Assembly: GCA_002049455.2 (NCBI GenBank)
Contig: KV918768.1
Location: 496,001 to 560,000 of the forward strand
Reading direction: 5' to 3'
DNA length: 64,000 nt
Origin: Porphyra umbilicalis
Taxonomy: Eukaryota; Rhodophyta; Bangiophyceae; Bangiales; Bangiaceae
Under the pieces are notes generated by a model that was not told where the DNA came from, did no database searches, and was given only the letters and a program-made list of their open reading frames with translations. The translations under genes were made by a program, and so were the position numbers. Positions 1 to 64,000 of the stretch are shown one piece after another; the stretch's first letter is position 1, and every line of letters begins with the position of its first letter.

Positions 1-530
1 CTACGGGAAATGCCGGATCAAAAAAGCACGATATCCCAAGCGCTGTCCAATCAGAATCCCGTATGTTGACTCGCTACCCAAAGTGGCTTGGACAGTGGAG
101 CGCACCAGTCGAAGTGTCTGGTTTGATCCGACTTGATGATGAACAACAATCGCTGCCGACTCGGAATCAATGAGCCTGCATAAGCCACACACTGCCAACT
201 CAAGTAGCCTGGGTTTCAGAGCGTGACGACGGAAGTGGCCTACGCGACTGATCTCGACACAGAACTGTCGCATTCCTATATGAATTTGTCGCCGCTGCTG
301 GCTCCACCGTCTTCACGGACCGACTGCTGGACTAGATTGCTGGACAGGTGTCCCGCATGCGAAGACCTGGCCACCCCATCCGGCCTGCAACTTCAGGGGG
401 GCTTTGTTCTCAAAACTGACGGTTTCCACCGCCGACGGCTTCCCTCGCGCCCCGCAGGCCGTGGTCCGCGTGACTACAAGAACGCAGCCCTGTAGCACCC
501 ACCATGAGTTTCCCGTCTCGTATGCATCTG

Positions 531-842
531 CAGAGGCGGGGCGCAGCGGAACGGGGCAGGGCTGGGTGGGAGGGGCAGAGCAGGACTGGGCAGGGTGGGG
601 CAGAGCCGGGTGGAGCTGGGTAGGGGGGGCGTGGCAGGGCGGGGTGGGGCGGGTTGGGCAGGGTGGGGCGGCGCGGAGCAGGGCGGGGCGGGGCGCTGCC
701 GGGCGGGGTCGGGTTTGGCGCGGCGGGGCGCGGCGGGGCGGGGCGAGGCGGGGCGGTGCTGGGCGGGGCGGGTCGGGACGGGGTGGGGCGGAGTGGAGTA
801 GAGCGGGGTGCGGTGGGGCGGGGCGGGGCGGGGTGGGGTGGG
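531..842. repeat. G-rich GGCGGGGC array, left part
   Basis: Degenerate tandem runs of GGGGCGGGGC/GGGTGGGGC on the plus strand. The matching array resumes at 1997, directly after the inserted hAT-like element, so the two blocks were once one array of about 550 bp. The many closely spaced G runs make G-quadruplex formation plausible. Open frames on both strands here (Gly/Arg-rich on plus, Pro/Ala-rich on minus) are composition artefacts. Confidence 0.8.
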
Positions 843-850
843 GTTTGTAG

Positions 851-1988
851 TAGGGTTGCCCAATTGGTTCGCGCGGCCGAACCAGTTCATCCGATGTGTT
901 AGGTAGCCAATAACCAGTTTTTAAACTAGTTAGTTGGACAAGGGCGAGGGCCAGCCACAAATGAGACTGGGTGTCTGTGGCTCCGCAGCGAGTCGGTCGC
1001 AGCCACCCAAGAGGTGACAGGTGCACGGACAGACCGCACGGCAATCTCAGCCGTGTTGGCCCATCCCGGGCATGGGCAATCCACTCTCCCAGGCCACGCC
1101 GACCCAAGCGCCACACTCGTCCCCCCCCCACTCTATCCTGTTCCGTTGTCTCTGTTGCTCTCGGTGCCACGCCTAACGAGCCCGTTGCAAGTCTACCTCC
1201 CTCCTCGCGCCCCCGCCGAACGCTCTGTCGTCGGTTGGTCTTCTGTTTTGCTTCTGTGTGCATGATGTGTTCTTGGCATGCGCATTGGTCCTTCTTGTTT
1301 CTTTTCTTTCCCAGATCTACGCGAGGCTGCTAGTTTCTATTCTACCGCAAAATGGCATCAAATGATGCCCGGTGGTGCATCAAATGATGCACCCACTCAC
1401 AGGGCCAGACAACGACGGTTCAACCCCCCTTTTTCTGGCGTCTGGAGCACCCCCCGTTTGTATCCGTAGCACAATGGCTCCGAGTTTCCCCAAGAGTAAC
1501 AAAGCATCTCTGCTTCTGTGTGCATGATGTGTTCTTGGCATGCGCATTGGTCCTCCTTGTTTCTTTTCTTTCCCAGATCTACGCGAGGCTGCTAGGTACA
1601 TGCACCTTCACTCTTCCCGCACGGCGGCGTGATGCGTGCGTGGCGGTCCTTTTCCTGTGCGGGCGTGTGGGGTGTGGTTGCCCGACTTGTGTGCGGGAGC
1701 CATGGTGGGCTCGCAGCACGGGAAGCGCCGGCGACGGGGCCGGTGTGAGAGACGAAGACACGAGTCGTCGGATCTGGTCGTGCACGCGTCATCAAGTTGG
1801 GACTCGTCACGCACTTAACGCCAAAGAACTGGGACAATTCTGGTCACGTGACCGCAACTGTTCCGTATTTAAAAAACAACCAGTTTAACCAATATTTTGC
1901 ATCTGAAACTAGTTTGCAAGCGATGTCCGATTTTTACCCAATGTAAACCAGTTTTAACCAATTACGATAAACCAGTTGGGCAACCCTA
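851..1988. mobile_element. hAT-like non-autonomous element with 8-bp target duplication
   Basis: The element begins TAGGGTTGCCCAA and ends with its reverse complement; about 19 bp of terminal repeat match with one mismatch. It is flanked by a perfect 8-bp direct repeat GTTTGTAG at 843-850 and 1989-1996. TAGGG-type termini with an 8-bp target duplication are the signature of the hAT superfamily. The 1,138-bp interior has no transposase. It contains an 83-bp direct duplication (1251-1333 and 1513-1595) and two copies of the palindromic motif GCATCAAATGATGC near 1354-1388. It inserted into the G-rich array of the outer element and split it. Confidence 0.85.
1251..1595. repeat. 83-bp direct duplication inside the hAT-like element
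   Basis: 1251-1333 and 1513-1595 are direct copies that differ at one base (CTTCTT versus CTCCTT). They are separated by 179 bp that include the paired GCATCAAATGATGC palindromes. The near identity suggests a recent internal duplication. Confidence 0.85.
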
Positions 1989-1996
1989 GTTTGTAG

Positions 1997-2245
1997 ATGT
2001 TGGGCGGGACTGAGCTGGGCCGGGTGGGTCGGGGCGTCGCTGGGCGGGACGGGGCGGGGCGAGGCGAGGGAGGGCGTGTCGTTGCTGGGCGGGGTGGAGC
2101 CGGGGCGGGATGGGGTTGAGCGAAGTGCCCGGTGTGGGGCGAGGTAGGCCGGGGCGGGGCGGGGCGGAAGGAGTGGGGGGGACCGGGGGGGCGATCAAGG
2201 AGGGCGGAGGAAGGGGGGGGAAGGTGGGCGTCCCGGCTGGTGGGG
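1997..2245. repeat. G-rich GGCGGGGC array, right part
   Basis: Continuation of the G-rich array at 531-842 after the inserted element, with the same GGGCGGGGC motif on the plus strand, fading into GGGGGG-rich sequence near 2180-2245. No coding potential is credible. Confidence 0.75.
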
Positions 2246-2617
2246 GGAGGTGCGGGGGCGAAGCGTGCGCCGCCACGCGTGTAAGATATAAACTTTCCGT
2301 GACACGTTCGTCGAACGTATCTGTCTTCCATTGGCCATGACACAGAGGCCAGGCCGCATCATGACGTCATGGGGGCATGCTATTCGTCGGGTCATGGTCC
2401 CAGGGTCAACAGCAGCCATGCAATCAAATCAATGACAGCCGCACAATATGTCAGGGTGCGTCACAGACCCTTTCCAGAGTTCCATTTGGCGTGCTTTTTT
2501 TATCATCGGACCAATGGGGAGCCTTCCTCGGTCTCACCCCCGGTTCCCAACGTGGTGGGGTATCGAGCTTTCCTAACCCTAAGAGATCGTGCTTTTTTGA
2601 TCCGGCATTTCCCGTAG

Positions 2618-3613
2618 GGACGCGGGTCGGCTACTACACCATCAAGGCCGTCTAGGGTGGGGGCCGGCTCCGGAGGGAGGGGCGGGGAGAGTAGCGGCGC
2701 CGCTGACGCGGTGCTGTGGGGTGGCGCCAAGGGGTCGATCAAAGGGGGCGGCTGGCAACCGCCGGTGTGTTTTCTGGTATGGGGGGCCGGTTCCCGCCAG
2801 GGAAACGTCCCTCGGCGATCACGGGGGGAATCGTCCATGCGGGGGCGCCTCGACCGGGGACCCACCGCAAGTTGCGCGTGCGCGCGCAGCTGCGCAGGCG
2901 CGGCCGTGCGGGGGCCGCCCAAAGCCGCGACGCGCCGACCGGCACGGCCGCGCCGCGCCCGCCTGCGGCGGCCTGTGGCGACGCCGCCGCTCCCACGCGC
3001 CGCCGCCGGTCGGCGCGGGCGCCACCGGTGGGAGGCCGCCGCGGCGGCGCGCCGCGCTCGAGCGCACAGCGGCTGACCGCGGGCGGCGGGGGTCCACGCG
3101 GGGGGGGGGTGGCGCGGCGGGTGGGCGGGCGACGCTCGAGGACGGGGCAGGGCGACACAACGGTGGGGGGCAGAAGGCGGGGGGGGGAACCACAACCTCG
3201 CCCGGTCTAGAGTTGGGAAGCGGAATTCACCCCGCATTGGACGGTGGAACCACCAGACGGCGCGCATTGGTCCAGCGTGGGCCACGCGCGCCGGCAACTC
3301 GGCCGCCGCCGCCGTCGCCCATGCAAAAGTGCCGCCGGCGCCAGCGACACCAAGCCCGTGCACCTGCGGCCGTTGGCAGCACCATCTAGACGCTTGGCGA
3401 CCTCCTTCACGGCCGCCACCACGTTGGTTGCCTTCTTCGTCTGTCTCCCTGCCTCCACCTTGACCCTGGGCGGTGGCCGGCCGGCACGCGTCCGTCGTGC
3501 CCTGCCCACACCCTGCGGCGGCGCCGCCCCTGCCCCCACCCGCTTCCTGTCGGTTCACCCACCCCCCTCCCCCCCCCCCCCTCCCCCCCCCCCCCCTTAC
3601 TGGCCCCCCAACA
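2618..3613. other. Spacer and presumed promoter region upstream of EFL1
   Basis: About 1 kb of very GC-rich DNA between the element end and the EFL1 start codon. It holds only low-complexity open frames on both strands, and no family was recognised. A nearly pure C tract at about 3548-3596 ends 18 bp before the start codon. No TATA box or other recognisable promoter element was found. Confidence 0.5.
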
Positions 3614-3955
3614 ATGGGCACTGGCGGCGCGTCTGCGGCGCCCCCCCCCCCCCGCGCGCTTGCGGTGGACCCCGCCCGCATCCGCAACGTGTGCGTCCTC
3701 GCGCACGTCGACCACGGCAAGACGGCGCTCACCGACACGCTCATCGCGTCGAGTGGGGTCATCAGCACCCGCCTCGCGGGGCGCGTGCGCTACCTCGACT
3801 CGCGGGAGGATGAGCAGCAGCGGGGGATTACCATGAAGTCGTCGGCCATTGCGCTCGGCCACCGGGTGCGGGCGCCGCCCGTGGCGGCGGCGGCGGTGGG
3901 TGCCAAAAAGGCTGGTGCAGCCGACGCAGACGCGGGCGCAGCGGCGGCGGCCAAA

Positions 3956-3986
<31 letters not shown>

Positions 3987-6900
3987 CACCCGCCGCCGAG
4001 GGCCCCCTCCACGTCGTCAACATCATTGACTCGCCCGGCCACGTGGACTTTACGGGCGAAGTCGACGTGGCGCTCCGCGTGTCGGACGGCGCGCTGCTGG
4101 TCGTTGACGTTGTCGAGGGCGTCTGCGTACAGACGGTGGCGGTGCTGCGCGCGGCGCTCGACCGCCGCGTCGTGCCGCTGCTCGTCCTCAACAAAATCGA
4201 CCGCCTGCACAGCGAGCTGCACCTGACGCCGACCGAAGCGTACGCGCACCTGGTGCGGGTGCTCGAGCAGGTCAACGTCGTTATGGGCGTCCAAGAAGCC
4301 GAGGAACTGTTGCGGCAGGCCGACGCTGACGGCGCGGCGCCCGACGCCGACGCCGACGCTGACGTGGGGGCGGCGGCAGCGGCGGCGGCAGCGGCGGCGG
4401 CGGCGGCGGCGGCGGCGGGGTCGGTCGCCTTCTCCCCCGAGCTCGGCAACGTGGCGTTTGCGTCGGCGCTCGACGGGTGGGCGTTTCGGGTGAGCCACTT
4501 TGCCGACATGTACGCGGCCAAGTTTGGGATGCCCCGCGACGCGCTGCGCGCGACGCTCTGGGGCGAGTACTACATGAACCCAAAGACCAAGCGCATTGTC
4601 AAACGCCGTCGCACGCAGACGGCCGACGAGGGGGGGGGGGGGGTCGGCGGCGGCGGTGCCGGTGGTGCTGGCGGGGCTGGTGGGGCAGGCGGTGTGGGTG
4701 GCGGCGGTGGTGGTGGCGGCGGCGGCGGCAGCGGCGGCGGCGGCGGCGGCGGCGGCGGCCTCGGCGGCGGCGGCGGCGGCAAACCCATGTTTGTCCAATT
4801 CGTCCTCGACAACCTCTGGGCCGTCTATGACGGGGTACTCGGCAAGGCGGCCGACGGTGCCGCGCCGGGCGGCGGCGGGGACCCCCGCCCGCGGGAGGTG
4901 CAACTCGCCACGCGGGAAAAGATGGCGGCGCGCCTCGGCCTCCGCGTTGAGGCGCGGGACTTGCGCCACCGCGATGCGCGGGTGGCGCTCCACGCGCTCA
5001 TGGCCGCGTGGCTGCCCGCCGCGACGGCAGTGCTCGACATGGTCGTGGGGGAGCTCCCCAGCCCGGCCGCCGCGCAGCAGGGGGAGCGCCTCTCGCTGCT
5101 GTGGCCACACACGGCAGAGGCCGCGGCGGCCGAGGCGGGCGCGGCGGCGGCAGCGGCGGCGGACAACGGGGAGCCCGCGGGTGGCAACGCGCCCGCTGGG
5201 GGTGGTGGGGGCGGCGACACAGACGGCGGCGGCGGCGCCGTTGCGGCGACGGCCGCCGAGCCTGTTGCAGCGGCCGCCGCCGAGCCCCCTGCCGTCGCCG
5301 TCCGCCGCCAGCGCGCGGCGCTGGAGGTGTGCGCCGCCGACGCGTGGCCGGCGGCCGACGCGCTGCCCGCACGCGCCGCCCCCGTTGCCGACGATTTGCG
5401 GGCGGCGCCGCCACCGCTGCTCGCGCTCGTCACCAAGATGATTGCGCCCGTCGACGAGGCGGGCGCCACGATGGTGGCGCCCAAGATGGCGACGCCGCGG
5501 CCGCGCGACGAGGCGTCGGCCGCGCCGCCGCCGCCGGCGACGGGCGGCGACGATGCGCGCGGCGTGGCCGCCGGCACCGCCGCCACTGCGGGCGCCGTCG
5601 CCACGGCGGCTGCAGAGGAGGCCGAGTTGGAGGCGGGCCTTCCCCCCCTCACCGCCCTGACGCGCGTCTTTGCGGGCGTCCTCCGCGTCGGCGACACGGT
5701 GCACGTGTACGGCCCGCGGTACACGGCGGCGGCGGCGGCCGAGGCGGCGTCGCGGGGCGCCCCCCCCCCGCACGCAACGAGCGCCACCGTCACGGGCCTC
5801 TTCCTGCTCATGGGGCGGGAGATGGAGGCCGTCTCGTCGGTCGCGGCGGGCCTCTTGTGCGGCGTGGCGGGCCTCGACGGCGTCGTCCTCAAAACGGCGT
5901 CGCTGTCCTCCCTCCCCCCCGGCCCCGCCCGTCCGTTCACCGTCGACGGCGCGGGCGGCGGCGGCAGCGGCGGCGGCAGCGGCGGCAGTGGCGGCGGCAT
6001 CACCGACGGCGGCGTCGTGCGCGTCGCCCTCGAGCCCTACGCGCCCGGGGATATGCGGCGCCTGACGGCCGGCCTGCGGCGCCTGCACGCGGCCGACGCG
6101 GCGGTGGAGGTGGCGCGCGGGCGCGGCGGGCAGCTGACGCTGTCGGCGGCGGGGGAGCTCCACCTGGAGCGGTGCCTCGCCGACTTGCGCGACCGCTTTG
6201 CGCGCGGCGTGCGCGTCGTCGTGTCGCCGCCCATGGTCGCCTACCGCGAGACGGTGGCGGGGGGGGAGGGGGAGCCGCGGCCGCCAGACCGCCGCGGGGG
6301 GGGGGGGGGGGCGGCGGCGCGCCGCCGCCGCCCCCACCCCCGCCGCCGCCGCCGCCGCCGCCGCCGACGGGTGGCGGGGGCGGGGAGGCGTCTGCGGCGG
6401 CCGGCGAGGCGGCTGCCGCCGCCGCCGCCGCGGCGGCCGACGCCGAGGCGGGGGCTCCCCCGCTGACGCCTGGGGAGCGCGCGGCGCTCCCCCCCGCGCT
6501 CGCCCTCGGGCGCGTCGAGCAGGCGGCCGTCGGCGGCATCCGCGTGCGGTTGGCGGTGGCGCCGCTGCCTCCCCGCCTCGCGGGGGTGCTCGACGCGGCC
6601 GCCCCGCGGCTGCGCGGTGGGGCTGGCGGCGGCGGCGGCGGCGGCGGCGGCGACGCGGCGGCAGCGGCGGGCGGGGGCGACGCGGCCGGCGCGCTCGGCG
6701 GCGACGCTGACACGCGCCTCCGTCTGCGCCGGCGGGTGGCGGCAGCGCTCGCCGCCGACGCGGCCGACCCAGACGTTGCCCGCACCGACGGCAGCGTGGG
6801 GGCGGTCGGGGCGTGGCGGGACGGGTGGCGCGCGCTCCTCGCGGGCCGCTCGTGGGCGGTCGGGCCGCGGGGGTTTGGGCCAAACGTGCTCGTCGGCCCG

Positions 6901-7822
6901 CCGGCGGGGTCGGGGAGGGGGGGGGGGGGGGGAGGGGGCCGACGCGACCCGTGGCGACTCGGTCGCGGACCTGTTTACCCCGCCCGAGGCGGTGGGGGGG
7001 TCGGCCACCGTGGCGCCGGCGACCGTCAACCCCGCCGACGGCGAGGCGCCCGCGTCGGCGGGTGACGCCGCCGGCAGTGGCGCGGCGGCGGGTGCCGACG
7101 GCGGCAGCGGTGCCACCGACGCGGCCGCCGCGCGCCTCCTCCGCGACGTCCGCCGCAGCGTCGTGTCGGGCTTCCAGCTGGCCACCGCCGCGGGCCCCCT
7201 GTGCGAGGAGCCCCTCCACGCCGTTGCCGTCATCGTCTTGTCCATCACCGCCGCGGGCGTCGTCGGCGACGCTGCCGACGGCGGCGGCGCATCGCCCCCG
7301 GCTGCCGCCGCCGCCCCCGCCGGCCAAGTCATGAATGGGGTGCGGGAGGCGATCCGCCGCGCCGTCCTTGGCGCCGCCCCCCGCATTGCGGAAGCGCAGC
7401 TGGCGGTGACGGTGCACGTGGCGGCCGACGGCCTCGGCGGCACCTACAACGTGCTCGGCCGCCGCCGCGGGCGCGTCACCCGCGAGGCGCTCCTCGACGA
7501 CCGCGCGTCGGTGTTTGTGGTCGACGCGGAGGTGCCCGTCGGCGCGTCGTTTGGCTTTGCCGACGCCCTCCGCAAGTCCACGTCGGGCGTCGCCCGCCCG
7601 CAAATGGTGTTTGCGCGGTGGGCGCCGGTCGCCGCCGACCCGTTTTGGGCGCCGTCGACGGAGGAGGAGTTGGAGGACCTCGGCGTCGAGGATGGGACGG
7701 CGGCGGGAAACAACCTCGCGCGGAAAATCGTGACGGCGGTGCGCAAGCGCAAGGGGCTCCTCGTCGAGGAGCGGATTGTGGCGGCGGCGGAGAAGCAGCG
7801 GACGCTCGCACGGAAAAAGTGA
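3614..7822 (+). CDS. EFL1: Elongation factor-like GTPase 1 (60S ribosome maturation), with two homopolymer frame changes
   Basis: EFL1 (yeast Ria1/Efl1) is the cytoplasmic EF-2-like GTPase that, with SBDS, releases eIF6 from late pre-60S subunits. The start at 3614 immediately precedes the GTPase domain. G1 is AHVDHGKT (residues 30-37), followed by RGIT (70-73), DSPGH (139-143) and NKID (193-196). The C-terminus (KGLLVEERIV...KQRTLARKK) is typical of EFL1 rather than EF-2, which lacks this ending. The predicted length of about 1,400 residues exceeds the usual ~1,100 because Ala, Gly and Asp runs are inserted, for example at residues 95-128 and about 335-390. The reading frame changes twice, at G runs near 6297-6311 and 6916-6932. 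The changes cancel, so these are probably run-length errors. No intron was seen. A minus-strand open frame of 1,516 codons opposite it is a shadow. Confidence 0.92.
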
Positions 7823-9544
7823 GGCGGGCGGCGCCGGCCGAGCAGCTTTGCTGCTTGGTGTCGTAGTGGGTGCGCAGGGGCGCGCAGGGGCGCGACCACG
7901 CAGCAGCTGCCCTGTCGGGTCCAATGCACCCTGCACCTCCCCGGCCGTGACCCGCACTTATGTGTGTGACCATGCGGGCCTCGTGCCGTTCCCGCCACGC
8001 CCTGCGCTGGCGCGTCATTATGGTGTCACGATGGGGGCAGCGACCAGAGTCCTCCGTGGCACCGCGCTGGCATTGGTGCTCTCGGTCGCCAGGGTTCCGG
8101 TAGGACTTGAGGTCCACGATTGATCGCATGGACTCATGATCAACTGAAAACGCGTTCGCGGAAAAACCCTGGACTTGTTTACAACGTGCGAAGCAGCCGC
8201 CCACGACCAGCCCAAGCGAACCACCCCCCTCGCGCGGCCGCGCATCCTCGGCAAACAAGCCACCGCCAACAAGCACCGCCGCCGCCACCGCCCACGCCGC
8301 CGCCTTCACCGCCGCGCCTCCCCCCCCCAGAGACAAGCAGACGAATATCCCCGCACCTCCAGACGTGCACACCGCCGCCGGCCTGCTGTCGCACCCGTCC
8401 CGGTCGTCACGGCCGCGGCAGTTGGGCGCCGCCGCCGCTGCCGCAGACAGGCCGCCGTCGAACTCCGCGCCGCCGTCCCCCGCCGGCGCGTCGGCGGCGG
8501 TGCGCACGCCCGCTAGCGGCGGCAGCGGCGACGGTGGGGCCATGGACCACAGCCCGCCGCTGCCGCCGCCGCCGTCGCAGCCACCACCCGTCGCAGTCGC
8601 GGCGATGGCGGGCGCGACAGCGGCGGCAGCCGCGGCAGGGGAGGCGGCGGTGGCGCTGCCGGCGCCCTTCCCCGCTCCCTACGGCGGCGAAGCTCGTCCA
8701 CCGTCAGACAGTGGCGGGGGCGAGGAGTGGGGGGGCACCGCAACGGGTGGGGCCGCCGTCAACGCTGCCGCCGCGTCGGCGCGGGGGCGGCGGCGCCTCG
8801 AACCATGCCATATTGCGCGCGACGGGCGGTGCGGCCGCCTGCGGGGACACCAACACGCACGCGCGGGGGGGTGGGTGGGGCTGGTCGCCTCGTCGGCGCG
8901 GCGGCCGACCGCGCGCCGGCTGTGTTGGTCGCAGGCGGTCGCGCACCGACGCGCGCGCGGGGGGTGTGTCGGGCGTGTGCGGCCGCCGCGGTGGTGACCC
9001 CGACGACAGCGGTGGTGCGGCCGTCGGCAGCTCCCGCCGGCCGTCCGGGAGCCCTCCTCCAGGACGATGGGTCGCGAGTGTCTGCTTGAAAATTCGAACA
9101 GAATGTGCCTTGGTTGTCCAGTGGAGCGCCATCGCCGGACTTAACCACAAAATACAGTCCACGCGTCTGACCAGATCGACGTTTCCGGGGGTCTGAACGC
9201 ACCACCCTCATTCTGAGGCAACTGACTGGGACATCCTACGAAAAGCGACGTACGGCGTCCGTATGACCGCGGCTGACATGCTACAAACGAGAAAAGCTAC
9301 AGAAAGTGCTGGACGCATGTTGCACACCGAACCATGCCCAAAGAACCCGCAGCAGTGATCGATACACTGCATACCGCCCGAAAAGGTGTGCACACGGGGC
9401 CAACCGCAAGTACTCCCGCGCGTGCAGTGGAGAAAAAAAAAAGTTATGTGTGTGACCCCATGCGCATGTTGATAAGTACCCTAGACTAAAGTCCAGGGAA
9501 TTGTGTGCCCAAAAAAAACCGTGGCTTCTGCCGCGCAGGCAGAC
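7823..9544. other. Spacer with low-complexity open frames
   Basis: This is the EFL1 3' flank. 8365-8997 (+) and 7476-8543 (-) are long open frames rich in Ala, Pro and Arg with no recognised family. The minus frame has a short hydrophobic Ala/Val stretch, but nothing else supports it. 9430-9500 resembles, at low identity, the 3' end of the dispersed repeat found at 26650-26803, including the ending GTCCAGGGAA. Confidence 0.4.
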
Positions 9545-9713
9545 TACAGTACGTTCTCGTTAGACAGCCGTTCTCCCACAAATCCCGCACTCCAACAGTT
9601 GGAACAGAGTTCCAAATCGGCCTCTACGACCCCGCAGAGGCCGATTTGCCACTCATCTGCAACGGTTGGAGTGCGGGATTTTTGGGAGAACGGCTGTAAG
9701 AGAACCGTTTACA
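9545..9713. mobile_element. Small foldback (MITE-like) element
   Basis: Two arms of about 50 bp are inverted copies: ACAGCCGTTCTCCCA with following CCCGCACTCCAAC at 9564-9597, and the reverse complement at 9661-9697. The match continues weakly outward as CGTTCTC...TTA. A second, inner hairpin pairs AAATCGGCCTCT (9614-9625) with AGAGGCCGATTT (9636-9647). The outer end, ACAGTACGTTCTCGTTA, resembles a relic at 26835-26852, so the family is dispersed. It has no coding capacity, and a clear target duplication was not found. Confidence 0.6.
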
Positions 9714-9768
9714 AGAGAATATGGGTAGCGAGTCTTCCTTTCCAGTCCGTGTAGGCCACCTTTTATTC

Positions 9769-10240
9769 ATTCCAGGCACGTGCGTGCAATACCCTGGCCT
9801 TCAGGGCGGTGGCGCGCTCGGCGACGCATCGACACAGGGCACGCCGGCCGGCTCCATGGCCGCGAGCGCGCACGTGGGCACGTACAGCCACGTTGCCGTG
9901 GTGGGGGGGGCGTGGGGCGGGGAAAGGGGTGTCGCCTCCGCCACCGCAGCGGCGGCGGCCCGCCGGCGTCGCGCGACGCCCGCGGAAAGGACCGTCACTC
10001 CGCCGCGCAGCGCACCTGCACACGGCGGGCGGGGCGGCCGACATGGCGCACGGGCGGACGGCTGGGACCGACCGCCGCGCGACGCGGTGCCCCTAACCGC
10101 GGCGGTAGATGGCGTCAGCAACCGCCGACGCGCCGCCGCAACAGAAGCCGGCGCGCAGGCACGATCACCCGCGGGTCATCGTGGGCGCGTCGAACCCCGC
10201 AAGTCGCTGCGCGCGGTCGTCGCGCGCAACTCGGGGCGGT
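9769..10240. repeat. Dispersed repeat, segment A, copy 1
   Basis: This stretch is a diverged copy of 51052-51502. Both begin ATTCCAGGCACGT, share GGCCTTCAGGGCGGTGGCGC near the start and end at CAACTCGGGGCGGT. Differences include small deletions (for example CGACACAGGGCACG is shortened in the other copy) and scattered substitutions. The open frame across it (9721-10524) ignores the repeat boundary and is not credible. The family is unknown. Confidence 0.8.
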
Positions 10241-11143
10241 GGGCCCACCGCCCCATCGTCAGAGACTCACTGCCACCAGATGATTGCACGTTTCCGTTTG
10301 GCTTTCGTCGGGCAGGCATCCTCCGAACGCGCTGGAAATCGTTTGTCCCAGCGATGGGCTTTCGTTCGGGCAAACGAGAAGCCGCACGAACGCGTTATCG
10401 TCGTGGACTGGATGAACCAACAAAAAAAGATGTTGTCCTGGTCAGAGGCATTGCTGACAGTGTTTCAGGCAGCATGTCGGTGATACGTGCAGCACTTGTT
10501 CTATCGTCTTTCATGGTTATTTAAGTTCTGCAATAGTTTACGTAGTGCGAACTAATGCACTAATGAAGAACGGTGTCAGCCGCGTACCGGGTCGCGCCAG
10601 GCCACGCCAGATACCACGACGCCGCGCCCGTCGTACACCTCCGATCGTGCGCCGCTCTGCGCCACAGCCTCCGCGGCCGCCACTGTCGCACCCTGTCTCC
10701 CGACGTCGCTCGGTCAGCCACCGCCGGTTAGTGAACAACGCGCGTCTGGCTCGCCAGGTGGTGGAGCGCTCCGCCCCGCTCGCTTGCTCGGCATCGCCAC
10801 TGTTGCTTGTTTCTGTTGCTCCTTGCTCTCTTGCTCTCGGCGCTGGTGCTCGTCGTGGTCGCCAAGCAGCGGTCTGTGCACAAACCCGGTACGACGAACA
10901 CACGAAGAAGGCAAGCAGAAAACAGAACAAAAAAGCAAAAGAAAAGCTAGGAGGAAGCAGTCGGACGACAATGGTACAGCGGCACCCAGTACGAACTTCA
11001 GAAGCGCACAGACACGTTCGTATATGTACGGCCCACTCCCAACCTGCATACATGTCGAGCAAAACGTCATCAGCATCCATACGGCCCGTGCGCACCCCGC
11101 CTGCATACACATCCAGCAGAACCACATGAGCATATGGCTACTG
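10241..11143. other. Spacer 3' of the coiled-coil gene
   Basis: 10280-10390 is one of the TTCGTC/CGGGCAAAC motif clusters described under findings. 11040-11130 contains two imperfect direct repeats beginning CCTGCATACA. The rest has no recognised feature. I looked for an end of a large transposon here and did not find one. Confidence 0.4.
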
Positions 11144-14100
11144 CTACGTCTCAGGGCCGGCTTGAACGGGTTCAGCGTCAATGTCGGAACCATCGAGGAG
11201 TTCATCGTCCGCCTCGTCCAGGAATGCATCATCATCGCTGATGTCAGCGGTTGACGCGCCAACAGCAGCAGCGTCGAGGTAGCCGAGCTCCGAGGCCGAA
11301 GCTGCTGCAGCGGCAGACGCCAGGGCAGCAGCAGCAACGGCAGAAGCCGGCCGAACAGCTGCTACTGCCGGGCTTGCTGCGCGGTCGGAAAGATCGGCAG
11401 CGGTGGACGCTGCGGTACTGGAGACGACACCGTCAGCGGCAGCCGCCACATTTGTCACAGCCGTGCGGTGGGCAGCCGGAGCGCCGACTGCGGTAGGGAG
11501 GGCGGCGGGAGCGGCAGACAAGGCGCCGAAGACGGCGGGGTGGACGGTGACGGGGGCCGCCGAGGTACCGACAGGGACGGCGCGGGCGGCGGCGGCGGCA
11601 GCCAGGGAGCCGACGGCGGCGGGGTGGGCGGTGGCGGCGGCCGCCGAGGCGCTGACAGCGACGGGGCGGGCGGTGACGGCGGCCGCGGAGGCGCCGACAG
11701 TAACGGGTTGGGCGGTGGCGGCGGCTACCGAGGCGCCGACAGCGACAGGGCGGGCGGCGGCAGCTGTAGTCGAGACGCCGACAGCGGTAGGAAGGGCGGG
11801 AAATGCAGCAGTCTCTGCAGCAGGCTCGAGTACAGCCAAGCCTGGCGGCCCAGGGCCTGCATGCTCGGCTCGGGCAACTGCAGCGGTAGCGTCAGCACCG
11901 CGCGTGGCGAGGATGCGCAGAAGGGTAGAATGCAAGCGAGCGTCGCTGAAGCCAGCGACGACCATGTCGGGGTCGTCCCCGTCGAGCAGCATGAGGCCCA
12001 TGTGCTCCGTATTCTGCTTCTTGAGATTCTTGTGCACAAGGCCCATCAGAACCGCCCACACTTTGCGGTATGCCTCGTCCACATTGGCGGCGCCGACGGT
12101 GAACCGCGGGTAGCCCGCCTTGTCGCACAGGGTGATGAACACCTGTCATAGAACAGAAGCAGCATCCAAACACGAGACAGACGGCCGTCAGTAGCAGCAG
12201 GCTCACACCGGTCAACAGCATCACGAACAGGCCAAGTCAGTTCCCACAGATCACGCGCGTCGACCGAAGCACCCTCAACGCACAAGATACACAAAGGCCA
12301 ATCACACACGCAATGGAGATGTCACAAGCAACATACCTTCGTAACAATGGCGACGTACATGGCGTATCGCACCTTGTAATACCTGCCCTTGGTGTCCGTG
12401 GCGTGTACCATGTGCTCGCGCAAGACACCCATACGGGCCAGGGCGCGGTGGAGGCCCCACAGCATCGCGTCCCGTCCGAACTCCGTCTCAAACAGCCAAT
12501 GCCCTTCCAGGCACCGACGGGCATCCACCTTGCTGTACTTCAACTCACCTTTGTCCCCCCTGTAGCCGATGGATAGGTGCGAGGCCGCACGCTCCATGAA
12601 CCCCGCCGACGCCGCTTCCAGGACAGCGCGGTGGAACCGCGAGATGCCGCGCCGCAGAATCGTGCTCAGCAACTCGGGCTTGAAGCGCCTGCCCTCGTTG
12701 AGCTTGGGGTCACACGGCGCGAGGACCTTTGAAGACATCGCGAGCCGCGCCTCCGCCATACCCCCCGGGAACTTCAGTTTGTCGTTCACGTGCCGCGCCG
12801 CCATGTCCCGGTTTTGCTCCGGGGATGGCCACGCGCCCGCCGAAGAGTTCGGGTCATTAAAAGCCTTGGACGTCTCGATGCGGATATCGCGCTGTAACGG
12901 TGACCGCGAGGCACGGAGCAAAGAAAATAGAAGCAGGCAACAACATACAGCATGGGACAGATATTGTCAGTACCATGAGAGCACAAGAAACGCTCAACGA
13001 TCCCAACGTTGTGCGCACATAGCAGAAACAGTCACGCGCAGCAGACCAGGCTCGTCCAAAGAAAAGCCACAAAAACCAGGAAGAGCTCAGAGCAACCGTT
13101 GCCACATACCATCATGAGCTGCGCCCACGGCGCCTCTTTCAACTCCGACAATGCGCTGGCCGTCACCACCGATGTAGTAATCGTAGCCGGTGCGACGGTA
13201 TCGGGCCCGAAGCCGCGGCGGTCTACCGCCCTGCAAATGTCCTTCATGGCGGAGTTTCCGTGGTTGATGGCAGTGCCAACGAGGTTCACCGTCTTGACCA
13301 CTGCCTTCATCGTCAATTTGACGGCGCCGACCTCGGACTGGATGGCTGTTGACACCTTGCGCAGTTCCTTGATCTGGCGATTGGTCGCGACACGGCGCTT
13401 CTTGCTCTCCCTCTCATGCTCATCGACCAGGGTACGTAGGCGCTTGTCAGACGCGAGCGCCTGCTCCAGGTCAGCGATGCGCTTCCGGAGGTGCTTGTTC
13501 GCCTCAACCGCTGCGCAGTTGCACGCGTCAATGTCCGCGACCCCGGCGTCCTGGAGCGCCGGCGGTCGGGCCGTCGAGCCCGAGACAGCAGCAAAGTCGG
13601 CCAGCACCGCGGCAGCAGCTTCAGCCGCCACAAATGCGGCTGAGGTGTCGGCCGAAGTGTGGTCGGCCGCGACAGCCGTGGATGCGAGCGTGTCGCGCGA
13701 GCTGGGCAGCAGCGGCGTTGGGGTCAGTTGAACCGGACCACCCCGGGAGCCGTGAATTGGGTCGACGGCCGCTGGGGTCGACGCAACCGGCCGCAAGGTC
13801 TCCCCCGTGTGATCAGTCTCTTCGGGAACAGCGGCCATGGCAGTTGGAGAGGATGCGGGCGTAGGAGGCACGGTAGACCGCTGCGGGGGCACGCCCATGT
13901 GGATGGTCGCTGCCGCCGGTTGGATGACAGACGCAGACGAGGTCAAAATCGGCCGTGACGATGAAGCAGAGCCCGATGTAGGAGCTGGCGTCAAAGAGGA
14001 CGGGTCCGCGCTTGCCGCATCGCCGTCGTTGATACCGGACGGCACCGGGACGGTTCGACTGCCGCGCCGGCGGGCAGGGGGTCGACCACCCGCAGCCTTG

Positions 14101-14420
14101 TCTTTGGCCACCTGGGCGGCCTTGGCCGCGCGCACGGCTGCGGCAGCCGCTCGCGCAGCGGCAGCGGCCGTCTTCTTTGCCAAGGCAGCGGCGGCCTTTT
14201 CTTGCTTCTTTTTCACCAGCCGCGCATTCACCGCGTGCCCGTGGAAAGGATTGCCGCGGTCCGGCAGCAGGTCACCCCGAGGCGGCCGTGCAGCAGACGC
14301 TGACGTGGCTGCCGGCGCGCCTTGTGCTCCCGCGGGGGCGACGCCGGCAGGCAGCGGAGAGGACGCCAATTGCTCGGCAGCGGTTGCAGCAAGCGGCTCA
14401 GGAGCGGATCTCCCAGCCAT
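11144..14420 (-). CDS. Unknown three-exon protein with coiled coil and 14-residue repeats
   Basis: Exons are 14420-13110, 12891-12337 and 12142-11144. Both introns (218 and 194 nt) are GT-AG (GTATGT at each 5' end, ACAG at each 3' end) and in phase 0, giving about 954 residues. Residues 70-130 are a Lys/Ala/Arg-rich basic stretch, and about 297-383 form a probable coiled coil (LRKRIADLEQAL region). The well-ordered part is exon 2 with the start of exon 3 (FITLCDKAGYPRF). About 745-845 consist of roughly six 14-residue repeats of the type ARPVAVGASVAAAT, and the end is acidic. I do not recognise the family. It sits divergently from the unknown gene at 16690 and upstream of a KDZ-type transposase, so it may be a transposon passenger or accessory protein. 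Splicing is inferred from frame continuity only. Confidence 0.6.
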
Positions 14421-16689
14421 GTTGTATAGTCGTTGCCGGGCGCGTCCTGCGTCGAACCTCCGCTATTATACCCGTCGCAGGCGCGCACCGCCGCTCCTCA
14501 CACACGCTGACGGCCACTACCCGCCTCGCCGTCCCCCGCACGCCTGACGTAAAGCACGTGCACGGCAGCTGACCACCGCAGCTGCCGATCGACGGCTCTC
14601 CGTGCAACACAGGTTGATGGTCACGGACCGACCGTGGCGTCACCGCGTCACACAGGTTGACGTCCACCGACGGAGCACCGTCACCACCAGCACGCGCCGC
14701 GGAACGTCACGCAGCGTCACATACACCGGCGGTCGGTGCTCCCCGTTGAAGAGGGCGACGGCCACCACCAACGGACGGCGCCTTCCGGATACAAGGCACC
14801 GGCCACCAAGCGCCCGCGGCGTCACTGCACGTCACTCAGGCCGCTCCTGACCAAGCAACGCCACCACCGAAGCGCGCCGCACACCGTCACTCAAGGCGAC
14901 GTCCTCCACTCAAGTACCACCCCCCTCACAGCGCGCCGCGCGCCGCGACCCAACAACCGTCCACGCCTCCCCGCGCGCACGTCTTTGGCGCACACAGGTC
15001 ATCAACGACGGCCGACCACCACCGACGCCGTCGAGCACCGCTGCCCGACAGGAAAAAAGGTGCAAAGGAGCAACCCCAGCCGTGTGGCCACCGATGCAGG
15101 TGCAGGGGCGCCATTGAGAAGCGCAACTGGCACCAGACAGCACCACGGGCAGCAGGGTGACAGCCTGGCGGCGGAGTGCCCGCAGTGCGTCGAGTACGCA
15201 CCGGTTCTGGTAGTAGGGGGAGGTAGAAACGCACCGGAACGCGCCTGTCTTTGTCAGCAGCTGGAGGGCATCGTGCACTTGTGGCAGTTGGGGGACGTCG
15301 CCAAGGGAAGGCGCACGACGGCAGCGGCGGAGGCGCAGTCGCGCTGAGCGACCAAGACGGGAGAGCGGGCAGACGGCGCCACCCGCGTGCGCGCGTAGAT
15401 GCCTCTTTCAGGGGGGTGTCGCCGGACAGCTCGCGCCGGTGTCAAATTATTACAAGGCTGGTGACTGGAGGCCCGCCAGCCGGTGTTCCGAGGGGGGTTT
15501 GTGAGTGGACAAGCACAGTTGCTGACAGAAGACCACCCAGTAGTCAGGCTTCGTTTCATTGGTGGATTCTGGAGCATCGAAGCATCGGAAGCGGCCGCCT
15601 CCCACGGGACTCTCGGCGCTTTTGCACGACCTTCTCACGCAAGCACTTATCTGAAGTATTTTGAGACTTGTAAGCGACTGATTCGAAGGTCCCGATCCGG
15701 TCGAATTCCAGGCGCCCCTCGGTCGAGTCACTCTTCTGCACAGACCGTCACTGCCGGTTGCGCGGTGCGTACAGTACGTCGTCGCACCGTCTCACCACGT
15801 CCGCCCCCTGTCGTCCGCTGCGCGTGTCTGCCACGTCCCAGACGTACCTCACGGGCCCTGCCACTGACCCCGTTTTGCCCTTGCCGTCCGCCTCGGGCGG
15901 TACGTACGACGCGGCGCATCGGACGCACCGACAATGCACCTGGCGACCGGATCGGGCGACGTCCAGGACCCCGTGTGCGGCACCAGCAACATGCCGCCTC
16001 CATTGCTCAGCGCTAAGGCCCCGCTGATTGGGCGGGGGGAGGCGCGTGCTCTCCAATTTCCTTCGGCACAGCACCCGGGAGGCTTGGTCACCACGGGTCG
16101 GAGGCGCGAGTTTGAGGCACGCACTGGGTAGGAAGGGTACCGCCCGGTGGGAAGGTGCCGACGAGCGAGATGGAACAGGGACCGTGCGTGGGTAGTGCAA
16201 GGACTTGGAGGAAGAGGTGGCCTTTGCGGCTCACCGGTCTCTGGCGTGGGGGGGTGGCGCAGCGACGGTGAGGCACTGACGCGCGGCGGTGAGTGGAGAC
16301 GCACTGGAAGAAGACCACCGGTTGGCGGCGGCGGCGCGGGGAGCCGCACCGGTCTCCCCACGCCATTGCGCGACGGCGTTGTGCGGGGGGCGTAGTGGTT
16401 GCGGGCGCGGCATTGGTGAACGTCGTCGTTAAGCGGCGGGCGCAGTGGTGGTGGGCGCGGCGGTGGTCAGCGTGCTTGGAGTGCCGTCGCCCCGGTGCCT
16501 GCCGGCGGTGTGCGCGGCGATTTTGGCGGTGGACTTTCGCTCCCTGGCAGCAAGACCGGACACTGTTTGAGTGTGCCCTACACATCTGTCACCTCCGCCC
16601 CGCTGCTCTCGCCGCACCCCACCGCAACACATCTGTCACCCCCCCCGCCCCCTGCTCCCGCCACACTTCATCCCCTCCCCGCGATCACC
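14421..16689. other. Divergent intergenic region with repeated CGTCAC motifs
   Basis: 2.3 kb lies between two divergent genes, so it should hold both promoters. 14620-14900 carries many CGTCAC/CCGTCAC motifs (for example near 14638, 14704, 14820 and 14886). Clusters like this occur in subterminal or regulatory parts of DNA transposons, but no inverted terminal repeat was found. Open frames here are not credible. Confidence 0.35.
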
Positions 16690-17670
16690 ATGGTTCGTTT
16701 GCCTAAATGTGTGGCAATCGGGCAACCCTGGATTGAGCCCGTCCGCGGGTACGTCATTGATGACGCGACCGAGGTGCACACGCACGCTCCAACCTCGACT
16801 GCCCACCCGGTGGTGGTCAACCCGGTGCTGATGCGGCGGCAGCGCTCCACTCTCGTCCTCCTCGCGCCGGACCACTACCTGGTGCGAGTCCTCTCCGTCT
16901 ACAAGGAAGCAGGCGGGACGGTGCGCATTGAAGTCAAGGTCGACGTCAACGAGGACGCGCAGCGCGCCAACTTCTTGGTGTTGTCTCCGCTGCATCCGGG
17001 TGTCCCATTGTCCGAGAATGCCATGCACTTTGAGTCGAACGTCATTGTCAACCACCCCAGCGGCGTCATCGTATATGAGATGCTGATGGAGTACGGGCAG
17101 TTGTCGGCGGCGAAGCTGTTCAACCGACTGAAGCGGGAAACGTCGCGCATGTCGGCAGGTCCCGCCAACGGGCCGATGGTTGGGGCAGGGGACTATGACG
17201 AGGCGATGAGTATCGGCCAGGGGTTCAGCTTGCTGTCGGACGCGACGCCTCCCTCCATCACTGCTGGTCGACTGGCGTTTTGGCCGCGGCTCTTTTGGGA
17301 CGACACGTTCAGCCAGCTGATGGCGACTGTGTGCTCGTCGGCGGCCATCGCTGGCTTTGGGCCCGTCGACCTGGTCGATTATGGTCCTGTGGATGCAAAA
17401 GAGACCGAAGTGACTACTGTCTCTGGAGCGGCGTCGGGCGCCGGCGCTGGGCAGGGCAGCGGTGTGGGCGCTAGGACCGGCGATCGCACCGGCTCAGACG
17501 CGCTCGCGGGAGGGGCCAAGCGAACAGCTTTCATCGCCGGATTGGATGCCGACGCGGGCTCGATCGTGCGGGTGGCTGCCGGTCCGGCCAAGGGAGGTGT
17601 GGAGGTCGAGGATGGGGAGGAAGCTGTATGCGGCACGGAAGACGGCGCTCCGGCCGATGACAATGCGTAA
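16690..17670 (+). CDS. Unknown protein between the coiled-coil gene and the transposase
   Basis: The start at 16690 has a good context (CACCATGG) and gives 326 residues without introns. Residues 1-240 have the mixed composition of a folded domain. The stretch from MVRLPKCVAIGQPWIEP to about FGPVDLVDYGPVD includes a hydrophobic VLLAPDHYLVRVLSVY segment and a W-rich AFWPRLFWDD segment. About 250-326 is a Gly/Ala/acidic low-complexity tail. No signal peptide or membrane segment is seen, and I do not recognise the family. It lies 1.2 kb upstream of the transposase in the same direction and may belong to the same mobile element. Confidence 0.55.
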   Translation: MVRLPKCVAIGQPWIEPVRGYVIDDATEVHTHAPTSTAHPVVVNPVLMRRQRSTLVLLAPDHYLVRVLSVYKEAGGTVRIEVKVDVNEDAQRANFLVLSPLHPGVPLSENAMHFESNVIVNHPSGVIVYEMLMEYGQLSAAKLFNRLKRETSRMSAGPANGPMVGAGDYDEAMSIGQGFSLLSDATPPSITAGRLAFWPRLFWDDTFSQLMATVCSSAAIAGFGPVDLVDYGPVDAKETEVTTVSGAASGAGAGQGSGVGARTGDRTGSDALAGGAKRTAFIAGLDADAGSIVRVAAGPAKGGVEVEDGEEAVCGTEDGAPADDNA

Positions 17671-18855
17671 ACGCTGCCGTAGGCGGGGCGTGGATGGCAC
17701 GGGCGGGGACTTTGGCGCCTTCGGGCGGGGACGAAGAGTGTAGCATTGCGTGTGCGTGGGTTGCTTTCTCGGAGGATGGGTGCCGTGTTGGGGGGCATTG
17801 TCTTTCGAGTAGCAGAGGGTTGTTGGTCTGGTAGAGGCAGGTTGCACGGGAGAGAGTACGTCACAGGAGAAGGAAAAAAGACAAAATATAGGAGGAAAAC
17901 AGTGTAGCGTTGATGCATGGCGCACGGCAGGGGGGGTGGGCTCTCCCGCCAGCGTGGATGGCCATTGCAGCGACAGCACGGGCACGGCGCTCTCCCCGCA
18001 GGACTGCCACAGGTAGGCCGTGGTGAAGGGACAAAGCAGTCACGTGCAAGGCCGACATAACGCGGCTGGCCTAAATGCACTTTGTGGAAACAAGTGCCTA
18101 ACATGTTCGTGCACGTATTTATGGATCTCTCGAGGCAAGGACGATTTATCGACCTCGCACTAGCCTTAATTCGGCCATCCGACGCAAGAAAATGACGTGG
18201 CAGTGTAAGCTCACGCACAGGCACATTTTCCGGGGGCCGGCGACTGGCCGCCACGCAGCGAACCGGAAGGAGGGTGGCTCGCGCGGTACTGCCGCTTCCG
18301 TCCACTGCGCAGGCACCCCTGCTGCAGAGCCGCTCTCCGTGCGCTCACACCTCGCCGGGGGCGTAACCTACGTTCACCGACTGCGCCCACGTGCGCACGA
18401 GTGGTGCCGGGCTCACCCACCGCTCAGGCGGTGGAGCGCTCCTCGACCCGCACCCACCCCACCGGCGACCGTTGTAGCACGCGGCCTCCGGCTGGGTCTG
18501 CTCCTACCGCGGCTTTTTGCGTATTGCCGTTCCCCCTGTCTCGGTGCTTCCCCTCCTCCGCTTCGGCTGGGCCTGTTCTCTCCACCTCCCCCGCTGCGTG
18601 CGGTCGTAAGGCGCAACTGCGCCAACCGCGCTAGCGACTGACGGTTGGGGCGCGATACCGGCTGTTTTTCATCTCGCCTCGGCTGCATCGGCGTCGAGGT
18701 GACCGCGTCTGCGTCGAGGTGTCCCCTATCCCGCCCCCCCCCCTCCCTCGCACTTGTTATGCGGCAATTTGGGCCGCCGCTGTTGTTGCACCACTTTTGA
18801 GACCTCGCCGCCTTGTACCTACGTGTCTGTCGTTGGGGGCATTGGACGTGACGCA
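17671..18855. other. Spacer upstream of the transposase gene
   Basis: No gene recognised. 18725-18750 is a C-rich tract. It presumably contains the 3' end of the 16690 gene and the transposase promoter. No TATA box was identified. Confidence 0.35.
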
Positions 18856-21800
18856 ATGGGGGCCGTTGACGCGGGGGGCGACGCCGAAGGCGGTTCGGTC
18901 ACCGAGGATGACGTAGCAGGAGTCCACAAGGGGAGCGTGGACGAGGCCGCCGAGAGCGCCGCGACCGTCGGCTGGGGGGCGGACACCAATGTCGGCCTGC
19001 CATCTCTCGGGGGGGTGACAACCAGCAGTGGTGCGGTCGCTTGCGGGGCGAGCACAGACGCGGCTGCGGCGGACAACCGGAACAACCCTTGCCCCTACTG
19101 CCCGGCGCGGTACGCGCGCAAGGGGAACTTGTTGCAGCACGTGGCGCACAACCACTCGGAGGACATGGATGTTGCGTCCACTTCGTGTCCTGAAACTCCC
19201 TTTGGGGCCGCCGCACTTCCCTTCCCGTTGTTACGGCGCGGTGGCGGGACGCCGGCATCCGGCGCCCGCGAGACATTGTCCCATGGACGCCGCAATGCGG
19301 ATCAAGATGTCGGCTGTGGCGGTGGCGCTGCGGCTGAGGGCCTCGGCGTCCTCCCCGGCGCAGCCAACACGCCCGACGGCGCGGCCTTCCCGGAGATCAA
19401 CACCACGTCGCAAAAAGTGCGCGAGTACTACGCGGCTTTTGGTGATGTGGCGCGGACTCAACCGTTGGTTGATGAGCGCCATCGAGACCGTCCGTCGGAC
19501 TTTGTGTCGGATAAGCTCAAGGAGATGCGCATGTTTGCCTTGTCGGCGGGGGGCCGCGGCTTGTCGCAAAAAGCGCGCGCCGAGTACTACACGACCTGTG
19601 TGTCTGCCGAACGGGCGGCGTTGCGCTCGCAACAGGCAGACGAGCTGGCTCCAATTGAGAAAGTCATGGCGCTGCTGTCCCAGCACGAGACGGATGATGA
19701 CTCGGACGCGACCGCGACAGCACCTCCCCATGCTGAGGACGTGCCGAGGAGCGACACCGGCGACCCGGACGCCCCGTCTTTTGGAGGCGGGGTGCGTTCG
19801 GATCCACTTGGGGCGGCGTCGGCCATGCCGAGCGCCGCGCGCCCTGGCGGGGCGGCGGGTGGCGCGACGTTGCCTGGCTCGCGACCGCGGCCGCGCAAGA
19901 AGACGAGCCTGAGACGACGGGTCCAGGCTGTCTTGGCGGAGGCGACCGCGAAGTTGAAAGACGTGATTGGCCCGCTGGAGACGGCCTTTCCCTCGGCTTC
20001 CGCTTTTGTCAACTCCCTCCAAGGCGAGGCCACGCGGTGCCTCGCCGAGCAGCAGTGGAGGAAGACAGAAATTGTGGACGGGAAAGACGTGTACGTGTTC
20101 TACAGTCGGGACGTCATGGCCGTTGCACTGGCAGCGTTCACGCGTGCAACCAAGCGGTGCATGCGGGGGCACCGCAAGTACGCCGCCGACGGGTCGGTAA
20201 TGCGCACAGGGACGCTTGATGGGGACATCTATCTCAGGGAGCAGGCGGATGTGGATAGCATCCATGGCGGGAAGATGCACGATGGCAAGGAGCTGCCTGT
20301 CTTCACGATGGCGACACAGTTGTTCTCTGATGCGACGCTCGTGTCCAAGAATGGAGGTAAGCGACGCCGCGCCCGTTTTTGTTTTGCTCGTTCCTTGATT
20401 TGTGGCGGTGTGATGTTCCGGCGTTACAGAGCGCGACTCTTTAAGGTGTGACCACCAGTGCCCATGTGACCAACACGCTACCTCTCTTTCTTTCTTGTTT
20501 TTCGTTCTCTGTCCTGCGCAGCACACTACGTCTACCCAATACGGGTTCGTTTCCCCAACATTGTGACTGGGAAAGTGGAGTGGGTGATTGTGGGCTTCAT
20601 TCCTATAATCAAGCCCGACAGCGACGACGGCGCCGAGAAGGAGCGCGTCCGTATGCTGCGTGACGAGGTGTTGCAGCGCTGCCTGGCGGTATTGTTGGAC
20701 AGCTTTATCGCCGCGAGCGAGACTGGCGTCCTCTGGGACCTGCCGGGCGTTGGGCCGGTTTGGGTCGTCCCCCGTGTCGTCCTGTACGCCGCGGACCAGC
20801 CGGAGGAGCGCCACCTCCTCGGCCTTAAGCTTGCCGGCTGCAAGTTCCAGTGCAGCCATTGCCTGGTACACAAAGATGAGGCGGGGTGCCCCCACGATGC
20901 CAAGCCTGCGCGGGATGTCGTAGATACCATTGAGTCCCAGCTGTCGTCTGCCGCACTGTTTAAGGGTGGCTGCAGCCCGGCCGTTCTCGAACAGATTTCC
21001 GAAGACTCCTCCATTGTACCGATTGTGCCGCTTTTAGCGGCTGTACACGGGCTGGGCACGGGCAGCTTTGCCCTCTACGACATCTTTGGCTTTGATCTGC
21101 TGCATGTACGTTTGTGTTCCGTCCCCCACTGCGTGCTTTCTTTGCACGTGCATATCGATCCTCATCTGCTCCCTGCTCACTTGCTGGGGTGTGTCACTGC
21201 TCACTCACTGACGCACAATTGGCACTGGCGGGTCTCTCGGTTTGCTGGCATATTCTTTGATGACCACACAGGTCATGAAGCTCGGTGTCATTCGCGTCAT
21301 GGCGCTCAAGATTCCCTCTCTGTTGAAGGTGCTGTGCAAGGGGGGTCTGTCGCGGTTTGGGCCTTGGAGGAAGGCCGTTGTCGCTATGGCCGAGCGAGCT
21401 CGGCACGTCGGCCGACTACCCAACGCATCCATTTCGGCGCCCGGGTATGTTTTCTCTTGGCGCTCCTTCTCTTGTTGCGTCGTCCGAGATCACGGGTGTG
21501 CTGTACTTCAGGCCGCATTCACTTATCGGCGTGATTGCCGATGCCAAGCGGCGTTTTCTGACGAGTGCTGTGTCTACCCTTGCGTGTGGTGCTTGCTTTT
21601 GCCTTGTATGTACGCGCAGGTACCTGGTGTGCAATGGTGTGAATCAGGCGACGTTTACTGGCCACTCCTGGCGTCACGGGCTGGTTGTGCTCATGTTCAT
21701 GGTGGTCGGTATGGTCTCGCGGCGCCTTCCCGGCTCGACGGAGCCCCTCTACTCGCGTCCAAAGAAGCGAGGGCGGGCGCCGCAGCCAAACCGGCGGCAA

Positions 21801-23546
21801 ACGCGACGGCGCACGTCCGCCTCCGAGCGTCTTGATGCTGAGATGGCCGCCGGCTCCTGCCCCGCGACGGACTCCTCCCGGTCTGCCTCCTCTGAATCAG
21901 GAGAGGCCACCGAAGACTCAGGCGACGACAGCCACAGCGACGCTGGGACGGACGGCACCATGACAGGGGGGGAGGAGGCCATGGAGTCCGCCCCGGTGCC
22001 GGACCTGGAGGCCTACAGCGCCGAGTACTTGGCCGTCTTTGGTGGCAAGGCCACGCATGACGCAGTCCTTGAGGTCGTATGCCGGGCCGCCTCCATCATG
22101 GGGCAGCTTTGTGGTGACAATAAGGAGGAGGGCTTCTCCATGAGCGAGGCCGACTGCAGCGCTCTGGCCAAGGAGGCGTATGAGTTCGTCACCAAGTACG
22201 TGCGGGTTCTGTTCGGCGCCATCAACACGACGAAATTCCACGCCCTGGCATACCACCTCCTCTCCGAGTTGCTGTTGCGTGGCAATGTGATTGAGGCCGA
22301 CACGTCGATAAATGAGTCGCTACATAAGCTAATCAAGGTCATGTGGCAGAACTCCAACAAGCAGGACGCCTCCTTTGTCCTGCAAATGCTGCGGTGCGAG
22401 CAGACGCTGGCACACGTCATCGCCTCGGACAACTACGACAAGGAGCAGGCGGGTGCTGGCGACGGCTTGCCGCCTGGCAACGTCGGCACTGGTCGCGACG
22501 TGGACGGTGATGACCAAGAGCACGACGGTGGCGCCAATGGTGGCGCTGTCGGTCTCGACGAGAGAGACGCGGGGGTTGTTGATGGTGACCCACCGTTGTC
22601 GTCGCGGGGCGGTACGCTGGATTTGCTGGGTGTCTTCGACACTCTCACGGAGCTGGACAACTACGACCCGGAGGGGGGGCTCGGCGTACACGGCGATGGC
22701 TCGGAGCAGGTCGTGGATATGGAAGATGACCTCACAGAAGGCTCGGACTGTGCAGCGGACTTAGCGGAAGCTGGAAGCGAGACGCCCGCCCACCAGTTGC
22801 AGCACGACATTGGCGATCAGTTGGGGGCCGGCCTGGGGGTCGGCGGAGCCGGAGGGCGCCACCCTGCCGGCGTTGCTGCAGGTGCTGGTGTCGCCGCGGC
22901 AGCACGACGTCGCCGGCACCGACGAGTGCGCATCTCTGGCCGTCGCGTCACCGTGGCGCAAGCGGTCGCAGCTGATGGCGGACGATTGCAGCAGCTTCCC
23001 GCCGTGTTGGGCGTCGCCAGTACGTCCCAGCTCATCGTCGCAAATACCTTCAAGCTGGAGGCCGTATTGCCGTGGCGGGTGCGACCGGTTTCGCAGCTGC
23101 TGCGCGCCGCCCCGGACCTCTACCGCAAACCCTGGTATGACCATGTTTGGTACACTGTGCCCGGCTCTGGTTCCCCCGTCTTGCACCTGGGGCTGGCTCG
23201 TTTGCTGTTGCGTGCTGTCGACGGCAAGTAGTGCGATACAGTGGTTCTTCAGTGCCTCGAGGCCGCCGAAGCGCGGCCGGGTTGTGTGCTATCGGAGTTC
23301 AACTGCCGTCGGTTCAAGTGGCAGATACACCCGACCACGCGCATGCCTGTGCTGCTTGCTGTCCCGTTGGCGGACGTGCGGCGCCTCGAGCACGTTGTTC
23401 CAGACTTTGAGGATCTCTGCGAGCGTTGGGGATTGATGGGCACCCCCACCACCATCCCGGACACTCCGCGCGAGCGGGAGGAGCAGCGCTTCTTCACCAA
23501 CCCTTTTTTTCCGTGGACCAGCCATAGCGTGGCTGACGCGCCCTGA
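18856..23546 (+). CDS. KDZ-superfamily (Plavaka-like) transposase, four exons, in-frame stop near the end
   Basis: Exons are 18856-20356, 20522-21105, 21272-21444 and 21620-23546, with GT-AG introns whose phases agree throughout. The N-terminus has a C2H2 zinc finger (C79-x2-C82-x12-H95, H98/H100). Exon 2 gives ADQPEERHL followed by CSHCLVHKDEAGC, a second Zn-ribbon-like element. The exon 2-3 join reads FGFDLLHVMKLGV, and exon 4 has KFHALAYHLL followed by ESLHKLIKV. This order matches Plavaka/KDZ transposases of the CACTA supergroup (zinc finger, SDxT/yPv region, DLLHxfELGV, late H-E-H-K block). A TAG at 23229-23231 interrupts the frame; 105 further codons in the same frame, with ordered sequence (VLSEFNCRRFKW), run to a stop at 23546. 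The copy is therefore either recently inactivated or read through. About 1,394 residues if read through. CACTA Tnp2 is the alternative family. Confidence 0.72.
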
Positions 23547-24734
23547 CGGTTGCCGGTGGTGCCCGCTGTAGGTCTTGTCGGGGGTGCCCGCTGTAGAGCT
23601 GGAGTGGAGTGCCGACAGAGCCGGGCAGACTCGGGATGGCAAGGGGGCAGGGCATTATTGAGTGTGCAGCGTGTGTCCCGTAGCCGGTGCAGAGAGTGAG
23701 CAAAGGGGTGCTGTGGACCGCGGCAACGAGCGAGTACGTCAGGCCAGAACCAATGCCACCAACAGTCGGCTGCTTTTCATCAGTGTAGAGCAGGACGGGC
23801 ACAGCAGCGTGACGGGGGAAGCCTATCCATCGTCTGGCGCTAGAGAACCTGGGGACAAGGAATACCCATCCGGGCGGGCAACCAGCAGTTGAGCTGCCAA
23901 CGGGGAGGGCGAAGTCGATGTCGGAGGAGGGGTACAGTCGCACTGGACACAGGGCGGTGGTTGTGAGCGAGAGGCTGGCGGCGGGGGAGAGGTGAAGAGT
24001 GGCCAAGACAGCCGAGGGAGCGGCGGAAGTGGGAATAAAAGAGGCGAAGTCGCCGCCGGCAGCGTTGCCCACTTTCTATTGGTCTACAAGCTGCTGTCAG
24101 GTACCAGGAGGCACGCCAGCGGCGTTCGATAGCGTCGAGGAGCCTTGGCATCGTGGGCGCATGCTCTAAACAAAGCTTATCATGTGGACTTATGACCAAG
24201 CTGCCTGCCACGCCCGCGGGGTCCCCACAGGCATCGTTGACGCTTCCCGTGAAAGACTGGAGCCGAGGATACGGCGTACTGTCCGTGAATTTAGCCGCCA
24301 CTCAAAGCGAACTCCCTCGGGCCGCCTCCCCAACCAACCCACTGCTCTGGACGATCGCATCTCTTTCAATGGCGGCCTTTGATTAGGCCCTTTCCTCGAC
24401 TGACAGCGACGAAGTATGCCGAGAGCAGGTCAAGCTGCCGGCCGACGTCCTTTTTATTTGGTACCCTTCTGAATGCCTCGCCCACGGCACCCGTCATCCC
24501 TCGCACCACAGTGGCGACGAGCCCGCTCTCGGCTGTGTTGCCTCCGTTACACCTTCAGGCGGCCCCCAGCCACAGCCTTCTGTGAGTGGGGTGTGCGAAC
24601 CGCCCGACGACAGCAGACATTCGTTCGGAGTTCGTCCGCCTGACAATGCCCGGACAAAAGTGCTACGATTTCCGCGCGTTCGGCTTCGTCCCAGCACGTC
24701 GTGGTTTCGTTTGTGGGCACCAGGTTTGTGACGA
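23547..24734. other. Spacer downstream of the transposase
   Basis: No recognised gene. A minus-strand open frame (23494-24072, 192 codons) overlaps the transposase end in antisense and lacks any family signal. 24608-24715 is one of the TTCGTCCG/CGGACAAA motif clusters. GTGCCCGCTGTAG occurs twice, at about 23558 and 23585. Confidence 0.35.
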
Positions 24735-24827
24735 TGGGGGGGGGCAGGAGGGCAGGCGCCGTCCGGGCCCAGTGACCCCTGTGGCAGGACAGTCCTTCTC
24801 AGCCACGTAACTTCATTCGCTTTTAGC
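24735..24827. repeat. Dispersed repeat, segment B, copy 1
   Basis: Close copy of 51504-51594. Both start in a G run followed by GGCAGGCGCCGTC and end CAGTCCTTCTCAGCC, then a short spacer and TTCGCTTTTAGC. About 90% identical by eye. Confidence 0.8.
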
Positions 24828-25683
24828 ACAGCGCGTTGATGAAATCTCGTGTCAGGTTCCAAGGTATCTGCAACAAGGCCGAACCGTATTGCTGCTCGAC
24901 CCCTTTGCGTTCAGAGAGAGATCGAAAATGAGTACATAACTCCTCTTTGCCCAATCTTTAAGGAGAAGTTCACATCCTTCGAGACATATGTTGCGAGACT
25001 CGCCGCAATGATCCCTCGGAGGTCTCGGGGAAGAAGTGGAGCAAGACCCTGACGGAGGAAAGGATGTGACACCGGCCAGCATTGAGGATACATGCCAAAG
25101 ATGCATTGAAAGACACGGTCGCTTTATTGTTGCTCGGCGCGGGCACGGGTGGCAGAGCAGACACGAAATCGATAAGAAAGCCACGGTGTGCTACAGAGTC
25201 ACGCAGACATGTAGCTAACTGCACACAGCCGCAAACTCTGACAGAGCTACAGGCCACCGGACAACAGCAAGCTCACCATGTCAGCGACTCGCGGACACCA
25301 CGCATGCATGTGCGTATGACACAAGTTACTCGACTTCGATGTCAGCAACACCCATTGGTTTGCAAAGAAACAGAAGCCAAGAAAGAGGAAGCCATCGCAC
25401 ATATGCATGGTAAGGATACATGGGGGACGGGCGAGCGAACACGAAAAAGAAGTACGTGGTCAGTTCATCCAACCCATCCACCACCCACCCACCGCGCGCG
25501 TCACACTATCCACACTGCGCCAGTGTGGATCCCCACCCAATCGCCACCACCACTAGTCCAGCGACTGCAAACGTCGTCCGGCCCGTCGTAGAGTGACTCC
25601 CCCCCGCCCCCGTGCGAGCTGGAGAGAATTCGTGGGATGGAGGGGATGCAGATAAGAATACGACAGGAACGAGGGCGGTCGGC
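24828..25683. other. Spacer without recognised features
   Basis: Less GC-rich than the surroundings. Short open frames only; nothing recognisable on either strand. Confidence 0.4.
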
Positions 25684-25830
25684 AGGAGGGTGGGCGGGGC
25701 GATCGAACAGAGGGTGGCCGGGGCTTCCGGCCAGGAGGGTGGGTGGGGCGGTCGACCAGAGGGTGGGCGGGGCGGTCCGCCAGGAGGGTGGGCCGAGCGG
25801 TCGGCCAGGAGAGCGAGCGGGGATGTTGGC
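25684..25830. repeat. Minisatellite, about 25-bp unit
   Basis: About six degenerate copies of AGGAGGGTGGGCGGGGCGGT followed by CGACC or CCGCC. Unit length alternates between roughly 24 and 25 bp. G-rich on the plus strand; open frames across it are repetitive and not credible. Confidence 0.7.
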
Positions 25831-26649
25831 AGCACTTGTGCACTTGGGCGGCAGCCAGGAGCGGGGCTGGGGGCAGCATGGCAGTCACCTGCACACATGC
25901 CGAGGGCGCGCATTGGCGCCGCCCAGCACTTCGAATTATTACTAATCGCCCCGCTATCCCCAAGCACAAGGCTTGACGTTTTCCAGCCCGCTGGTTGGCT
26001 GCCCGGTTGACCGGGGGCGCATCCTGGGTCCCCATTGGTAGCAGACTATCATGCCAACAGGTACTGAACAAAGTCTGGCTGACACAAGCTACGACGGTGA
26101 GGCGTCCGAGCAGAGGTCTCCATGTGCCCGCAAGAATGCATACTGTGTACGCCAAGTCTGCCTTGAACTGGGTGTGAAGGGTGCCGTTTGATCGCGCAAG
26201 GAGGACCTGCCCCATGACCCTGCCAGAGCTCTGCACGGCAATGCCAGCAGCCGTCCCACTCTAGCGACACCGTTTGCGCCCCCATCCTCCCCGACCCCCT
26301 CGGCATGTATGTGCAGCCCCCCTCGCCCCCCCCCCCCTGCCAGCAGGAGAAAGGAGTGGGAGAGGACAGGAAAGGAGGCAAGCACAAGTGTCCGTGGTTG
26401 GGCGGTGCCCGCAGCTATTGGGAGTAGACGAGTACGCACATGGGTAGGGGTGACCAGGTGGGTGGGGTAAGAAGGTCTCTGGGGGTGTCAGAAAGCCTTC
26501 TCAGACAGAGCCTTTTAGAGATCGACACAGCGACATTTGCGAGGATGGTGTCACGAGGTTTGCTGCATGGAAAAACATTTCTCTCACGACCTCTCACGGT
26601 TCGCATATATTTTAAGTTCTCCGTGACCCAATTTGACAACGTGCTGTGA
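25831..26649. other. Spacer without recognised features
   Basis: No gene or element boundary recognised. A C-rich run lies at about 26323-26337. Confidence 0.35.
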
Positions 26650-26803
26650 GCGTCATCGCGACCCTTCCAACACTGACACGCCCTCAGAACCATGAGGACA
26701 CGAATGCAGACTGCCACCTCTGAAACGGAGAGCAAGTCCCTTGATCTAAGTATATGTGTGCATCACTACACTTTGAGAGCACCCTGTCCTAAAGGCCAGG
26801 GAA
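26650..26803. repeat. Dispersed repeat, segment C, copy 1
   Basis: 154 bp, the same length as 51593-51746, with four mismatches seen, all in the first 50 bp. It runs from GCGTCATCGCGACCCTTC to CCTAAAGGCCAGGGAA. The high identity means these two copies are recent relative to segments A and B. Confidence 0.85.
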
Positions 26804-28825
26804 TACTGAGCTGAATCAGCTGTCTCTTATATTTAACGAGAACGCACTGTATTAGACCATGGTGGAAACGGCGGCGGGAGGGATGCTTCGTGTCCAGGAC
26901 GTGCAGTCACGGGCATCTTGTAACACACCTGAGGATCGTTTCATTGTACAGTACACCGCTGTGTATGTCTACTGCCATCGCGATACGCCTATTGGTATTG
27001 GTTGTGACCAGGTCTTGCTCGCGGTCACCTTCCGAAAAGAAGCAGCTTTTGCCATGGCTACGCACTAAAACATAGCTCAGTGACCAGTAGTAAATGAGCT
27101 CCGACGCACCCACCCGCGCCAGCCAACGTGTGCGACTACTGATGAGCGGCGCTCCACGGCGGGCAGCAGCAGCGCGGCGCCCATCGTCGTTGCGTAGCGG
27201 GCTGCCTGCCCTGCGATGGGTGCCGGCCGTCCACCTTCCAAGGCATACCACCGTAAGAAGGCATAGAACGGGGAGGTGGACGTTAGTCGCTGTCCCCGCC
27301 ACCCCAGGAGGATGAGCCTGATGGCTGATGCAATGCGCGACGCGTGCCACTGTTGCGCGGCCTCGTGATGCGGGTTTTGGTGTCGTCGGGGTGGATCGCT
27401 GTTCTGTTGACACTGTGACAGTCAAGTCGTCTGTGGTGGCAGCCACATGACCGGCGGGGCAAACACGGCAGGTGGGATACCACACTCCATGACGGGGTCG
27501 GATCTCCACCGTGACGCGACGTCTCCGTCATCCCCCCCCACCGCGTTCGGGGCCGTCAGCAACACCCAACGTCAGTGATGGGACGGGGGGGGGGTGCTCC
27601 GACCTCGCGCACGACGCACCGTTCGCGTCGGGCAGCGTCGGGCACGGCCGGCCAGCGGGCAAGGGAGGCGAGCAGAAGTAAGGTCAAGACGGCCCGAGCG
27701 CCCCGGCGCGAACACGCCCGCCGTTCGTGCGTGCCGGACAGCGAGTGGCGAGGCGGACGTGGCTGCCAAGCGGTGCCCGAGCGACCTCGTGCCGCCGGCG
27801 GTCGGTCTGGCGCGTGCCGCGGCGGGCGCACGAGCGGCGCCATTGCGTGCGCGCGGGAAAACTGTCGCGTGTCGTGGCCAAGCGGCGCGGCGCCATGGCG
27901 GTTGCGCCCACCGCCCCGACCAGGGCGCTTGTTTTTAGCCAAGATGGGCAGAAGGCGGGCGGGAACCACCCGCCGGCGCACCGGCCGCGATACCCCGACC
28001 CGATGGCCACTTCTGACACCTCCATGCAAGTCCGACGTCTGGGCCTCGCGATTGGACTTTCCGTTGCGGGCCCCCCATCGCTCCGTGGGCTGCCGCCGGG
28101 GCATCGCGTTGGATCCGTGGTGGAGGCGCCCGTCGAGGCGCCCGTCGAGGCGCCCGCAGGTGCGCGGTGAGACGTGGCGCCGCCTCTCGCGGGCCATGCA
28201 CGGGATCGCCGACCCGTGCGACGCTTCCACGCCAACAGACTCGCGTGGGCGAGCGAGCTGGCGGCGCAGGCGTGTCTTTAGTTACGGGGCCTTGCATTCC
28301 TATATTGGACGCGGTTCCCGCGGCCCCGCTGCGGCTCGCCCGTTTGGCGCCCTGCCATCCACGCCCACCCGCCCGTCTCTGGCCGTTGACGATGTCGACG
28401 CGACTGCCGTCGTACCAATTCACTGCCATTGCCCGCCGTTGGGGAGCGTTTCTAGGGGGTGTCCCGCGCCGCGGGCCAGTATTGACGCCAAATCGGCGAC
28501 GGGATCGCCATCAAGCAGCACGTTTCGTCCAGCCGCTGGCCAGCGCATCGTCGGAAATTGGGTGCCCTCGAACGAACGCTCATTCTTGTCCGCTTCTCGT
28601 TCGGGCTACATCCACCGGACAAATTGACATTCGTCAGCCGCAGCGATCTGCAGTCGTCCGGTGAGACGAGCGGCCGAACAAAAGGCCTTTCGTCCGGACA
28701 AACGTTGGCGCCCAAAACACAGCTCGGCACCCTCCTGACAGTACTTCTTCCGGTGCTGCAATTTCTCTATTGATGATGACGACTAAGACTGCTAAGCTAA
28801 GGACACCGGTCCTCTGCCTCTCCAC
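26804..28825. other. Spacer with element relics
   Basis: 26835-26852 carries AACGAGAACGCACTGTATTA, the reverse complement of an end related to the foldback element at 9545. 27540-28550 is GC-rich with overlapping open frames on both strands and no family signal. 28127-28157 has three copies of GAGGCGCCCGTC. 28556-28716 is a TTCGTCCGG-type cluster whose ends (TTGGGTGCC and GGCGCCCAA) are loosely inverted. Confidence 0.35.
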
Positions 28826-28828
28826 CTT

Positions 28829-28984
28829 CCCCCTCCCCGCCGTCCCCCTCCCCGCCGTCCCCCTCCCCGCCGTCCCCCTCCCCGCCGTCCCCCTCCCCGC
28901 CGACCCCCTTCCCGCCGTCCCCCTCCCCACCGTCCCCCTCCCCGCCGTCCCCCTCCCCGCCGTCCCCTCCCCGCCGTCCCCCAC
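28829..28984. repeat. Minisatellite, 15-bp unit
   Basis: About ten tandem copies of CCCTCCCCGCCGTCC with a few substitutions (GCCGACC, CACCGTC) and shortened units near the end. Pyrimidine-rich on the plus strand. Since 15 is a multiple of three, it creates open frames that are not genes. Confidence 0.9.
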
Positions 28985-30280
28985 CCCACCTTGCCCCTCC
29001 CTCCCCACGCCTCAACTCTCCACACTTCCCTGCACCTTCCCCTTCTTGCTCACGTCCAGACCTCGTCCCTTTCGACCTCCCGCCGCCCGCCCACCGCTGC
29101 CCCCCCCCCACCGACGCCGCTGTCCTCCTCCACGTCCACCGCTGTCGACGTCCGCAGCCACTGCCGCTCCCCCGCGTCGTAAAACTTGCGCCTCCACAGT
29201 ATCCTCCATCTCTTGTCCGCTGCTGCCGCCCCAGATGCACGAAGGCTCTTTCGGCAGCATGGCAACCAGAGTGCGTGAGTGTCGACCAGGGGAGGATGGC
29301 GGACATGGAAGAGTCAGCCAAGGCAAGGACTGCCCTGTCAGTAAGATGTGTCGGTTGCTCTCGTAGAGCTCGCCCCTCTCATGTAGCTTCCACTCCAGAC
29401 CGGCACACCTCTCCTTGCCACGGCAAGACCGTACGACAGGCACGGTTGGGTGCGCCCATGTTTGAAAAATCAAACACCTAACGTCTTCATCAATACAATA
29501 GTTTGTCTGCGGTCGATTGCAGGACGCTCTCATGATGCTCCAGGAGCGCCTTCTCATTCGGACTTGGAGTTGCACCAGCACTCGCGGCTTGACTTGTCTC
29601 ATAGAGTTGGTGACCTTGCCGCCAGAGGGACTCTGATTGGCCATGTTTGTTTTTGTCAAGATCTGGGACTGTCATGGATATCGACATCGAGCCGGGCTGG
29701 CTGTGTGTATGCCTCTCACAGAGGCCTGGACAAGCACCTCTCTGACAGGTCGCTGTGGGCGGATTGTAACTCTGTCGGACGAAAACCGGGGAACATCCGG
29801 CGTTCGTTCGCCGGACGAACACTCGAACAAAAGCCGAACGACTTCGTGCCGTTCGGGTTCGTCCTGTGCCGTTTGGGTTTCGTCAGGCGGCACCGGGTTT
29901 TCGACGATGGCCGCGGACGTGAGTCTTCGGCCCGGCGCTGAGCTGCGCCTGTTCGAAGTGCAACAAGCACACGCCACTGCTAAATCTACGACGAAATTGA
30001 CAGGCCCGGGTCGGGCCTTCAAAAGAAGACTGAGCCACTGCCTATTTGTGTACCGAACTGATCATGTCAGAACACATTCATAAAAATAGTGACTTTATGT
30101 GGTTGATGGCACATTAAGACACCTGGGTTCATCGAGACACATTGACATGGTCAGCTTTAGGCGACGACATCTGATCGCGAAGTCTTTTTCAGCGACGTGA
30201 TCGAGGAGGCGATGGCGGTTGGCCTCGTCAGCCACAGCTATAGTAATTGTCCTCGTTGCTCCGCTGCCCCACGGGACGTG
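28985..30280. other. Spacer with repeat relics
   Basis: 29750-29900 is a TTCGTCCGG/CGGACGAA cluster resembling those near 10300, 24650 and 28600. Minus-strand open frames at 29012-29659 and 29490-29822 have mixed composition, but I recognise no family. Confidence 0.35.
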
Positions 30281-30604
30281 CTAATCGAGGTCATATCTTC
30301 TAAAGAGAAGAGGAGGCGGACATAATATCTGAACCGCCCCAAGCGTGCCTCGCTCCTTGTCCCGTTCTCGGGCAACATATTTGGATAAAAGCTCGAGGAG
30401 ATCTGGGGGACCCGACAACGGCAAGGCGGCGTTTAGGAGCGTCGGGCCAGCCGCATGACCATGGGAATCCCAGAGACAGTCAACATGCGTCGGTGGCTCT
30501 GCAAAGGCAATGCAGTCTCTTGAGGCAAAGCAGCGGCCAGGGAGTGATGGATGGCCGGCACTGGACAGACCGTATGGTCGGCCCAGCGACACCCATCCTT
30601 TCAT
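30281..30604 (-). other. Open frame of 107 codons, possible gene relic
   Basis: The composition is unlike the GC-driven shadow frames around it: balanced, with a stretch (GPTLLNAALPLSGPPDLLELL) faintly like one ankyrin-type helix-turn-helix unit. A single weak unit is not enough to call a family. It lies in a less GC-rich stretch without neighbouring exons that I could connect. Confidence 0.2.
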
Positions 30605-33154
30605 TTGGCTGCCCTCAAGACTGCTGATAAAGCCAGTTGATGCCTCTTCGTTGTCGATGTACTGCCCATCCTCCTAGGTCATGCCAAGGGACGAGAGCGG
30701 CCGTGGGCTGATTGTGTTTCTGACAGGTGAATGTTCTGTGGTCTACACTGACAACTCCTGCCCCGTGAGAAACTGCGTATCAAGACACGATGTTGTTCAA
30801 CGAAAGAAAACGATGTCAACTGTCAGAATGGACAAATAACAAATCAGGGTCTCCAAACGGATTATCAAACAGCATCCCTTCATGCCAGAAAGTAGGGGTC
30901 AGTACCGTTGCGAATTTAATGGACAGTCATCTTTTCACTTGAAACCCTGTTCGAAATCATCCATATGTATATGCTCCCTGGATCGTGCGAGGCAGGCGCT
31001 GACCTGCCATTACTGTTGACACGTCGACCGGGAGTCAAACGGTCGACGCACGATTGGCAGGCAGGCACGGCCTCCGAGAGATCGCCTGTCGAACCAGGGG
31101 TCAATGACACAGGTACAGAGAAGCCAGCCACTTCAGCGAGAAGGCGATACCACCAGGCCTCCAGGCGATGAAGCAGGACTAGTTTCCTCATCCGTGGCGC
31201 TTCCGTTGAGACACGTGGTTGACGCGCGGCAGCATGACAGCCTCGTTGACTCGTTGGCTGGCTGTGGCTCACAATATTGCGGCGATCAATGGCCTGCTCG
31301 ACGACCCCCCTCCTTTCACGGCGCTTGGCCATGGGTGTGCCCCCTTGGCGCCCCCGCGCCGCTGAATTGAAAGCGGGTGGCCACGGTCACGGCTGCCGTC
31401 AGCGGCTGCGTGAATCGATGTGGCGGCGGTTTTTGGACGATTGGCGGGTGCCGACACGGCGCTTCCGGTCTGTGTACGACTCGCAAAACGGCTGCCGCCG
31501 CGTGGCGTCCACAGCTGCGGAGGGTGGGTGCCCTCAACCGTGCCGGACGAGTGGTCGCCACGCGTCTGCCGTCCGAGCGTCTGCTGCTCCGACTGCCGCC
31601 TCCGGCGGGCCGGCAGCCCACTGCCACCGTGGTCCGCTGTGTGGCTGGATCATGGGGGTGGCGCTTGTCAGCAGGCGCTGCCCTCGGCTCGCCGGCGTGG
31701 CGGCGGACGGCGCCGCGTCGCAGCGTCTGGGACGTCAGGGGCTCTGAGAGAGGACGGAGAGAAGCCACGCGGCTGCGGCGGCGTCGGGTGGGGCTCAGTG
31801 TCGCCCCAATCCCCCCGTCGGCCGCGCCCCCCACCACGTGCAGCGGTGGGGGGGGGGCCGCGGCGGCCGGGCCGCAATCTGGGAAGCGCCGGTCCGCGGC
31901 TCACCGCTCCCCGAAGTTTCACCCGCGTGCCCCCCGTGCCGTGTCGGTTTGGGAAGGGGTGGGGTTCAGCCGCCGCGGCTGCCGCGTGCAGGCGATGTGG
32001 ATCGGTGCGGCGGGTGGCCTGCCAAGGAACGCGACGGCGGCGCGTCCAATGTGCCCCGAGGTGCCGCCATCCGGGCCGACGGCCGGGTCGACCTGTGCCC
32101 AACTGTCGAGTGGCCGGCGCCGCCGCGGCCGCCACCGTTGCATCATCGGCAGCCGCTGCTGTCGCCTGCGCGACCATGCGTCGTGTCCCCTCCTCCCCCT
32201 CCTGGGCATTGATTGTCCTCAGTCGCCCTGGCGAAATACTGGTGTTCGTGGCCGCCGCGCTGGCCGCGTCCTTGCACTCCCCCACCAAACCGCGCGCATC
32301 ATGCTGGGTGGATGATCCAACCAACCCGCCGCCCAAAGTGATTGCCAGCAACAGGGACGAACGGGCAGTTGCATTCGAAAGCCCGCCAACCTACCGCAGC
32401 CCCCCGCCGCGAGCTGTGGTGGCGTCTCGCCGGTTCTTCGGCCGGGCTACTTTGCCTGATGCGACAACGACTGGGGGGGTAGGAGGGGAGAGCACGTACG
32501 AGTTGTGGTGTTCTGTTGCCCCCCGCTGGCGTGCCCGCGCGTGGGTATCGCAGCAGAGCACCCGCCATGTGTCGCGGCAGGAAGGAGTGGGGTGCCGTCG
32601 ACGGCCGCGGGGCGTGCAGCGACAGAGCGTTGCTGCGCAACCCACTCAGATGCGCGGTCGCCGCCCTCCTCCCGCTTCCCGGACCGCTCTGCGAGTGACT
32701 GCGTGTCCGCCGCCGCTACTGCCGGTGACGGTCGCTGCCCGTCGAGTGTGCGGCCGGACGCCAGACTCGCGCAGTCACGACAGGGGGCGGCGGGATTGTC
32801 ACGCGCGGCGGCTCGGCAGCAGCGGGCGCAACCTCAGTCCCGGCCGCCCACACGTTCGTCGGCGGTGGGATGCGGGGGGGGCTTGGAGTGGAGGGTGCCC
32901 ATGGTCGGCCCGCCTACTTGAGGCGCACCACACCGAGAGGAAGGAGCGTCGCCTGAACACTCAGCCGACATCACTCCTACGCAACAGCCGCTTGTACCGT
33001 CCATCAGACACCCCCACAGACGCGGACGTGGCCAGCAGCCGCAGCTGCCTCAACGACCCGCCTCGTCTCCTTCCATCCCAGCCCGGCCGCCTACCATTTT
33101 TTTGCCCGTGCTCCTGCTCCCACTTCCCCATAAACCCCTCGCGCCTTGGTCGCC
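30605..33154. other. Long spacer upstream of the LPMO-like gene
   Basis: 30605-31300 is comparatively AT-rich and featureless. 31300-32990 is GC-rich with long overlapping open frames on both strands (up to 689 codons on plus, 31420-33489, which runs into the next gene out of frame). They are Arg/Pro/Ala-rich and have no family signal. The last 150 bp should hold the promoter; a T run at 33098-33104 is the only feature seen. Confidence 0.35.
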
Positions 33155-34438
33155 ATGTCTTCTTCCTCTGGTTCCCCTGCCCGGCGGTGCCGGCGGGTCC
33201 TCTCCACCGCGCTCGCGGGCGCTGCCGCGCTCGCTGCCGCCGTCTCCCTTCCGGCTCCCACCGAGGCACACAGCTTCCTCTCCATGCCGGTGCCCATGAG
33301 CCGCATGCACGGGTGCCGCATGGGCACGTCGACGCTGTCGGGCAATGGCCCGCAGGCCGGGCGCCTCGGCCGCTGCCCCGGGCCGTGCCCCAACAGCGAC
33401 TTCCGGCCCGACACGAGCCCTGGCAACCCCGCCGCCGTCTACCGCCGCGGCGGCAGGTACCAGGTACGGTGGACACGCAACAACCATGAAGGTGGCTTTA
33501 CCCGCTGGGCTCTCGTTCCCATCAACCAGATGAACAACAAGGCGGCGCATCAGAAGTTTGCGTTTCACTGGAGCTGCTGGAACATCAACCGCTTCACGTG
33601 CAACCGGATGGACCACCAGCGTGACTGCCAGTACGACCGCAACAATAAGGCGTTCAAGGACCACATCCGGATCCCCGCCAACCTACCCAACGGAGACTAT
33701 GTGCTCGGCTGGTCATGGTATGGCGGCGGACGCACGGGCGGCCGGGCGCACTTTGGTGACTACTTTGACTGCAGCTACGTGCGCGTTGAGGGTGGCAAGC
33801 CGCTCCAGGAGAAGCACATCCCGACATTTGCAGGCCGCGGCTGCCACGCGACCGTCAACCGACCGGGCGTGTGCAAAAGCGAGCCCTGCAGGCCCCTCCG
33901 CAAGGTGACGTTCAAGCGCCCCGCCGAGTTTGATGGCCGCACCCCGCCGCCCATCTACGCGTCGAGCTTTGGCGCGCCGTCCGACAACTTCAAGTTTGAC
34001 GTGTCAGCCATCAGCCAGAGCGTTTTCACCGAGCCCAAGGTGCGGGTGAGCCCCAAGGTGCGGGTGACGGGCCTGCGGGTGGCCAACATCCGCAACCGGG
34101 TGGCGCGCTACGACATTACCTTCAAAAGGACGGTGCTTGTCGGCTCCAAGGTCGGGGTGACCTTGGTCGCCCAAACATCGGGACACGTCAAGAAGATTGA
34201 GTGGTTCGTCAATGGCCTGAAAGTCTTCACCGACCGCAAGGCACCCTTCACCATTGCCGGCGACCGCGGGTGGCAGTACTACAAGTGGGAGCATCCGCTG
34301 TTTGAGCGCCGCCTCCGCGTGACGGCCAAGGCGACGGGATATTCGGGCTTCCGCAACTGGCTGTCCAGAGAGGTGGTGTTTGTGCGCGCGCACAATGACT
34401 ACTACCTCGGCAACTGGACGCCGAAGGCGGACAAGTAG
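33155..34438 (+). CDS. Secreted LPMO-like copper protein with C-terminal beta domain
   Basis: 427 residues, no intron. The Met at 33155 (GCCATGT) is chosen over one nine bases upstream because of context. Residues 1-38 are a signal peptide (Arg-rich start, Leu/Ala core), and cleavage after TEA would expose His39. A mature N-terminal His in HSFLSMPVPMSR, a second His in WTRNNHEGGF (His111) and a late LPNGDYVLGWSWY...HFGDYFDC block (178-206, with Tyr203 or Phe204 in the axial position) match the copper histidine brace of lytic polysaccharide monooxygenases (AA-type). These enzymes oxidatively cleave polysaccharides outside the cell. About 295-420 look like an Ig-like beta domain (VEWF-type core KKIEWFVNGLKVF). 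Many Cys pairs suit the secretory pathway. The family number and substrate are not determined. It converges with the kinase gene downstream. Confidence 0.75.
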   Translation: MSSSSGSPARRCRRVLSTALAGAAALAAAVSLPAPTEAHSFLSMPVPMSRMHGCRMGTSTLSGNGPQAGRLGRCPGPCPNSDFRPDTSPGNPAAVYRRGGRYQVRWTRNNHEGGFTRWALVPINQMNNKAAHQKFAFHWSCWNINRFTCNRMDHQRDCQYDRNNKAFKDHIRIPANLPNGDYVLGWSWYGGGRTGGRAHFGDYFDCSYVRVEGGKPLQEKHIPTFAGRGCHATVNRPGVCKSEPCRPLRKVTFKRPAEFDGRTPPPIYASSFGAPSDNFKFDVSAISQSVFTEPKVRVSPKVRVTGLRVANIRNRVARYDITFKRTVLVGSKVGVTLVAQTSGHVKKIEWFVNGLKVFTDRKAPFTIAGDRGWQYYKWEHPLFERRLRVTAKATGYSGFRNWLSREVVFVRAHNDYYLGNWTPKADK

Positions 34439-34815
34439 ACGACAAGTATCGCCGTCGGTCATCTCTTTCACCCCACCCCCTCTACTCCACCCCCTCTACT
34501 CCACTCCCCCCCCCTCATGAACCCGCCACTTCCCCCGCCCCGGTGCTAGGAGCTGAGCAGTGGATACCCTCCACCGCGCGGCGTGCCGGGGAGGTGTGTA
34601 GCAGTCACCAGACGCCCGTGACTGTCGTCACCCATGTGCTGCGGGCACCCCCTCCGCTTGGACGAGGGCCTCGCGGGTGTCGACCTCCCGTCACCTGTGC
34701 TGTCACCCAATGGGCTGTGCCGCCTGCCGATCGGTGTCCTCTGCGTTTGACGCTGCGTGCGCATGTGCGTACCCCTGATTATAACAACTGAATCCCTGCA
34801 ACCTCCCCGCTCGCC
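34439..34815. other. Convergent intergenic region
   Basis: 377 bp between two genes that end towards each other, so it should contain both poly(A) regions. A short repeat of CTCTACTCCAC occurs at about 34478-34506. No clear polyadenylation signal was seen. Confidence 0.4.
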
Positions 34816-36600
34816 TCACAACGCACCACTGACCAGCAGCGCGCCGTCGGCGTCGGCGAGCAGTCCCGTCCGCAGCCGCACCGCCGGGGTGGCGGCTGGC
34901 ACCTCCTCCATGACGAGTGCGCCAACGTCCCCCTCGTGCACCCGCGGGGGTGGGACCGGCGCGTCGGTGGCGCGCTCGTCAAAGACCGCGTCTAGAAAGG
35001 GATGGGCGAGCAGCGTCACCGCGGAGCCCCGTGCGTCTGGGTCGAGCGTCAGCATGCGACCGAGAAAGTCGGCAAGCAGCCGCCGTGGGTGTGCCGACAG
35101 GTCCGTGACCGCCTGCAGCAACCGGCCGAGGCTCACGTACCGGTGTATCGGCACCCCAAAGAGCGCCCCGTCGGTCGCCCACAGGCGCTCCCCGTACCGG
35201 CTGCCGACCTTAAAGGCGGAGGGAAAATCCACGTCGGGCCGCCCGAGCACGTCCCGCATCAGCGCCAGGTGTTCAATGTCCTCCTCCGTCGTGTCCCCGG
35301 CGTCCGTGCCGTCCGGCGAAAATAGAAAATCCCCTACCGCCACGTCCCAGACGATGCAGCCGACCGACCATATGTCGGTCGCGGCCGACCCCGGCACCCC
35401 CGCAACGATTTCGGGCGCGCGGTACTCGCGCGTTTGCAGCACGTAATGGCGGTCGAGTTTCCCGTCCCCGTCGAGCTCCTCCGTATTGCCCCAATCAATC
35501 GTCACGACGCTTGCGGGGGCGTGGCACGTGCCGTCGGGGGTGAAAAAGGTGGCGGTGGCCAGCTCCCGCGCCACGTCGGCGGGGAAGTCCGCGAAGTCGG
35601 CCACCGCCGCCACGTCCGCCACCGTGCCGTTGAGCGCGGCCGCCGCTCGCGTCTGCGCTTGCAGCAGTGCCGCGCAGCTGTTGGCGTCAGCGGTGGCCGC
35701 CGACACACTCCCGCCCGCACCGAGCGACGGCGGGAGGCGGAGCGCCAGGTTGGCAATCTTGAGGTCCGTGTGCACCATCGAGTGGTCGTGCGCGAGCGCA
35801 AGCGCGCGGAGCAAGTCACGGGCAACGGTTTGGACAACATTGAGCGGGGCGCCACGCAGCCCTGCCCGCCCCACGGGCGTGTTTAGGTAGGCAAAAAGAG
35901 CGACGCGCAAGGACGTGCCCAGAAGTTCAAACACCGCGCAGTGGTGCCGCCCGTGCGGACCGACGGTCGTAAAGGTGGCCAGCTGCCGCATGAGCGGTGG
36001 CAGTGGCGGAGAGCCGTGCTCCCCGACCGCCGCCACCGCCTCGGCCTCGGCTGCGTCGGTGAGGCGGCTGGCAAAGTAGGCTTCCTCCTCAGCCATGGAC
36101 ATGCGCTCGGCGGCCCAGATCTTGACCGCCACCTCCCGCGGGCGTCCGTGCCAGTCACCGTGCCTAGCGTCGTGCGGCTCGACCGTCGTATCGACCGCCT
36201 TCCAAACGGTGGAGAAGGAGCCCCAACCGAGCTTGGACACCACCCGGTAGCGGCCGCCGTCAAGGGTATCCCCTGGCCGAACGGGGTGGAGGCCCCGCCG
36301 CCGGTAGCGGCGCTCCGACTCATAGCCGACGGCACGGTCAAAGGAAGGGACAGAGGAAGAGGCGTCGACGAGGAAGGGAGAACCATTGAGAGAACCCCGC
36401 ACCGCCAAACACGTGCGGTGGACGTTGATGGCGCGGTCAATCGGTGGGAGCTTGCACCACAGCGGTGAGCCGGGACCCCGCATGCGGGTGGTGTAGGCCA
36501 AGGTGCCGTCGGCGGCAGCGCCGCCAACGAGCGCCGCCAGGAGGGGGACGGCCGCCGCCACGGCCGCAGCATCCAGCGCTAAACACCGCCATCGAGCCAT
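34816..36600 (-). CDS. SRPK-like protein kinase with N-terminal leader
   Basis: 594 residues from the Met at 36600. Kinase motifs are in order: SKLGWGSFSTV loop (122-132), VAVK with Lys160, HTDLKIANL (277-285, catalytic Asp279, Asn284), DWGN in place of DFG (369-372) and QTREYRAPE (389-397). HTD and QTRxYRxPE are typical of SR-protein kinases in the CMGC group. As in SRPKs, the two lobes are separated by an insert (about 290-365) rich in Ala. Residues 1-30 form a hydrophobic leader (LDAAAVAAAVPLLAALVGG) that looks like a signal peptide or signal anchor; SRPKs are normally cytosolic or nuclear. All catalytic residues are present, so it should be active. It diverges from the cyclophilin gene. 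An earlier in-frame Met adds 18 residues and would bury the leader. Confidence 0.8.
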   Translation of the reverse strand: MARWRCLALDAAAVAAAVPLLAALVGGAAADGTLAYTTRMRGPGSPLWCKLPPIDRAINVHRTCLAVRGSLNGSPFLVDASSSVPSFDRAVGYESERRYRRRGLHPVRPGDTLDGGRYRVVSKLGWGSFSTVWKAVDTTVEPHDARHGDWHGRPREVAVKIWAAERMSMAEEEAYFASRLTDAAEAEAVAAVGEHGSPPLPPLMRQLATFTTVGPHGRHHCAVFELLGTSLRVALFAYLNTPVGRAGLRGAPLNVVQTVARDLLRALALAHDHSMVHTDLKIANLALRLPPSLGAGGSVSAATADANSCAALLQAQTRAAAALNGTVADVAAVADFADFPADVARELATATFFTPDGTCHAPASVVTIDWGNTEELDGDGKLDRHYVLQTREYRAPEIVAGVPGSAATDIWSVGCIVWDVAVGDFLFSPDGTDAGDTTEEDIEHLALMRDVLGRPDVDFPSAFKVGSRYGERLWATDGALFGVPIHRYVSLGRLLQAVTDLSAHPRRLLADFLGRMLTLDPDARGSAVTLLAHPFLDAVFDERATDAPVPPPRVHEGDVGALVMEEVPAATPAVRLRTGLLADADGALLVSGAL

Positions 36601-37837
36601 GGTGAAAACGACGGAAATGAGGGTGGCAATGGTCGGCCTCGGGGTGAAGAGCAAGTTTTCTCCAAGGCGAGATGACTACAGGCGCACAGAGATCCGCCGT
36701 GTGCGCCGCTGACGCAATAAATGGGCAGACCAAGCGAGACGGCGGGGGTGGTGCACACGCCCACTCACGTCAGTGCTACTCAACGAGGGCGACCGGCTCG
36801 GACAACTCCATCCAGGCTGCCAAACTGTCCCACTCGCCCGCTGTTGATGTACACTCCCACGGGTCACCGCCAGGGCCAGTCACGCCAGGCGCTTCTCAAA
36901 CTCCCGCTTCCTCTTGGTGACTCAGCGCGCGTGTCACCCCTACCGCTGGCATTGCAAAAAGGGACACCAGGGTGCACGCACGCCCGCCCGCCCCTCCCCC
37001 CTGGGTCTTCGTGGCAGGCCCTCGGCCCATTGCGCGTGGCGGCCGCCCAAGCGGCGCCACCCGCAACGCCTGCTCCCACCTCCACCAATCGTCGAATCCG
37101 CAACCGACGAAGCGGCCGCCGCATGCAGCAAAAGCTACCCCAACAACGTGCCATCGATTCCTATCACCACCTCTCCCCGTGGCAGGCGGTTGGCGAGGGC
37201 GACAGCAGGGGCGGGGTGAGCGCAGGGACAACAAGAAGCGGGCGGGTGGGGCGCCCACGCACGCTTGCAGGCGCGTCTGCTCCCACGCGTGCGGCAGCGG
37301 GGATGCGGGGCTTGGCCTTGCACACAGGCCCGGCCAACGCAAGAGCTGGGTGGACTGGAAGCGCCAGTCCAATTCAAAAAAGGATTAATGACGTTCGCAG
37401 TATGTGTAGTTGCCACTCAGACCCATCACGAATTAGCAGGGCTATTGCTGACTTTCCAATTTTAGCCGACTCAGTCGATGCAAAGAACGGAGATCAAGTG
37501 TGTGAAACTGTGTTTTGCCCATCCTTTCAGCCGGATAAAGTGGATTGACCAATGAGGTGATGACTTTCACGTCTTTTTACTTTGATTTTTTGCGGCCACT
37601 ATTGCACGAGCCAATGGCGCCCCTTTGATCCTTGGCCGTCCAAATCTCAGGAACCCTGCTCGTGCCGTGGAGCCCATCTTGAGGTGATCCAGGCTCTCCA
37701 CTCCATCGCCTGACGCGCTCCAGTTGACTTGACCGCTGCCCCGTGTACCTTGCCCGCGATCCATCATCGTTGGCAGCGTCTTCACCTCCTCTGATTGTTT
37801 TTCTCTTGTATCTTCCCGCCCCCCCTCACCTTTCATC
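36601..37837. other. Divergent intergenic region, kinase/cyclophilin
   Basis: 1.2 kb with both promoters. No TATA box or repeated motif stood out. Open frames in it are shadows. Confidence 0.4.
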
Positions 37838-38933
37838 ATGGCGTTCGTCCCCACTGCTGCGGCCGTGCGCCTGTCGGCTGCCCGCTCCTCCTTTGTCTGC
37901 CGCGCGGCCGTCGGCTCGGCCCGCGCGGCGCTGCCCACCCGCCGCGTGTCCGCCGCCACCTCCACCCGCACCCTGTCCATGGCCGCGTCGCCGACGGTCA
38001 CCAACACCGTGTACTTTGACATCACCGTTGGCGGGCAGCCGTCGGGGCGGGTCACGTTTGGCCTCTTTGGCGACGATGTGTATGTTTTGGGAGACGGGGT
38101 GGAGACGTGGTGTGGAGTGTCGTGTTGTTCACAGGTGGTTTGGGCGGGTGGACATGAGTATGGTGGTGCCGGCGGGGCTTGGTGTGTTCTTGTCGTGGGC
38201 CCCTCTGCCCCAAGCTGTATCCCCACGATTCCTTTATCTAACACGCCGCGCCTGTGCTTCCCCTCTTTTATTGCCTCGGTTGCCGTTGTTGATATGCTGT
38301 GGGTGTGTTCGTGTCACGATCATGTAGGCCCAAGACGGTGGAGAACTTCCGCGCCCTGTGCACGGGGGAGAAGGGCTTTGGCTACGCCGGCTGCCCGTTC
38401 CACCGCGTCATCCCCAACTTCATGATCCAGTACGTTTTCTCGCCGCATCGCGCCCGCTCTTGCCCGATCGATTCGCCCAAATGTGGTTGCCCGAGTGGTA
38501 GCTTGCTCCCTTCGGACAGCCGAGGCTAACGTCGACTCATCGGTTTGGAGCTCCTCCTCCTCGTTGGTTTGACACCCTGCCGTCTGTTGTTCCGTCTCTT
38601 CTACCTGCCTCGTCCGCACACAGGGGTGGTGACTTTACCAACCGCAACGGCACTGGCGGCAAGTCCATCTATGGCGAGAAGTTTGCCGACGAGAACTTTA
38701 ACCTCTCCCACACCACCCCCGGCCTGCTCTCCATGGCCAACGCGGGCCCCAACACCAACGGCTCCCAGTTCTTTGTGACGACCGTCCCGTGCGCGTGGTT
38801 GGACGGCAAGCACACGGTGTTTGGCCAGGTGACGGACGGCTACGACATCATCAAGGCGATTGAGACGGCGCCGACGGGGCCGGGCGACCGCCCGCGGGCC
38901 GAGGTGCTCGTCGAGTCGTGTGGCGAGCTCTAG
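37838..38933 (+). CDS. Plastid-type cyclophilin (peptidyl-prolyl isomerase)
   Basis: Exons are 37838-38079, 38328-38429 and 38624-38933, with introns of 248 and 194 nt (GTATGT...TAG and GTACGT...CAG). The product has 217 residues. Residues 1-47 ([18 protein letters not shown]...) are rich in Ala, Ser, Arg and Thr without acidic residues and start MAFV, as expected for a red-algal plastid transit peptide. The cyclophilin domain follows, with [15 protein letters not shown] (catalytic Arg, Phe and Gln), the GTGG loop, [14 protein letters not shown] and the Trp in [11 protein letters not shown]. It catalyses cis-trans isomerisation of X-Pro bonds, probably in the stroma. Both introns fall within or next to conserved blocks, which fixes the splice sites well. 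Confidence 0.93.
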
Positions 38934-39219
38934 AGGCCCCGACCGAGACCATCGTTTAGGGGGGGGGGGAAGGGGCGGGAGGGAGGGCCGATCGCAAGCG
39001 GTCGGCCTGTGGGGGCGCCGCGCCGCGTGTACGCTGGGCGCGTCGCCCAGGCGTGTGCCTTTTTTTTGTTTCATTGGGGCGGCGCTGGGCTGAGTTGAAT
39101 GCGGGCCTCGGCCTCTGCGTCGACCAAGCAGGCGCGCTCGTAACGTCTCTCTTTTTTTTTTTTTTGTGTCCTTGTCGTGTTGCCGCGCTCCCCGCACGCG
39201 CCGTCGGCGCCGCGCGTGC

Positions 39220-39895
39220 CTAGAGCCACCGGAGCACCCCCCACCCGAGGGCCAACCCCACAAACGTGCCGACGACGTTGCCGCCGACGCCGACCAAAAA
39301 CGCGGGCACCTCCTCCTCCCGCCACCCCCGCCCGGCGGCCATGGCCGCCGCCGTGGCGGGCCCCCCAATGGCCGCGTTGGACGCGAGCAGCAGCCGCCGC
39401 GCCCAGCGGCGGCCGCCGCCCGCGTCGCGACGCCACGGCGCGCGCGTCCCTGGGAGCCCCCCCCCCGCCACCACCGCCGCCGCCACAACCGCCGCGTGCG
39501 TTGCGTACAAGGCGACACAATAGGCGAGGAGGGGGCCAAACAGCGACCCGCCCCCCGCCGAGGAGGCGCCGAGCGCGGCGGTGAGTGGCCCGCCGACCGC
39601 CCCCGCGGCCGCAAAGTAGACGTAGAGGAGCACCGTGCCGGCCGTGTCGGCGGCGGGCACGAGCGCCCCCACCGCCCGCGGCGCCACCGTCGCGAGGGTG
39701 ACCGTCGCGGCGGTGGCGAGCGGGAGCGCCAGCCCGCCGGCGACGCGCGTGGCGGCGGCGGCAATGGCGGCGGCGAGGGTGAGGACCGTCAGGTAGCGCT
39801 CGACAGAGGTGGGGGGGGGGGGGGGGGGGGGGGCGAGGCGGAACCGGCGGGCCGTCGGTAACCACGGGGGGGGGGGCGTGGGGGCGACCGCCGCC

Positions 39896-39928
<33 letters not shown>

Positions 39929-40851
39929 GGGGAGCCCAGAGCAGGCACGGGCGTCGGGGCGGCGACGGCGCCGCGCCGCGCCGCGCCGCCGCCCGCCCCG
40001 GCCGCGGCGGTGGCCACGGCGAGCGGGGGCTCCCCCCCCCCCGCCCCCCCCCCCCCCCCCTCGGCGTGCCGCTGCCACTGGCGGTCGAGCCACCCCCCCA
40101 CGGCGCTGACGGCGGGAAAGTAGGCGAGGCCGACCAGGTTGTCCGCCGTCAACGCGACCGGGATGGCCTCGACAGGCACGCCGAGCACGGCGACGACGGC
40201 CATAAAGTTGAGCCCCCCCCCGACATTCTTGGCCGCAAGCGCCGCGGCGAGGCGCCACAACAGCCCGGCGGCGGCGGCGCCACCCCCACCCGCCCCCGCC
40301 CCCGCCCCCGCCGCCGCCGCCGCCCCCGCCACGGCCGCAAACGCGGCGACCGCGCCCACGGCGGTGGCGGCGGCGGCGACCGCCGCCGGAGCGCCCATCC
40401 CCCCCGCACACTGCCGCACCGCCGCCACGTCGGCGCGCAGGAGCAGCAGCGGCGTCGCGACGCGCACGGCGGCGGCCATGAGCGCCCCCGTCGCGTCGGG
40501 GGTGTGCGGCAGCAGCCGACCATTGACGGCGGCGGCGCCGAGGAGCATGGCCGCGACGGGGCCGGTGAGGGCGGCGCCGACGGCGGTCGTGCGGGCGGCG
40601 GCGAGGCCCCCGGCGGCGGCGGCGCCGAGGGTGGCGAGCCCCGCGAGGGGGGCGGTGGGGGGGATGAGCGCCGCCTGGGGGGGGGGGGGGGGGGGGGACG
40701 GCGACCGCGGGGGCCCTGGGGGTGGGGCACCCGGCACCAGACGACGGCGGACGTGGGGATGGGGGCGCCGGGGGGGGGGGGGGGGGCGCCATCGCGGCGC
40801 GGGCGGCAGCGCCGCCGGCACGAGCGCGCGGCAGCGGCGGCGGGCGCCCAC
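39220..40851 (-). CDS. DUF819 family integral membrane protein
   Basis: 543 codons, of which about the last 480 are credible. Repeated hydrophobic segments run from AALIPPTAPLAGLATLG to the end. The C-terminal block ASNAAIGGPATAAAMAAGRGWREEEVPAFLVGVGGNVVGT is the most characteristic part of the DUF819 (YjcL-like) family, multi-span membrane proteins found in bacteria and in plant and algal plastids; function unknown. NLVGLAYFPAVSAVGGW is a further conserved segment. The N-terminus is uncertain: the first 55 residues are Arg/Pro-rich, and G runs of up to about 19 bases at 40679-40697 and 40769-40785 may hide frame errors, so the true start may lie upstream in another frame. A long Ala/Gly insert at about 265-345 is typical for this genome. 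It converges with the cyclophilin gene, 286 bp apart. Confidence 0.75.
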
Positions 40852-43591
40852 GGCAGCGGCGGCGGGAGGAAGGCGGCGTCCATGGCCGCTGACCGGCCGT
40901 CAAAGCGGCACCGCCGGGCGACGCGCGCGGAGCGTCGCTGGCCGCGACGGCCAGGGGGGATCCCTCGACGCAGCGCGGGGGCGGCACGGACGGCCGCCGC
41001 GCACGGGCGGGCACGAGCGGCCGCCGCGCGCGGGCGGGCGCGGCCGCCGCACAGCAAGCGGGATCCGCGTCGCGCCGGCAAGACCGGCGCGTCGGGGCGC
41101 GCGGCCAAATCCACCCAAACGCCACCCGCAGACCCCGGCCGTGGCGGTCGACGCCGCCGTGACCGCCGCGCGCCGTTGAGGCGGCGCCGTGACACTGCGC
41201 ACCGGCGGTCGGTCGCTGACCGAGCACCCGTCGGACGGGCGGTGCGGCGGCGCCACCCGGCCCCGGGTGGGGCGCCGCCGCTGCGGGGCGCGACGCGCCT
41301 CGCGGCTGCCGACAGCGCCGCCGCTGGTGGGCCGATCCCGTGGTGGCGTTTCGCACCCGCCCTCGTGGGGCGACCACGACGGGTCGCCCGTGCGGGCGCC
41401 ATGGTGGCACGCCCGTCTCGCGCCCCAGGCAGCTGGCTAGTAGAGGTGCGCCCATCGTCCCGAGGATGCTCTCACTTCCACGTGCGCGTTTTTCAAACTT
41501 GCCATGACCATATTGGTTTTCACGTCCACCCTGCTCTGTCTACCCCTTGTTGGCGCTTCGTTGGATACACGGGCATCGGATGAGCCGGGTGACCTGACCG
41601 CCCATTCGCGGCGTTACGCTACGCACCGCGGCGTGCGCCACCTCCTCATGGACATGTGCTGCTGACATGCTGCGGTCAGCGGTCGCGGGCGGCTCGAACT
41701 GTACTCTGTGTGCCCACAAGACACGGCGACGCCCGCGGGCGCCCGGCATCGACGCGAGGCCTTTGGACACTGTAGCGCACATCAAAATATTGGCCCCCCA
41801 TTGGCCGACGCCGGCCCCGAGACACGATGTGGTGCCGAGGGGCAGACAGCGAGCACCCCACTTCACCGCCGCGCTCACCACGCTGGCCGCAGCGGCCGCC
41901 CGCGACCGGCCACCAGACAGTCAATAGCCGCGTTTCGCCCCCCCCTACAAGCTTGGCAAGGTTCTTGGGCGCCCGCATGCTGGGCTGTGTCCCCCCCAGA
42001 AGTCGTCGCCCGCCCCCTCAACTCACCTTTTGACGAGTCGTCGGCCCCCACGTGAGGTAGTGCAGGTGCATATCGAGCAGCCGGTGGCCAACGGCTCTGG
42101 CTCATTTATACAGGACAGACGCCCACCCGGTGCCCTTCTCAAACTGGCGGCAGCGGCGGCACGCTCGAGTTGCTGGCCGGCCCAAACGTGCGCGTCCGAC
42201 CGTGCTTCACCTGCTGGCGTCCATTGCTGGCAGCGCCACACCTCCGAAGTGGAAGCGAAGGACACTGGGGCCATCGCCCGCACTAGAAAAGTGCGTGCGG
42301 GGGGTCGGCCGCAGCGATGGACTTGAGTTTGTGGTGCAACAGCGGCCGCGCTACAAGCCGTCACCGTTCCTGCCCCAACGTCGGCGCTCTCCACCCTCAC
42401 CCTACCTCCCAGAGTTTAGACGTGTATGACGTGTCAGTGACAGCAGAGGTGGTCACGTTCGTCGACGGATTTGCCCTTTGGACCGCCGTGGCACTACTTG
42501 CACAGATCGCTAGAGCGGGTCTTCTTCAGACGGGGCAACACCTCAGGTACTCGCCAGGCCAGACGCTCCTTCCCACTGCTCATAACGCCAGACGCATCTT
42601 CCCACTCCTCACAACGGAGTGACCGAGCACTTTTGAGCGGTACCAACCCCGAGTTGGATCCACGCGCCGACTGCCGCGCTCAGGTAGCAGTGTCAAGCAG
42701 GGGGCAACTGTCCAGCGCGGCGGGGCGCAATTTGCCGACGCATGGAGGCGGCCACGGTTTCGGAGCAGGAAGTGCCGACCACCCCGTCCACCCGCGTACG
42801 TCAAGAACCTCGGCCTGAGCAACCGGCGTCGCTGGGACGCCAGGCACCGCTCCAGCTGGTGCGCACCGTCGGGAGAACAGGGTGGCATGCGTTGCGCCTG
42901 TGTTGCCAACGTGGCCCGCCGGCGACCGGTGGGTGTCTGTTCGCGCTGGGACCGGTGGCGACAACGGCCACCGCGAGAGCAGCTGAGACCAACGTCGTGG
43001 GGCCAGTGACCCCTCTCTTCGACCCCCCCCCCATCTCCTGCCTTGCCCATGCTGCCACGTCTCTAACTGCGTTGGCAGGGGAGGCTGCCGTAAGGCCTCA
43101 ACTTGCGCACACGCACAGTAGAGGTATGGAAGAGGCGAGGGAGGGCGAGCGCAGCGGGACGAGCGTTGACTGAGGTCGCTGAGCGACCTCCACAGTGCCG
43201 GGGGGACGGAGATGGCAGTGTGGGGCGAAAGTGGTTGCGGGAGGTCGGGCGCGAGGCCCCTGCGCCCATCCCGGCCACATCGCAGGGCGGCTAACGCCCT
43301 TCGCCGCTGCGCGCGGCGTTGCCCGGGCAGACGCGTGGCGGTGCACAGCGGCCGCGCGTGGCGTGCCGCGGCAATTGCGGATGCGGACACAGTCGGCGTA
43401 CAAAACCGGGCCGTCCCATGGCGGAAGAGCGGGCAATCAACCGCGCTGGCCATGCGCCTTCCCCTTGACGCTCGGGTTCCCCCTGCGTCCCCTTTCGCGC
43501 CCAACGAGCAAGTCAGCCGCCGTCGGACAGGCGCGCGTGTACCCACTTGAGGTCGGTGGTCTCCCCAGCGCCGGCGCCCACCCCACCCACC
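40852..43591. other. Intergenic region, no gene recognised
   Basis: 40852-41410 is extremely GC-rich and may include the true 5' end of the DUF819 gene. 41411-43591 has only short or low-complexity open frames on both strands. No repeat copies of other parts of the window were noticed. Confidence 0.35.
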
Positions 43592-44590
43592 ATGGCGAGC
43601 AGGATGATGCCATCGGTCACCAGCGCGGCGGCGGCTGCCACTGCCATTGCAGTTGCGACGCTGTCTGCCCGTCCGTCGGCGGCCGCGACGCTGCCCGTTG
43701 GGTGGGGCCAGCGGGCGGCCGCCGCCACGTCCCCCGCCACGGCGATGGTCACTGACAAAGCCTTGCTGGCATCATCGTGCCCGTGCGTGGCACCCGCTAA
43801 CATTGCCGAGGCCCTCAACGGAGGCCCCATATACCACCTGATGGTCACGGGCACTATCGAGGACGGCGCCGGCAGCAGCTACACGGCCTACTACAAGGCG
43901 GTCGTCAAGGCGGGCTTCAACGGCGGCTGTGACCGGGAGGCGGTCGTCATCAAGACGCCGACCGCCGCGGGGGTATGCGGCGTAGAGCTGCAAGTCGGCT
44001 CAACGTACCTGCTGCAAGCGCGGACGACGGGCGGCTCGTCGCCGCTGCCAGGCGTTGGCGCCTCAGTGGCGGTCGTCACCGCAATCTCGTGTGGGTACAT
44101 CAAGCCCGCCAGCAGCGTGCCGGCTGCCGACCAGTGGGCGCTGAACGAGGTGTCGTGCGACGGAAAGGGCGGGGGCTATCCAAAGAGGCCCACCACATCC
44201 TTAAGTCCTTCCAACACCACTGCTGCGGGCGCCGCAAAGGCCGAGGCCAAGGCGGCCAGGACCACCGCGACGACAGAGAGCCCCACCCCTGTGTTGATTG
44301 TCGCTGGAGAGGACGATGATGACGAGGAGGCGGCAGCCGACGCCAAAGTCTACAACGAGGTCCATGCCACCGCCACCGACGGAGAGGTCGAGGAGGACGC
44401 TGGGGCCGACGCCGAGGCCGACAAGGTGGCCATCGCCGTGGCCACCGACGGAGGGCTTAAAGAAGCAGCGGCCGTCCACGGCGCGACCGTGAACCGCAGT
44501 CCGCCTGTGCTGGTCGGCCCACACGGAGCGGAGGCGGACGAAGCGATGGCGGCGGCAACCGCCGCCGCCACCGCCGCCACCGCTCGTTGA
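43592..44590 (+). CDS. Secreted NTR/TIMP-like domain protein
   Basis: 332 residues from a Met in good context (CACCATGG). Residues 1-32 form a signal peptide (MASRMMPSV...Ala-rich, ending SAAA). About 60-190 resemble a netrin-like (NTR/TIMP) module, an OB-fold domain with three disulphides. A Cys-x-Cys pair opens it (C63, C65); then come VKTP-like IKTPTAAGVCGVELQVGSTYLL (C129) and later single Cys (C113, C167, C189), six in total. The CGV-x-L-x2-G-x-YLL spacing is the strongest point. The rest (200-332) is an acidic, Ala/Thr-rich tail without structure. In animals such domains inhibit metalloproteases or bind matrix; no function can be claimed in an alga. No catalytic residues apply. The domain assignment is by pattern only. 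Confidence 0.6.
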   Translation: MASRMMPSVTSAAAAATAIAVATLSARPSAAATLPVGWGQRAAAATSPATAMVTDKALLASSCPCVAPANIAEALNGGPIYHLMVTGTIEDGAGSSYTAYYKAVVKAGFNGGCDREAVVIKTPTAAGVCGVELQVGSTYLLQARTTGGSSPLPGVGASVAVVTAISCGYIKPASSVPAADQWALNEVSCDGKGGGYPKRPTTSLSPSNTTAAGAAKAEAKAARTTATTESPTPVLIVAGEDDDDEEAAADAKVYNEVHATATDGEVEEDAGADAEADKVAIAVATDGGLKEAAAVHGATVNRSPPVLVGPHGAEADEAMAAATAAATAATAR

Positions 44591-45023
44591 GGACCCCCCG
44601 CGGCTGTGTCGCCCCCCTCGACGGCGGCCCTACGGGGAACTTTTCCTGAATATCCAGCCACCTTAAAATGCGTCGATCTGACACCCACAGAATAAACATC
44701 GCCTCGAAGTCGATCCGCCGTATTCCGGTCGCGGGGGCACGTCCGCGGACAAATCACGCCATCTCATTGGGCCAGCATCATTTCTACTGTTGTGGCGGGC
44801 CCTTGCTAACTGTAGCCCCTGTACTGCTCCCATCTGGTCCGCCTGCTCATACGCCTAAAGGTCAATTCCACGCATTACGGCGCATGAGCGCGACTCATAT
44901 TGGCGCGCACAGAACTCGGCAATGGAACGAGCGTTGGTGCTCCGCACGGACGCATCCTGGAGCCTACTTCGTCAGCTTTTTGATGACAAACTCTCAGGCT
45001 GCTACGACCATAGGCTTGAGAGA
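44591..45023. other. Spacer
   Basis: 3' flank of the NTR-like gene; no feature recognised before the nested elements begin. Confidence 0.4.
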
Positions 45024-45025
45024 TA

Positions 45026-46283
45026 TGGTGCGTGTCCCAAAAATGAGACATGGCGGTTTTTTCTTTTTTTCTCGGCCCACTGGCCTTCTGCAACGGTCCG
45101 ATAATGTAATGTGACCCACTCGATCCCACTGTGCTTCCAGAACAGCCCCTGACAGTGTTAGCAGAGGCGGCACATCCTGACATGTCATGGGCGAAAGTGT
45201 CATTCATTGCAACTTCGACAGGTGACGATCACGCGGCCCAATCAAATGCACAGATACTAAAGCAGGCATGTCCTGACAGTTTGTGCACGAAGAAAAGGGC
45301 AATACCTTACCAATAAAAACGTGAAAAAGACCCCCATGTATGGTGCGTGTCCCAAAAATGAGACATGCGCGTTTTCTGAAGGACTGACACATCACTGCAC
45401 GGGGGCAGGCGGCGTGGGGTACGAGAAAATTCTCGACTGGCCTCCATGGAAAGAGCCTCTCCCGATGCGTGCTTGGCTGACGACTCCTTAATACCCGCCT
45501 GTGGGCCCTGTTCTGTGGACCTCTCAGATAGCCCCGATCTTGGAGCCGGTCTTTTTCAGGTTCTTGGGGTTAAAGGTTTGCAACGCCAAAGCTCATGTGC
45601 TAACTGGAGCTTCGAAGAGGGGTGTCCCAAATCGTGTTTTCCTGACAGGGGGCTACATGGGGGTCTTTTTCACGTTTTTATTGGCAAGATGGTGCCCTTT
45701 TCTTCGTGCACAAACTGTCAGGACATGCCTGCTCTAGTATCTGTGCATTTGATTGGGCCGCGTGATCGTCACCTGTCGAAGTTGCAATGAATGACACTTT
45801 CCCCCATGACACGTCAGGATGTGCCACCTCTGCTAACACTGTCAGGAGCTGTTCTGGAATCACAGTGGGACCGAGTGGGTCACATTACATTATCGGACCG
45901 TTGCAGAAGGCCAGTGGGCCGAGAGAAAAAGAAAAAACCGCCATGTCTCATTTTTGGGACACGCACCATAGCCCCCTGTGAGGAAAACACAATTTGGGAC
46001 ACCCCTCATCGAAGCTCCAGTTAGCACATGAGCTTTGGCGTTGCAAACCTTTAACCCCAAGAACCTGAAAAAGACCGGCTCCAAGACCGGGGCTATCTGA
46101 GAGGTCCACAGAACAGGGCCCGCAGGCGGGTATTAAGGAGTTGTCAGCCAAGCACGCGTCGGGAGAGGCTCTTTCCATGGAGGCCAGTCGAGAATTTTCT
46201 CGTACCCCACGCCGCCTGCCCCCGTGCAGTGATGTGTCAGTCCTTCAGAAAACGCGCATGTCTCATTTTTGGGACACGCACCA
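45026..46283. mobile_element. TA-targeting MITE, outer copy, split by a copy of itself
   Basis: The outer copy is 45026-45338 plus a central TA plus 45971-46283: 313 + 2 + 313 = 628 bp. Its ends are TGGTGCGTGTCCCAAAAATG and the reverse complement, flanked by TA at 45024-45025 and 46284-46285. The terminal repeat is about 27 bp perfect (to GAGACATG). TA target and TGG-type ends suit the Tc1/mariner (IS630) superfamily. It has no coding capacity; open frames are by chance. A second complete copy lies between the halves. Confidence 0.9.
45341..45968. mobile_element. TA-targeting MITE, inner copy (inverted)
   Basis: Exactly 628 bp, with the same terminal repeats, in the opposite direction to the outer copy. 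Its own centre is TA at 45654-45655. It is flanked by TA at 45339-45340 and 45969-45970, which is the duplicated central TA of the outer copy. The left half (45341-45653) is the reverse complement of 45971-46283, and the right half (45656-45968) of 45026-45338. A handful of substitutions separate the copies, so the event is not brand new. Confidence 0.9.
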
Positions 46284-46285
46284 TA

Positions 46286-46668
46286 GACGTTTTTCCTTGC
46301 ATCCCACCGTTGTCTTGAACGCCTTTTTGTTGAGTAAATGTGAGTCGACTCCCCCTGGCCGGCCCGATTGCGGTCAATCTCGGGCCACCCTGGTTGACAG
46401 TACCAACGAGGGCTCTCTAGTGCATGCTTAGTTAGCTGCCGATTAGCGGTGCTATTTGTGACGGGCCCGCTTAGCGTGGCCGGACGCGGGCGACACGCGG
46501 GATCTCCTGACACTGCCTGTCGGGGGGAGCCGAGGGCGAGGAGAAGAGGCGCCCTTGAGGGGCCCTGCGCACGCGTACGCGCGCTGGCACCGGGACAGCG
46601 GGTCTTATGGCTGGCCTCGGCACGGCTGCAAGCCGCCACCGAGGAGGGTGTCGTTTGTCAATGAATCC
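46286..46668. other. Spacer
   Basis: No gene or repeat recognised between the two element regions. Confidence 0.35.
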
Positions 46669-47122
46669 CTGAGAGCAAGTCTATCCGTGGGCCATTGTGC
46701 TATCGCCATCTGGCCATATTTTTTGGCTATGCCCAAGAGCATCTCTATCAGTCAACTCTTGTGCTATATATGCAAATCCAGCTGCTCACCCCCTTCTGGA
46801 GACCCATACCTCTCGGATGACTCACAAAGCACCTTCCAGTACAGATGATGGCCTCGTATGGTTCGAAGTCCGCGCACAGAGGGCCTGTTGTAAGGTAGCC
46901 AACATATTTCCGAACTGGCGCGTTCGAGAGACGCTGTTGCTCGTCGTTCTATTGGTCCACGTCTTTGGCACAAAGGATGGCTATAGCTATCCTTCTGGCT
47001 ATCCTGCGCACATTTGGCACGAAGGATAGCCATATGGCACAGGATATGGCAAAATGACCTCCCGATAGAGATGCCCTAGGCCATCGGATGGCAAAATGGC
47101 ACAACGATAGACTTGATCTGAG
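46669..47122. mobile_element. Probable MITE with imperfect inverted ends
   Basis: CTGAGAGCAAGTCTATC (46669-46685) matches the reverse complement of 47106-47122 with two mismatches. The arms continue with related blocks (CCATTGTGCTATCGCCATC, and further in GAGCATCTCTATC against GATAGAGATGC near 47066). GGCTATC/GATAGCC motifs recur inside (46980-47035). The arms have decayed unevenly. No target duplication was identified and there is no coding capacity. Confidence 0.5.
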
Positions 47123-47186
47123 TAAACTACCGTTATGGGGACGAGAACGTCTACCGACTCCCCCCCTTTCCCGGTGACACGGTCGT

Positions 47187-48402
47187 TCACAGGCCGAGGG
47201 ATATCCGACCACTGGCACTAGCCTGTACTCTCACAGTAAATGGCCCGCTGATGACGCTGCAGGAGGGAACTCGACGTGGCTGGGCAACAAAATGCGTGTC
47301 ATCGGTGCTGTGGGGAAGTTTGGACGACATTTGTGGCCATTGGTCAACATGGGCGGTGGTGGTGGGGGGCAGATGATGCTCGTAGCCGGCCGAGAGAAAG
47401 TGCATTTCCATGGGATGCCAGATCGGATCACGTCGAGTGATAAAACTCGCCGCACGGGCTTGCAAAAGGTGTGGATTGTCCAAAAGATCAGGTTGAACGT
47501 ACACGAGATTTCGAATAATGACCTTGAGATCATTAAAAAGACCTTCAATGGGCTGCAAGTCGGGGCTGTACGCCGGCAACCGCAAGATCGGCACACCAAT
47601 GTTCGCAAGGAACGTGTCGCCACCCACGGTGTGGATGGGGGCATTGTCAAACATGACAACGCAGTTGGACGCCTGTAGGTGCCATGGATGACCGGGAACG
47701 TAGACGCCCAGCTTCGGAATCAGCAGCTGCAGGAAGAGACGCCAGTCGGCCGCCTTTAGCCCACCGTCGCGCACTATGAAGGACTGGAAGCCGAGAATGC
47801 GGCCGTCCGCCGACACCGCCATGGTTGTGCTCGTACGGGGGACCGTTCTCGGATCCCGACCACGCTCACGGGTGCGCTCGTGTGCAAGTGCGCGGCCATA
47901 CCGCCGAAAAACGTCTCCACCATCCGTGTGCGTCTCGTCGACGGAGACGATGCACCGAAGCGGGATGCGCCGTCGTGCAACGGCGTGCGCCCTACGAACA
48001 TGCTCCAGCGACTCGCGAAAGAGTCGAAGCACGACCTTGCGGGTAAAGCCAAGTCGTCGCATGTGCAGGTCGACGGTGCTCTGAGAACATCGAAGACCCA
48101 CAAACTCCCCGCTGGGATGGTCCCGCATGGCCTTGAGCGTGGCCGCGTGCTCCCGAAGCAGCGCCCGGGGGTTCTCGCGAACGAGCATCCAACGCCGACA
48201 TCAGTCGGTCGTCAAACCAGCAACTGCTAGCATGTAAGTTGCGGTAGACGGGGTTGCGCCATGGCCAGCCGTGATCCCGATGGAAGGCCGCCCAGCGCTT
48301 CAGCGTCGACTTTCGGACGCCAATGTTCTGGTAGATCGTTGCACGAGGAACGTTGTTGTGTAGCATAGACAGTGCGAAAAAGCGCACCTCGATGCTGTAC
48401 AT
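47187..48402 (-). pseudogene. Tc1/mariner-type DDE transposase, broken by one frame change
   Basis: The N-terminal part starts at the Met at 48402 (MYSIEVRFFALSML) with a helix-turn-helix-like segment (ATIYQNIGVRKSTLKRW). The frame changes by one base near 48190, after WFDDRLMSAL; the catalytic part then runs from 48188 (LVRENPRALLREHAATL) to a stop at 47187. Catalytic acidic residues are IVSVDETH, VVMFDNAPIHT and SPDLQPIE, with 33 residues between the second Asp and the Glu (Tc1 itself has 34). This is the DDE_3 fold of the IS630-Tc1-mariner superfamily, the enzyme that moves TA-flanked elements. No terminal repeats of its own were found. It lies 0.9 kb from the nested TA-targeting MITEs, but whether it ever moved them is unknown. 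Confidence 0.8.
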
Positions 48403-48705
48403 GGCGCCCCGCTGCAAGCGGCCACAGCCGCCGAGAGTGGCGAGAGCGCCAGGGTGGACGTTGAGCGCCTCTTCGCTGATCCGACTCCCCCCACAAGTCG
48501 CAGCGTCAACGAGCGGGGCCCTTGAGCGACCAAGGGGACATGAGCAGCAACCAACGCCTGGCCTGTCTGGTCCCCGACGACTTCCTTCGCACAACCGACC
48601 TCTTTGCAGACTGCGTGACAGTACGTCACGGACTCAAAAGACGGAGCGAAGCGACTTGCACGATGCAATCATGTGACACGATCGCCAGCTCCTGTCAATG
48701 TAGGC
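48403..48705. other. Spacer
   Basis: 5' flank of the transposase relic. No terminal repeat matching the region 3' of the transposase was found. Confidence 0.35.
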
Positions 48706-49700
48706 CGACGGGGACGACGCGGTGGTTGGCCGAGGGGCACGGCGCGGGCGTGCCCGTCGGCCACTGCCGATGGCGACCGACGGGGATGACGCGGTGGTCG
48801 ACCGAGGGGCACGACGCGGGTGTGTGTGCTCGTCAGCCAAAGCCGATGGCGACCGACGGAGACGACGCGGTGGTCGACCGAGGGGCACGACGCGGGTGTG
48901 TGTGCTCGTCAGCCACAGCCGATGGCGACCGACGGGGACAACACGGTGGTCGGCCGAGGGGCACGACGCGGGTGTGTGTGCTCGTCAGCCACAGCCTCTG
49001 GCGACCGACGGGGATGACGCGGTGGTCGTCCGTGGGGCACGACGCGGGTGTGTGTGCTCGTCAGCCACAGCCGATGGCGACCGACGGGGACAACACGGTG
49101 GTCGGCCGAGGGGCACGACGCGGGTGTGTGTGCTCGTCAGCCACAGCCTCTGGCGACCGACGGGGATGACGCGGTGGTCGTCCGTGGGGCACGACGCGGG
49201 TGTGTGTGCTCGTCAGCCACAGCCGATGGCGACCGACGGGGACAACGCGGTGGTCGACCGAGGGGCACGGCGCGGCCGTCCCCGTCAGCCACAGCCGATG
49301 GCGACCGACGGGGACGACGCGGTGGTCGACCGAGGGGCACGACGCGGGTGTGTGTGCTCGTCAGCCACAGCCGATGGCGACCGACGGAGACGACGCGGTG
49401 GTCGACCGAGGGGCACGACGCGGGCGTGCCCGTCGGCCACAGCCGATGGCGACCGACGGGGAAGACGCGGTGGTCGACGCGGTGGTCGACCGCGGGGCAC
49501 GACGCGGGCGGGCCGGGTCGTCGTCGACGCCGGCGGGCCGGCGTTCTTCGAGGGGCACGACGGGGGTGTGTCTTATGCTCGTCAGCCACAACCGATGGCG
49601 ACCGACAGGCACGACGTTGTGGTGGACGGAGGGGCACGACGCGGGCGTGCCCGGTCGTCGTGCCCAGCCGATGGCGACCGACAGGCACGACGCGGTGGTG
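48706..49700. repeat. Minisatellite, 76-bp unit, about 12-13 copies
   Basis: Units read GCGACCGACGGGGA, then a variable GACGACGCGGTGGTCGACCG, GGGGCACGACGCGGGTGTGTG, TGCTCGTCAGCCACAGCC. Spacing is 76 bp in the regular part (phase points at about 48846, 48922, 48998, 49074, 49150 and 49226). 48922-49073 and 49074-49225 are identical two-unit blocks, a recent 152-bp duplication. The edges are degenerate. Because 76 is one more than a multiple of three, the repeat shifts frame each unit and is open in several frames on both strands, which generates long false genes (for example 48722-49945). Confidence 0.92.
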
Positions 49701-51051
49701 CCCAGCCGAAGGTCTCGCCCGCCAGAGCCGCCGCGTCCACCGTCCCCACAAACAGACGATGCCGCCGCGTCCACCGCTGGATGGGAGGGCGGGATGAGAA
49801 GCAACCGGCGAGGGAGGCCGTCACCTTGCCGACGGGCACGAGAGGAGGGCGGGGGAGGGAAGTACAGGCGAGTGCGGCAGCCCCGTTGCCGGCGGGCACG
49901 TGGGAAGGGCGGCGGAAGGAAATGGCGGGAAGCGCAGGCGAGTGACGCCGTCCTGTTGATGACGGGGACGAGGGGAGGGCGAGGGAGGGCAGTACAGGCG
50001 AGTAAGGACAGGCCCAACGGCCGTCTGTTTCATCCCCTGAGCATACCAGAAATGCTGACGCCAGCCCCAGGCTAGGGCGTCATCTGCGATGACGGCTGAA
50101 AAGGTGGGCCGATGGGGATACGGCGATGACCGTCATCGCCTCCAAACCAACGCCAGGTGCACCTTCGTACGGGTGGTCCAGATGCGCGGTGGGGGGCCAC
50201 AGCGTGGAGGGACGAACGAGGCGGGGCACGACGACGCGGCGATGGCCACAAAGAGCAAGTGTCCTCCGCGACGTGTAACCTGTAAGATCCGGTACATGGA
50301 TTGGGCCAAGTCGTACCGACCTGCAAAAAGAGGAGTCACTCAGCAAAATGCGTCGAGGGGCCGACCAACGTCAGCCTCGTCCTGAGCTGCTACGCGAAAC
50401 GGGCACCAGCTGCGAGGTCTCTGGAGCTGGCCTGGCAGCCCTGGGATGCAAAAACACGCAGGGGCCTTCGAGTGACATTCTTAAACGGACGGCTGCGGGC
50501 CGCTCCCCCGAACTGGCCTCGCGACCTCATTTGCTTGCCATTGCACGAAACTGTCCAAGGTTGACCACGTCAGATGTTGCCACCATTGTCATCGGTCCAC
50601 TGATGTGCGAATGTCATTGGCCGAGCGTCCCGCACGTTTGCTGACAGCACGTTTTCCCCCGCCGCGTCCGGAAAACGAGGTGGGCCCATTTTTTAGGGAT
50701 CTGTCATATGCGCGCCGTTCCGATGTGTGGACAGTATTTTGGAGCTTTGTCGTGCGTGCAGATAAAGTAGGGTGCTGGTTTTGCGATACTTTTTGCGCCC
50801 TCGTTGACGCCATGCTTCCACGATGGGCATTTGAGGCGTGCTCGGCCAGGAAAAGTTGTAAGCATGTACATGACGAGCCTTACAGCCTGTCAGAAGTCGA
50901 AACTGACCATTGCGGAAGCGCTGCGCAGTGCCCGCAAACGCCTGTTGTCGTCGGCTGCTTGATTCGACCCAATATCGTGACACGGACTCGCGCGATTTGT
51001 GAATACCCCCCGCTGGCCACCCCGTGCTGAGGGTATTTCTGCAGTCGTCTG
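49701..51051. other. Spacer without recognised features
   Basis: 49700-50075 is GC-rich, with GGCGAG-type short motifs and CGGGCACGxGGGAGGGCGG repeated about four times (49838-49985). 50076-51051 has no recognised gene or repeat. Confidence 0.35.
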
Positions 51052-51746
51052 ATTCCAGGCACGTACGTGCAATACCCTGGCCTTCAGGGCGGTGGCGCGC
51101 TCGGCGACGCATAGATACCGGCCGGCTCCATGGCCGCGAGCACGCACGGGGGCACGTGCAGCCACGTTACCGTGGCGGGGGGGGCGTGGGGCGGGGAAAG
51201 GGGTGCCGACGCCGCCGCGGCGGCGGCGGCGGCCCGCCGGCGTGGTGCAACGCCTACGGGCGGGGCCGTCACCCCGCCGCGCAGCACACCTGCGCGCGGC
51301 TGAGAGGGCGCACGGGCGGGCGGATGGGATCGACCACCGCGCGACGGGCCGCCTCTAACCGTGCCGCGAGATGGCGTTAGAAACCGCCGACGTGCCGCCG
51401 CAACAGAAGCCGGCGCGCAGGCACGATCACCCGCGGGTCATCGCGGGCGCGTCGAACCCCGGAAGTCGCTGCACGCGGTCGGCGCGCGCAACTCGGGGCG
51501 GTAGGGGGGGGCAGGGGGGCAGGCGCCGTCTGGGCCCTGTGACCTTTGTGGCAGGACAGTCCTTCTCAGCCGCGTAACTCTATTCGCTTTTAGCGTCATC
51601 GCGACCCTTCAAACGCTGACACGCCCTCAGATCCCTGAGGACACGAATGCAGACTGCCACCTCTGAAACGGAGAGCAAGTCCCTTGATCTAAGTATATGT
51701 GTGCATCACTACACTTTGAGAGCACCCTGTCCTAAAGGCCAGGGAA
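51052..51746. repeat. Composite dispersed repeat, segments A+B+C joined
   Basis: 51052-51502 matches 9769-10240 (A), 51504-51594 matches 24735-24827 (B) and 51593-51746 matches 26650-26803 (C), all in the same direction and with no gap. The single-segment copies elsewhere are therefore most simply truncated pieces of one family at least 695 bp long. The right edge ends GGCCAGGGAA in both C copies. No terminal repeats or coding capacity were recognised, so the class is unknown. Confidence 0.8.
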
Positions 51747-52188
51747 ATGAACACAATACAGGCAATTTGGCACGGATGAATGTACCCGTTCCACGTACGA
51801 CTGCATGCACCACACAAAGAGAGAGACAAACCATGTTTTTTATTCTTCCGGAGGACGTGTCCTAGTGTCATTACCCGTACGTGATAGATATGGCGGCGCA
51901 AAACGCACGACAGGCCCGGCCGTGTTGCGCAATACCGTCGACGTGCTGCCCGATCCGCGCGACTCCCATGTTTCAAGGGCCACCGCATTTCCCCGACGTC
52001 CGTCATCGGGCAGGTACAGCCGGGGCGACTGGGCATCCTCATTCGTCACGAGTACGGACTTGAACGCAGACGCATGTACCGAATGGGCGGGGTGGCAGCA
52101 CATACTGCAAGGTACGGGAGCTCTTTCAACAAAAGACCGCGGTGAACAGCATCAACAAGAGCCCGTGGTGCAGGGAACGACATTGCTT
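51747..52188. other. Spacer
   Basis: Nothing recognised; short open frames only. Confidence 0.35.
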
Positions 52189-52542
52189 TTACATTTCCAT
52201 GGGTTCCCCAAACGAAAAGGACCGGCGCAACGACGCGAGCTTTCGCAGTAGCATGTCAACAGCGTTGCACTTTGCCTCGACGTGCACAATGTTCTCCACC
52301 GCCCATGACAGACAGTCCCTCCCCCCCAACTGAGCACGGAAGAGGCGCAGGAGAGTGTCCTTCTCGTCGACACGGTCCACCGACGCAATGTCCACGTCCT
52401 CGGACACGGAGTTGTCCGCATCCTCGCCACAACGGGCAGCCAACAAGAGCCGCGGCGGGATGTGCGGGAGCAGGGCGGGGTCTTCTCCGAGCTCAGCGGC
52501 CTGGTCCAATGTGGCAATTGGGTTTTCATCGACCAAGTGCAC
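52189..52542 (-). other. Open frame of 117 codons, possible exon or relic
   Basis: MHLVDENPIATLDQAAELGEDP... has a balanced, acidic and Leu-rich composition, unlike shadow frames here, and reads like a helical protein (DTLLRLFRAQLGG, AKCNAVDMLLRKLASL). No family recognised. It ends just before a GTAAAAG that could be a donor site, and no partner exon was found. It may be a fragment of a mobile-element gene. Confidence 0.3.
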
Positions 52543-53362
52543 ACAGTTGGAGATGTTAAATTCTCTTCAGATGTGTTCGGAAGTACCGGGTTCTACGTGC
52601 CCGTCCCGTCCGTTGCCTTCGGAAAGCTGCGCGATCCGTGGGCCGCCGTGCACATATCGCGCAGGGGCATTCCGAAGTGCGCGCAAAATGCGCATGCCTG
52701 CCACCGGCGGTGAGGGTTTATTGGCGCCACAGACCCCCATAAATGGTTCTCTGGACAACAGGCGTTTGCGGGCACTGCGCTGGCGGTCGGGACCGAAAGT
52801 GAAGCGCCGGCCCTTGGACTCGGCCGTATCGTTTCATGTCACTCGCTGGACGCACAGATTACGAAGCGGGGGCTACTGTGTGATTGCGTGTTCTTTTTTT
52901 CGTCTCATGCAAGCCACCCGGCTTGATCTGCCCTATCAATTTGATCAAACTGATATGACTCAATTGAGTGGACTGAATTTATCAGCTGGATCATTGTTGC
53001 AACGGCTATTGCTGAGCTGGAAACCGGACGCAGCGCTTCACCAGTGTCGCGCGACCCACGCGCATTCAAGCGCTTCTCGCACTCACAGCCCCTTTTTACG
53101 GAGTACCGCCGGAACTCCCATATCTGTCATCTGAGATACTTTGGCTCCTGGAGGACCATTTCCGACGCTCCCACATCGTTTTTGGGACAGGTTTTAGTGC
53201 ATGAGATATACCTTTAGTGCTGATCGCCGTGAGAGCATCTTCACGAGGTGCACTGCGTTGGCCGCCGCACCGTCGGGCCCACTTTCGCCGCCTACTCGCC
53301 TCCGCCGCCGCGTCCGCCGTCGCCCGTAGTCGCCCGGCGCGGCCCGCCCGCCGGCGCACGCA
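52543..53362. other. Spacer, partly AT-rich
   Basis: 52880-53010 is unusually AT-rich for the window. No gene or repeat recognised. Confidence 0.35.
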
Positions 53363-53743
53363 TGGCGGACCCAACCCCCCGGGCACGGACCGGGCCCGCC
53401 ACCCGCCCGGCGCGGCGGCGGTCGTCGCGTCGGCCCGCCGTCGCGCGAGCCGGCCGTCTGCCCCCGTCGGCGACAGCGGCGGCGGCGGTGGCGGTGGCGC
53501 GCACGGGGCGGACCCGTCCCCCCCCCCGGCCGCCTCGTGTCGGCGCTCGTCGCCCTCACGGGCGCGCGCCTCGCCGCCGCCGTCACGCGGTCGGTGGCCG
53601 ACGCGGGGGGGGACGACCGGACGGCGCCGCGGGGCTTGACGGGCGCCGCGGTGGTGGTGGGGGCGCTCGAGGCGGCGCTGGCGGCGGCGGCGGTGGTGGG
53701 GGTGGTGCTCGTGGTGGTGGGGGGGTTCTCCTTTGGCGCTTGA
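53363..53743 (+). CDS. Possible small membrane protein (uncertain)
   Basis: The last 68 codons (from 53537: MSALVALTGARLAAAVTRS...) contain a long hydrophobic segment (GAAVVVGALEAALAAAAVVG continuing to VVGGF) that would span a membrane, before a stop at 53743. A plausible upstream Met (53363, MADPTPRAR) is in another frame and could join across the C run at about 53519-53529, by analogy with other genes in the window. No family recognised. It may instead be a chance product of GC-rich sequence. Confidence 0.25.
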   Translation, partial: WRTQPPGHGPGPPPARRGGGRRVGPPSREPAVCPRRRQRRRRWRWRARGGPVPPPGRLVSALVALTGARLAAAVTRSVADAGGDDRTAPRGLTGAAVVVGALEAALAAAAVVGVVLVVVGGFSFGA

Positions 53744-54198
53744 CGCGGTGACGGTGGGGGGGGGTGGAGGGGGGGGGGGGGGGGAGGGGAGGCGCCGGTT
53801 GCTGCCTGCGCAACGCGTGGCGGCGCCGTGCGCGCGGGGTCACGGTCGATGTGGGGGCCTGTGTGTGGTGGACGGGTGCGGGTGCGTACGCGCCAGAAAC
53901 CCATCCCTTTCATGGGCAGACGTTGGCAGAGGCGGGTGCGTCGGCGGCCGTCTGGGGAGAACCGGTGGGCGGCATGGCGTCGGGGAGACAGCGAGCGAGG
54001 AGGCTTGACCGGCCGCCAAGATGTACTATACATGGTCCTGGCATGCGGGAACACAATCATCGGTGGGCGACGTCGACGACCCCCAAGAAACACCCGTACA
54101 GCCACATGCGTCGCCAATAAAGAAGAAATACGTAGGCACACGACGCACACCCGGCACGCAGGGCTGCTGTCGCCGAGAGAGCGGAACCGCGCCACCCT
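53744..54198. other. Spacer
   Basis: 3' flank of the plastid thioredoxin-fold gene, which ends at 54199 on the minus strand. AATAAAGAA at 54116-54124 lies on the plus strand. No poly(A) signal was seen on the minus strand. Confidence 0.35.
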
Positions 54199-55370
54199 CT
54201 ACGAGTCGTACGTGCGGCACTCATCGCTCTCCGGCGTCTCCTTGCACAGCTTCTCCAGCACCGGATCCGTGGCCTGCGGGGCCACCGTCACGGGCACCAC
54301 GGGCGTGACGCTCGCCACCGTCGCCGTCGTCACCGCCGTCGACCCGTCCGCGGTCGTCACGGCGGTGGCCACGACCGTCGGCCCGCCGCCGCCGCCGAGC
54401 GGGCCATCGGCGCCGCCGTCAGACTCCCCCCCCCCCCAGCGCCGCCCGGCCCGTACGTGTCGGTGAGGTAGTCGACGATGGAGGCGCTTTCAAACATCGC
54501 CACCCCCGTGTTGGGGTCGACCAGGTAGGGCACCTGGAAGCGGCCGGTGAGCTCCTTGAGCTCCGCCCGCTTGACGCTCCCCCGCGCACACGTGTGCAGC
54601 AGGTGAGGCAGGCCGAGCTCGCACAGCCGCTCGGAGACGACTTTGCAAAAGGGGCTCGCCTCGTACGCCCACAGCTCGATGAGCTCGGGGCCCGGCGGCA
54701 GGCGCCCTTCCGTGGCCGACCCGCCACGCATGCCGCGAAAGGCCGAAGCGGCGCCCGCGGTGAGCGTCGTCAGCTGGCCGAGCGACAGGCTGAGCGGCAC
54801 CGCCCCGTCGGCGTACGTTTCAAACAGGTACTTGATAATCTCGTCCGACTCGTAGCCCGCCCAGCCCGTGTTGGGGTCTTCCAGGTAGGGGAACATGGCC
54901 TTGCCGCCCACGTCCGCGACGTAGGCGCGGTGGGTGGTCTCGCCCTTGGGCGTCGGCTTGACAATGACATCCACGTCGACGATGGTGAGGGCCTCCCGCA
55001 CCTTGCGACAAAAGGGGCACGCCGTAAACTCATAGACGACCAGCGGCTTGGCGGGCCGCGTCGCGGGGAGCACCGACGACGATTCCGTAAATTGGCCGTC
55101 GACCACCGACGGCTTGTAGCCGGCAACGAGCGTGCCAGAGGCGCCGCGGACGGCCAAACCGAGGGCGCCCCCGAGCACATTGAGGGCATTGTCGGGGCGC
55201 ACGTAGAAGAGGCGGGGCGTCGGCGCGTCTGGCGTGGGGGGGGGGGGGGGGGCCGACGACATGCGCGCGCCGGCGCCTGCGGCGCGGCGGAGGGCGGGGC
55301 GGCCGGCCAGCGACAGGCGTGGGGCCAGGGGCAGGCGCGTCAGGACGGGGGTGGGGGCCACAAACGCCAT
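54199..55370 (-). CDS. Plastid tandem GST_N/glutaredoxin-like protein with CP12-like C-terminal tail
   Basis: Residues 1-36 (MAFVAPTPVLTRLPLAPRLS) form a transit-like leader that shares MAFV with the cyclophilin. Two thioredoxin-fold domains of the GST_N type follow: 108-190 with TACPFCRKVREAL (C118, C121), and 230-306 with EASPFCKVVSERL (one Cys). Each continues to a conserved FPYLEDPNTG or VPYLVDPNTG loop with the cis-Pro. This is the layout of plant plastid tandem GST_N proteins. In the assembled frame the protein ends at 54357. However, a single-base change in the C run at 54426-54437 opens a 75-residue tail. It is Gly-rich, then Thr/Val/Ala-rich, then DPVLEKLCKETPESDECRTY followed by DS and a stop at 54199. 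Cys376-x8-Cys385 and DECRTYD match the C-terminal GAPDH-binding motif of CP12 and GapB. With the correction the product has 390 residues. The main domains are certain; the tail depends on the run length. Confidence 0.82.
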
Positions 55371-56600
55371 GGTGCCAATAGGTTAAGGGGAAGCAAGAGC
55401 GTATCGATGACGCGGAAGGAGTGGCAGGGGATGGGGGTGCGGTGGAGGGTGACGCTGCCGCCGAATCGAGCGGTACGACGACGACGGTTGGGTGGATGAA
55501 AGGACACAACGGAGGCAAGAACGGGCGGTGTGGGGCGCTGGAAGGACGAACGAGGGCCGAACAGGAGACCCTTCAGTGGCTGATCTGAGCGACTCCCTCA
55601 AGGATCCGATCTAAGTCACCAACGGTAGCTAACTCTCATAGCCAATTAACACAATTACATTTAGTCTTTGTTTTAATGTGAGATTCACAGCCGACTGCAA
55701 CTGTCCCAATATTTAGACAGTCAGGGTGGATCGGCGGGACGCTGTGCCCTTGCTGTACCGGTCGACTCGAGAGTCGGATGTGAAGCGTGGCGAACGCCGC
55801 GCTTCTTCTCCGCTGCCAACCCTCTCCGCCACAGCGAATCCACGCACCAACGTCACTCTCCGCTAGGTCAGCATGGCTCACTTCGAGGGCCATCAGCACC
55901 GCCGACGCGGCAGAGGCCTGCCCCGTCAGACGCCGCGGCGGCCAGCACCACGGACCCAACGGCTGTCGGGGGATGCTGACGAGGCCGGCGCCATGCACGC
56001 CGCCCGCTACTGTCAGGGGCTCTCTGCTGCACATAGCGGCGGCGGTACCACCACCTGGCGCCCTGTTTCCCCTCTCTCCCCTGCCACCACTCCCCTGTCT
56101 CAATAGTGGTAGCGCGCTAGTGTGCTTTGGCGGGCAAACAGGCGGAAACGTGGACGCAACACGTTGACGACGAACGGCGCGTCAAACGTGACTTGGTGGA
56201 TGCCGGAAAAGGAGACAGAGAGCGGGCGGGCTCCCTGAGAGACTGGCCAGCTTGACAGTACGCCCAAGGGCGGGGCAGGCAGCAGTAGCTCAGACGCGGC
56301 TGAGCAGAGAAGCGCCAGAAGAGGCTACTGACTGGTGTGTGCTTTTCGAGGCAGCTAGAGGGCAGGCGCGCATTGGTGTTTGCCTGGCCATCCGCCCGTG
56401 TCGGTGTCATACGCGTGGGGGTTGGTGCAGTGCCACATAAAGGTGACGGCAGAGCCGTCGACCTTGCCCGGCCGACAGGTGCCTCATCAAGTCGCCGACA
56501 AGCCTCCTTGTCCTGCCACCCACGACTGCTCCCGCCGCATCTCCTGCCTTGGTCGACGTCGAGACGCAAGGGCTCCTCAGCTTCCCTCACGACGTCAACC
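55371..56600. other. Divergent intergenic region
   Basis: Holds the promoters of the plastid thioredoxin-fold gene and the CAP-like gene. 55600-55740 is relatively AT-rich. No recognised motif; open frames are shadows. Confidence 0.35.
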
Positions 56601-57396
56601 ATGGCCCGGACGATGCGGATGACGATGGTGGCCGTAGCGGTGGCCTTGGTCGCGGCGGTCACTGTGACCATCTTGCAGAGTACCGAGGCGGCGACAGTGG
56701 CCGGAAAGGGCGCCGTCAAGAAGCCCTCAGCCGTTGCCCCCAGCCGTGCTGACCAGGTGCGTCCTGTTGCTCTTTGCCTCGCCGTAGCGACGGCCAGCCA
56801 TGTGCACGGCCGTATCGGGCTGACCGTTGCTCTCTTTTTCACGGACACATCATGTTCGCGAGGGGCCGGCATGTCTCGCCCATCTATCCGTACTGTCCGC
56901 ATCCTCTTACCCCTCGCCTTTGTCACCAACCATGTCGCTCCCCCTGTGCCCCCCCCCCCCCACCTCTGCTCTCCAACGTTGTATCTCCCCCCCCCCCCCC
57001 CCAGATCGCCGCCCACCTCATCCCGCTCATGACCAAGGCGCGCCGCCGGCAGGGCGACACCCCGACCGCCGGGTACCTCCACGGCATCGCGTCCAACCCC
57101 GACGGGGACTACTCCACCGCCGCCGTCGCGCACGCGGCGGCCATGGCCGCCGCGCGCCGCCCGATACCGCCGCCCACGGTCGGCCGCGACGGCCTCCCCG
57201 TCGCCACCTCTGTCGTCGGCGTCACGGACGACGGCGGGTCCCCGCGGGCGGTCGCCGACGCGCTGCTGCGCGGGTGGGTGGGGCACCCGCAGACGCGGGC
57301 GGTGGTGCTGCGGCCGGGCACCGACCGGGGGGGGTGTGGGGTCGTCACGGGGGGGGGCGCGCGTACGCCGCGTGTCTCCTCTTTGGGGAGTATTGA
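56601..57396 (+). CDS. Secreted CAP/SCP-like protein, two exons
   Basis: Exon 1 is 56601-56756. The GT-AG intron is 56757-57004, with a C-rich tract before the AG, and exon 2 is 57005-57396. Residues 1-31 are a signal peptide (MRMTMVAVAVALVAAVTVTI). Exon 2 follows the order of CAP (YkwD/SCP) domains: helix IAAHLIPLMTKARRRQG, a DGDYSTAAVAHAAAMAAARR helix, then GHPQTRAVVLRPGTDRGGCGVV and a final FGEY. The frame in the assembly runs past the end; a one-base change in the G run at 57349-57357 gives the family-like ending AYAACLLFGEY and a stop at 57396, about 182 residues in all. The His and Glu that line the usual CAP cavity are not evident (GVTD where ENI is expected), so function is doubtful. 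Role unknown; probably extracellular. Confidence 0.5.
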
Positions 57397-57745
57397 GCGC
57401 CGTCGGGGGGCGGGGGCTCGATGAGCCAGGAGCGGCACGAGGAGCAAGACGGGAGCGGGGAGCGAGGCGGGGGCGAGACACGCGGGCGGCGGTCGCGCGT
57501 GCGCCCCGCCGGCGCGCGCGTGGCGCCACGGCCAGGGGCGGCGGGGGGCCGTCCGCGCCGCCGCCGGTCGCCCCCGAGGGGCCCGTCGCTGGGTGGCCGG
57601 CGGGGAGTAAACAGCGGTGCCCCCACACCAGAGTCCCGTGCGGCCGTCACACCGGCCCGTCACCGCCGGCCCACCTGCCCGCCTGCCTCCCCCGCCCCCC
57701 CCAGAAAGGACCACCACCGCCCCGGCGGCGCCCTCCTCCCCCCCC
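57397..57745. other. Convergent intergenic region
   Basis: 349 bp of GC-rich DNA between two genes that end towards each other. No feature recognised. Confidence 0.35.
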
Positions 57746-58871
57746 TCATCCCTCCCCCGCGTCGGCCGGCACGACGGTCACCCCCCCCCCCCCCGCGTCG
57801 CGTCCCGCACCGCCACCGCAAACGCCGCCGCGTCCGCCGTCGGCACGTCCACAACCATCACCCCCCCCCCCCCCCGGCGCCCGCCGCGTCCCACACGGGC
57901 GCCTCGACGAGCTCCACGGGCGGCGGCGGTGGGCCGCCCTCCCCCCCCCCCCCCACCAGCGTCGTCCCCCCCCCCCCCCCCCCCCCTTTCCCCCCCAGCC
58001 GCCAAGCAGCGCGTACAAGGCGGCGACCCCCCCCCCCCCGGCGCGACGACGCGCAGCCGCGTGCGCGGCACGACGGGCACACGGCCGCCCGCCGCGACCG
58101 CCGCGGCGGCGGCGGCCCCATACGCGCGGCCGAGCCCCCCAACGCCGAGGCGCACGCCCCCATACACCCGCGCCACGGCAACGGCGGTGGCGGTGAGCGA
58201 CGCGGCGTCGAGGGCGGCGAGCAGCGGCGCGCCGCCCGTCCCCCGCGGCTCCCCGCCGTCGCTCGAGCGGGCGGCGGTCGGGGCGAGGCGCGCGGCGTAC
58301 GCAATGTGCCGCGCGGTCGGGTGCGCGTCGGCCATGGCGGCGAGGAAGGGGCCGAGGGCGGCGGCGGTGGGGAGGGGCACCGCCACCGCGTGGAAGGTTG
58401 ATTTTTTAACCGTCACGGCCGCGGCAGACGCGGCGGGGAGGGTGTAGAGGGGGGGGGGGGGGGGGGGGGGGGGGGCACCCCGCCCAACGTGCTGCACGTG
58501 CAGACGGTGGCGCGCGGGGGGGGGGGGGGGAGAGGCGGGCGGCCGCGCAGCGCCGCGCGCACCGCGGCCACCAGGGCGCGCGCCGGAGCGGGAGCACCGG
58601 CGCGCGCGCAAAGGCCGGCGGGGGGGGCGGGGCGGAGCGGGGGGGGGGGGATGGGGAAAACGGGGGGGACCACCCCGCTGGTGTGGCGGCGCCGCGTCCA
58701 TGGCCTCGCACCGGTGCCTCGGCGGGGCGGGGGGGGGGGGGGATGTGCCGGCGGCGGCGGCCGAGGCGGGGACGCGGCCGCGCTCGGGATGGCGGCGGCG
58801 GGTTGTTGCGCGGCGGACGCGGCGGCCGCGGCACGCAGCCGCGCAACGACCGCAAAGGGGCGAAAAACCAT
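57746..58871 (-). CDS. YigZ/IMPACT (UPF0029) family protein, frame disturbed at C/G runs
   Basis: The core (about 58440-58050) reads VTVKKSTFHAVAVPLPT...HPTARHIAYAARL, SSDGGEPRGTGGAPLLAAL and RVYGGVRLGVGGLGRAYGAA. These are the three signature blocks of the YigZ/IMPACT family, whose eukaryotic members modulate GCN1/GCN2 signalling; the bacterial role is unclear. The C-terminal half is split over frames by runs at about 58031-58040, 57948-57985, 57862-57875 and 57781-57793. Pieces such as ALYALLGGWGG, VELVEAPVWDAAGA and VMVVDVPTADAAAFAVAV fit together as the usual C-terminal domain, ending at 57746. A Met at 58871 (MVFRPFAVVARLRAAAAASA) would give an organelle-type leader, but G runs at 58451-58476 and 58509-58530 separate it from the core frame. 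The core is certain, the ends are not. Confidence 0.7.
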
Positions 58872-59126
58872 CCGGGGCATCCCAGCCAAACTCGTGCCCT
58901 GGCTGGCGCCTTTCATCCGTCCTATCGCCAATTTTGGCCGATCACCGCATGAGGCGGTCGCGGGCACCTCACACGTACTGTACACGCACACGCACCCCTC
59001 TCTACAGTCCCTACCTCACCAAACGGCGCCCCATGGTTGTCGTCCCACCCACCCCCCCAGGCGGGTTGCGAAACAGCCCCGCCTCCTCCCCCCACCAACC
59101 TCCCCCGCCCCCCGGGGCGTCTGCCC

Positions 59127-59650
59127 TCACCCCAACCCGCGCAGGCGGTCCCGCCGCGCCGCCGCCGCCGCGGCGGCGCCCGTCGAACACGCCGCCACGC
59201 GGGCGACGGTGGCGGCCACGCCCGGCACGCCCGGCGCGGCGGCCGCCGCCACAATGGCCGACAGCTTGCGCACGAGCGCCGCGTGCGCGCCGCCGCCGTC
59301 GCCGCCGCCGTCCGCCGCGCCGCCGGGGGCGTCCACGTCTGACGCGTCGTCGGCCGCCGATGTGTCCACCCACGCGGTCGACGTGGCCGAGGCGGCGCCC
59401 CCCCCCCCCCCGCCCCCGACCCCCCCCGCCCATGCCCGACGCAGACTCCCACGCGCTCCCGTCGGAGCGGGCGTCGGCGTCCCCCCCGCCGCCCCAGGCG
59501 GGGGTGGTCGCGGGGGGGGCGGCGCCCCCCCCTGGGAGGCGCGGCGACCAGCCCCCCCGCGGGGGGCTCCCCGCCTCGGAGGTGGCATCCTCGGCGGGCA
59601 CCTCGCCCGTGACTTCCGCGCCAGCCTCACGGCGGCGGTGGCGGCGGCCG

Positions 59651-59695
<45 letters not shown>

Positions 59696-62363
59696 GCGTC
59701 CGCGTCGCCACCGTCGGCGGTGGGGGAGGGCGCCGCCCCCCCCGCCGCCGCCGCCGCCGCTGCGGTGGGCGGCCGACCCCACCCGCCGCCGCCGCCGGCC
59801 GCGTCACGGCTGCCGCTACGCTCGACGCTGGCGCCCGCGTCGACGCCGCGGCGGCGGGCGCGGCGGTCACGGCGGCGTCCCCCCCACGTCGACACCGTTT
59901 CGGGCGTCGACGGGGCGTCGCGGTCGGGACCCCCCCCCCCCCCCCCCCCCCCCCAAAGGCCACGCAGCCGAGCGCCCACAGCACCCCCCCCACCGCCGTG
60001 CCGACCGTCCACGCCACCCGCGCCGCCTCGCCGATGAGCATGAGGAGCGGGTGAAAAAACCAACGCAGGTAGTACAGCACCTGCGCCGCAAGGCCGGCGC
60101 CGAGGAGGGCGCCCGCCCACCAGGCGACGGCCTGGATCCCCCGCAACGCGTCGACGTGCGCCGCGGGCAGCAGCGCAATGGCGGCGCGGCCGGCCGCCGC
60201 GGCCGCCGCCGCCGGCACCGCCGCCGCCGCGGCGGCCAGCGGGTCGGCGGCGGCGGCGGCGCGGGACGCTGCCGCCGCGGCCGCGGTGCGGACGCCGGCC
60301 GCCGCGCGGCCGCGGGCAGCGGCCGCCGCCGCCGCCGCGTCGGCAACGACGGGCGCCACGTCGGCGGCGGCGGCGGCGGCGGCGGTGGCCGCCGCCGCCG
60401 ACGCGTCCCGGACCGCCCCCTCCACCGCCGCGGCGGCGGCGGCGCCATTGGCGGCGGCAGCGCCGAGCACCGCCGCCGGCGACGGCGGCTCGAGGCGCCG
60501 CGCCGCCGCGGCAACGCGCGTCGCGGCGGACCGCGCGGCGGCCGCCGAGCGGCACCCGTCCACGGCGAGCGTCGCAAAGGGCGTGGCGAGGTCGGCGACG
60601 AGGGGGTGCCCCCGCACCGCGTCGGCGGCGGCGGCCGCCGCCGTGCCCGCCGTCGACGAGCGGGCAGACGCCGACAGGCGGCGGGCCGTTGCGGTGAGGC
60701 GGTCTGCTTTGGCCGCCGCCGCGTCGATGAGGCGCACCGCCGCCGCCGCCGCCGCCGCCGCCGACGCCGCCGACGCCGAACCGCCGCCGCCGCCGCGCAC
60801 CGCCGCCGCCGACGCCCGGTCGGCGGCGGCGCGGCCGCCCGCGGCCACACGCCGCGCCGCCGCCGCCGTTGCGCCCGCCGCCGCCCGCATGCGCGCGGCG
60901 GCGGCGGCCGCCGCCGCTGCCGCTGGCCGTGCCGCCGACGCCCCCGCCGCCCGGACGGCCGCCCGCCGCGACGCGGCGGCCGCCGCCGCCGCCGCCGCAC
61001 CCCGCACCGCCCGCAGGCGGTCGGCGGCGGCGGCGGCCGCCGCAACCGCCGCCGCGCCGTCGGCGGCAGACGCGGCGGCGACGGCGTCGTCGACGGCGGC
61101 GGCGGCGGCGGCGGCCGCGTCGGCGGCAGCGTGCCAGACGGCGCCGACGGCCGACCGGGAGCGCGCGGTCGCGTCGGCCGCGGCGGCGGCGGCCCACCGG
61201 GCGCCCGCCTCTGCACCCGCCCCCGCCGACCGCGCCGCGTCGTCGGCCGCCGCCGCCGCCGACCGCGCCGCGTCGGCGGCCGCCGCCCCCGCCGACCGCG
61301 CAGCGTCGTCGGCCGCCGACGCGGCCGCCCGTCCGTCCCCCCCGCCAACGGCCACGTCGGGCACGGGGTCCCCACCGGCAGCGTCCCCCCCCCCCCCTCG
61401 TCCGCGCCGCCGCCGCCGCCGCCGCCGGCGTGCCCCCCACCCGCCGCTACCACGGCCGACGCCCGCCGGCGCGCGGCCGCCGCCGCCCACGACCCCCCCC
61501 CCCCCCCCCGTCTGCCCGCCGCCCCGCCACCGCCGCCGCCGCACCCGCCGCCCGCACCCGCGCGTCGACGGCCGCCATCCACGCCGCCGCAGCCGCCCCG
61601 CCGCCACTGCCTGTGGCGGCCGCCCGCCGCGCACCGCCCCCGTCGGGCGACGCGGCGGCCGCCGCGTCGTCGGCGTCCACCGCCGCCGCACCCGCCCAGT
61701 CGGCGGTGAGGGCCGACGGCGCAGACGGCGGCGGCGGGGGCGGCCCGTGCGCGCCGCCGCCCGCGCCGTCGCCGGCGCCACCGTCGGGGGGACCGGCGCG
61801 CGCACCGCCGCCGCCAGGCGGTCGACGGCGGCCACGAGGCGCGCGCCGAGGGGGGGGAGGGACCACCAAGGCGGCGGGGGGGGACCGACGGGGGGCGGGG
61901 GGGGGCGCCAGTGAGTCGCCGACGGCACACGTGGTGCGGGGGGGGGGGGCGCCGCCGCCGCCGCCGGCGGCGGTGCGGGCGGCCGCCCCCCGGCGGCCGG
62001 CGGCGGACCGCCGCCGCGCCCGCCGTCACTGGCTGCCTCCTCGGGCAGACCGCCGCCGCCGTCGCCGCCGGCGCGCGTCGGCTCCCCGCCGGCGCACCCG
62101 TCGACGGCGGCGGCCGCCGCACCGCCGTCACCGTCCCGTGCGGAGGCCCCCCCCGCGCCCGCCGCCCCCGCCGCCGCCGCGTCGAGCGCCGCCGCGAGCG
62201 CGTCGGCGGCGGCGGCGTGGCGGGCGGCGGCGACGGCCGCTTCGGCGGCGGCGGGCGTCACCGCCGCCGCCGCCGCCGCCGCCACGGCGGCGGCGGCGGC
62301 GAGGAGCACGAGCGCCGCCGACCGCGGCGGGCGCGGCGGCGGCGGCGGGCGCCGCCGCGCCAT
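59127..62363 (-). CDS. Large Ala-rich membrane protein with helical repeats
   Basis: One frame of 1,078 codons from a Met at 62363 (MARRRPPPPPRPPRSAALVL). A proline-rich start is followed by a hydrophobic stretch (SAALVLLAAAAAVAAAAAAA) that could be a signal peptide. About 440-730 are long amphipathic Ala helices with DDAARSAGAAAADAARSAAA-type repeats, reminiscent of LEA or apolipoprotein helices. About 735-805 contain two probable membrane segments (IQAVAWWAGALLGAGLAAQV and WTVGTAVGGVLWALGC) around LRWFFHPLLMLIGE, the most protein-like part. Two Arg/Pro-rich stretches (about 165-310 and 805-960) are probably read in the wrong frame: at 61500-61870 another frame gives Ala/Asp-rich sequence, and long C runs flank it. 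I do not recognise a family. The hydrophobic part supports a real gene. Confidence 0.55.
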
Positions 62364-62893
62364 CCCCGCGGCCGCCCGCGGCGGGGGGCGCCGCCGACCG
62401 GGGCACCGCGGGCGGCGGGGCCGCCGGCCGTCGCCGTCGGGGGGCGGCGGGGAGCCGACGCGGGGCGCGGGAGTGGCGGCGGGGACCGAGTGACGGGGGG
62501 TGGGCGAGCGGTACGGAATGCAGGGGAGACGGGGGAGACGGGGGAGACGGGGCAAGCGGGACGGGGGGCGCCGGGAGCCGCCCCACCCCCGGTCAGTCTC
62601 GGACTCAAGGCGGGGCGGCGGCGGCGGCGCGGGCGGCGCCGGGGGGTCACGGACCAGCCGCCGGCAGCCGCAGAGGGCGCGCGGCGGGCGGCGGGCGTGG
62701 GCGCCGACCACCACCCCCCGTGCCCCCCCCCCACCGCCGCGTGCGCCGCCGTGGAAGCCGCTGCGTCGGCGGCGCGCGCGACGCGCCCGGGGGGGGTCGC
62801 GGCACCGCAGGCGTGCCAGCGGTGTGGTGTGGTGGGTGCACCCGCCGCCTCGCAGGGGCGAGTGACCGGGATTTCGGTTTTTGAATGGGAGAC
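62364..62893. other. Spacer 5' of the Ala-rich gene
   Basis: GC-rich. Four direct GGGGAGACG units at about 62522-62550 form a tiny tandem repeat. No other feature recognised. Confidence 0.4.
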
Positions 62894-62901
62894 CCGCGCA
62901 C

Positions 62902-63283
62902 TAGGGTTGCACACGACGCCCCTATTTCGGGGGCGTCAGGGGCGCGCGACAGATATGACGCCTTATTGACGCCCCATTAGGCAGCCAAAACGCCCTCACG
63001 ACGCCCCAAGTAGCACCCTCAAGATTCTCCATATCTTTCAAGTAGCACCCATATCGCGCTCTCATATCTCATTTTTGTGTCCAGACTGGGTGCCTGTCCC
63101 CAACCAAGGTGCACAGCCGCCACCTGCTGAATCATGTGGACCCCCCTGAAAACTTCCTCTTCGCGACGCCTTGTTGACGCCCTTTTGAGTTGGGGCGTTA
63201 TGGGCGCACGACGCCCAAATGACGCCCTGGTGACGCCCTTAACGACGCCCTTAACGACGCCCCGGCCGTTCTGAGCAACCCTA
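62902..63283. mobile_element. hAT-like MITE built of GACGCC motifs
   Basis: 382 bp, starting TAGGGTTGC and ending GCAACCCTA, flanked by a perfect 8-bp direct repeat CCGCGCAC at 62894-62901 and 63284-63291. Target size and TAGGG ends indicate the hAT superfamily, as for 851-1988, although the interiors are unrelated. Roughly 18 GACGCC or GGCGTC motifs lie in the two outer parts (62915-63010 and 63165-63265); hAT transposases bind short repeated subterminal motifs. AAGTAGCACCC occurs twice in the centre (63007 and 63039). No coding capacity. Confidence 0.88.
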
Positions 63284-63291
63284 CCGCGCAC

Positions 63292-64000
63292 CACCGCGCG
63301 GAAATATATGTTTGACTTGACAGCAATTTCTTTGGGGTGGTTTGCACTGGTATTTGGTAAATAACAGTCCACTTTTCGATGGTGTTGTCGTACAGCATCC
63401 CGGGGAATGCGTGACGCACGGGCTCCATCCAGGTGCCCTCGCTCTAGAGCAGCTGCTTCAAAGCCGCAGCGTACTGGAAGCCAATCTCGGTGGCGAGACA
63501 CGCAGAGACCCGAGCGTCCAGCCTGTTCTCTTTGGGGGGCGGGCGGCCACCCGGCGTTGTTCCAACCAGGCTTCCCGCTCCAAGGGCGCGCCCGCGGGAT
63601 ACAGTATCCTCCCCAGCGTACGTACAGGCTTGGCAACGGGTGGAGTCGCAGCCCACGCCGCCAGCCTTTCGCGCGCGCCAGGCTTTTAAAGCCATTGCGC
63701 CGCCGCCAGCCGCAAAGCCGCAGCCGACAGCCGGCGCGGCGGCCAAGGCTCTTGAGCGACAGCGCACGCAGCGTCAGCCGCGGGGCCGACCATGGGTTTG
63801 GGAGATCCAGATCCGCTGGCTGCCACGCGTTGCCCATCCGCGCGCGCGAGTATCCGGTGGAGGACCGCGCGGACGTATTTTTCAAAGAGGCGCCGTCGGG
63901 TCGGTCGTGACACCCGCGCGTCCTCTGCGCTGGACGCAGCACGGTCGTGGGGTGCAGACGGTGGTGGCGGCCAGCGCTTGGCGCGCGCACCAACGTTGTG
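63292..64000. other. Window end, possible minus-strand gene relic
   Basis: Two minus-strand stretches in the same frame (63767-63447 and 63428-63198) are separated by one stop. The second, with MLYDNTIEKWTVIYQIPVQ, has an unusually balanced composition for this window. No family was recognised, and the sequence continues beyond the window, so nothing more can be said. Confidence 0.2.

Follow-up and report, generated by a model that had tools for sequence, protein, structure and literature searches.

The locus considered here raises two questions: whether a plastid-type protein of the glutaredoxin/GST type ends in a redox tail of the CP12 type, which in the assembled DNA lies one base out of frame, and what such a tail may do. 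The window, that is, the whole 64-kb stretch of DNA that was analysed (G000:C8:496001-560000), is part of an 83.8-Mb assembly and has a GC content of 67.5%. All features of the gene are on the minus strand.

The main coding part (55370–54438) begins with an ATG at 55370 and an N-terminal leader starting MAFV, followed by two GST_N/glutaredoxin-like domains. As assembled, its frame is open from the ATG to a stop at 54357. An hmmscan of the main-frame protein shows GST_N_3, GST_N_2 and Glutaredoxin, all above the Pfam cut-offs (Glutaredoxin score = 32.6 bits). The first domain is found at 55034–54810 (GST_N_3, residues 113–187) and includes the dithiol motif CPFC at 55008–55019; the second is at 54659–54459 (GST_N_2, residues 238–304) and includes the motif SPFC at 54645–54656. 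A glutaredoxin-type CP[FY]C active-site motif is situated in a thioredoxin fold. The thioredoxin-fold GST_N domain that is typical of GSTs is present in two copies, both by hmmscan and in a structure model. No GST_C family, i.e. the all-helical C-terminal domain of GSTs, was detected by hmmscan, and the AlphaFold model of the Gracilaria relative (P0010, see below) has only short helices outside of the two folds. The MAFV leader, together with a chloroplast homologue, is at most suggestive of plastid targeting of the window protein. At E ≤ 0.001, the assembly contains just one copy of the gene. It should be noted that a 17-base G/C run is present within the leader-coding part of the same gene.

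The tail frame (54199–54489) is open and ends in ...TDPVLEKLCKETPESDECRTYDS, followed by a stop codon at 54199–54201. A low-complexity linker (SDGG...TVAPQAT, 54425–54268) shares the segments SDGG and PTVVATAVTTA with the two relatives P0001 and P0002. It is followed by the CP12 C-terminal motif DPVLEKLCKETPESDECRTYDS at 54267–54202, which is kept in relatives and whose two cysteine codons are at 54244–54246 and 54217–54219. The hmmscan match to the Pfam CP12 family (PF02672) has 23.3 bits (cut-off 22.7, E = 1.1e-4) and covers profile positions 50–70 of 70; it is the last 21 residues of the tail that match the end of this profile. The tail also matches the solved Arabidopsis CP12-2 in the PDB with E about 3e-5. 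Thus the original prediction of a CP12-type tail beyond the second GST_N domain is borne out, with the tail length of 75 residues amended to 74 after the run. As in stand-alone CP12, there is a C-terminal Cys-x8-Cys, with ECRxY[DE] at the very end. The AWD_VEE core and the N-terminal, PRK-binding half of CP12 are absent.

The tail was the sole match at E ≤ 10 (E = 0.0142) when all six frames of the 83.8-Mb assembly were searched with PF02672, and no match in the whole assembly reached E ≤ 0.001, thus the motif by itself is modest evidence. The base composition of the tail frame resembles that of a coding sequence. GC by codon position is 0.68/0.61/0.95 (GC3 of 0.947 over the tail frame) vs 0.69/0.54/0.89 in the main frame, and directly downstream (53900–54198) it is flat, 0.64/0.63/0.66.

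With the joined reading as query, a protein search yielded 1146 homologues, 120 of which were listed, and all counts that follow are among these 120. The tail is present in a single unbroken frame in 39 of them, i.e. as a CP12 C-terminal segment on the C-terminus of another plastid protein. Tail bearers include Pyropia vietnamensis MMPV_005835 (P0002, Bangiales), Gracilaria domingensis (P0010, Florideophyceae) and Agarophyton chilense (P0011); two of the tail-bearing sequences (P0011 and P0013) have transcript-style names. The original prediction held that the tail is fused to a glutaredoxin/GST-like protein, and also that red algae whose orthologues lack it would speak against the fusion. The first part agrees with the two GST_N and the Glutaredoxin matches and with the unbroken relatives. 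The second turned out in favor of the fusion, since Pyropia, Gracilaria and Agarophyton carry the tail in one frame; Rhodosorus, Timspurckia and the listed translation of P0003 are without it.

The Cys-x8-Cys spacing is found in 37 of the 39 tail-bearing listed sequences. The remaining two (P0038 and P0043) show C-x10-C, a spacing that to our knowledge is not known to bind, and these count against the main explanation given below. In the 37 C-x8-C fusions the invariant residues, numbered from the first cysteine, are D(-7), L(-4), C0, P4, E8, C9, R10 and Y12. A set of stand-alone CP12s was used for comparison (120 listed of 258 found); C0, P4, E8, C9, R10 and Y12 are invariant in all 120 listed as well. 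The ends of the proteins are also alike: the tyrosine is followed by two residues in 36 of the 37 fusions and by one residue in the other, and the corresponding numbers are 119 and 1 among the 120 listed CP12s. A D-x-x-L segment precedes the first cysteine in all 37 fusions. Stand-alone CP12s show D-x-L in 38 of the 120 listed, and D-x-L is seen in four red or red-like sequences (P0122, P0136, P0139 and P0201). D-x-x-L marks out the fused tails, and points to a single event of origin. The AWD.VE core is found in none of the 39 listed fusions, vs 120 of 120 listed CP12s.

The linker is 31–111 residues long (median 43) in the 39 listed relatives. CP[FY]C of domain 1 is kept in all 39. The domain 2 cysteine is kept in only 8 of the 38 tail-bearing sequences that could be scored, vs 75 of the 80 tail-less listed ones. 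Together, these two counts indicate that domain 1 has become the one on which the fused proteins depend. A search with the tail-region protein alone, over 80 candidates, picked up P0002 and P0001 and no others. These two are the closest unbroken relatives listed, and the precomputed Pfam annotation gives neither of them a CP12 tag, which counts against the main explanation. On the strength of the tail-bearing relatives, the locus represents a conserved red-algal CP12-tail fusion.

The structure of the fusion was modelled with the Gracilaria sequence (AlphaFold, 44 sequences; mean pLDDT 84.6, pTM 0.80). In the model, two thioredoxin-like folds are followed by a linker of low confidence and by a tail helix at residues 338–346 (block mean pLDDT 86). 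Foldseek gave no match to this model at E ≤ 0.001, the best hits being GST and Grx2 chains, and with VIA the top Z was 7.5 over 90 residues, i.e. below 8; both results count against the main explanation.

The reading that we favor, with a probability of about 0.72, is that the oxidised tail tethers the glutaredoxin-like protein to A4-GAPDH as CP12 does. The gene would be a nuclear one, from a red alga of Bangiales type, and would encode a plastid-type protein with two glutaredoxin/GST_N folds, a linker and a CP12 C-terminal segment. In an oxidised stroma, a disulfide would form between the two tail cysteines and the tail would fold into the CP12 hairpin. By homology, this hairpin would enter the cleft of A4-GAPDH (GapA) and displace Arg77 from NADPH in the manner of CP12 and the GapB extension, and reduced thioredoxin would free the tail again. 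The net effect would be a dark- or oxidation-dependent tether of the glutaredoxin-like domain to GAPDH. The likeliest purpose may be local thiol chemistry on GAPDH, e.g. removal of glutathione from the catalytic cysteine, and/or an additional inhibition of GAPDH that competes with CP12. Bridging to PRK of the CP12 kind would not be expected because the N-terminal half of CP12 is absent.

Several observations bear on this proposal. The oxidised tail of GapB is described as drawing Arg77 from NADPH, and oxidised CP12 as binding A4-GAPDH (PMC3838966); the same source describes red algae as having A4-GAPDH only. Arg77 and the S-loop arginines of GAPDH are reported to contact CP12 (PMC3728087). A plastid-type GapA is present in the assembly (L005, contig 86; its closest PDB entry is chloroplast GapA), and it has kept Arg77 (in VSNRD) and the S-loop arginines. 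The invariant GAPDH-binding residues in the tail fit an unchanged partner, and a linker of 31–111 residues is long enough for a tether. The tail thus probably docks the protein on GAPDH according to redox state.

This GapA has Gly in place of Ser188, which counts against docking. Ser188 is reported to help bind the NADPH phosphate, to be nearly universal, and to be linked to CP12 contacts as well (PMC3728087).

Other observations on GAPDH and PRK sequences were made in the assembly. PRK is present twice (L011, contig 71 and L012, contig 530); the two genes are 94.7% identical across 1309 bases and are either paralogues or haplotypes. A fragment of the GAPDH S-loop, in a 129-residue frame, is found at four other places (L006–L009; contigs 346, 79, 174 and 266). 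These lie in repeats of 1.2–2.3 kb with 93%–99% identity from contig to contig, which looks like the capture of part of a GAPDH gene by a dispersed repeat.

An extended form of the proposal is that red algae have a redox enzyme devoted to GAPDH: on oxidation or in the dark, this glutaredoxin-like protein would dock into the GAPDH active-site cleft by the CP12 tail that it carries, and would protect or deglutathionylate the catalytic cysteine. In this species, where no stand-alone CP12 was found, it would perhaps be the last protein with a CP12 GAPDH-binding tail. This extended form we regard as speculative and rather doubtful.

Alternatively, the tail may merely inhibit GAPDH, with the glutaredoxin-like domains acting as a passive carrier or having an unrelated job. 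The loss of the domain 2 cysteine from most of the tail-bearing sequences is in line with this, but a passive carrier need not keep the domain 1 dithiol, which is present in every fusion listed. We consider this alternative unlikely.

A second alternative concerns the 12 consecutive C (read as G in the coding strand) at 54426–54437, which separate the two frames. The original prediction was that a one-base shift in this run joins the tail, and indeed 13 C places it in frame, as do 10 and 16; with 12 the protein ends at 54357. If the 12-C run is real, the tail may have been lost recently, or the run may be a length-variable on/off switch of the tail. The assembly does read 12 C, and the gene as assembled stops at 54357 without a tail, which counts against the main explanation; so does the listed translation of P0003, the nearest listed relative, which is without a tail as well. 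Long G/C runs are common locally: the 64-kb window has 52 G/C runs of at least 9 (30 of them of at least 12), several of them in coding stretches, vs two A/T runs of at least 9. The same counts indicate a site that is liable to errors or polymorphism in length, and assemblies are known to be error-prone in homopolymers of this size. In addition, the tail frame is open up to the conserved last residue with a coding-like GC3. A tblastn search with the unbroken P0001 gave two abutting pieces: residues 1–319 match frame -3 at 55370–54426 with 84% identity, and residues 314–390 match frame -2 at 54435–54205 with 73% identity across these 77 residues. A true end of the protein at 54357 is thus quite improbable, and the break between the frames most probably reflects a miscounted homopolymer in the assembly or a local polymorphism. 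A short intron in place of the C run is disfavored, as the flanking TYGPGG and SDGG are kept in P0001 and P0002.

A third alternative is that the target of the tail is the protein that carries it, i.e. that when oxidised the tail folds back and blocks the glutaredoxin-like active site with no involvement of GAPDH. The GapB extension is a precedent in that it is auto-inhibitory (PMC3838966), and the tail helix has a fair predicted confidence in the full-length P0010 model, which could reflect packing. However, the GapB extension blocks GapB because GapB itself is GAPDH. In addition, the tail keeps the GAPDH-binding consensus residues, and this would not be expected if it had acquired a new partner within its own protein. 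This possibility appears very unlikely. Finally, a chance match, or a tail that is a separate small gene downstream, is rejected in spite of the whole-genome E-value of the motif alone, because 39 of the 120 listed homologues, including the transcript-style-named P0011 and P0013, encode the tail in the same protein. Docking on GAPDH remains the preferred reading.

The tail is not universal in red algae, since it is absent in Rhodosorus marinus (P0042, Stylonematophyceae) and in Timspurckia oligopyrenoides (P0007, filed under Porphyridiales). It is absent in the listed plant sequences as well. The domains, with the tail left out, were used for a tree of 40 tail-bearing sequences (the window included) and 16 tail-less ones. 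Two changes are needed to account for the distribution of the tail on this tree, and the AU test does not reject a single tail-bearing clade (p = 0.472). Two tail-less groups (P0045/P0061 and P0047/P0063/P0065) are close to tail-bearing sequences, so that one gain followed by loss, or two gains, are both possible; these five sequences could be from algae with red-derived plastids. P0003 has 93% identity over 83%, and its listed translation shows unrelated letters right after GGSGG. This may represent an unspliced intron at the domain–tail junction or another frame break.

Stand-alone CP12 is found in addition to the fusion in both Pyropia vietnamensis (P0122) and Agarophyton (P0136). Thus the fusion is not a general replacement of CP12, and the idea that CP12 is missing from Bangiales is rejected by the Pyropia protein. 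In the present assembly, a search for stand-alone CP12 with PF02672 and five protein queries, exon by exon and with few candidates scored, gave only the tail and weak stray places on contigs 49, 379, 10, 119, 510, 4 and 55. Those on contigs 49, 4, 379, 55 and 119 were inspected (55 and 119 in BLAST alignments) and none is a CP12; those on contigs 10 and 510 show up just as short stray alignments. The place on contig 4 is a leader-like match to residues 2–62 of P0122. At this locus (L020, 286891–287070), a leader like that of the Pyropia CP12 is followed by a short Cys-pair protein (AKDCIDEGCEIN), which is not CP12. An intron-split gene or an assembly gap would give the same search picture, so CP12 may still be present and its loss in this species is at most a possibility.

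A CP12-type tail is the established means of attaching a protein to photosynthetic GAPDH through a disulfide. In the open-access literature searched, no account was found of a CP12 tail on a GST_N or glutaredoxin protein, which is consistent with the earlier statement that no such fusion had been described. If the present reading is correct, a third major plastid lineage has reused the CP12 tail independently, and a function could be proposed for a two-domain plastid thioredoxin-like family that is unnamed in plants.

Several known systems can be compared with the fusion. GapB, adenylate kinase 3 of Chlamydomonas and argininosuccinate lyase are described as tail carriers, with the GAPDH interaction conserved in the first two (PMC9406205). 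The GapB extension of the streptophyte A2B2-GAPDH is, as here, a CP12 C-terminal half at the C-terminus of another plastid protein, with two cysteines eight residues apart and an acidic end (PMC3838966, PMC4436894); however GapB is itself a GAPDH and its tail is auto-inhibitory, whereas here the carrier is glutaredoxin/GST_N-like and is found in red algae. In adenylate kinase 3, the CP12-type tail is likewise carried by an unrelated plastid protein and interacts with GAPDH (PMC9406205), but enzyme and lineage are different and the present carrier has a redox motif of its own. Argininosuccinate lyase has the CP12-like C-terminus in common, on a different enzyme (PMC9406205). In CBS-CP12 a CP12 domain is also fused behind another domain, but the carrier domain differs, the protein is described from cyanobacteria only, and modelling is reported to argue against its binding to GAPDH (PMC3906501). 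The plant AT5G03880-type thioredoxin-family protein, seen in Arabidopsis chloroplasts (PMC7349189), has a homologous two-GST_N body (about 50%–55% identity across roughly two thirds of the query) but is without a CP12 tail. Stand-alone red-algal CP12s (P0122 of Pyropia, P0136 of Agarophyton and P0201 of Galdieria) display the same C-terminal motif as the fusion; they differ in having about 75 mature residues and the AWD.VE core, and DPL where the fusion tail has D-x-x-L, one residue more. The kind of fusion, a CP12 tail on another plastid protein, is thus already known, and the glutaredoxin-like carrier in red algae appears to be new.
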